Source: Deltaproteobacteria bacterium (GTDB lineage: Bacteria > Desulfobacterota > RBG-13-43-22). Taken from it: DNA of 35,650 nt. The stretch is taken from contig JACRBX010000076.1 of assembly GCA_016219225.1 (NCBI GenBank), positions 1 through 35,650 on the forward strand. The letters run 5' to 3'. The position numbers and the translations under genes are program-made. The notes under the pieces are model-generated. The model was not told the DNA's origin, did no database searches, and saw only the letters and a program-made list of their open reading frames with translations. Below, piece by piece: positions 1-35,650 of the stretch (positions within the stretch are counted from its first letter, which is position 1; every line of letters begins with the position of its first letter).

Positions 1-64
1 ATCGGCCCTTGCGGAGAATTTTTTTCCGCTTGGTATCACCGTATTTCCCAAATCGTCCGCCCAT
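1..64 (-). CDS. Partial unknown basic protein, N-terminus only
   Basis: Only the first 21 codons lie in the window; the gene continues past base 1. It opens at an ATG at 64-62, and an in-frame TAA sits two codons upstream (the triplet GGT lies between), so the start cannot be further out. The visible peptide is rich in Arg, Lys and Gly and begins MGGRFGKYGD followed by TKRKK. I do not recognise the family. No clear Shine-Dalgarno precedes the ATG, and the predicted promoter puts the transcript start almost on the start codon, so the message may be leaderless. It is transcribed away from the YqgE gene. Too little is visible to say what it does. Confidence 0.45.
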   Translation of the reverse strand, partial: MGGRFGKYGDTKRKKILRKGR

Positions 65-70
65 ACCTTA

Positions 71-99
71 AAATTACCAAATCCTTTTCAGCGGGTCAA
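71..99 (-). promoter_or_regulatory. Predicted sigma-70 promoter for the partial minus-strand gene
   Basis: On the minus strand TTGACC (99-94) is followed after 17 bp by TAATTT (76-71). The expected transcription start falls within a few bases of the ATG at 64, which would leave almost no 5' leader. This is a prediction from the sequence only. Confidence 0.4.
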
Positions 100-147
100 G
101 CTCTTAACAACACCTCTTATCATTTACTCATCTTCTTAAGGCAATTC

Positions 148-176
148 TTGACAATCGTCCGGACAACCCATAAAAT
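148..176 (+). promoter_or_regulatory. Predicted sigma-70 promoter of the YqgE/AlgH gene
   Basis: TTGACA (148-153), 17 bp spacer, TAAAAT (171-176): a perfect -35 box with a five-of-six -10 box at ideal spacing. The transcript would start near 183, leaving a leader of about 20 nt that holds the GGAGG at 193-197. The first bases of the -35 box look like a TTG start codon in frame with the gene, but they are promoter and not coding. Confidence 0.65.
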
Positions 177-201
177 ACCTAAAATATCTGCCGGAGGCTT
201 T

Positions 202-777
202 ATGAGTTGGAAAAAGGAGACCGGGACATCCCTTAAAGGCCATTTTCTTATTGCCATGCCCAGCCTGTCGGATCCCAATTTTTCTCAGACCGTGACCTGT
301 ATCTGCGAACATACCCTGGAAGGGGCCTTGGGGTTGGTGATCAACCGGGTCTTACCGGATTTGACCTGCGGGACGGTCTTTCAGGAGCTGGGTCTTGATT
401 CCATCTCCGACAGGGACACCAAACCCGTTTATGTAGGGGGACCGGTCCATAAGGGGCAGATCTTCGTACTCCATGGGCCGCCTTTTGAATGGGAAGGCCT
501 TCATCCCGTGACCCCCTCGCTGGCCTTAAGTAACTCCAGAGACATCCTGGAATCCCTGGCCCGAGGGAAAGGACCGGAAACCTTTGTCCTCGCCCTGGGT
601 TGCGCCGGCTGGGGGCCCGGGCAGTTGGAAGCCGAAATCATGGCCAATGCCTGGCTGACCTGTCCGGTGAACGAAACCATCCTTTTTAAGACTCCGGTGG
701 AAAAACGCTGGGAACAGTCCGCTAAGTCCATCGGCATTGACTTGAGCTTGCTTTCTGATGCCGTCGGACATGCCTAA
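202..777 (+). CDS. yqgE: YqgE/AlgH family protein (UPF0301)
   Basis: This is a 191-residue cytoplasmic protein of the YqgE/AlgH family, close to the usual length of about 190. Family hallmarks are visible: GHFLIAMPSL near residues 13-22, a GLVINR segment, YVGGPV, and LGCAGWGPGQL followed by NAWLTCP. The biochemical role of the family is not settled; AlgH was linked to alginate control in Pseudomonas, and no enzymatic activity is generally accepted. I chose the ATG at 202 because GGAGG (193-197) sits 4 nt upstream and because a TTG at 148 is the -35 box of the promoter. It appears to be transcribed alone or with the unknown gene at 858. Confidence 0.9.
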   Translation: MSWKKETGTSLKGHFLIAMPSLSDPNFSQTVTCICEHTLEGALGLVINRVLPDLTCGTVFQELGLDSISDRDTKPVYVGGPVHKGQIFVLHGPPFEWEGLHPVTPSLALSNSRDILESLARGKGPETFVLALGCAGWGPGQLEAEIMANAWLTCPVNETILFKTPVEKRWEQSAKSIGIDLSLLSDAVGHA

Positions 778-805
778 GTAGCAAGTGACGAGTGACGGGT
801 GACGA
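778..805 (+). repeat. Heptanucleotide tandem repeat (GTGACGA type)
   Basis: Four consecutive 7-bp units just after the YqgE stop: GTAGCAA, GTGACGA, GTGACGG, GTGACGA. It creates a spurious GTG start for the next gene. It is one of several 7-bp-period repeats between genes in this window. Confidence 0.75.
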
Positions 806-857
806 GAAAAAGCTTAAGGCCAATAGTATGTGTAACGTCATTCTTTTGAGGGACATA

Positions 858-1361
858 ATGGGAGAGATCAAAAGCACCCTGGACCTGATCATGGAAAAGA
901 CCAAGAACCTGACCATGAGCTCGGAAGAAAAAGAAGAAATCCGCTGTCAGGAATGGTTGAAAAAGGCCCGGGGTTGGATCCAGAAATTCCTGGACGACCT
1001 GGCAGATATCAGACGGGTTAAAACCGAACTTCTGGAAAAAGAGCCCATTTCGGGATGGAAAAAAATGTTAAAAAAAGAATTAGTCGAAGGACTGAATCCT
1101 GAAGGGAATAATGAGAAACGATTTGAATTAATCAAAATCCTGCTCGCCCTGCCGTCAGAACCTTACCGGGAGGTCCTCGCATCATTCACCCAACAGGTGG
1201 AGCAACAAAAGGACTATTTTGCGAATGTTCTCAAAAAACGACTGTCGGTCCAAGGCATCAACGGATCAGCCGTTGTTCCCAACCTGGACCCTGATCCGTC
1301 CTGGAAGCATTTTTATGAACAGGAAATTCAAGCCTGCAGGGATAAAATCGCCGGGCTTTAA
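858..1361 (+). CDS. Hypothetical protein, helical and charged
   Basis: This encodes 167 residues with no signal peptide or membrane segment, so it is probably cytoplasmic. I do not recognise a family by motif. The sequence is rich in Lys, Glu and Leu and looks largely alpha-helical: it opens MGEIKSTLDL, has a charged middle (EKEEIRCQEW near residue 22), a tryptophan-containing stretch and a C-terminal segment with DPDPSWKHFY. I chose the ATG at 858 because GAGGGA (848-853) lies just upstream, and because the longer frame starting with GTG at 792 begins inside the heptanucleotide repeat. It follows the YqgE gene by 80 bp on the same strand. No function is assigned. Confidence 0.7.
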   Translation: MGEIKSTLDLIMEKTKNLTMSSEEKEEIRCQEWLKKARGWIQKFLDDLADIRRVKTELLEKEPISGWKKMLKKELVEGLNPEGNNEKRFELIKILLALPSEPYREVLASFTQQVEQQKDYFANVLKKRLSVQGINGSAVVPNLDPDPSWKHFYEQEIQACRDKIAGL

Positions 1362-1417
1362 GGCGGGATTTGCTCAATTCATGGGCCATGATCCCTTGGA
1401 GATCTCTTGCCAAATCA

Positions 1418-2071
1418 TCACAGATAATTAAACCAATAGCTTTCAATCATCCGGAAATTTTCCTCCACGGCCTTCTTGCCCTTGATCACCTCGCCATGAC
1501 CGCTTAATACCCATTCACTATCCAAATTGGCTATCCGCTTGATACTCTCCTTGAGAAGTCCCCCATCACCCCCGGGTAGATCGGTCCGCCCTATTCCCTG
1601 ATTGAAAATAAGGTCCCCGGTAAATAAGGCCTTGTGTTCAGGCCAATAAAGACAGATAGAGCCGGGAGAATGCCCGGGTGTGGCCAGAACCTGAAAGGTC
1701 TGGTCCCCTATGGTCAGCCCTCCCTCCTGGAGAAAGAAGTCCGGTTCAAATCCGTTGCCCTGGTCCCAGACTTGACGGCCGGTCCAATCTTTGACAAATT
1801 CGTATTCGGTCAGGCTCATGGTGATTAAGGTCGGTTTCTTAAAAAGGGCGGCGGCCTCCAGATGATCCGGATGACCGTGGGTGATAATGACCAGGTCGAT
1901 TTGTTCCGGGGTCAGGTTGAGGTCCATAAGCCCAACCCGGACATGATCAAAAAGATGGAGGTGGCCTGGGTCAATAAGGATCGTCTTAGACCCTTTGATC
2001 AGATAGGTGTTACAGTCATTGGCCTGGGGATTGCGCCAAATAAAGGCATGGAGGTTATCCTGGATTTTCAT
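1418..2071 (-). CDS. Metallo-beta-lactamase-fold hydrolase (glyoxalase II-like)
   Basis: A 217-residue MBL-fold metal hydrolase. The metal-binding signature THGHPDH occupies residues 64-70, with further ligands visible at H134 (TPGHSPGS), D153 (TGD) and H192 (SGHG), so both metal sites look complete. The family includes hydroxyacylglutathione hydrolases and many hydrolases of unknown substrate. The short C-terminal part lacks the longer substrate-binding domain of true glyoxalase II, so I leave the substrate open. There is no signal peptide, so it is probably cytoplasmic. AAGGAG lies about 8 nt before the ATG. It lies 15 bp downstream of the unknown minus-strand gene at 2087 and is likely co-transcribed with it. 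Confidence 0.85.
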   Translation of the reverse strand: MKIQDNLHAFIWRNPQANDCNTYLIKGSKTILIDPGHLHLFDHVRVGLMDLNLTPEQIDLVIITHGHPDHLEAAALFKKPTLITMSLTEYEFVKDWTGRQVWDQGNGFEPDFFLQEGGLTIGDQTFQVLATPGHSPGSICLYWPEHKALFTGDLIFNQGIGRTDLPGGDGGLLKESIKRIANLDSEWVLSGHGEVIKGKKAVEENFRMIESYWFNYL

Positions 2072-2086
2072 GAAGGGGCTCCTTAA

Positions 2087-2773
2087 CTAAAACATTTTCA
2101 TCTGATCGGGGACACTTTTACCTTTTCCCTTTTTTTTGGGTTTTGGAGCGGAGGGCGGAACAATATTCTGATCGGTCGTCTCATCGGATTTCAACGATCG
2201 AAAAACAGACGGGCCTTGCCATTTCAAGAAAAAGGAATGGAGGGTTTCGGCCCGCTGCCGAATTGCTTCCAGACGGGAAGAGGAAGCCATACGCAATCCC
2301 GGTTCGAGGTTTTTAAATATTTCTCGGAAAGAAAATAATTCCTCTTCAAATACCGTCAACAAATCCATCCAGAGCCGGGAATGGGCCAGGGGATAACAGA
2401 ATTGAATTTTCCGGGCCGGTCCGCTTCCGATCTCAACCTGGAGAAGTTGTCCTTGTCTTTTTAAAATAAATTTTGATCCAGGGGTTGCTGGTCTTCCTTC
2501 GCTGGAAAGCCGGAGAAACAGGGGCTGGTACAAATAGCATTTAAGGATCTCAATCCCCAAAACCCTCTGGGCCTCCGGGGACAATCGGGGCCATTCTTTT
2601 TTCAGCCATCCCCCTCCGGCCATCAGAAATGATTCCAGCCAGAGGGCCAACCAGAGCGGTGGAGGGCATCCTTTCTCAAAAAGGTCTCCTTTTTCGGTTA
2701 AAGATTGGACAGGGTCTGAAAAAAAATCGACCGGATTACTGAAGGATTGTTCTTGAGGTTGCATTGCACCCAT
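2087..2773 (-). CDS. Hypothetical protein with basic, proline-rich tail
   Basis: A protein of 228 residues (242 if the ATG at 2815 is used) that I do not recognise. It has a central region with aromatic and hydrophobic clusters and ends in a Pro/Lys-rich, probably disordered tail (SAPKPKKKGKGK and a final KMF). There is no clear signal peptide or metal motif. I prefer the ATG at 2773 because the predicted promoter would start transcripts near 2813, leaving no leader for the 2815 ATG, while an AGGGG precedes 2773 by 5 nt. The evidence for the start is modest. It is probably the first gene of a two-gene minus-strand unit with the MBL-fold hydrolase, and it diverges from the 3-hydroxybutyryl-CoA dehydrogenase. 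Confidence 0.65.
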   Translation of the reverse strand: MGAMQPQEQSFSNPVDFFSDPVQSLTEKGDLFEKGCPPPLWLALWLESFLMAGGGWLKKEWPRLSPEAQRVLGIEILKCYLYQPLFLRLSSEGRPATPGSKFILKRQGQLLQVEIGSGPARKIQFCYPLAHSRLWMDLLTVFEEELFSFREIFKNLEPGLRMASSSRLEAIRQRAETLHSFFLKWQGPSVFRSLKSDETTDQNIVPPSAPKPKKKGKGKSVPDQMKMF

Positions 2774-2819
2774 GGCCGCCCCTATTTCAAATTTCGATTC
2801 TTTAACACCACCCATTAAT

Positions 2820-2848
2820 AAATAGCCATTTTTCTGAAGACTGTCAAG
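2820..2848 (-). promoter_or_regulatory. Predicted promoter, minus strand, for the 2087-2773 gene
   Basis: On the minus strand TTGACA (2848-2843), 17 bp spacer, TATTTT (2825-2820). It is one half of a divergent promoter pair with the plus-strand promoter at 2890. Confidence 0.45.
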
Positions 2849-2895
2849 GGATTAACCCTGACCAAAAAGGGGCGAGGCTCTAATCCCGATTGACA
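2843..2895. repeat. Inverted repeat joining two divergent promoters
   Basis: TGTCAAGGGATTA (2843-2855) is mirrored by TAATCCCGATTGACA (2881-2895); the arms match except for a 2-nt insertion in the right arm. Each outer edge is the -35 box of one promoter. The layout would suit a dimeric regulator controlling both directions, but that is inference. Confidence 0.6.
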
Positions 2896-2917
2896 AAAAA
2901 GGGAGGGATGGTGTAGT
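2890..2917 (+). promoter_or_regulatory. Predicted promoter of the 3-hydroxybutyryl-CoA dehydrogenase gene
   Basis: TTGACA (2890-2895), 16 bp spacer, TGTAGT (2912-2917). It is followed by AAAGGAGG a few bases before the ATG at 2949, giving a short leader of about 25 nt. Confidence 0.45.
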
Positions 2918-2948
2918 CTCTGTCCAAAATTATAAAAGGAGGTTTACA

Positions 2949-3809
2949 ATGGAGATAAAAAAAATTGGCGTCGTTGGCGCCGGCACCATGGGCAATGGGA
3001 TCGCTCAGGTAGCCGCCCAGATAGGCTGTTCTGTGGTGATGCGGGATGTGGAAGACCGGTTTGTAGAAAACGGTGTTAAAAACATTACCCGTTTCTTGAG
3101 CAAGAGCGTGGAAAAGGGCAAGATGACCGAAGACCAGAAGAATGAAATCCTGGGCCGGATCAAAGGGACCACCAGCATGGCCGACCTCAAGGATGTGGAT
3201 CTGGTCATCGAGGCGGTCCTGGAAGACCTAAATTTAAAGAAAGCGGTTTTTAAGGAACTGGACGGGATTTGCAAACCGGAGACCATCCTGGCCACCAATA
3301 CCTCTTCCATGTCGATTACCGAGATCGCCGTTGCCACCCAGCGGCCGGACAAGGTAGTGGGTATGCACTTTTTCATCCCCGTGCCCTTAATGCGTCTGGT
3401 CGAGATCATCCGGGCCTATCAAACCAGCGATGAAACCGTTCAAGTTACTGCCGATTTAGCCAAAAAGATGGGCAAAGAGACGATTGAGGTCAAAAAGGAT
3501 TCCCCGGGGTTCGTGGTCAACCGGATCATGATCCCCCACATGATCGAGGCCGTTAAGATCGTTGAAGAAGGCATTGCCACCCCGGAGGATGTCGATAAGG
3601 CGGTCAAACTGGGGCTCAACTATCCCATGGGTCCTTTTGAGTTGATGGACCTGACCGGTCTGGATATCTGCAAAAACGTAGCCGATTATTTTTATCAGGA
3701 ACTGAATAAAGAGAGCAAATGGGCGGTTCCGAACCTGCATAAAACCATGGTCCGGGCCAATCGCCTGGGCCGCAAGACCGGGGCCGGCTGGTACGAACAT
3801 AAGAAATAA
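2949..3809 (+). CDS. hbd: 3-hydroxybutyryl-CoA dehydrogenase
   Basis: A 286-residue cytoplasmic enzyme interconverting 3-hydroxyacyl-CoA (typically 3-hydroxybutyryl-CoA) and acetoacetyl-CoA with NAD(P), as in beta-oxidation or butyrate metabolism. The N-terminal Rossmann domain shows GAGTMG at residues 10-15. The catalytic set is S119, H140 and E152 with the usual spacing, and PGFVVNR (residues 186-192) precedes the helical C-terminal domain, which contains YPMGPFELMD. One oddity: the motif after the catalytic His is HFFIP where the family normally has HFFNP. The start is well supported by AAAGGAGG. It is transcribed alone from a promoter facing away from the 2087 gene, and a hairpin follows it. 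A second paralogue lies at 27436. Confidence 0.92.
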   Translation: MEIKKIGVVGAGTMGNGIAQVAAQIGCSVVMRDVEDRFVENGVKNITRFLSKSVEKGKMTEDQKNEILGRIKGTTSMADLKDVDLVIEAVLEDLNLKKAVFKELDGICKPETILATNTSSMSITEIAVATQRPDKVVGMHFFIPVPLMRLVEIIRAYQTSDETVQVTADLAKKMGKETIEVKKDSPGFVVNRIMIPHMIEAVKIVEEGIATPEDVDKAVKLGLNYPMGPFELMDLTGLDICKNVADYFYQELNKESKWAVPNLHKTMVRANRLGRKTGAGWYEHKK

Positions 3810-3837
3810 GGTTCAAGGAGTAAGGCGCAAGGCTCCC
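3810..3837 (+). repeat. Heptanucleotide repeat of GGYNNAA form
   Basis: Directly after the dehydrogenase stop come four 7-bp units: GGTTCAA, GGAGTAA, GGCGCAA, GGCTCCC. The first three keep GG at positions 1-2 and AA at positions 6-7 and vary in the middle. The same form occurs at 30078-30162. Confidence 0.65.
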
Positions 3838-3858
3838 TCTTTGATCTGATCAATCACA

Positions 3859-3893
3859 CCCCAGGCCGAAGGCGATTAAGCCCCGGCCTGGGG
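3859..3893. terminator. Hairpin between convergent genes, probable bidirectional terminator
   Basis: CCCCAGGCCG (3859-3868) pairs with CGGCCTGGGG (3884-3893), a perfect 10-bp GC-rich stem with a 15-nt loop. Flanking TTTGA and TCAAA could extend it weakly. It lies between the plus-strand dehydrogenase and the minus-strand small gene. It lacks a long T-tract, so the strength is uncertain. Confidence 0.6.
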
Positions 3894-3900
3894 TCAAAGA

Positions 3901-4122
3901 TTATGGCAATAGGCTTTCAAAGTGGTTTTCATAGGACCCGCGGCCGATCTGTTCCATGGCCAGCGATCGTTGGAGGGCCTTCCACTTTTTCCGATCTTCC
4001 CGCACCCTGGCCCGAATCGCCTCCTGCATATAATGACTGAGACTTTTATAGGAAAGGGTCTTGTAGGCCTTCTTGATGAATTCGAAGTCCTTTTCGTCGA
4101 TTTGAATTTTATTCTGGATCAT
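3901..4122 (-). CDS. Small antitoxin-like hypothetical protein
   Basis: A 73-residue basic protein. It starts with a short strand-like stretch (MIQNKIQIDE) followed by a helix-turn-helix-like region (EKDFEFIKKAYKTL, then SYKSLSHYMQEAI), ending in GRGSYENHFESLLP. The layout and tail resemble the N-terminal DNA-binding part of type II antitoxins of ribbon-helix-helix kind, but I cannot prove the family. No toxin-like gene sits beside it: upstream is a 295-bp gap before the ATP synthase operon. A weak AAGGG lies about 8 nt before the ATG. If it is an antitoxin it is an orphan or a solitary regulator. Confidence 0.6.
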   Translation of the reverse strand: MIQNKIQIDEKDFEFIKKAYKTLSYKSLSHYMQEAIRARVREDRKKWKALQRSLAMEQIGRGSYENHFESLLP

Positions 4123-4195
4123 TATTTTACCCTTAATTTAAATCTTTTCAAAAGGTTAAATCAACTGGTTTTATTTGGTTTTTAGGTGACCTGGG

Positions 4196-4220
4196 TTCTC
4201 GCCTGCACGGGAATGACGAC
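4196..4220. repeat. Possible dispersed palindromic repeat fragment
   Basis: The segment reads TTCTCGCCTGCACGGGAATG followed by ACGAC. It resembles short palindromic repeats of the type CCCGC..GCGGG plus AATGACG that are scattered in many bacterial genomes. Only one copy is in the window, so the call rests on resemblance. The rest of 4123-4288 shows nothing else that I recognise. Confidence 0.3.
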
Positions 4221-4288
4221 TTTTTATGAGATTCCCAGAGAAGGGCTCTCTCCGAATCCAAAAAAGCTATATTTTTTTCAAAAAACCT

Positions 4289-4317
4289 TTGACATGGGAT
4301 AAAAAATACGATAAGAA
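4289..4317 (+). promoter_or_regulatory. Candidate promoter of the ATP synthase operon
   Basis: TTGACA (4289-4294), 17 bp spacer, TAAGAA (4312-4317). The -35 box is perfect and the -10 box is weak. The leader to the first gene would be about 95 nt. Confidence 0.4.
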
Positions 4318-4417
4318 GGCTCTGTTTAAGTTGTGTGAAAAAAATCATTAATATCGTAAACACTTCTTTTATTGCTTCCAGATTAATCTTTCTCAACTTG
4401 CAGGAAGGGTAAAAAAG

Positions 4418-4843
4418 ATGATTAATATAGATCAATCCCTTATTTTCCAAATTGTCAATTTCCTTTTGTTAATGCTCATATTGAATGCCCTCCTCTACCG
4501 ACCTATCCGTAACATATTGAAACAGAGGGCCGACAAGGTCGGCCTGTTAGAAGAGGAGGCCAAAAAGGCCCAAACGGACAGGATACAAAAGGAGGAGGAT
4601 TATCAGAACCAGTTGCAGCAGGCCCGGAAAGCAGGCTTCGAACAAAAAAATATTTTTAAATTACAGGGCCAGGAAGCAGAAAAAAAACTTTTTCAGGAAG
4701 CCAACCTGAAGGCGGAAGCCGAACTTTCCCTAAACCGGCAAAAAGTTGCCCAACAAGTAGAGGAGGCCCGCAAAAAGCTTTCCGGCGAAGTAGCCAACTT
4801 CTCCCAGGAAATAGCCCAGAAGATCTTAGGGAGGACGATGTAA
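4418..4843 (+). CDS. atpF': ATP synthase Fo subunit b'
   Basis: This 141-residue peripheral-stalk subunit of F1Fo ATP synthase has one N-terminal membrane helix (residues 8-26, QIVNFLLLMLILNALLY) followed by RPIRNILKQR and a long charged coiled coil ending in AQKILGRTM. It is the shorter b' type that pairs with subunit b to form a heterodimeric stator, as in deltaproteobacteria and phototrophs. AGGAAGGG precedes the ATG by about 9 nt. It is the first gene of the operon, and its stop codon abuts the ATG of the next gene with no gap. The a and c subunits are not in this operon and must be encoded elsewhere. Confidence 0.9.
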   Translation: MINIDQSLIFQIVNFLLLMLILNALLYRPIRNILKQRADKVGLLEEEAKKAQTDRIQKEEDYQNQLQQARKAGFEQKNIFKLQGQEAEKKLFQEANLKAEAELSLNRQKVAQQVEEARKKLSGEVANFSQEIAQKILGRTM

Positions 4844-5500
4844 ATGCCCAGATTTTTTTCTTTTTCTTCAACTTCTTGTTTGCGTAATCTCTTCAACTTC
4901 CTGAAAATCCATCTTCCCCTAATCGCCCTCATCTTTCTCTATGGGGGGCTGGTTTATGCCTCTTCCGGAGGGGAAGGGGCGACTGGGCACGGGGCGGCAG
5001 CGGCCCACGGCGGTGAAACAACAGCCAGACTGTTGGACCTCTTGTACCGCTCGATTAATTTTATCATCTTTTTTGTGGTCCTCTTTATACTGCTTCGAAA
5101 ACCCCTGAAACAAGGATTGGCCAGCCGCCGTGATTCCATTGAAAGGGAATTGCAGGAGTTAGAGACCAAAAAAGAGGAGGCCAAAAAGGAATATCAGGCC
5201 CTGGAAAAGAGGATTGCCAATATTAAAGGGGAAAGAGAGGCCATCCTGGCCGAATTTAAGGCCGAAGGGGAAAAGGAACAACGAAAAATTGTTGAAAATG
5301 CCCAAAAAGTGGCTTCCCGTATCGTCGAACAGACCCAAATAACCATCCAACAGGAAATCCAGAAGGCCAACCTCTCATTGAGGCAAGAACTGGCCGAGAT
5401 GGCCGTCCAGATGGCCGAAGATATATTGAAAAAGAATATCACCGAGAACGATCAAAAAGTCCTGATCGGTGAATACTTAGCAAAGGTGGTGACCCATTAA
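4844..5500 (+). CDS. atpF: ATP synthase Fo subunit b
   Basis: A 218-residue stator subunit, longer than the typical 155-170 because of an N-terminal extension. Residues 21-40 form a hydrophobic segment ending in VYASSGG, like a cleavable signal peptide, followed by a Gly/Ala/His-rich linker. A second hydrophobic helix (about 72-84, FIIFFVVLFILL) and RKPLKQGLASRRD then lead into the long dimerisation coiled coil. Such signal-like extensions are known in deltaproteobacterial b subunits. The ATG follows the b' stop directly, with AGGGAGG about 10 nt upstream, so translation is probably coupled. The C-terminus should contact delta at the top of F1. Confidence 0.9.
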   Translation: MPRFFSFSSTSCLRNLFNFLKIHLPLIALIFLYGGLVYASSGGEGATGHGAAAAHGGETTARLLDLLYRSINFIIFFVVLFILLRKPLKQGLASRRDSIERELQELETKKEEAKKEYQALEKRIANIKGEREAILAEFKAEGEKEQRKIVENAQKVASRIVEQTQITIQQEIQKANLSLRQELAEMAVQMAEDILKKNITENDQKVLIGEYLAKVVTH

Positions 5501-6052
5501 GTGAGAAATTTTACTGTTTCCCGAAGATATGCCAGGGCTCTCCTCTCCTTGGGAAAAGAAGACGGGAACTATCTTAAGTACGGGGAAGAGCTAAAAGCCT
5601 TTAGTGATTTGCTAAAGAGAGAAACCCAGGCCCGCTATGTCCTCCAGAGCCCGATTTATGATTTTACCAGTCGGAGCAATCTCCTGAAAGCGATTCTTAA
5701 CAAGACCGGGTTCTCCCAAACCATTAATAATTTTATTCAGCTTCTATTAACCAAGGGTCGGATCCGGTATGTGGAGGATATTAGTCTATTCTATGCGCAG
5801 TTGACCGATGAACTCTCCAATATTAAAAGGGCCATGGTCACCACAGCGGTCCAGCTCAGTGAGGATATCATTAAAAGAATTCAGGCGGCCTTGAAAGAGG
5901 TTGTTCAAAAAGAAGTTATCGTTACGGTCAATCAAGATCCTTCCATCATAGGCGGGATTATCGCCCAGGTAGGGGATTTGACCTTGGATGGAAGTTTACG
6001 AACTCAACTTAAGAGTTTAAAAGAATCCTTAAGAAGGGGTGAGGGTATCTAA
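5501..6052 (+). CDS. atpH: ATP synthase F1 subunit delta
   Basis: A 183-residue delta (OSCP-like) subunit that connects the b/b' stalk to the alpha/beta hexamer. It opens with the usual [12 protein letters not shown] segment (residues 5-16) and ends with the conserved C-terminal block in which [14 protein letters not shown] and a final basic segment ([12 protein letters not shown]) are visible. The start is a GTG placed immediately after the TAA of atpF, so translational coupling is likely. A weak GGTGG precedes it. Its stop is separated from atpA by a single base. Confidence 0.9.
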
Positions 6053-6053
6053 G

Positions 6054-7571
6054 ATGGAAATCAGAGCCGAAGAAATCAGTCAAGTTATAAGACAGCAGAT
6101 TCAAGATTTTGATAAAAAAGTAGAGCTTAGCGAGACCGGGACGGTCCTCTCCGTCGGGGATGGTATCGCCCGGGTATACGGCGTGGAAAAGACCATGGCC
6201 ATGGAGCTCCTGGAATTTCCCGGAGGTATTTTCGGTATTGCCTTGAACTTGGAAGAAGACAATGTCGGATGTGCCGTCCTGGGGGAAGACTTCCATATCA
6301 AGGAAGGGGATGTGGTTAAACGAACCGGACGTATTGCCGAAGTCCCGGTGGGGGAGGCTATCCTGGGCCGGGTCATCGATGCCGTGGGGCAACCCATTGA
6401 CGGTTTGGGCCCGCTTAATGCTAAAGAATTCCGGAAGATTGAACTAAAGGCCCCCGGGGTTATCGAACGCCAGCCGGTGAAAGAACCCATGTATACCGGG
6501 TATAAGGCTATTGATGCCATGACGCCCATCGGCCGTGGCCAGCGGGAGTTGATCATCGGCGACCGGCAGATCGGTAAAACCGCCTTGTGTGTAGATGCCA
6601 TCATCAATCAAAAAGATTCGGATATTTTTTGTATTTATGTGGCCATCGGGCAGAAGAAATCTACTGTTGCCCAGGTCGTTGAAGCCTTGCGGCGCAACGG
6701 GGTCCTGGAAAAGACCGTGGTGGTAGCCGCCTGTGCCAGCGACCCGGCCCCCATGCAGTATGTTGCGGCCTTTGCCGGCTGCACCATGGGAGAATATTTC
6801 CGGGATACGGGCCGTCATGCCCTGGTGATCTATGACGATCTTTCCAAACAGGCCGTGGCTTACCGGCAGCTTTCCTTGCTCCTTCGTCGTCCTCCGGGAC
6901 GGGAGGCCTTCCCGGGCGACATCTTTTATAACCATTCCCGTCTGCTCGAACGGGCGGCCAAGGTGCGGGAAGACCTGGGCGGCGGCAGTCTGACGGCCTT
7001 GCCGATCATTGAGACCCAGGCCGGGGATGTCTCGGCCTACATCCCGACCAACGTTATTTCCATCACCGATGGCCAGGTTTATCTGGAACCGAGTCTGTTT
7101 TTCTCAGGGGTCCGTCCGGCCATCAACGTGGGGCTTTCAGTCTCCCGGGTCGGTGGTAATGCCCAGGTCAAGGCCATGAAACAGGTGGCCGGAAGTCTCA
7201 GGCTGGATCTGGCCCAATACCGGGAACTGGCCGCCTTTGCCCAGTTCGGAAGTGAACTCGATAAGTCCACTCAGGCCCAGTTGAACCGGGGGGTCCGGCT
7301 GGTGGAGATCCTGAAGCAGCCCCAGTACCAGCCCATGCCCATGGAAAAGATGATTACCAGCCTCTTTGCCGGGGCCCGGGGGTTTTTGGATGATCTCTCT
7401 GTCGAAGTGCTGAAAGAGTTTGAGCCCCAAATGATTGCCCATATGGAATCCAAGCATCAGGATATCCTTTCTGAAATCAAAGAGAAAAAAGAAATCAGCA
7501 AGGATTTGGAAGAACGGATGAAGAAGGCCATTGGGGAATTTAAAAGCCAGTTCCAGGCACAAAGTAAATAA
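6054..7571 (+). CDS. atpA: ATP synthase F1 subunit alpha
   Basis: A 505-residue regulatory nucleotide-binding subunit of F1. The beta-barrel domain carries [10 protein letters not shown] near residue 34. The Walker A loop at 169-176 is GDRQIGKT where most alpha subunits read GDRQTGKT. The arginine finger lies in [10 protein letters not shown] in the C-terminal half. The length is typical. I chose the ATG at 6054 (MEIRAEEIS) because family members start there, although a GTG at 6039 is in frame inside atpH. The GGGGTGAGGG just upstream can serve as ribosome binding site. Confidence 0.95.
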
Positions 7572-7581
7572 ATTGCCATTC

Positions 7582-7609
7582 GCTCAAAGCTCAAAGCTCA
7601 AAGCTCAAA
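7582..7609 (+). repeat. Four perfect heptanucleotide repeats inside the atp operon
   Basis: Four identical GCTCAAA units in tandem (7582-7609) followed by the partial unit GCAAA, in the 73-bp space between atpA and atpG. The gap is unusual because neighbouring genes of the operon nearly touch. It belongs to the 7-bp-period class seen at other intergenic sites. Confidence 0.85.
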
Positions 7610-7644
7610 GCAAACTGCGAATAAATAAATAGAGAGTCAGAAGC

Positions 7645-8514
7645 ATGGCGACACTGCAAGATATAAGAAGAAAAATCGGGGGCGTAAAAAAGACCCAACA
7701 GATTACCAAGGCCATGAACATGGTAGCCGCGGCCAAACTGCGGGGTGCCCAGATCCGGATGGAAAATTTCCGTCCCTATGCCGGGAAATTCTTAGAGGTC
7801 ATTAATAACCTCTCTTCCCGGATTGATCCCGAATCCTTTCCTTTGATGACCCAGAGGCCGGTGAAAAAAGTGGAATTGATTTCGCTCACGGCCGACCGGG
7901 GTCTTTGCGGAAGCTTCAATGTCAATCTGATTAATGCCGGGGAAAAGTTTATTAAGGCCCGGACCCAGGAACAGATAGAACTATCCCTGGTCTCAGTTGG
8001 TAAAAAAGGGACCGAATATTATAGACGAAGAAAATATAGTATCCGCTCCCAGTATGTAGAAATTTTTAGTTCCTTTGATATGATAGTGGCTGCCGGTATC
8101 GGCCGGGATGTCATTGAAAATTTCCTGATGGGCGGATCGGATGAGGTTTATATCCTCTACGGCGAATTCATTAATATGGGCGTTCAAAGGCCCAAATTGC
8201 TTCGCCTGCTGCCCATAGCCCCCATGCAACAGGAAGGGGAGACGGCCCAAGGTCTGGAATATCTTTATGAACCATCGGTAGCGGGGATCTTTCAAGAACT
8301 GTTGCCCCGTTATGTCAATGTTCAAATCTACCGGGGCATGCTGGAAAATGCGGCCAGCGAACAGGCCGCCCGAATGACCGCTATGGATAACGCTACCCGC
8401 AATTGCAAGGAATTGATTAACAGCCTGACTTTAATTTACAACAAGGCCCGCCAAAGCGCTATTACTAAAGAGTTGATGGATATTGTCGGCGGGGCTGAGG
8501 CCTTAAAAAAATAA
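7645..8514 (+). CDS. atpG: ATP synthase F1 subunit gamma
   Basis: A 289-residue central-stalk subunit that rotates inside the alpha3beta3 ring. The two ends that form the coiled coil are textbook: ATLQDIRRKIGGVKKTQQIT at the N-terminus with AMNMVAAAKLR, and NATRNCKELINSLTLIYNKA near the C-terminus with ITKELMDIVGGAEAL. The length is standard. GAGAG lies about 10 nt before the ATG. It is separated from atpA by the heptanucleotide repeat and from atpD by 109 bp of AT-rich sequence in which I see only a possible degenerate 7-bp pattern (8535-8562). Confidence 0.95.
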   Translation: MATLQDIRRKIGGVKKTQQITKAMNMVAAAKLRGAQIRMENFRPYAGKFLEVINNLSSRIDPESFPLMTQRPVKKVELISLTADRGLCGSFNVNLINAGEKFIKARTQEQIELSLVSVGKKGTEYYRRRKYSIRSQYVEIFSSFDMIVAAGIGRDVIENFLMGGSDEVYILYGEFINMGVQRPKLLRLLPIAPMQQEGETAQGLEYLYEPSVAGIFQELLPRYVNVQIYRGMLENAASEQAARMTAMDNATRNCKELINSLTLIYNKARQSAITKELMDIVGGAEALKK

Positions 8515-8575
8515 GACGCGGTTGATAGAAAGCACGATTTCTAATTACGAGTCATGATTTAATTCAAGATATTAA

Positions 8576-10054
<1,479 letters not shown>

Positions 10055-10081
10055 TAAAACAGCAAGAGACGGAAAATAACT

Positions 10082-10492
10082 ATGGCTGAAAAACTTGAGT
10101 TAGAAGTGGTTACCCCGGATCGATTAGTGGCCAGTGAAACGGTGGATATTGTTATGGCTATCGGTGCTTTCGGAGAATTCGGCATCCTGCCTAACCACAT
10201 CCCCTTTCTGACCACTCTGCAAACCGGAGAATTGCGCTACCGGAAAGACAACAAGTTGGAATATATGGTGGTTACCGGCGGATTCAGTGAAGTCTCCAAC
10301 AACAAAGTAACCATCCTGGCCGAGGCCGCCGAGAAAGCCCGTGAGATCGATATTGATCGGGCCAAGCGAGCTAAAGAGCGGGCCGAAAAACGTCTGGCCC
10401 AGGCCAAGTCTGAGGCTATTGATTATACACGGGCCGAAATGGCCTTGAAGAGGGCCATATTGCGTTTACGGATCGCGGAAAAAGGCCGGTAG
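10082..10492 (+). CDS. atpC: ATP synthase F1 subunit epsilon
   Basis: A 136-residue subunit of the central stalk that couples and inhibits F1. The N-terminal beta-sandwich shows [10 protein letters not shown] and [19 protein letters not shown], and the C-terminal helical hairpin is Ala/Arg/Lys-rich ([19 protein letters not shown] region). It is the last gene of the operon, 27 bp after atpD, and a strong intrinsic terminator begins 20 bp after its stop. Confidence 0.94.
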
Positions 10493-10511
10493 TTCCTTTT
10501 CAAAAATGAAC

Positions 10512-10545
10512 AAAAAAAGGCAAGCCGGAAGGCTTGCCTTTTTTA
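10512..10545 (+). terminator. Intrinsic terminator of the ATP synthase operon
   Basis: GGCAAGCC (10519-10526), GGAA tetraloop, GGCTTGCC (10531-10538), then six T. An A-tract on the 5' side pairs with the T-tract, so it could act in both directions. Confidence 0.95.
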
Positions 10546-10634
10546 TTTTGACAGGTTCGTCAGATGTATTTTTCGCTGGCCCATTTGGAGAAGCTGTGTT
10601 AACCAATGATTAATTAAACCCTCCATGCCACAAG

Positions 10635-10736
10635 GGGGCACTCCGAAGCATGAAAAAGGATTCAAGGGGTCCAGGGGCCAAGGATTCAAGTGAAAGGCTT
10701 GGAATTAAAACCCTGGAATCCTATTTTCAAACTAAA
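10635..10736 (+). repeat. Dispersed intergenic element, copy A
   Basis: About 100 bp related to copies at 15791-15970 (opposite strand) and 34512-34683. Shared landmarks are CGAAGCATGAAAA followed by GGATTCAA, a second GGATTCAAGTGAAAG, AATTAAAACCC and CTATTTTCAAACTAA. Between the two GGATTCAA boxes lie the 8-bp units GGGGTCCA and GGGGCCAA. It has no coding capacity and contains a GTG (10690) in frame with the next gene. Confidence 0.75.
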
Positions 10737-10767
10737 CAGGAGCGAACCTCAAGAAAGTCCTATTAAA

Positions 10768-11559
10768 ATGATGAGTCCACTTTTTTCCAACGTCCATGTA
10801 GCGGTCCCTTTTTTCATGCTCAGGGATCAATATCTGCCCTTGATCCTTTCTGATCAAATCCAGCCGGAGATCGGTCTGGATTCCAATGTCTTAGATACCG
10901 TTCCAATTGAGGATTTCAAAAGGGTGGCCCAGGAATTATTCAAGGCCGGACTTCGGTGTTCTTTTCATGCCCCGTTTCTGGACCTTTCTTTAGGGGCCAT
11001 CGATTCGAAGATTCGCAAGGTTTCTCTGGAACGGATGGAGCAGGTGCTGGAATTGATTACTTTATATAAACCCCGTTGGGTCGTCTGCCATGCCGCCTAT
11101 GAAGCCCGTCATTACCGGGACGATCAGGAAAGATGGCTAAAAAATATCTGCGAATCCTTTTTCCGATTGCTTCCTCAACTCGAAAAAACCAGGACCCCCC
11201 TGATGGTGGAAAATGTCTTTGAAAAAGACACCGGGACCCTGACGGCCTTTTTTCAGGCCCTTTCCTCTCCACTGGTCCGCTTTTGCTTAGATGTGGGGCA
11301 CCATCGTTTATACAGCCAAACGGACTTAAAAGACTGGATTGGCCAACTCGGGCCTTTCTTAGGCATGCTCCATCTTCACGATAATCATGGCCGCCTGGAT
11401 GACCATTTGGCCCTGGGTCAAGGGTCCATCGATTTTCAAGGGTTCTTTGCCTCCCTTAAAGAAGGGGGTCTTCAACCCCTTATCACCCTCGAACCTCATC
11501 AGGAGGATTGGGTCCGTCAGAGTTTGGAATTTCTGGCCCGGCATTGGCCCTGGAACTGA
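10768..11559 (+). CDS. Sugar phosphate isomerase/epimerase family protein (AP endonuclease 2-like TIM barrel)
   Basis: A 263-residue protein of the xylose isomerase-like TIM-barrel superfamily, which includes sugar isomerases, epimerases and endonuclease IV. Metal and active-site candidates lie at the expected strand ends: H67 (SFHAPF), H108 (CHA), E148 (MVENVFE), D175 and H178 (LDVGHH), H202/H204 with D205 (LHLHDNHG), H213 and E242 (TLEPH). The substrate cannot be told from sequence. There is no signal peptide. I use the ATG at 10768 (a second follows at 10771); an in-frame GTG at 10690 lies inside the dispersed element and would add about 26 unlikely residues. The ribosome site is weak either way. 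It sits alone between the atp terminator and ileS. Confidence 0.8.
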   Translation: MMSPLFSNVHVAVPFFMLRDQYLPLILSDQIQPEIGLDSNVLDTVPIEDFKRVAQELFKAGLRCSFHAPFLDLSLGAIDSKIRKVSLERMEQVLELITLYKPRWVVCHAAYEARHYRDDQERWLKNICESFFRLLPQLEKTRTPLMVENVFEKDTGTLTAFFQALSSPLVRFCLDVGHHRLYSQTDLKDWIGQLGPFLGMLHLHDNHGRLDDHLALGQGSIDFQGFFASLKEGGLQPLITLEPHQEDWVRQSLEFLARHWPWN

Positions 11560-11682
11560 CCTTCAAAAAGTGAAGTCTCTTCAGTAGTTATCTGAAAGTG
11601 AAGAGGGGCAAGGTCCGATTTCTCCTTGACATATCCCCCTCTTATGATAAGGGAAAAAGAGTAAATTTTTGATGGAGGACCT

Positions 11683-14469
11683 ATGGAATACAAACAGACC
11701 TTGAATCTGCCCAAAACCGATTTTCCCATGAAAGCCAACCTGGCCCAAAAAGAACCGGAATGGCTGAAAAAATGGAATGGGGAACAATTATATCAAAAAA
11801 TACGGGAATCGTCGGAAGGCCGGAAAAAATTCATCCTCCATGACGGCCCGCCCTATGCCAATGGGAATATCCACATGGGCACAGCCTTCAATAAGATCTT
11901 AAAAGATATCATCATCAAGTCCAAACAGATGTCGGGATATGATGCCCCTTATGTGCCGGGATGGGACTGCCACGGGCTGCCCATTGAACACCAGGTCGAC
12001 AAAGAACTGGGATCAAAAAGAAAGACCCTGAGCCAGACCGAAATCCGGCAGCGCTGCCGGGCCTATGCCGAAAGATACATTAATATCCAGCGGGAAGAAT
12101 TTAAAAGACTGGGGGTTTTCGGCGAATGGGATAATCCTTATCTGACTATGAATTATGCCTATGAGGCGGTCATTGTCCGGGAGTTCGGACGATTCGCTTT
12201 GCAGGGCAGCGTTTATAAAAGCAAAAAACCCATCTACTGGTGTACCTCCTGCAAGACGGCCCTGGCCGAGGCGGAAGTGGAATACGAGCCTCATAGCTCC
12301 CCCTCTATTTTTGTGGCCTTTCCTTTGATCACGGATCTGTCCGAAGAATATCCGGTCCTGAAAGGTAAAAAAGTCTCGGTCCTCATCTGGACCACTACAC
12401 CCTGGACCATTCCGGCCAACCTGGCCCTGGCCTTTCATCCCGATTATGAGTATGTGGCCGTTCAGGAAAAGGACGAGGTCTTTATCCTGGCCAAAGGGCT
12501 CTTAGAAAAGGTCGGCCAGAGGCTCTCCTGGAAAAATCCGGTAGTTCTAACCCACCTGGACCCCGGATTCCTGGAGGGCAAAAAATCCCGGCACCCTCTT
12601 TATGCGCGGGAGTCGGTTATGATCCTGGCCCCCTATGTGACCTTAGAGGACGGTACCGGGATTGTTCATACCGCTCCCGGCCACGGTCAGGAGGATTATG
12701 AGAGTGGATTACGCTATCATCTGGATATCTATTCTCCGCTGGATGATGGGGGAAAATTCCTTCCCGAAGTCGAATTTTTTGCCGGCCAGTTTGTCTTTGA
12801 GGCCAATGATTCGGTCAAAAATAAACTGCGCGAAGTAGAGGCCCTGAAAGGGGAGGAAACCATCGAGCATAGCTATCCCCATTGCTGGCGGTGCAAAAAA
12901 CCGGTTATCTTCCGGGCCACCGAGCAATGGTTTATCTCCATGGAGGCCAATTCCTTACGGGAAAAGGCCCTGGCCGAAATCGAGCGCGTGACCTGGATGC
13001 CGGCCTGGGGACGGGACCGCATTCGGGGTATGATGGAGAATCGACCGGACTGGTGTCTTTCCCGCCAGCGGTCCTGGGGGGTCCCTATTCCGGCCTTTTA
13101 TTGCCTGAATTGTAACAACTGGATCATTACGGGTGAGATCCTCAATCATCTGGAGGGTCTGATTTTGGACCAGGGAGCGGATATCTGGTTTTCCCTTCCG
13201 GAGGAAGAATTAGTGCCTCCCGGAACCATTTGTCCCCATTGTCAAGGGAACCGTTTTAAAAAAGAAACGGACATCCTGGACGTCTGGTTCGATTCGGGGG
13301 TTAGTTTTGCCGGCGTTTTGGAGGCCCGCCCTTATCTGGGGGCCCCGGCCGATCTGTATCTCGAGGGAAGCGATCAACATCGAGGCTGGTTCCACAGTTC
13401 CCTCTTAGCGGCTGTCGGGACCCGGGGGGAGGCCCCTTATGAGGCCGTATTGACCCATGGTTTTGTCGTGGACGGTCAAGGCAAGAAGATGTCCAAGTCT
13501 TTGGGAAATGTCATTTATCCGGAAGAGGTCATTAAAAAATGGGGGGCCGAAATATTGCGCCTTTGGGTCTCGGGTGAGGATTATCGGGACGACATCCGCA
13601 TTTCTCAGAATATCCTCCAGCAATTGACTGAGGCCTATCGCCGTATCCGCAATACCTGCCGGTTCCTTTTGGGAAATATTTCCGATTTTCAGTCTTCCCG
13701 GGACCAGATCACCATAAAAGAATTGGAAGAATTGGATCGCTGGGCCTTGCTTCAATTACAGAAGGTGATCACCCGTGTCAAAAAGGCCTATGAAAACTAT
13801 GAATTCCATGTGGTCTATCATACCCTTTATCAATTCTGTACCAATGAACTGAGTGCCTTTTATTTAGACATCCTCAAAGACCGCCTGTATACCTCGGCTC
13901 CCAAAGCCAGGGAACGCCGGTCGGCCCAGACAGCCCTGCTGATCATCCTGAAGGCCTTGGTTCGTCTCATGGCCCCTATATTATCTTTTACCGCCGAGGA
14001 GGTCTGGTCTTGCCTGGCGGCCGCCGATAAAGAGGCCGAAAGCGTCCACCTGACCCAATTCCCGAGTTTCGATCCCCCCTTATTCGATGAGGAATTGGAT
14101 CAACGCTGGAAGCTCCTCCTGGAGCTGCGGACAGAGGTGACCAAGGCCCTGGAGCAAGCCCGTCGTTCCCAGCTCATCGGCCATCCCCTTGATGCCCGAG
14201 TGATCCTCCACCTTCCGGATTCCCTGATGAATGCCATTAAGTCCTATGTCGGATTTTTACCGACCTTTTTTATTGTTTCCCAGGTGGAAATCACCTCAGA
14301 GACGGGGCCTTCGGAAGGGTTCTCCAGCCCGGAATTTCCGGGTCTGATCATCCAGATCGAAAAGGCCCTGGGGGAGAAATGTGAACGGTGCTGGAATTAC
14401 CGGATAGAGGTCGGCCGTTTTCCGGAACATCCGACCATCTGCTCCCGATGTTATCAGGCCATTAAATAA
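11683..14469 (+). CDS. ileS: Isoleucyl-tRNA synthetase
   Basis: A 928-residue class I aminoacyl-tRNA synthetase charging tRNA-Ile. The first signature is HMGT at residues 64-67, in place of the usual HIGH, within [17 protein letters not shown]. The second is KMSKS at 602-606. The CP1 editing domain is present between them ([15 protein letters not shown]). The C-terminus carries a zinc motif CERCWNYR with a later CSRC, typical of the bacterial type. The length is standard. GGAGG lies 5 nt before the ATG. It is followed at 15 bp by lspA and then lgt, a common ileS-lspA arrangement. A TTGACA at about 11627 may belong to its promoter, but I find no good -10 box. Confidence 0.96.
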
Positions 14470-14484
14470 GCAACAAGGAGCGCT

Positions 14485-14961
14485 ATGGCAATAAAAAAAT
14501 ATTGGCCTTTGGCCCTTTCTTTTTTAGGTATCCTTTTTTTGGATGTAGTGACCAAGGAATATATTATTACCCATTTCCCCTTATATTATTCCAAACCGGT
14601 CATACCAGGCTTTTTCAACCTGGTTCATATCCAGAACAAAGGGGTGGCTTTTGGAATCCTGGGAGGATCGGCCCCTGTGTGGAGGGATATCCTGTTGCTC
14701 CTGCTCCCTATTGTGGCTATGTCGGCCATCCTGATCTTTGCCTTTTCTTATCCCCAACAAAATATCGGGATCCTTTTGTCTTTGGGGGGGATTCTTGGAG
14801 GGGCCCTTGGCAACCTGATCGACCGTCTTCGATTCCGGGCGGTGATTGATTTTCTGGATTTATTCTGGGGGAGCTATCACTGGCCGGCTTTTAATATCGC
14901 CGATTCGGCCATAACCACTGGAGTCCTTTTCCTGGTCTTTTGCTTTATGAAAAAAGCTTAA
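14485..14961 (+). CDS. lspA: Lipoprotein signal peptidase (signal peptidase II)
   Basis: A 158-residue inner-membrane aspartic protease that removes signal peptides from prolipoproteins after lipidation by Lgt. There are four hydrophobic segments. Conserved blocks are NKGVAFG (51-57), GALGNLIDR (106-114) leading to VIDFLD with D122, and WPAFNIADSAI with D140; D122 and D140 are the likely catalytic pair. AAGGAG lies 5 nt before the ATG. It lies between ileS and lgt, so the two lipoprotein-processing steps are made together. Likely substrates within this window include Pal, CpoB and the lipoprotein at 26764. Confidence 0.95.
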   Translation: MAIKKYWPLALSFLGILFLDVVTKEYIITHFPLYYSKPVIPGFFNLVHIQNKGVAFGILGGSAPVWRDILLLLLPIVAMSAILIFAFSYPQQNIGILLSLGGILGGALGNLIDRLRFRAVIDFLDLFWGSYHWPAFNIADSAITTGVLFLVFCFMKKA

Positions 14962-14963
14962 AA

Positions 14964-15734
14964 ATGTTTCCCATACTCTTTCAAATCGGAAATTTCCCTA
15001 TCCATACTTACGGCCTTTTTATTGCGTTCGGGTTTTTGCTGGGGATAGGACTGGCCCTAAAAGAAGCCCGGCGGACCGGGATTCCGGCAGAAAAGATCCT
15101 GGATCTTTCCTTTTATGTCATTCTTTCGGCGATCATAGGGGCCCGTCTCCTGTTTGTCGTTATCAATTATCCCTATTATATTGAACATCCCTGGGCCTTC
15201 TTCAAAGTCTGGGAAGGGGGTTTGGTGTTTTATGGGGGCTTGATTCTAAGTTTCTTAGTCGCCCTTTGGATGATGAGGAAACAAAATCTCCCTTTTTGGG
15301 AGACGGCCGATCTGGTGGCCCCTTCCATTGCCCTTGGCCAGGTTTTTGGCCGAATAGGGTGTTTTGCCGCCGGTTGCTGTTTTGGGAAAGCCACGGATAG
15401 TCCCTGGGCGGTTATCTTTAATCACCCCGAATCCCTGGCCCCGACAGGTATCCCTTTACACCCCGCGCAATTGTATGAGGCCCTGGCGGCCCTGATCATT
15501 TTTTTTATTCTATGGTTTTTGAGGAAAAGGCCGGGTTTCCCCGGAAGGCTCTTTCTTCTTTATCTTATCTTATACGGCCTTGGTCGCTGGTCCATTGAAT
15601 TTTTTCGTGGAGATAACCGGGGGGGACTTTTAGGGGGAGGCTGGTCAGATACCCAGTATATTAGTGCCTTTTTGGTATTTTTACCTATTATATTCTATTG
15701 TTATCAAAATAAGAGAAAAACCCGCCCCCTTTAA
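14964..15734 (+). CDS. lgt: Prolipoprotein diacylglyceryl transferase, variant motif
   Basis: A 256-residue inner-membrane enzyme with about seven hydrophobic helices that transfers diacylglyceryl to the lipobox cysteine. It begins MFPILFQIGNFPIHTYGLF as expected. The signature region reads FGRIGCFAAGCCFGKATDS rather than the GRIGNFINGE of E. coli; the key Arg is kept. The E. coli motif around His103 (FHGGLI) is here FYGGLI. The start is the ATG two bases after the lspA stop, with no clear ribosome site, so coupling is likely; a TTG 24 bases earlier lies inside lspA. Activity is probable from context, but the substitutions deserve attention. Confidence 0.88.
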   Translation: MFPILFQIGNFPIHTYGLFIAFGFLLGIGLALKEARRTGIPAEKILDLSFYVILSAIIGARLLFVVINYPYYIEHPWAFFKVWEGGLVFYGGLILSFLVALWMMRKQNLPFWETADLVAPSIALGQVFGRIGCFAAGCCFGKATDSPWAVIFNHPESLAPTGIPLHPAQLYEALAALIIFFILWFLRKRPGFPGRLFLLYLILYGLGRWSIEFFRGDNRGGLLGGGWSDTQYISAFLVFLPIIFYCYQNKRKTRPL

Positions 15735-15790
15735 AAAAAAACTTGCTAATTTTAATTGGTTATATTAGACCTCATTTAATACGGAAATAC

Positions 15791-15818
15791 CGTTCGGCGT
15801 TAAGCGTTCGGCGTTCGG
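15791..15818 (+). repeat. Heptanucleotide tandem repeat (CGTTCGG type)
   Basis: Four units: CGTTCGG, CGTTAAG, CGTTCGG, CGTTCGG. They occupy one edge of dispersed element copy B, at the position where copy C carries CCGACCC units, so the unit sequence differs between copies while the 7-bp period is kept. Confidence 0.85.
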
Positions 15819-15970
15819 CGAAAACCATTTTCATTGTTCGTGGTGCCTGCCCCGGGCATGAAAACTTAGTACGAAAATAGAAGCCGTTGTTCGTCGATTT
15901 CCGCAAGGCGGGATTCGTTGAAACCCCTTGAATCTTGAATCCATTTTCATGCTCCTTGTTGTCCCGGAGC
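15791..15970 (-). repeat. Dispersed intergenic element, copy B (reverse orientation)
   Basis: Read on the minus strand it gives two half-elements. The first (around 15955-15924) has GAGCATGAAAATGGATTCAA and a repeated GATTCAA. A centre with CTATTTTCGTACTAAG (15880-15865) follows. The second half (15847-15819) has GGCACCACGAA and ATGAAAATGGTTTTCGCCGA, and ends in heptanucleotide repeats. Copy C at 34512 has the same order. It fills most of the 320-bp gap between lgt and the GcvH-like gene; nothing else is recognisable there. Confidence 0.75.
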
Positions 15971-16054
15971 ATCAGGGTTTAGAGAAAGAAGTATTTTAAA
16001 GATCGGCAAACAAACCAAAAACAAAAACGGCTGCGCTTGAAAAGGGAGGGCATT

Positions 16055-16486
16055 TTGGTTATCTTAGAAGAACTAAGATACAGTAAAGATCATGTCTGGG
16101 CCCGCTTGGATGATGATAATCGAATCACGATAGGGATTACGGATTATGCCCAGGAAGAGCTTGGAGAGATAACAGGGATCGATCTGCCCGAAGAAGGTGA
16201 AGAGGTGGTTAAAGACGAGTCCATGGGCTCTATTGAATCCCAAAATGAAGTCGTTGACCTTTTTTCTCCCTTAAGCGGGGAAATTGTCGAAGTTAACCAG
16301 GAGTTACTGGATGCACCGGAAATTATCAACGAAGATCCCTATCAGGATGGTTGGATCATCCGAATAGACATTCCATCAACAACCGATTATTATGAATTAC
16401 TCACTGCAGAAGAATATGAGGAATACCTCAAAGAGATTGTTGGGGTAGAACAGATAGAAGAAGAGGAAGAAATAGCGGAAGAATAA
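16055..16486 (+). CDS. GcvH-like protein lacking the lipoyl lysine
   Basis: A 143-residue protein with the H-protein fold of the glycine cleavage system. It opens [14 protein letters not shown] and has [13 protein letters not shown] and [11 protein letters not shown], all typical. The lipoyl-lysine site, normally ESVK, reads ESQN at residues 61-64, so the attachment lysine is Asn64 (codon AAT at 16244-16246). It cannot carry lipoate at that position. The C-terminal tail is strongly acidic ([12 protein letters not shown]). The start is inferred as the TTG at 16055, 4 nt after GGGAGGG (16044-16050). It is followed 22 bp later by a sirtuin. No gcvT or gcvP is nearby. It is probably not a working glycine cleavage H protein; a binding or regulatory role is inference. 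Confidence 0.85.
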
Positions 16487-16508
16487 TACTAAAAGGAGAG
16501 CGGATATC

Positions 16509-17246
16509 ATTTCTGTAATTGCCCGGGAAATAGCAGACAAACTCCGGAATGCTCAAAAAGCAATAGCCTTAACCGGGGCGGGAATCTCGGTCGATAGCGG
16601 CATCCCGGCCTTCAGGGGGAGTCAGGGGCTCTGGGATCGATATGATCCTATGGAATTTGCACATATCGAAGCCTTTTTGGCCAATCCCAAAAAGGTTTGG
16701 AAGATGCTGGTTGAATTAGGGAATATAGTAGCCCAGGCCCGGCCCAATCCAGCTCATTTAGCCCTGTCCAAATTAGAGGAGAGGGGTCATTTAAAGGCCG
16801 TTATTACCCAAAACATCGATGCCCTGCATCAATTGGCCGGGAGTAAGGAAGTTATTGAATTTCACGGTAATGGACAACGCCTGATCTGTCTGTCCTGTGG
16901 AAGGCTTTTCCCCATGGAAGCCGTAAGCCTGCATGAACTCCCCCCACGGTGTGCTTGCCGGGGGGTCCTGAAACCAGACGTCGTCTTTTTTGGGGAACCC
17001 ATTCCCCCTGAGGCCAGCCAACGGGCCTTTCAGAGGACCCGGGAGTGCGATTTGATGTTGGTGATAGGCACGTCGGCGGTTGTCGCCCCAGCCAGCAATC
17101 TTCCTTTTATTGCCAAACAACAGGGAGCGGTAATTTGCGAGATCAACCTTGAAAGGACTCACCTTTCGGAAACCATATCCGATTATGTCATGGAGGCTTC
17201 TGCCAGCCAGGCCTTATCCGCCATATTGGGCTTCATGGGACTCTGA
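16509..17246 (+). CDS. Sirtuin (NAD-dependent protein deacylase) with non-ATG start
   Basis: About 245 residues of Sir2-family deacylase. Motifs in order: [16 protein letters not shown] (residues 22-37, NAD binding), TQNID (100-104), catalytic H119 in FHGNG, zinc cysteines C127, C130, C148 and C150, and [11 protein letters not shown]. It lacks the Tyr/Arg pair of SIRT5-type desuccinylases, so simple deacetylation or another acyl group is more likely. No ATG, GTG or TTG exists in frame between the upstream stop (16473-16475) and the ATG at 16650, which would remove the NAD-binding motif. AAAGGAGAG (16492-16500) points to ATT at 16509 or ATC at 16506 as the initiation codon. It lies just behind the GcvH-like gene, probably in one transcript. 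Confidence 0.85.
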
Positions 17247-17298
17247 TGCCTTGGCCCCCTGAGAACGGATAAAAACCCCCCTCAAGAAAGTGAAACCC

Positions 17299-18036
17299 AT
17301 GCTTTCCATTATTAATCAAAATGAAATCTTTTCCATGGTTTTAAACGCCGGGGCCATGGTGAAACTGGTCCTTTTTTTGCTATTGGCCTTTTCCATCCTT
17401 TCCTGGGCCATTATTTTTATGAAATACCGGATCATCCACAGGGCGCGAAAGGAAACCAATCTCTTTCAGGAGATATTCTGGAAAAGTAAAAGCCTGGCCG
17501 TGGCTTATAGTGAATCAAAAAACCTTCGTTACAGCCCGGTAGCCGAGGTTTTTCGGGTCGGCTATCAGGAGTTGGGAAGGCTCTACAAAATGCAACAAGA
17601 ATCCGAGGAGAACGCCCAAAGGGAATCAACGGACATCTTATCTACCAACCTGGTTCGTTTTGAAAATATTCCCCGGGCCCTTAGGGCGGCCATGAATTCC
17701 CAAGTCACGCATCTGGGTTATGCCCTGACCTTTCTGGCCACCACGGGCAATACCGCTCCTTTTATAGGGCTCTTCGGTACCGTTTGGGGCATCATGAATT
17801 CATTTCATAGTATCGGTCTTCGGGGAGGGGCCAATCTGGCCGTAGTCGCTCCAGGGATCTCCGAGGCCTTGATCGCCACCGCCACCGGTTTGGCAGCCGC
17901 CATTCCAGCGGTTATCGGGTATAACTACTTTTCCAATCAGGTCCGGGTTCTGGAATCGGAGATGAATAATTTTTCTTCTGACTTTCTGAATATTATCGAG
18001 CGGGATCTTTTTAAAAAGGCCGGGTATAAGAAGTAA
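17299..18036 (+). CDS. tolQ: TolQ, proton-channel subunit of the Tol-Pal system
   Basis: A 245-residue inner-membrane protein of the TolQ/ExbB/MotA family, which with TolR uses the proton motive force to drive TolA during outer-membrane constriction. One N-terminal membrane helix (about 20-40) is followed by a cytoplasmic domain and two further helices. The conserved LATTGNTAPFIGLFGTVWGI and the GISEALIATATGLAAAIPAV block are intact. I use the ATG at 17299; a GTG three codons earlier is also possible, since AAGAAAG lies between. It is the first gene of tolQRAB-pal-cpoB. The gap from the sirtuin is about 50 bp, so read-through from there is possible. Confidence 0.92.
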   Translation: MLSIINQNEIFSMVLNAGAMVKLVLFLLLAFSILSWAIIFMKYRIIHRARKETNLFQEIFWKSKSLAVAYSESKNLRYSPVAEVFRVGYQELGRLYKMQQESEENAQRESTDILSTNLVRFENIPRALRAAMNSQVTHLGYALTFLATTGNTAPFIGLFGTVWGIMNSFHSIGLRGGANLAVVAPGISEALIATATGLAAAIPAVIGYNYFSNQVRVLESEMNNFSSDFLNIIERDLFKKAGYKK

Positions 18037-18048
18037 GGGGTTTTCTCT

Positions 18049-18462
18049 ATGGATGTCGGCGGCGGTGACAGAAAATTAATGTCGGAGATCAATGTGACAC
18101 CTTTGGTGGATGTCATGCTGGTCCTCCTGATCATTTTTATGGTGGCTGCCCCGATGATGATGCAGGGTACGGATGTACAGCTCCCTCAAACCCAATCCAA
18201 ACCGATCCAATCCCAGGAAGAACGTCTGGTAATTACCCTGAATAAAAAACAGGAAATCTACATTAATGAATACCGGGTCAGCCGGGAGGAACTCCAGGAA
18301 AAACTAAAGATCCTTTACCAAAACAAAAAAGAAGGAGAGGTTTTCTTGAGGGCCGACCGAAGTCTCCCCTATGGTTTTGTAGTCCGGATCATGAGCGATA
18401 TTAAAAATGCCGGTGTAGAAAAATTGGGCATGGTCACTGAACCTGGGGAAGAAAAAAAATGA
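18049..18462 (+). CDS. tolR: TolR, Tol-Pal proton-channel partner
   Basis: A 137-residue ExbD/TolR protein: a short cytoplasmic N-terminus, one membrane helix (about 19-37) preceded by INVTPLVDVMLVLLIIF, in which the conserved Asp (proton carrier) is present, and a periplasmic domain with LRADRSLPYGFVVRIM. It works with TolQ. It begins 12 bp after tolQ, and its stop overlaps the tolA-like start (ATGA at 18459-18462), a sign of translational coupling. Confidence 0.93.
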   Translation: MDVGGGDRKLMSEINVTPLVDVMLVLLIIFMVAAPMMMQGTDVQLPQTQSKPIQSQEERLVITLNKKQEIYINEYRVSREELQEKLKILYQNKKEGEVFLRADRSLPYGFVVRIMSDIKNAGVEKLGMVTEPGEEKK

Positions 18463-19352
18463 CCTTCTCCGAGTTTTCTTCCTGGAAAGGGCCTTCGAGA
18501 GAAGGGCAGTGGATGAAGATGGTCTTCATTTCCCTTGGCGTCCATCTTCTGGTCCTGGCCCTCTTCCTGAATGTTTTTCCCAGGGGGGGCGTGCGAAGAA
18601 ATTTAGAGCCAACCTATACCGTTAACCTGGTTGCTCCTCCTGGAGGAGGACCGGCAGGCCAGGCGAAAGCAGAAGAACCCACGGCCACCCCTTCCCCGCC
18701 TGTGGCCCCCAAACCCATCCCTTTGCCCAAGCCGGTTTTAAAACAAGAACCGGACCTCAAGGAAGAACGTTCCAAGACCTTGGAAAAGGCACTGGAACAA
18801 TTAAAAAAAAAGGTCCAGCAGGAGAAGTCTCTGGAAAACGCTATGAGCCAGTTGGAAAAAAAGGCGCAACAGGAGAAATCCCTGGAAAATGCCTTGAGAG
18901 GTTTGGAAAAAAAGGTTAAAGCGGAACAGTCATTGGATAAGGCCTTGACGCGTTTGGAAAATAAAAAAGGCTCGGCCCAGACCGGGCCGGGGACAGGTCT
19001 CGGCGGACCCGGGACGATCTCCTCTTCCGTTCCAGGAGGCCAGGATGGGTTGGGCATTCAATTCCAACTGTTTCATGCCGCCTTGCGGAGTCGCATTAAA
19101 AATAACTGGGGCTTGCCCGAAGGACTGTTAAAAAGAAACGATATCTCGGCCGAGCTCATGGTTCGAATCGGTCGAACCGGTCGAATCGAGGACTTCCGTT
19201 TCGAGCGAAAATCAGGTATAGAGGCCTTCGACCAGGAAGTCCTGCGCACCTTAAAAAAATCCGATCCCCTACCGCCTATTCCGGCCGGGTATCCTAAAAA
19301 TAGTTATGAGGTGATTTTAACCTTTCATTCCAAAGAGCTGTCTGGAAATTAA
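18459..19352 (+). CDS. tolA: TolA/TonB-like energy transducer with 17-residue repeats
   Basis: A 297-residue protein linking TolQR in the inner membrane to Pal and TolB. One N-terminal membrane helix (about 22-41, VFISLGVHLLVLALFLNVF) is followed by a Pro-rich stretch and four near-identical 17-residue helical repeats (residues 106-173). A Gly-rich linker and a C-terminal TonB-type domain follow (FHAALRSRIKNNWGLPEG, then LPPIPAGYP near the end). The helical repeats stand in for the long domain II of E. coli TolA, which is shorter here overall. The start overlaps the tolR stop. Position in the operon supports TolA rather than TonB. Confidence 0.88.
   Translation: MTFSEFSSWKGPSREGQWMKMVFISLGVHLLVLALFLNVFPRGGVRRNLEPTYTVNLVAPPGGGPAGQAKAEEPTATPSPPVAPKPIPLPKPVLKQEPDLKEERSKTLEKALEQLKKKVQQEKSLENAMSQLEKKAQQEKSLENALRGLEKKVKAEQSLDKALTRLENKKGSAQTGPGTGLGGPGTISSSVPGGQDGLGIQFQLFHAALRSRIKNNWGLPEGLLKRNDISAELMVRIGRTGRIEDFRFERKSGIEAFDQEVLRTLKKSDPLPPIPAGYPKNSYEVILTFHSKELSGN
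18774..18977 (+). repeat. Four 51-bp tandem repeats in the TolA helical domain
   Basis: The units encode KTLEKALEQLKKKVQQE, KSLENAMSQLEKKAQQE, KSLENALRGLEKKVKAE and QSLDKALTRLENKK plus remainder. Boundaries are at 18774, 18825, 18876 and 18927. Exact 17-codon spacing points to tandem duplication; later units have diverged. Confidence 0.9.
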
Positions 19353-20672
19353 ATGATCAAACGGACTTCAAAAAATTACCGGATGGTTGGCCTGTTGGCC
19401 CTGATCCTGCTGGTTACCTGGGCCACCCCTTCTTTTCTTTATGCCCTGGTTTATCTCGACATCGATTCCCCGGCCATGAAAAAGATCCCGATCGTGATCC
19501 CGGATTTTAAAAATCCGGGGGCTCAGGAGCCCTCGATAGGCAGTAGTGCAGCCGCCCTTCTGATACACGATCTTGATTTTACAGGATATTTTCAACTATT
19601 AGATCCGAGAGGGTTTTTGGGAAATCCCGACGAGCAAGAATCCATAGACTTTAAGGCCTGGACTTTAACCGGTGCTGACCTCTTGGTCAAAGGATCTTAT
19701 CGGGTGGAAGGAACCCAACTCCGTCTGGAATTGCGCTTGTACGACCTTCTTAAGGGCCGCCAGTTATTGGGAAGAGAATACACTACCTCCAACCGGGAAT
19801 TTAAGAAGCCGATCCATCGTTTTGCCGAAGAGATCCTTTTTCTCCTGACCGGAGAACGGGGATTATTCCAAACCAGGATTGCTTTTATTTCCACTACTAA
19901 CGGGAAAAAAGACATCTATTCGGCCGAATTTGATGGCAGCAACTCCCAGCGATTAACCCGATTCAACTCCATTACGCTGACGCCTCGTTGGTCCCCGCGG
20001 GGGAATGAGATCGCCTATACCTCTTACAAAGACGGGGGACCGGCCGTCTATCTGCTTCATCTCCCTGGAATGCAATCCACCAGGATCTCCAGTCGGCCAG
20101 GGGTCAATATTACCCCGGCCTGGTCCCCGGATGGGGAATCCCTGGCCGTTGCCTTGAACCATCAGGGCAATTCTGAAATCATACAGTTGAACCGCAGCGG
20201 GGCCGCCATCCAGAAATTGACCAAAAGCTGGGGGATTGATGTTTCACCGAGCTTTTCCCCGGATGGAAAACAATTGGCCTTCGTTTCCAACCGCTCCGGA
20301 AGTCCTCAGATTTATCTGTTAACTATCGGTTCCCAGGAAGTCCGGCGCCTGACGTTTCAGGGCCGTTATAACGTGGGTCCGGTCTGGTCCCCCAAGGGTA
20401 ACCTGATCGCTTATGCCGGCCAGATGGGGGGGCAATTTCATATATTTACCATTTCACCGGCCGGAGGTGAACCCCAACGGCTCACCGCGTTAGGAAACAA
20501 TGAATCCCCGGATTTCTCCCCTGATGGCCGGATGATACTTTTCAGTTCCAATCGCCATGGCCGGTCGGCCATCTATGCCATGAATTCCAATGGGGCCAAT
20601 CAACGGCGGATCACATTTATGGCCGGGGAACAATTCAGTCCTTCCTGGTGCCTGAAAAAATTTGATGAGTAA
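19353..20672 (+). CDS. tolB: TolB, periplasmic beta-propeller of the Tol-Pal system
   Basis: A 439-residue periplasmic protein with an N-terminal signal peptide (residues 11-31, hydrophobic, ending in SFLYAL), an N-terminal alpha/beta domain, and a beta-propeller built of WD40-like repeats with recurring SPDGK or SPRGN motifs followed by YTS or FVSNRSG. It binds Pal and TolA. The length is normal. The ATG follows the tolA stop with no gap. The final residues (FDE) after WCLKK suggest the propeller closes normally. Confidence 0.95.
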   Translation: MIKRTSKNYRMVGLLALILLVTWATPSFLYALVYLDIDSPAMKKIPIVIPDFKNPGAQEPSIGSSAAALLIHDLDFTGYFQLLDPRGFLGNPDEQESIDFKAWTLTGADLLVKGSYRVEGTQLRLELRLYDLLKGRQLLGREYTTSNREFKKPIHRFAEEILFLLTGERGLFQTRIAFISTTNGKKDIYSAEFDGSNSQRLTRFNSITLTPRWSPRGNEIAYTSYKDGGPAVYLLHLPGMQSTRISSRPGVNITPAWSPDGESLAVALNHQGNSEIIQLNRSGAAIQKLTKSWGIDVSPSFSPDGKQLAFVSNRSGSPQIYLLTIGSQEVRRLTFQGRYNVGPVWSPKGNLIAYAGQMGGQFHIFTISPAGGEPQRLTALGNNESPDFSPDGRMILFSSNRHGRSAIYAMNSNGANQRRITFMAGEQFSPSWCLKKFDE

Positions 20673-20766
20673 ACCATTTTCAATCTTTTTTTTAGAAATT
20701 TTTGGCTATAATTACAACTTAAAATGAGATACAATAGTTTCATCTAATCCAAAGGAGGAAAAAAAC

Positions 20767-21357
20767 GTGATGGCAAAACAAACCGCTCTTGGAATATTGA
20801 TCCTGGTTTTTTTCATTTCCGGCCTCTTTCTTTTTTCTTGCGGCAAAAAGGAAATAAAAAGTGAAGGCATTGTTTCAACACCCCCGGCCGCCACGGAAAA
20901 GGAGGCGGAAAAGGCCAAAAAACAGGTGCGTATTAAAGAACAGGGACCAACCGATCAGGAATTGAAAGAAAGGGCCCTGAAAGAAGAAGAGGCCAGGCGT
21001 TTGAAGGAAGCGGCTGAGAAGGCCCGCTTTGAAACGGATGACATCTATTTTGAATTCGATCAATACCTCCTCTCCGATACGGCCAAACAGGCCATAAACA
21101 AAAAAGCCAAATGGCTAAAGAGCTATCCTTTAGCCAAGGTTCAGATCGAAGGCCACTGCGATGAGAGAGGAAGCGCCGAATACAACCTGGCCCTGGGACA
21201 GAAAAGAGCCGATGCGGCCATGCAGTACCTGGTGTCCCTGGGTATCAGCGCCAATCGCGTTTCAACCATTAGTTTTGGCAAGGAAAAACCTTTGGATCCG
21301 AATCATACCGAAGCGGCCTGGGCCAAGAATCGCCGGGCCCATTTTGTACTAAAATAG
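20767..21357 (+). CDS. pal: Pal, peptidoglycan-associated lipoprotein
   Basis: A 196-residue outer-membrane lipoprotein that binds peptidoglycan. The signal sequence ends in a lipobox LFSC with the lipidated cysteine at residue 25. A charged linker rich in Lys and Glu follows. The OmpA-like domain is complete: YFEFDQYLLSD, IEGHCDERGSAEYNLALGQ, and NRRAHFVLK at the end. I place the start at the GTG at 20767, 8 nt after AAAGGAGG; the ATG at 20770 directly behind is an alternative. It is separated from tolB by 94 bp, which may hold its own promoter, although I could not define one. Confidence 0.95.
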   Translation: MMAKQTALGILILVFFISGLFLFSCGKKEIKSEGIVSTPPAATEKEAEKAKKQVRIKEQGPTDQELKERALKEEEARRLKEAAEKARFETDDIYFEFDQYLLSDTAKQAINKKAKWLKSYPLAKVQIEGHCDERGSAEYNLALGQKRADAAMQYLVSLGISANRVSTISFGKEKPLDPNHTEAAWAKNRRAHFVLK

Positions 21358-21410
21358 GCGGAGATGCATCTCTCTTTTTAAGAATCTAATACCGGATTTG
21401 GAGGGTTAGG

Positions 21411-22324
21411 GTGAAAAGGGTTAACAGTTTTCTTATAGTGTCCCTGTTTCTTTGCCTGTTCGGTTGTGCCAGCCGGGAGGATGCGATCATCTTGGACAAC
21501 AAGACTGCGTCATTGGAACGCCAACTATCCATCCTGAGAGATTCTAATAGGGATTCGAACGAAGAAATGAAGGCCGCCCTGTCCCGCCGGATGGATCAGG
21601 CAGAAAAAAAAATGGATTCCCTGCTGCAGCCGGTTCATCAAATTCAAGCCAACACCACCACCCAAATCGAGGCCCTGAAAACACAGATCCAGGATCTTCA
21701 GGGGCGTATCGAGGCCTTTGAGTATAGCCAAAAAAGAGATCAGGGTAGGTTGACGGAGTCTTTAGTCAAAGAGCTGAAAGAAATGGAAGCCCGTTTGAAA
21801 CGGCTGGAACAACCCCCTCCACCGCCGCCTCCGCCACCACCCCCTCCTGCCGAACCGGAACCTACACCGGAAAAGGCCAAAGAAACGACACGGGTTTCCC
21901 CGGAGGGTCCAAAAGAAAATAAAGAGCCGACCAAAGAAAAGGAAAAGGTTAAAGCCGTCCCGGAAGATATTTTTGAGGCCGCCGAGACCTTGTTTAAAAA
22001 ACAGGCCTTTGAAGGCGCTCAAAAAAATACGAAGAATATTTGAAAACAGCCCCCAAAGGAAAATTTGTGGAAGAGGCCCGGTTCGGATTGGCCGAATCGC
22101 TTTTTGGGCAAAAGGACTATGAAGAGGCCATCCTGACCTATCAAAAATTGATTAAGGCTTATCCTAAAAGTAAATTTGTCCCTCCAGCCCTATATAAGCA
22201 GGCCCTGTCATTTATCAGCCTTAAGGATACCGGTAGCGCCAGACTCCTCCTGGAAAAAATCGTTAAAAGCTATCCTAAGTCGAGTCAGGCCAAGCTGGCC
22301 CAGAAGAAATTGAAGTCCCTTTAA
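21411..22324 (+). CDS. cpoB: CpoB/YbgF Tol-Pal coordinator, frameshifted at an A7 run
   Basis: CpoB is a periplasmic protein that coordinates the Tol system with peptidoglycan synthesis. Two overlapping frames carry it: 21411-22043 (210 residues) and 22040-22324 (94 residues). The first has a lipoprotein-type signal (FLCLFGC, Cys19), a coiled coil and a run of 12 prolines, then the start of the TPR region (EAAETLFKKQAFEGAQK). The second continues exactly where the TPR should (KGKFVEEARFGLAESLFGQ). Seven A at 22021-22027 mark the break: one extra A restores KKYEEYLKTAP. The stop TGA overlaps a possible TTG restart (TTGA at 22040-22043). The start is GTG at 21411, close behind GGAGGG. Confidence 0.85.
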
Positions 22325-22340
22325 AAAATCTGAAACCGAC

Positions 22341-22384
22341 CCGACATCCCTTCTGGCCTTAAGTTGGATGGAAGGGGATGTCGG
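22341..22384 (+). promoter_or_regulatory. Long hairpin just ahead of pgk, may mask its ribosome site
   Basis: CCGACATCCCTTC (22341-22353) pairs with GAAGGGGATGTCGG (22371-22384), a stem of about 13 bp with one bulge and a 17-nt loop. Its right arm includes an ATG at 22378, and its last two bases are the start of GGAGAGG, the likely ribosome site of pgk at 22399. It has no T-tract, so it is not a standard terminator. Confidence 0.6.
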
Positions 22385-22398
22385 AGAGGATATTCCCC

Positions 22399-23715
22399 AT
22401 GACCCATCATACCCTGGACCCGCATCTCCAGGTCATCCAGCAGGCTGACCTGGAAGACAGAATCGTCCTTCTCCGGGTGGATCATAATGTCGTTAAAAAA
22501 GGGATCATTCGAGATCCTTACCGGATCGAGCAAACCTTCGGCACCCTTTACAATATCGTTGAAAGGGGTGGTCGGCCGATCCTGATGACCCATGTGGGGC
22601 GCCCCCGAGACAAAAAGACCGGGACCATTTCCTGTTCTCCTGACAGCGGGGTGGATCCTATTGTCCGTTATCTAGAACAGAAGTTGCATACCAATTTTTT
22701 TGTCCCGGATTTTCCAATCGCCGGTTCCAAGGGGATCACCCATATAGACACCTCGGTCAACCTGGCCATCAAGGATCTCCGAAACCGCAAAATAGGCGGC
22801 ATATATCTCCCCAACACCCGGTGGTTTCAGGGAGAAGAGAGTCAGGGGCCGGAACGGGAGGCCTTTGCCAAGCAATTAGCCGGACTGGCCGATGTCTTTG
22901 TCAACGATGCCTTCGGCTCCTGGCAGGCCCATGCCTCCACCTATGAGATTGCCAGGTATTTGCCAGCCTATGCCGGCTTCCTGATGCAAAAGGAAATTGC
23001 CAACCTGGACCGGGTCTTAAAACCGGAGCGCCCTTTTTTAGCGGTAGTGGCCGGGGCCAAGTATGACACCAAAATAGGCCCCCTGAATAAAATTTATGAA
23101 AAGGTGGACCATCTGATCTTAGGCGGCGTGATTTATAATACCTATCTGGCCGCCAAATGGGGGGTGGAGATCGCCGGGGTCTCGGAAAAGGATGTGCAGA
23201 CCGCCAGGGAGTTGGTGGCCCTGGATGAAAAGGCCAATAAAATTGTTGAACTTCCCCTGGTAATCGAATCAGAAACCATGGAAGGACCCTTTGAAGGAAA
23301 AATTCGAACCCTTAATATCAGGAATTTCAAGGCCGGGGATCGTTATGGCTATCTTTTGGATATCGCCTCCCCTTCTTTTGAGGATCCCGAGGTCAGGAAG
23401 GTGCTCTCTCAAGCCAAAACGATATTTGTCAATGCCGTCATGGGCTACACCCCTTATTTTACCGAAGGGTCCAAGGCCCTGGACCAGACTATTGATCAAA
23501 ACCAGACAGCCTATAAAATGTACGGTGGCGGCGACACTCTCCAGGAATTCAAAGACCTGAACCCCGGCCTCTACTTGAGCGTTATCGACAACACCCAATA
23601 TTATTTCTTCACCGGCGGCGGGACGGTTCTGACCGCCATAGAGGAGGGGACCCCCTATCGATTAAAACCCATTCAGGCCCTGATGCAGGGTGCGAGGCTC
23701 GATGGGGAAGGCTGA
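22399..23715 (+). CDS. pgk: Divergent phosphoglycerate kinase
   Basis: A 438-residue phosphoglycerate kinase homologue, about 40 residues longer than usual. Family blocks are altered but recognisable: LLRVDHN (normally RVDFN; R26, D28, N30), R42, THVGRP with H65 and R68, LPNTRWF with R141, AGAKYDTK (normally GGAKVSDK; K221, K225), GGGDT near 376 and TGGGTVL near the end. The loop usually written AFGTAHRAH is AFGSWQAH, one residue shorter and missing the Arg that binds 3-phosphoglycerate. It would interconvert 1,3-bisphosphoglycerate and 3-phosphoglycerate if active. I prefer the ATG at 22399 with GGAGAGG upstream, since the ATG at 22378 lies inside a hairpin. No glycolytic neighbour is visible. 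Confidence 0.82.
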   Translation: MTHHTLDPHLQVIQQADLEDRIVLLRVDHNVVKKGIIRDPYRIEQTFGTLYNIVERGGRPILMTHVGRPRDKKTGTISCSPDSGVDPIVRYLEQKLHTNFFVPDFPIAGSKGITHIDTSVNLAIKDLRNRKIGGIYLPNTRWFQGEESQGPEREAFAKQLAGLADVFVNDAFGSWQAHASTYEIARYLPAYAGFLMQKEIANLDRVLKPERPFLAVVAGAKYDTKIGPLNKIYEKVDHLILGGVIYNTYLAAKWGVEIAGVSEKDVQTARELVALDEKANKIVELPLVIESETMEGPFEGKIRTLNIRNFKAGDRYGYLLDIASPSFEDPEVRKVLSQAKTIFVNAVMGYTPYFTEGSKALDQTIDQNQTAYKMYGGGDTLQEFKDLNPGLYLSVIDNTQYYFFTGGGTVLTAIEEGTPYRLKPIQALMQGARLDGEG

Positions 23716-23742
23716 AAAAAAGTCTTTCCTTTACTTGATATA

Positions 23743-23770
23743 ATCCAGTATCCAGCAACCAGTATCAAGC
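23743..23770 (+). repeat. Heptanucleotide repeat (ATCCAGT type)
   Basis: Four 7-bp units: ATCCAGT, ATCCAGC, AACCAGT, ATCAAGC, in the 72-bp gap between pgk and the RNase-H-like gene. The units are degenerate but stay in phase. Confidence 0.65.
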
Positions 23771-23787
23771 ATAGGGAGCATAAACTT

Positions 23788-24537
23788 TTGTTAGATCATA
23801 CCTTTATCCATATAGCGGGCATCGGACCCAAGACTGAAAAGCAGTTGTGGGATCAAGGGGTCCTGACCTGGACCGATTTTTTAAACCATGAAAATCCGAT
23901 CTTCTCACCGGATCGGGATGACCTGATCAGACGAGAGCTGGAGATTTCTTCGGAACATCGCGATGACCTCCTTTTTTTTGTAGATCGCCTTCGGCCGGCC
24001 GACCTCTGGCGGGTTTTTGAATCCTTCCAGGACCAGGCTGTTTTTTTAGACATAGAGACCAGCGGGGGTTACCAGGATATGGATGAGATCACGGTCATCG
24101 GCCTCTATGACGGCCGAAAGGTCCAGACCTTCGTTAATGGCCGGAATTTAGAGGAGTTTGAGCAGGCCATTGCCTCTTATTCCCTGGTCATCACTTTTAA
24201 CGGGTCTTGTTTCGACCTGCCTATTCTCAGGAGGTGGTTCCGGAATCTCACCCTTCCCCCGGCTCATATCGATCTGCGCTTTCTCTTGAAAAAATTAGGA
24301 CTGCGGGGAGGCTTGAAGTCCATTGAAAGGCAATTGGGTTTGTCCCGGGACCCTTCTGTGGAAGGGCTGAATGGTTTTGATGCCGTGTTGCTTTGGAAGG
24401 CCTACCAATGGGGAGACCCATCGGCTCTGGAGCGTTTGATACGCTATAACACCATGGACATCGTCCAGCTCAAACCCTTAATGGAATTGGGTGCCAGGGA
24501 ATTAAAAGAAAGACTTTTATCCGGGCAGGTTCAATAA
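23788..24537 (+). CDS. RNase H-like (YprB/DnaQ-type) exonuclease domain protein
   Basis: A 249-residue protein of the YprB ribonuclease-H-like family. The N-terminus holds a helix-hairpin-helix-like stretch (IAGIGPKTEKQLWDQG, residues 9-24), a DNA-binding feature. The nuclease fold follows, with acidic residues at the DEDD positions: DIE at 88-90, FNGSCFD with D143, HIDLRF with D162, and YNTMD with D224. It is probably a 3'-5' exonuclease acting on DNA or RNA; the substrate is unknown. The start is a TTG at 23788, 9 nt after AGGGAG. It is separate in function from pgk upstream, and the next gene has its own promoter. Confidence 0.82.
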   Translation: MLDHTFIHIAGIGPKTEKQLWDQGVLTWTDFLNHENPIFSPDRDDLIRRELEISSEHRDDLLFFVDRLRPADLWRVFESFQDQAVFLDIETSGGYQDMDEITVIGLYDGRKVQTFVNGRNLEEFEQAIASYSLVITFNGSCFDLPILRRWFRNLTLPPAHIDLRFLLKKLGLRGGLKSIERQLGLSRDPSVEGLNGFDAVLLWKAYQWGDPSALERLIRYNTMDIVQLKPLMELGARELKERLLSGQVQ

Positions 24538-24560
24538 AAGAGGAATTTTTTATTTTAATC

Positions 24561-24590
24561 TTGACAATATCTCCTAAAATATAATATATA
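24561..24590 (+). promoter_or_regulatory. Predicted promoter of the polyamine cluster
   Basis: TTGACA (24561-24566), 18 bp spacer, TATATA (24585-24590), in very AT-rich DNA. The transcript would start near 24597, only about 10 nt ahead of the ATG at 24608. Confidence 0.5.
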
Positions 24591-24607
24591 ATCAAGTTTT
24601 TTAATAT

Positions 24608-25216
24608 ATGAGGATCAAAGCCTTGACTAGCGCTAAACCGAAAAAAATAAAGAATTCTGGCCAGTTTGATAACGCCTGGCTGGTTCCTAAAAAGGTCTTT
24701 TTTACCAAGGGGATCGGGAGACACAAAGCTAAATTGCAATCTTTCGAATTGGCTTTAAGGGATGCCGGAATCGAAAAATGCAACCTGGTCTATGTTTCTT
24801 CTATTTTCCCTCCCAACTGTAAAATCATTCCTTTTGAAGAAGGGATCCAAGAACTTTTACCAGGGCAAATCACCTTCTGCGTCCTGGCCAAGATCAGTTC
24901 CAATGAGCCGGAACGGCTGATGGGGGCTTCCATAGGTCTGGCCGTTCCCGCCGATGAATACCATTATGGATATTTGTCCGAACATTCGGCCTTCGGGGAG
25001 AACGAGAAAGTCATGGGGGATTTTGCCGAAGATTTAGCCTCCACCATGCTGGCTACCACCCTGGGAATCGATTTCGATCCCCAGAAGGACTACGATGAAC
25101 GGCGGGAAATCTACCGGATGAGCGGCAAAATAGTAGATACCTTTTCGACGACCTGCGTGACCCGGGCGGATGGTATTTGGACCACAGTGGTGGTGGCCGC
25201 AGTATTTTTGCTTTGA
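24608..25216 (+). CDS. pdaD: Pyruvoyl-dependent arginine decarboxylase
   Basis: A 202-residue proenzyme converting arginine to agmatine and CO2, the first step of polyamine synthesis by the agmatine route. The self-cleavage site is the Ser-Ser pair at 64-65 in [11 protein letters not shown]; cleavage would give a small beta chain and an alpha chain that begins with pyruvoyl. Other family blocks: [20 protein letters not shown] and [11 protein letters not shown]. The ATG at 24608 lacks a ribosome site and is nearly leaderless; a TTG at 24623 preceded by GAGG at good spacing is an alternative start that would keep all conserved residues. Next to it are an agmatinase remnant and a DHS-like enzyme, so the cluster is for polyamines. 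Confidence 0.9.
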
Positions 25217-25279
25217 GTACAGCAACTTTAAAGGAAATTCTGGATCAGGATTTTCATCACCATTTAATAGGAAGATTTC

Positions 25280-25483
25280 TTGCGAACCCTTAATTTTCTG
25301 GGATTGGATGAAACCGGCCTTTCTCCAGAAACGGCGGACGTCCTCATCCAACCGATTCCAACCGATTCCACAACCAGTTTCCAGCCGGGTACTCGATTCG
25401 GACCTGAGACCTTCTTTCAGGCTATAGGATCCTTCCCTTCTTGTTTGTTTTATTCATCAAAGAAAGAAAATCACCATGTCTGA
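25280..25483 (+). pseudogene. speB: Truncated agmatinase (ureohydrolase) remnant
   Basis: A 67-codon frame whose residues about 16-50 match the N-terminus of agmatinase/arginase-family enzymes: ADVLIQPIPTDSTTSFQPG then TRFGPETFFQAI (the family has PGTRFGP in this place). After about residue 50 the similarity stops, and the frame runs 17 more codons to a TGA that overlaps the next start (ATGTCTGA). The metal-binding GGxHS and DAHxD motifs, and some 230 residues, are missing, so the product cannot hydrolyse agmatine. A TTG start with AGGAAG upstream looks intact. It is exactly where agmatinase would be expected between decarboxylase and homospermidine-type synthase; an internal deletion or assembly collapse is likely. 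Confidence 0.75.
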
Positions 25484-26585
25484 ATTTAAAAGGCGGTCTT
25501 GGCACGATCCGCATGACGGGACCCAGGATGGACTGACTCCCCTTAAAAGTCTCGATATCAAAGAGATTGATGATTTTAGCTCCTTATTAACAGGCATGGC
25601 TCAAACGGCTTTTGGAGGGCGTTCTCTGGGAGAAGCCCAGGACATATTTCATGAAATGGTCTCCGATCCCCATTGCCTTAAGGTCGGAACCTTCTCCGGA
25701 GCCATGTCGGTCGCCAAGATGGGCCTTCTGATCTGCGATATGATCGATTGGGGATGGCTGGATATCATCATTTCAACCGGGGCCTTGATGGCCCATGGTT
25801 TGATTGAATCGGTGGGTTTACTCCATTACAAAAGTCCCCCTTCCCGATCGGATGCTTATTTTTATGACGCCGGCTATAACCGGATCTATGATACCCTGGA
25901 AATGGAAAAGAACCTCAATCATATAGAGGAAATCATCTCACGGGTTTTAGACCGAATCGATTTGGAAGAGGCCCCTTTGTCCTCCGAAATCTTTTGCCGG
26001 GAGGTCGGAAAATATTTAGCTGAAATTACCGATCAACCCGGTATCCTGAGAAATGCTTACTTAAAAGGGGTCCCGGTCTATATCCCGGCCTTCACTGATT
26101 CTGAGTTGGGCCTGGATATGGCCACCAGTTTAGTCCGAAAGATTTTGGATTCAAAAAAGGCCGCCACTCCGGCTGAAGCCTTAGGCAAAATGATATTTAA
26201 TTTTAATCCGTTTTTTGATCTCGGGTCCTATACACAGCACATTATTAAGGCTTCCAAACTGGGGATATTCACGATCGGCGGTGGGGTCCCAAGAAACTGG
26301 GCCCAACAGGTCGGGCCTTTTCTGGAAATTCTCCAATACCGTTTGAAGGAAGAAATCCCCCTGAAACGGTTCTCTTACGGGGTTCGTATTTGTCCCGAAC
26401 CGGCCCATTGGGGAGGTTTAAGCGGCTGCACTTATTCGGAAGGGGTTTCCTGGGGGAAATTTGCCTCCCCGGAAGAAGGCGGGCGTTATGCCGAGGTTTT
26501 GTGCGATGCCACGATTGCCTGGCCTATCCTGATGGCCGGGGTGCGACATAAGATCCTCAAAGAAAAGGAAAGCCCGGTCAAATGA
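25476..26585 (+). CDS. Deoxyhypusine synthase-like protein (probable homospermidine synthase)
   Basis: A 369-residue NAD-dependent enzyme of the deoxyhypusine synthase family. Bacteria have no eIF5A, and bacterial members are usually thought to make homospermidine or related polyamines from putrescine. The catalytic lysine is K328 in EGVSWGKF, the position matching Lys329 of the human enzyme. NAD-site stretches such as GTFSGAMSVAKMG and TIGGGVPRNWAQQ are present. The length fits the family. The start ATG overlaps the stop of the agmatinase remnant, and the ribosome site (AAGAAAG) is weak. With the arginine decarboxylase it outlines arginine to agmatine to putrescine to homospermidine, with the middle step missing here. 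Confidence 0.88.
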   Translation: MSEFKRRSWHDPHDGTQDGLTPLKSLDIKEIDDFSSLLTGMAQTAFGGRSLGEAQDIFHEMVSDPHCLKVGTFSGAMSVAKMGLLICDMIDWGWLDIIISTGALMAHGLIESVGLLHYKSPPSRSDAYFYDAGYNRIYDTLEMEKNLNHIEEIISRVLDRIDLEEAPLSSEIFCREVGKYLAEITDQPGILRNAYLKGVPVYIPAFTDSELGLDMATSLVRKILDSKKAATPAEALGKMIFNFNPFFDLGSYTQHIIKASKLGIFTIGGGVPRNWAQQVGPFLEILQYRLKEEIPLKRFSYGVRICPEPAHWGGLSGCTYSEGVSWGKFASPEEGGRYAEVLCDATIAWPILMAGVRHKILKEKESPVK

Positions 26586-26613
26586 ACCCTAAAAGGATAA
26601 AATAAAAATTTTC

Positions 26614-26642
26614 TTGACATGGGCGGTCAGATCGCCTATTAT
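26614..26642 (+). promoter_or_regulatory. Strong predicted promoter of the small lipoprotein
   Basis: TTGACA (26614-26619), 17 bp spacer, TATTAT (26637-26642). The -35 is perfect and the -10 is five of six. The leader to the ATG at 26764 is about 115 nt, unusually long for this window. Confidence 0.7.
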
Positions 26643-26668
26643 CACAATTTATATTTAAGGATACTCTG

Positions 26669-26699
26669 TCTATCTTCTTGAAAAGAGATAGAATTTTTT
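26669..26699 (+). terminator. Terminator-like hairpin in the 5' leader (possible attenuator)
   Basis: TCTATCT (26669-26675) pairs with AGATAGA (26686-26692), with a few more possible pairs inside, followed by six T (26694-26699). It lies about 20 nt after the predicted transcript start and 65 nt before the lipoprotein gene, so it could end transcripts early. Confidence 0.5.
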
Positions 26700-26763
26700 C
26701 ATTTTTTTTAGGTCATAATTTTACTGGCAAGCAATTTAAATTAAGCAAAGGAGGTGAGTCACA

Positions 26764-26979
26764 ATGCGGAAAATAATTTCCTTGGTGCTCGTCGTAATGT
26801 TGTTGGTAGTCTTTTCTTTTGCCATGGGTTGCAAAAAGAAGGAAGAGGCTCCGCCGGCCCCACCTGCGGCTGAACAAAAAGCCCCGGAACCAGCTCCTGC
26901 TCCGGCTCCTGGAGGTGAGCAAAAGGCTCCTGAAGCCGCTCCGGCTCCGGCCCCGGCTCCAGCTCCAGAAAAAAAATAG
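26764..26979 (+). CDS. Small Ala/Pro-rich lipoprotein
   Basis: A 71-residue protein with a clear lipoprotein signal: MRKIISLVLVVMLLVVFSF then AMGC, with the lipidated cysteine at residue 23. The mature part is KKKEE followed by an Ala-Pro-rich, probably unstructured stretch containing two related blocks (EQKAPEPAPAPAPGG and EQKAPEAAPAPAPAPAP) and ending EKK. It may act as a flexible envelope tether, but the function is unknown. AAAGGAGG precedes the ATG at good spacing, and the gene has its own strong promoter, a leader hairpin and a strong terminator, so it is a monocistronic unit that may be highly expressed. Confidence 0.85.
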   Translation: MRKIISLVLVVMLLVVFSFAMGCKKKEEAPPAPPAAEQKAPEPAPAPAPGGEQKAPEAAPAPAPAPAPEKK

Positions 26980-27007
26980 TTTTTTATTCTCTAAATCGAT
27001 TTTCCTT

Positions 27008-27048
27008 AAAGGGACAGTTTGTCAATATTTTTCAAACTGTCCCTTTTT
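27008..27048 (+). terminator. Intrinsic terminator of the small lipoprotein gene
   Basis: AAAGGGACAGTTTG (27008-27021) pairs perfectly with CAAACTGTCCCTTT (27033-27046), a 14-bp stem with an 11-nt loop and a T-tract (27044-27048). Confidence 0.93.
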
Positions 27049-27085
27049 CTTTCCTAACCCGGACAAGCCGGAACCAAAAGCTTAC

Positions 27086-27109
27086 CACGAAGACTCGAAG
27101 GCACAAAGA
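27086..27109 (+). repeat. Octanucleotide repeat (CACGAAGA type)
   Basis: Three 8-bp units: CACGAAGA, CTCGAAGG, CACAAAGA. It resembles the CCACGAAG segment of the dispersed elements and is related in style to the 7-bp repeats. Confidence 0.5.
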
Positions 27110-27314
27110 AATGCAAAAAATTTTCTTGCCATTTTGAGAAGAATTTTATTGGCTGCAAGGGGTGCCGGGTATCCGGCTGAGAGAACAACCCGCCTTTATT
27201 CCTCCTGGATTAAAAAAAAGAGCCGGTCATGATTTTTTTCTTATTTTTTAAATAAAGGTATCATAGGAACCGAAAAATTCAGGGAATAATTAAACTTTAG
27301 AATGTTTTTTCTTC
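27110..27314. other. Intergenic, nothing recognised
   Basis: AT-rich stretch between the octanucleotide repeat and the promoter at 27315. A weak inverted repeat (AAAATTTTCTT near 27117 with AAGAATTTT near 27138) is visible. I see no gene or RNA here. Confidence 0.4.
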
Positions 27315-27343
27315 TTGACCCTCCAGTCGGCTTATTTTATATT
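27315..27343 (+). promoter_or_regulatory. Predicted promoter of the second hydroxyacyl-CoA dehydrogenase
   Basis: TTGACC (27315-27320), 17 bp spacer, TATATT (27338-27343), with a leader of about 85 nt before the ATG at 27436. Confidence 0.6.
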
Positions 27344-27435
27344 CTTTTCAGACAGAAAGTCGGAAAAACCCGATGTCCTGTTATCGTCGATCATCGACGC
27401 ATCTATTTTGTCAGTTTCAGGAAAGGAGAAAGGTA

Positions 27436-28308
27436 ATGACCGTCAATGACATTAAAAATGTTTGTGTAGTGGGGGCCGGTAACATGGGCCACCAGATTTC
27501 CCTTCTTTGCGCCCTCCATGGGTATAAGACCACCTGTACCGACGTGGTTCCGGAAATTTTAAAGAAGGCCGAAAAATTTGTCGATACCTATTTGCCCGGA
27601 AGGGTTGCCAAGGGGAAATTGACTCAGGAACAGGCCGATGCAGCCCGCAAGAATATTTCCTTCACCCTCGATTTGAAAGAGGCGGCCAAAGACGCCGACT
27701 TTGTCATCGAAGCAGCCATCGAAGTCCTCGACATCAAAAGAAAGGTCTTTTCCGACCTTGATCAATTCGCCCCTTCCCATGCCATTCTGGCCACCAACAG
27801 CTCGGCCCTGGTGAGTTCCTTGATTGCCGACGCCACCAAACGGCCTGATAAAGTCGTCAACATGCACTTCTTCAACCCGGCCCTGGTAATGAAACTGGTG
27901 GAAGTGGTCAAAGGCCCCCATGTTTCGGATGAAACCGCCACGGTGACTATGGCACTATGTGAGAAATTGGAAAAGGTGCCGGTGCTGATCAATAAGGAAG
28001 TGGAAGGGTTTCTGCTGAACCGGATTTTCAAGGTCATCAGCCGGGAGGCCCTCTGGATGCTGGAGATGGGCATCGCCACGGCTGAAGACATCGACAAGGC
28101 CTGTGTTTACGGGGCCGGCCATCCTATGGGTCCCTTCCGGCTGATGGACCTGACCGGCATTGACCTGGCCTATATCATGTCCGTGGAACGGTTTAAGAAA
28201 TCCGGTGATTTTGCCGACCTTCCCGCTCCGAGCATTGTGGAAAAATATGTTAAGGGAAACTATGGGGAGAAGTCCGGAAAAGGGTGGTACGATTACTCCA
28301 AGAAGTAA
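27436..28308 (+). CDS. 3-hydroxyacyl-CoA dehydrogenase
   Basis: A 290-residue NAD-dependent dehydrogenase, paralogous to the enzyme at 2949. The Rossmann loop is GAGNMG at 13-18. The catalytic set is S123, H144 and E156, and the motif after the histidine is the normal HFFNP. The C-terminal domain has HPMGPFRLMDLTG and ends EKSGKGWYDYSKK. It oxidises 3-hydroxyacyl-CoA in beta-oxidation or a related route; chain length cannot be told. The start is the ATG at 27436 behind AAAGGAGAAAGG; an upstream in-frame ATG at 27373 would add 21 unconserved residues. It is transcribed alone from its own promoter and converges on the DsbC-like gene. Confidence 0.9.
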   Translation: MTVNDIKNVCVVGAGNMGHQISLLCALHGYKTTCTDVVPEILKKAEKFVDTYLPGRVAKGKLTQEQADAARKNISFTLDLKEAAKDADFVIEAAIEVLDIKRKVFSDLDQFAPSHAILATNSSALVSSLIADATKRPDKVVNMHFFNPALVMKLVEVVKGPHVSDETATVTMALCEKLEKVPVLINKEVEGFLLNRIFKVISREALWMLEMGIATAEDIDKACVYGAGHPMGPFRLMDLTGIDLAYIMSVERFKKSGDFADLPAPSIVEKYVKGNYGEKSGKGWYDYSKK

Positions 28309-28332
28309 TAAGCAACAGGGCTCTTGTGCCGA

Positions 28333-28359
28333 TCAGGGGCGGGTTTATCCCGCCCCTGA
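28333..28359. terminator. GC-rich hairpin between convergent genes
   Basis: TCAGGGGCGGG (28333-28343), loop TTTAT, CCCGCCCCTGA (28349-28359), a perfect 11-bp stem. It lies between the dehydrogenase and the minus-strand DsbC-like gene. There is no T-tract, so a bidirectional terminator is likely but not certain. Confidence 0.7.
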
Positions 28360-28384
28360 AGATATTCAAGATACAGCGGGACGG

Positions 28385-29176
28385 TTATTTCAAGGGCTTG
28401 GTCAAGCCTAATCGCCTTCGCAATTCCTCTTCGGGGATTACCCCGGACATATAAATCCCATCACTGAAAATAAAAGTCGGGGTTGAAGAAATCCCTTTTT
28501 TCTTCATGAAGGCGATCGTACCATCCACCTTTTTGATCCCCTCGGCACATTGGTGGTCCGATTGATAATTCCCCTCTAATCCTTCGACTCCTTTTTGGTC
28601 GCAAAGGATAGCAATGGATTGCTCCCGGGCCCCTTTGTGAATATCCAAAGGAAAAAGGAGAAAATGGACCTGAAATCCTTCTTTTTCCATCACCTTCTTT
28701 AAAAGGGCCTCGGCCTGTTTGCAAAAGGAGCATTGGGGATCGGTGGCCAGATAAACCACCTTTTTCCCCTGTCCCATGGTAAAGGCCGTGAGCGATTCTA
28801 CCTGACGCATTTCCTCGGGAGTGAGCCGGTTCAACAATTGAAGGGTTTCCTGGGTCAGGTTCTTCCCGCTCTTTGCTTCGAAGAGACTACCGGCCAGCAG
28901 GAAATCTCCCCGGGAATCAGAATAAAGAAGGTGGATCTGGCCCCCTATTTTTAGGGGTATCTGGCAGAGTCCGGCTTCGGCCGGACTGACCTTTCCTATT
29001 TCGAACTGTAATTTCGGGAAGGTTTTTCTGATGGCGGGGAGAAGTTTTTCGGAAGATGGACATTGGGCCTTAACCGGGAAAGGGAAAACCATCAGATCGA
29101 GGCCAAGCAGGCCCCCCAAAACCGTTACAAATATGAATAACCGCCCTAAACGTCCCATCCGTTTCTCTAAAATCAT
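28385..29176 (-). CDS. DsbC-like thioredoxin-fold protein
   Basis: A 263-residue exported thiol-disulfide protein. The N-terminus is a signal peptide or anchor (residues 13-36, hydrophobic, ending in FPVKAQC). The thioredoxin-fold domain has a CxxC at 149-152 (PQCSFCKQ) and the cis-proline loop STPT at 231-234. The overall plan, with an N-terminal dimerisation-like region and a C-terminal catalytic domain, matches DsbC/DsbG disulfide isomerases. CSFC differs from the DsbC CGYC. The ATG overlaps the livH stop (TAATG), so it is the last gene of the transporter operon and is translationally coupled, an unusual companion for a transporter. Confidence 0.83.
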   Translation of the reverse strand: MILEKRMGRLGRLFIFVTVLGGLLGLDLMVFPFPVKAQCPSSEKLLPAIRKTFPKLQFEIGKVSPAEAGLCQIPLKIGGQIHLLYSDSRGDFLLAGSLFEAKSGKNLTQETLQLLNRLTPEEMRQVESLTAFTMGQGKKVVYLATDPQCSFCKQAEALLKKVMEKEGFQVHFLLFPLDIHKGAREQSIAILCDQKGVEGLEGNYQSDHQCAEGIKKVDGTIAFMKKKGISSTPTFIFSDGIYMSGVIPEEELRRRLGLTKPLK

Positions 29177-30057
29177 TAAACCCGTTCTTTGAACTCCGTT
29201 CCCAGGAGTCCCTCCGGCCGTATTAATAATATAACAATAATCACCAGGAAAGCCAGGGTATTCTTGAAAGCCACGGTGATATAGTTGCCGGCCAGACTTT
29301 CAGCCAGTCCCAACAGGAGGCCGCCTACGATGGCCCCGGGGAGGCTGTTCAACCCTCCCAATACGGCGGCTGCAAATCCCTTCAGAAAGGGATCGAGCAT
29401 GAAGAAGGGATCCAGCAGCAGGGCCGGAGCCAGGAAGAGACCGGCCAGGACCCCCAGGAAGGCGGCCAGTCCCCAGGAAAGAGAAAGGATACTGCGGGTC
29501 GGTATACCAAGGGTCTGAGCCGCCGGCAGGTTTTCCGATGTGGCCCGCATGGCCAGCCCCAGACGGGTTCGCTGAACCAAAAGATAAAGTAATGCGCTCC
29601 CCAAAAGGCCGACGGCCATGGCCCCCAGCGAGAGCTGGCTGACCACCGTTTCCCCAAGCTTATAGACCTTAGTGTCCGAGAGGGGGAAAGGAAAAGATTG
29701 CGGCTCTGTACCCCAGGTATAAGAAATAAGTCCTTGAAAGATCAATCCCAACCCTACGGTTAAGATCGTTTGCCCTAACAAGGTGGCATCCCGCCGCTGA
29801 GCCGGAATGAGGATGGCAAAATAAAAACCCATGGCGAGTAAACCGCCGAAAAGGAGGGCCAGAAAAAAGGCCAGGCTGAAGGATTGGTTCCAACCTAAAA
29901 TCATGAAGGCGAAGAAGGTTCCGGCAGTGGCCATATCGCCATGGGCGAAATTTAAGATCCGGGTGGAGCGGTAGATAAGGACTACACCCAAAGCAACCAG
30001 GGCATACAAACTGCCGATGGACAGACCGGAAATGGCATATTGCAGAAATAAGTTCAT
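29176..30057 (-). CDS. livH: Branched-chain-type ABC transporter permease LivH
   Basis: A 293-residue inner-membrane permease with about eight hydrophobic helices, one half of the membrane channel of a HAAT-family importer (branched-chain amino acids or, in many anaerobes, organic acids). Typical features: GLSIGSLYALVALGVVLIY at the N-terminus, ILNFAHGDMATAGTF, and a C-terminal AAVLGGLNSLPGAIVGGLLL block. AAGGA lies about 7 nt before the ATG. The gap to livM upstream is 111 bp and contains an inverted array of heptanucleotide repeats, while all other junctions of the operon overlap or touch. Confidence 0.92.
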   Translation of the reverse strand: MNLFLQYAISGLSIGSLYALVALGVVLIYRSTRILNFAHGDMATAGTFFAFMILGWNQSFSLAFFLALLFGGLLAMGFYFAILIPAQRRDATLLGQTILTVGLGLIFQGLISYTWGTEPQSFPFPLSDTKVYKLGETVVSQLSLGAMAVGLLGSALLYLLVQRTRLGLAMRATSENLPAAQTLGIPTRSILSLSWGLAAFLGVLAGLFLAPALLLDPFFMLDPFLKGFAAAVLGGLNSLPGAIVGGLLLGLAESLAGNYITVAFKNTLAFLVIIVILLIRPEGLLGTEFKERV

Positions 30058-30077
30058 AAGTTTTCCTTAATGTCAAG

Positions 30078-30162
30078 GGCAAAAGGCCCAAGGCGTAAGG
30101 CGCAAGGAAGGACAAAAAATAACTGCTCTTTACCTTGTACCTTGTGCCTTGAACCTTGAGCC
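30078..30162 (-). repeat. Inverted pair of GGYNNAA heptanucleotide arrays
   Basis: The left array on the plus strand reads GGCAAAA, GGCCCAA, GGCGTAA, GGCGCAA, GGAAGGA (30078-30112). The right array reads CTTTACC, TTGTACC, TTGTGCC, TTGAACC, TTGAGCC (30128-30162), which on the opposite strand is GGCTCAA, GGTTCAA, GGCACAA, GGTACAA, GGTAAAG. Both obey the form GGYNNAA and face each other across 15 bp, so RNA through the livM-livH gap could fold into an imperfect hairpin. Confidence 0.75.
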
Positions 30163-30168
30163 GAATTT

Positions 30169-31149
30169 TTATCTAAACGGCCACATCCTGAGATAGAGCC
30201 GGATCTTCATCCAACGGCCGGAGAGCCCCAGGGGTTCGAAAATCAGGATGATCAGAATGGCTATTCCATAGACCACCGGGATCAAGGCCTTTATATCACT
30301 GAAAACCTGAGGAACCAGAACCACAAAGGCCGCTCCCAGGATGGCCCCTTCCACCGAAGCCAAACCGCCGATGATGACAGCCACAAACAGGGTTATGGTT
30401 TCCAGGAAGGTGAACATGTTGGGTTCCAGATAACCCAGTAACAAGGCATAGAGTCCTCCTTGAACCCCGGTATAAAAAGAACTGATGGCAAAAGAGAGCA
30501 GCTTGTAGCGGGTGAGATTGACCCCCATGGCTTCGGCCGCGATGTCGTTATCCCTTATGGCGATGAAGGCCCGACCGACAAAAGAAGAAATCAGGTTATA
30601 AGACATCAAAGTAAAAAGAAAGGCCAAAAAAAGAATGAAATAGTAAAAGGTGGTGGTTTGACTCAGGGTCAGGAACGGCTGGAGCTTTTGGACGGTAAGC
30701 CCCATCCGGCCCCCGGACAGGAGCTCCGAGTTGACGAAGACCTGATAGACCGCTATCCCGAATCCAAGGGTGACAATAGCCAGATAAGGACCTTTTAAGC
30801 GCAGAGAGGGAAAGCCGACCAGGATACCGAAAAGCCCGGCCAGGAAACCGGATAAAAAGAGATTAATCAGTATAGGACAACCCATCCGGGAGAGGTGTCC
30901 GAAGGTAAAGGCCCCGATGGCCAGGAAACCGGCCTGCCCGAAAGAGATCTGGCCTGTATAACCGATTAAAATGTTTTGCCCTTGTACCCCGATGGTGTAG
31001 ATAAAAATCAGGGTGGCCACATAGACCCAATATTCCCGGCCAAACCAGGGCAGCAGGAGTAAAGCGACCAGCAACAAGACAATCCACAAACCGGTCCAGG
31101 GCTTTCGTATCAACCGCAGTTCTTCTTTATAGCTTTCAATCAGATCCAT
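30169..31149 (-). CDS. livM: Branched-chain-type ABC transporter permease LivM
   Basis: A 326-residue inner-membrane permease, the partner of LivH. There are about nine hydrophobic helices; conserved stretches include GYTGQISFGQAGFLAIGAF, GPYLAIVTLGFG and AIRDNDIAAEAMGVN, and the C-terminal ITLFVAVIIGGLASVEGAIL. Its ATG lies one base after the acyl-CoA ligase stop (TGATATG), so translation is probably coupled. It has a normal length and no visible defects. Confidence 0.93.
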   Translation of the reverse strand: MDLIESYKEELRLIRKPWTGLWIVLLLVALLLLPWFGREYWVYVATLIFIYTIGVQGQNILIGYTGQISFGQAGFLAIGAFTFGHLSRMGCPILINLFLSGFLAGLFGILVGFPSLRLKGPYLAIVTLGFGIAVYQVFVNSELLSGGRMGLTVQKLQPFLTLSQTTTFYYFILFLAFLFTLMSYNLISSFVGRAFIAIRDNDIAAEAMGVNLTRYKLLSFAISSFYTGVQGGLYALLLGYLEPNMFTFLETITLFVAVIIGGLASVEGAILGAAFVVLVPQVFSDIKALIPVVYGIAILIILIFEPLGLSGRWMKIRLYLRMWPFR

Positions 31150-31150
31150 A

Positions 31151-32959
31151 TCATCTTTTCCCTTTATACATCGATTCTATCAACTCGGCATACCGTTTTT
31201 CCAGAAAACGGCGTTTGACCTTTTTGGTCGGGGTGACATCCCCATCCTCCTCATAAAATCGTCTGGGAAGGAGGGCGAATTTCTTGATGGATTCGACCTG
31301 GGAAAGGGTCTTGTTGACCTTGGATACTTCCTGATCGATTAGTTTGATGATCTCAGGATTCTGGGTCAGGTTTTCAAAGGTGGTAAAGGGGATACGGTTA
31401 TCCTGGGCATATTTATTGACATTGTCCTCATCGATCAAGATCAGGGCCGCTAAAAATTTGCGGCCGTCCCCGATCACCACGGCGTCCTGGATATAGGGAC
31501 TGAATTTCAACTTATTTTCAATAAAGGCCGGGGTGATATTCTTCCCGCCGGCCGTAATCAAAATGTCCTTTTTACGGTCCATGATCTTCAGATAACCGTC
31601 TTCCAGAACCCCCACATCCCCGGTATACAACCAGCCGTCCTTGACGGTCTCGGCCGTCAGTAGGGGGTCCTTTAAATAGCCTTTAAAGACTCCGACGCCT
31701 CGGGCCAGGATCTCTCCGTCTTCGGCAATCCTGACCTCTACCCCGGGGATCGGTTCCCCCACATAGCCCCAGCGGGGATGGTCGATGCGCTGCAAGGCGA
31801 TCACCCCGGTCGATTCGGTCTGGCCGTAACCTTCCCGTAAGGGGATGCCCAGGGCATTGTAATACTCAAACAGCTCCGGAGAGGCCGGGGCCGCCCCGCA
31901 GATGGCAAAACGGACCCGCTCAAACCCTAATTGGCGTCTCAGATGGTATAGGACCAGCCAGTAAAAGGGCCAGTAGAGCAAGGCCCACAGCCGGCGCTCT
32001 TTAGAACCTCCGGGGGTTCGTATATATTTCAGACCGATCCCGATACTCAGGCGATAAAGGATCTTCTTCAAGGGGGTGGAATCGGACATGCGGATTTCGA
32101 TCATGGAGGCAAATTTTTCCCAGATCCGGGGCACACTGGCAAAAACGGTCGGGGAAACTTCCCGCAGGTTTTCCGGCAGGGTATCCATACTCTCCACAAA
32201 ATTGACCGTACATCCGCTCCAGATGGAGGTAAAAACAGAGATCAAATTTTCATAAATATGGGCCAGGGGCAGGTAGGAGACGACTTCATCGGTCTCAAAA
32301 CCCTTGTTGACCGCATCATAGGATTCGGTCAGGCCCAGGATATTCCGGTGGCTGATCATGGCCCCTTTAGGCCGGCCAGTGGTTCCGGAGGTATAGATAA
32401 TCATGGCGGTGTCATCCGCCTGAATCTCGGCCAGGTGGTCTTCCACGCAGCGGGGATTATGCTCCAGATGGGAGGCGGCCTCTTTGAGAAACTGATCGAA
32501 GAAGATGATCTTCTCCTGGGAAAACCCCCACAGCCCTTTGGGGTCCCAGATGATGACCTGTTTAACTGAAGGCAGATCCGGGAGGATCTGGAGGACCTTG
32601 TCCACCTGTTCTTCATTTTCAACAAACAGGACCTTCGATTCGGAATGGTTGACCACATAGGCCACCTGATCCGCAGCCGAGGTCGGATAGATGCCGCAGG
32701 TCACCCCCCCGCCGGACATAACGGCCAGATGGCAAACCAGCCATTCCGGCCGGTTTTCACCCAGGATGCAGACCCGGTCCCCTCGTTCAACCCCTAATGC
32801 GATCAGGCCGGCGGCCACCTGTCGGACCATTCGACCATATTCTTTCCAGGAAATGCGCTTCCAGATCCCGTAATCCTTGTGCCGCAGGGCCACCCGATCT
32901 CCATACCGCTCCACCTGGCTGAAAAACAGGGCGGGAAAATGTTCTAGTCCCTGATGCAT
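31151..32959 (-). CDS. AMP-forming long-chain acyl-CoA synthetase within the Liv operon
   Basis: A 602-residue ANL-superfamily ligase of the FadD15 type, activating a carboxylic acid with ATP and CoA through an acyl-adenylate. The P-loop-like YTSGTTGRPKG is at 189-199, and GYGQTEST, WLYTGDVG and DRKKDILITAGGKNITP mark the later A-motifs. TPTKKVKRR near the C-terminus resembles the catalytic-lysine region. The chain length of the acid is unknown. I use the ATG at 32959 because AGGAG lies 6 nt upstream and it overlaps the livF stop (TAATG); the ATG at 32965 touches the ribosome site. Lying between livF and livM, it suggests the transporter imports an acid that is activated on entry. Confidence 0.92.
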   Translation of the reverse strand: MHQGLEHFPALFFSQVERYGDRVALRHKDYGIWKRISWKEYGRMVRQVAAGLIALGVERGDRVCILGENRPEWLVCHLAVMSGGGVTCGIYPTSAADQVAYVVNHSESKVLFVENEEQVDKVLQILPDLPSVKQVIIWDPKGLWGFSQEKIIFFDQFLKEAASHLEHNPRCVEDHLAEIQADDTAMIIYTSGTTGRPKGAMISHRNILGLTESYDAVNKGFETDEVVSYLPLAHIYENLISVFTSIWSGCTVNFVESMDTLPENLREVSPTVFASVPRIWEKFASMIEIRMSDSTPLKKILYRLSIGIGLKYIRTPGGSKERRLWALLYWPFYWLVLYHLRRQLGFERVRFAICGAAPASPELFEYYNALGIPLREGYGQTESTGVIALQRIDHPRWGYVGEPIPGVEVRIAEDGEILARGVGVFKGYLKDPLLTAETVKDGWLYTGDVGVLEDGYLKIMDRKKDILITAGGKNITPAFIENKLKFSPYIQDAVVIGDGRKFLAALILIDEDNVNKYAQDNRIPFTTFENLTQNPEIIKLIDQEVSKVNKTLSQVESIKKFALLPRRFYEEDGDVTPTKKVKRRFLEKRYAELIESMYKGKR

Positions 32960-33732
32960 TACCATCTCCTTCTTTTCTTATAAAGTCGCCAACCCTTGGA
33001 AGAGGTCGATTCCTTGCCCAGGCCCAAATACAGTTCCTGGACATCTTCGTTTTCCATTAATTCTTTTGATGATCCTTTCAGCACGATCCGGCCGGCTTCC
33101 AGGATATAGCCGTAGTTGGCAATCTTGAGGGCTAATTTGGCATTCTGCTCGACCAGCAGGATGGTCGTCCCGAGCTTACTGATCTTTTGCAGGGCATCGA
33201 AGACCAGCCGGGCCACCAGCGGGGCCAGACCCAGAGAGGGCTCGTCGAGCATCAAAAGCTTGGGTTTGCGCAGCATGGCCCGGGAAATAGCCAGCATCTG
33301 CTGTTCCCCCCCGGAGAGGGTTTCGGCCTGCTGGCCGGTCCGTTCTTTCAGGATCGGAAAAAGCTCGTAGATAAAATCCAGATCATCCTTGATCCCTTTG
33401 TCCCGGCGGCCCCAACAGCCCAGCTCCAGGTTTTCCCGGACGGTCAATTCCCGAAAAAGACCGCGGTCTTCGGGGACGTAAACAATCCCGGAAGAAGAAA
33501 TCCGCTCCGGGGGCAGACGGTGGATCCGGCGGCCGTTGAATTCGATGACCCCCTTCTTGGGCTGATCCTTGAGTAACCCGGCGATGGTCCTGAGAAGTGT
33601 CGTTTTTCCGGCCCCATTGGGCCCCAGGACGGCAAAGATTTCTCCCTCGGCTACCTCCAGGGAAAGGCCGTGCAGGGCGTAGATACGGTCAAAATAAAGG
33701 GTCTCAATATTGGCGATTTTTAAGAAAGACAT
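32959..33732 (-). CDS. livF: Branched-chain-type ABC transporter ATPase LivF
   Basis: A 257-residue ATPase subunit on the cytoplasmic face. Walker A is GPNGAGKT at 37-44, the signature is LSGGEQQ at 139-145, Walker B is LLMLDEP at 159-165, followed by SLGLAP. The C-terminus has an unusual basic, serine-rich end (TSSKGWRLYKKRRRW), about 20 residues beyond the usual LivF end. The start overlaps the livG stop (TAATG at 33734-33730) and its own stop overlaps the acyl-CoA synthetase start, so the genes form one tightly coupled unit. Confidence 0.93.
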   Translation of the reverse strand: MSFLKIANIETLYFDRIYALHGLSLEVAEGEIFAVLGPNGAGKTTLLRTIAGLLKDQPKKGVIEFNGRRIHRLPPERISSSGIVYVPEDRGLFRELTVRENLELGCWGRRDKGIKDDLDFIYELFPILKERTGQQAETLSGGEQQMLAISRAMLRKPKLLMLDEPSLGLAPLVARLVFDALQKISKLGTTILLVEQNAKLALKIANYGYILEAGRIVLKGSSKELMENEDVQELYLGLGKESTSSKGWRLYKKRRRW

Positions 33733-34484
33733 TAATCATCCCCCAGGTAGGCTCGAATAACTTCAGGGTTGCGCTGCACCTCTTCAGGGGTCCCTTGAGC
33801 AATCTTCCGGCCATAATAGAAGGCGACCATCTGGTCGGCCAGTTTGGAGGCAATCCTTAAATCATGCTCGACTAAAAGGATGGTCATTCGGAACCTGCCC
33901 CGGATCTCATTGATCCGGTAGGCCGACTCTTCTTTTTCCTCAGAGGTCAAGCCGGAAATCGGTTCGTCCAACAAAAGGATTTTGGGTTCCAGGGCCAGGG
34001 CCCGCCCCATTTCTATCCGCTTCTGGACCCCGTAAGGGCAATCGGCCACCCGGGATTTTCGATAGGCCTGAAGATCCAGAAAGTCGATGATCTCTTCGAC
34101 TGTTTCCCGGTGGCGGAGCTCTTCTTTACGGATTCTCAGCAAAGGCGAAAAAGGGTTTTTCTTAAAATGGAGATGGCGCCCGACCAGAAGATTATCCAGG
34201 ACATTCATATTCATAAACAGCCGCAGATTCTGAAAGGTCCGGGCGATTCCCCGGCTGGCAATGGCATCCGGGGAAAGCTTGCGAATATTCTCTCCCTTAA
34301 AAAGGATTTCCCCCTGATTCGGTCGATAGATCCCGGTAAGGCAGTTAAACAGGGTGGTCTTGCCGGATCCATTGGGCCCGATCACGGCGATAATCTTTTC
34401 TTCCGGGACCTGGAGGCCGATACCACTCAAGGCCATGATGCCGCCGAAGCTGATGGACAACTCTTTGATCTCTAATATGGACAT
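33732..34484 (-). CDS. livG: Branched-chain-type ABC transporter ATPase LivG
   Basis: A 250-residue ATPase, the partner of LivF. Walker A is GPNGSGKT at 36-43. RGIARTFQNLRLF and the LLLDEPISGLTSEE Walker B region are typical of LivG. The signature is degenerate: CPYGVQKRIEMGRAL where LSYGQQRRLE is common. There is no good ribosome site before the ATG; dispersed element copy C lies just upstream, between this gene and the substrate-binding protein gene, so this may be where the operon proper begins. Confidence 0.92.
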   Translation of the reverse strand: MSILEIKELSISFGGIMALSGIGLQVPEEKIIAVIGPNGSGKTTLFNCLTGIYRPNQGEILFKGENIRKLSPDAIASRGIARTFQNLRLFMNMNVLDNLLVGRHLHFKKNPFSPLLRIRKEELRHRETVEEIIDFLDLQAYRKSRVADCPYGVQKRIEMGRALALEPKILLLDEPISGLTSEEKEESAYRINEIRGRFRMTILLVEHDLRIASKLADQMVAFYYGRKIAQGTPEEVQRNPEVIRAYLGDD

Positions 34485-34511
34485 AATGCTATCAAGCCCT
34501 CACGCCCCTCT

Positions 34512-34683
34512 GGGGCGCCACGAAGCATAAAAATGGATTCAAGGGGCGAGGGGTCGAGGATTCAAGTGAAAGACGTGTAATTTAAAACCCTTGAGCCCTA
34601 TTTTCGAACTAAGCCCGCATCACCCAAGGGGCACCACGAAGGATGAAAATGGGTTTCGCCGACCCCCGACCCCTGAATGGGAG
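34512..34683 (+). repeat. Dispersed intergenic element, copy C
   Basis: Two half-elements in tandem. First half: CCACGAAGCATAAAAATGG, GATTCAA, then GGGGCGA and GGGGTCGA units, a second GGATTCAAGTGAAAG, AATTTAAAACCC and CTATTTTCGAACTAAG (34598-34613). Second half: GGCACCACGAA, GATGAAAATGGGTTTCGCCG and the 7-bp units CCGACCC, CCGACCC. It is closely similar in order to copy B and in its first half to copy A. It fills the 203-bp gap between the substrate-binding protein gene and livG. Confidence 0.78.
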
Positions 34684-34687
34684 TTGG

Positions 34688-35650
34688 TTAAAATAAGGAT
34701 TTATGAATTACGTAATCGGTAACCGGTACGTGCTTGCCTTTTTCAGCATGTAAAAGCCGTGATCCATTGACACCATGGTGTCGGGTCGGGGAGAAGGTCA
34801 TAGGGGCACCGATCCCTTCGGGCTTCCAGTTCTTGATCATTTCCATCCCTTTGATCAGACTTTCCTGGGTAAGATTCCTTCCGGCATTCTTTAAACCCTC
34901 TACCAGGGTTATCATGGAGACCGCTCCAAAGACAGCCAGATATTCCTTGCCGGCCAGTTTGGGTTCATATTTTTTAAGGATGTCGGATACCCGGTCCATG
35001 GCCGGTTCTCCCGGGACGCCAACCTGACCGGCCCCGGCCGGATAAACCCCTTCCCAGACATCGGCCCCGGCCACATTATACATAATGGGGTCGCCCACCG
35101 GAAAACTCCCTACGGCTTTGGGCCGATAGCCTATCTTGGCCATTTCCTTGAGGATCAGGGCGGCATGGGTCATGGTGGGATACATGAAAATGGTATCGGC
35201 CCCGGATTCCTTAAGCTTCTGGGCATGGGTGCCCATGGTCCTTTCCGTGACTTCATAGGGGATGGCGACCATCAGTTCGGCCTTGCCCGGATTCTTGGAC
35301 AGGGCCATCTTTATCCCTTCCAACCCCATTTTACCATAGTCATCATTCTGGTAGAAGACGGCCAGCTTTTTAGTCCCCAGGTTTTTTATAGCATGGGTAC
35401 CTAAAAACTGCGCCTCATCCTCATAATCCGTATAGGAGACAATGATGTATTTATGTTTTTCCTTGGGATATTTAGCCCAGATACGGTCATCGCCGTAAGC
35501 GTCGATTATAGGAATTTTGTTCTCAAAAAAGAAGTCCTTACAGGCATTGACGACTGCGGTTCCCAGGAGGGCGTTAACGGCAAAAACTTTGCCTTTCATT
35601 TCGGTGAGATTAGCCATGGCCCGGGCCGGATTATACCCATCGTCCTTGAG
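34688..35650 (-). CDS. ABC transporter substrate-binding protein (partial)
   Basis: The C-terminal 320 codons of a periplasmic binding protein of the LivK/type-1 (Peripla_BP_6) class; the start lies beyond the window edge, and the frame stays open through base 35650. The visible part begins LKDDGYNPARAMANLTEM. It contains FFFENKIPIIDAYGDD in the ligand cleft region and ends in TFSPTRHHGVNGSRLLH and a short tail. It should deliver substrate to LivHM. The ligand is not predictable; neighbours suggest an organic acid. It is separated from livG by element C. Confidence 0.88.
   Translation of the reverse strand, partial: LKDDGYNPARAMANLTEMKGKVFAVNALLGTAVVNACKDFFFENKIPIIDAYGDDRIWAKYPKEKHKYIIVSYTDYEDEAQFLGTHAIKNLGTKKLAVFYQNDDYGKMGLEGIKMALSKNPGKAELMVAIPYEVTERTMGTHAQKLKESGADTIFMYPTMTHAALILKEMAKIGYRPKAVGSFPVGDPIMYNVAGADVWEGVYPAGAGQVGVPGEPAMDRVSDILKKYEPKLAGKEYLAVFGAVSMITLVEGLKNAGRNLTQESLIKGMEMIKNWKPEGIGAPMTFSPTRHHGVNGSRLLHAEKGKHVPVTDYVIHKSLF

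Follow-up and report, generated by a model that had tools for sequence, protein, structure and literature searches.

H-protein-like proteins without the lipoyl lysine form an apparently undescribed and very probably lipoate-independent family in Desulfobacterota

We identified a gene, here called gcvHL, encoding a protein with the fold of the glycine-cleavage H protein (GcvH) but without its lipoyl lysine, in a 35,650-nucleotide stretch of DNA from a Deltaproteobacteria bacterium (GenBank assembly GCA_016219225.1, contig JACRBX010000076.1; hereafter the window). The loss of this lysine is real, ancient and common to a whole family of proteins, which is apparently an undescribed subfamily and which very probably functions independently of lipoate. 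A sirtuin gene immediately downstream, with which an earlier note on this DNA had paired gcvHL, is very probably an incidental neighbour.

Results

The gcvHL gene and its genomic context

The features of the window considered here are as follows.

11683 to 14469, + strand: ileS, which opens the conserved block ileS-lspA-lgt-gcvHL
14485 to 14961, + strand: lspA (signal peptidase II), identified by eye
14940 to 15734, + strand: lgt (prolipoprotein diacylglyceryl transferase), upstream of gcvHL in three other families too
16055 to 16486, + strand: gcvHL, an H-protein-fold protein without the lipoyl lysine, with a TTG start and an acidic C-terminal tail
16244 to 16246, + strand: AAT codon (Asn64), counterpart of the lipoyl-lysine codon and the most variable column of the family
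16509 to 17246, + strand: sir2/cobB-type sirtuin, likely ATT start at 16509; tolQ, rather than gcvHL, is the neighbour it keeps
17290 to 21357, + strand: tolQ-tolR-tolA-tolB-pal; the sir2-tolQ order is kept in two other families

The gcvHL product is 143 residues long, and its TTG start is preceded by a GGGAGG ribosome-binding site. The protein scored 140 bits against Pfam GCV_H (PF01597) and 137.9 bits against NCBIfam gcvH (TIGR00527), exceeding the curated cut-off of 115.85 for the latter, so that an automatic pipeline would label it as GcvH. The TM-score of its AlphaFold model (mean pLDDT 85.8) to the E. coli H protein was 0.94 by target, and the identity 42%. These profile scores, the model and the AAT codon bear out the earlier note's placement of Asn64, within the motif ESQN, at the lipoyl position of a conserved H-protein fold. 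A misreading of AAA as AAT was rejected, since orthologues from the window's own bacterial family carry N, G, R or L at this site, and not lysine. The protein belongs neither to NCBIfam GcvH_rel_desulf (NF045810; 52 bits, cut-off 150) nor to NCBIfam not_gcvH (TIGR03077; 66.8 bits, cut-off 144).

On reading the open reading frames of the window by eye we saw no gcvT, gcvP, lplA or macrodomain genes, as the earlier note had stated. Elsewhere in the same genome there are two gcvP loci, each with its own Lys-bearing gcvH, as well as one lipA and three genes for LplA/LipB-fold proteins. Close to the gcvHL and sirtuin genes no RNA elements were found in Rfam, and promoter and terminator scans gave results no better than those from shuffled sequence.

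We additionally observed, downstream in the window and by eye, a gene resembling pyruvoyl-type arginine decarboxylases and, after it, one resembling deoxyhypusine synthases (24608-26585), a polyamine pair of archaeal appearance in a bacterial genome. A Lys/Arg/Pro-rich open reading frame at 26819-27232 looks like a repetitive tail read in a shifted frame and is probably no gene. A further GcvH homologue of this genome (ESGK; L225:4794-6686) is preceded by HdrC- and HdrB-like genes, and resembles the lipoate-binding proteins of Hdr systems.

A family of H-protein-like proteins without the lipoyl lysine

We searched 395 genomes of the phylum and read the loci recovered, identifying 48 members of the lysine-less family in 12 bacterial families (f1, f5, f7, f17, f28, f48, f51, f61, f65, f79, f82 and f93). 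No description of H-protein-like proteins without the lysine in these bacteria was found in the open-access literature. The lipoyl position holds 13 different residues across the 48 members (N, E, R, S, F, Q, V, G, D, H, L, M and K, the single K sitting in a shifted motif), and has the highest entropy of the 126 core columns. W15, G27, P72, G75, N81, G99, W100 and Y121 are the same in all members, and the Ex2Kx10G motif retains its E61 and G75. The usual Glu14, present in 81 of 111 Lys-bearing homologues, was found in only 1 of 37 Lys-less ones, being replaced by a hydrophobic residue. Three acidic residues, E47, E50 and E120, are 91-97% conserved in the family versus 20-41% in canonical H proteins, a comparison set that was chosen for K64 and E14, so that those two columns are not independent.

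In a tree from which the lipoyl-hairpin and position-14 columns were left out, all 48 proteins resolved into one clade, with one Lys-bearing protein (ESNK; genome G009, L043:1561-1962) nested within it; an earlier, first tree agreed with this, its main split having 85% SH-aLRT support. The nested protein, encoded beside an FmdB-like zinc-ribbon gene, may have regained the lysine or may preserve the ancestral state, and several losses within the family are also possible. With the lysine lost anciently and across the family, the earlier statement that the protein cannot be lipoylated at this site stands. Lys-less homologues of four genomes (G029, G037, G058 and G093) that are not among the 48 look like separate losses; the first tree placed two of them outside the clade. 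The Lys-less homologues at L052, L227, L284 and L285, not counted among the 48, carry Q or R at the site and apparently represent separate losses.

Comparisons within the window's family gave dN/dS values of 0.045-0.13 for gcvHL, indicating that the gene is maintained by purifying selection; very close pairs in f17 gave higher, noisy ratios. The loss of both the lipoyl residue and Glu14 might be expected of a functionless, decaying GcvH paralogue, yet this explanation is scarcely credible, being contradicted by the selection data (dN/dS near 0.05), by frames that are open in all members of the family, by newly conserved residues and by a gene order that is kept in a dozen families.

The earlier note had suggested a carrier with a different attachment residue; we considered this, together with the use of a different cofactor, in place of a lipoylated Lys64. 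The swinging-arm carrier fold is intact, and most f7 members have a lysine (Lys63) one residue ahead of the old lipoyl site. However, Lys63 is confined to f7, and across the 48 members no lysine is more than 75% conserved and no cysteine is conserved. Ser74 (90%), His13 and Tyr121 are conserved, but canonical H proteins conserve them as well. We therefore regard a carrier of this kind as unlikely.

Lipoate and glycine cleavage enzymes in carrier genomes

We investigated the distribution of lipoate and glycine cleavage enzymes in 16 genomes carrying the lysine-less protein, using curated families whose positive controls were detected in 10-13 of 14 known genomes. GcvP was not found in 14 of the 16 (two have it), and LipA and LplA/LipB-fold proteins were both not found in 12, each being present in four. 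The lysine-less protein was the sole clear H-protein homologue in 10 of these genomes. Three carrier genomes (G101, G203 and G268) are single contigs and 99-100% complete. The LplA-B_cat domain, which marks the LplA/LipB fold, was not found in 36 of all 48 carriers, versus 108 of 347 other genomes (p about 1e-8, with relatedness ignored, and with a few uncounted carriers possibly among the 347). Families f1 and f51 do have lipoate enzymes. The alternative LipS1/S2 route likewise requires a ligase or octanoyltransferase of the LplA/LipB fold, so that the absence of this fold argues against any lipoylation. Thus, in carriers with neither lipoyl transfer enzymes nor a lipoyl lysine, the lysine-less protein must act without lipoate.

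This distribution also bears on the proposal that gcvHL encodes a decoy or regulator that binds LipB, LplA or LipA unmodified. The window's genome does have LipA and LplA/LipB enzymes, and the retention of E61 and G75 could be read in the same way, but in 36 of the 48 carriers there is no LplA/LipB-fold enzyme on which such a protein could act. A decoy is unlikely as the general role of the family, and we consider it very improbable for gcvHL.

Separately, one genome (G270) contains a Lys-bearing GcvH homologue (ESSK) followed directly by a lipoate-protein-ligase-like gene (L240:4725-5962).

The sirtuin and its linkage to gcvHL

The gene downstream of gcvHL matched the SIR2 profile with 165 bits, and its frame is intact to 17246. 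Its start is most likely the unusual codon ATT at 16509, 22 bp past the gcvHL stop and in agreement with the spacing first described; the sirtuins of relatives start with GTG at about the corresponding position. The sirtuin motifs GAGIS and TQNID, the catalytic His in EFHGNG and the CxxC zinc motifs are present, and from its domain and motifs the product is predicted to be a CobB-like Sir2 deacylase, the closest solved relatives being Sir2 deacylases from Archaeoglobus. A Tyr and an Arg in the acyl pocket form the motif of class III desuccinylases. In an alignment with the Archaeoglobus proteins these positions are Leu and Leu (VWKMLVEL), and a desuccinylase assignment was rejected.

The earlier note had compared the pair with SirTM operons, in which LplA2 lipoylates Lys56 of a GcvH-L protein that the sirtuin ADP-ribosylates (Rack et al. 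2015, PMC4518038; PDB 5a35); the SirTM sirtuin has its catalytic His replaced by Gln, and has a macrodomain partner (PMC4518038). The window is similar in that an H-protein-like gene lies beside a sirtuin, outside a glycine cleavage operon. The analogy does not extend further. The window's sirtuin keeps its catalytic His, gcvHL has no equivalent of Lys56, and the neighbouring genes are lgt and tolQRAB-pal, with no macrodomain or LplA2 gene among the open reading frames read.

A functional pair, in which gcvHL would be a substrate or regulator of the sirtuin in the SirTM manner, might be expected from two genes that lie on the same strand 22 bp apart and are both under purifying selection where adjacent. 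In contrast, our survey of neighbourhoods showed that the adjacency is not conserved. The sirtuin adjoins gcvHL in three of five genomes of the window's family (G000, G003 and G004). Of the remaining two, G001, from the same genus, retains only scraps of the C-terminal half of a sirtuin between gcvHL and tolQ (L037:10190-10470), and G002 has no sirtuin at the site. Two further genomes that keep gcvHL (G020 and G057, 97-98% complete) gave no sirtuin match, nor was a homologue found in G009. The G008 orthologue of the sirtuin (59% identity) lies on a different contig, directly before tolQ-tolR-tolA-tolB-pal. Among the 30 closest sirtuin orthologues, only three, all in f1, have a GcvH homologue within 1.5 kb, while tolQ adjoins six (families f1, f5 and f6). 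The neighbourhoods of these 30 sirtuin loci and of more than 50 GcvH loci rule out a conserved partnership, and make a functional pair in the window highly improbable.

Conserved neighbours of gcvHL

Across the phylum, gcvHL is associated with other genes. It follows lgt, mostly with lspA and ileS, in f1, f5 and f17, and follows lgt in f82. As gcvHL tracks lgt elsewhere and the sirtuin tracks tolQ, two separate blocks, ileS-lspA-lgt-gcvHL and sir2-tolQRAB-pal, meet in the window. In seven families (f17, f28, f48, f61, f65, f79 and f93) fabD lies directly downstream, at 3-179 bp, in 23/23 members, often with moaA upstream of gcvHL. In f7 and f51, resB is downstream in 16/16 members, mostly with resC. 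Pfam searches of representative neighbours confirmed LGT, acyl transferase, radical-SAM/MoaA, ResB and cytochrome c assembly domains. Neighbours of the fabD, resB or lgt type were absent around all 16 homologues from outside the 48 that served for comparison.

Discussion

Compared with known systems, gcvHL resembles GcvH in its fold and in a profile score past the curated cut-off. It differs in lacking the lysine of Ex2Kx10G, in the hydrophobic replacement of Glu14, in its added acidic residues and acidic tail, and in its gene neighbours. The family furthermore occurs where GcvP, LipA and LplA/LipB were not found, and the window's genome, which has these enzymes, has separate Lys-bearing gcvH genes. 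The LbpA proteins of sHdr sulfur oxidation are likewise H-protein-like with a role outside glycine cleavage. Their lipoyl lysine is strictly conserved, and most have two conserved cysteines (PMC6067878), whereas the gcvHL family has neither. We infer that the family works unlike any characterised H protein.

The explanation that we favour, and hold as a whole to be reasonably probable, is that gcvHL belongs to a lipoate-free subfamily derived from the glycine-cleavage H protein, in which the lipoyl lysine was lost and its position now drifts, with the fold and the new acidic residues under purifying selection. The protein, small, acidic and of barrel-sandwich fold, would serve as an adaptor or regulator, binding non-covalently to a partner that is probably the product of a neighbouring gene. 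The sirtuin would come from a separate sir2-tolQRAB-pal block, moved beside gcvHL in the window's bacterial family.

The partner may be sought in FabD (malonyl-CoA:ACP transacylase), in the lipoprotein pathway or in the cytochrome c maturation complex. Of the single candidates FabD ranks first, since linkage to fabD is the tightest and most widespread, with ResB-ResC and Lgt as alternatives; a single common partner is uncertain, since the neighbours vary between families. From this gene order we tentatively suggest that gcvHL could be an adaptor in lipid or envelope biogenesis. It is conceivable, at a similar or slightly higher level of confidence, that the cofactor-less fold is a dedicated non-covalent partner of FabD or of Lgt/ResBC throughout the phylum, one that has outlived lipoate and glycine cleavage in most lineages.

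Two consequences follow. Because proteins of the gcvHL type pass the GcvH cut-off, bacteria without lipoate will be assigned, in genome annotation and in metabolic models, a glycine cleavage or reductive glycine pathway that is absent from them. The family would, moreover, be a case of a swinging-arm protein that selection has kept although its arm and its pathway are gone, and would imply a second role for the H-protein fold, one that needs no cofactor.
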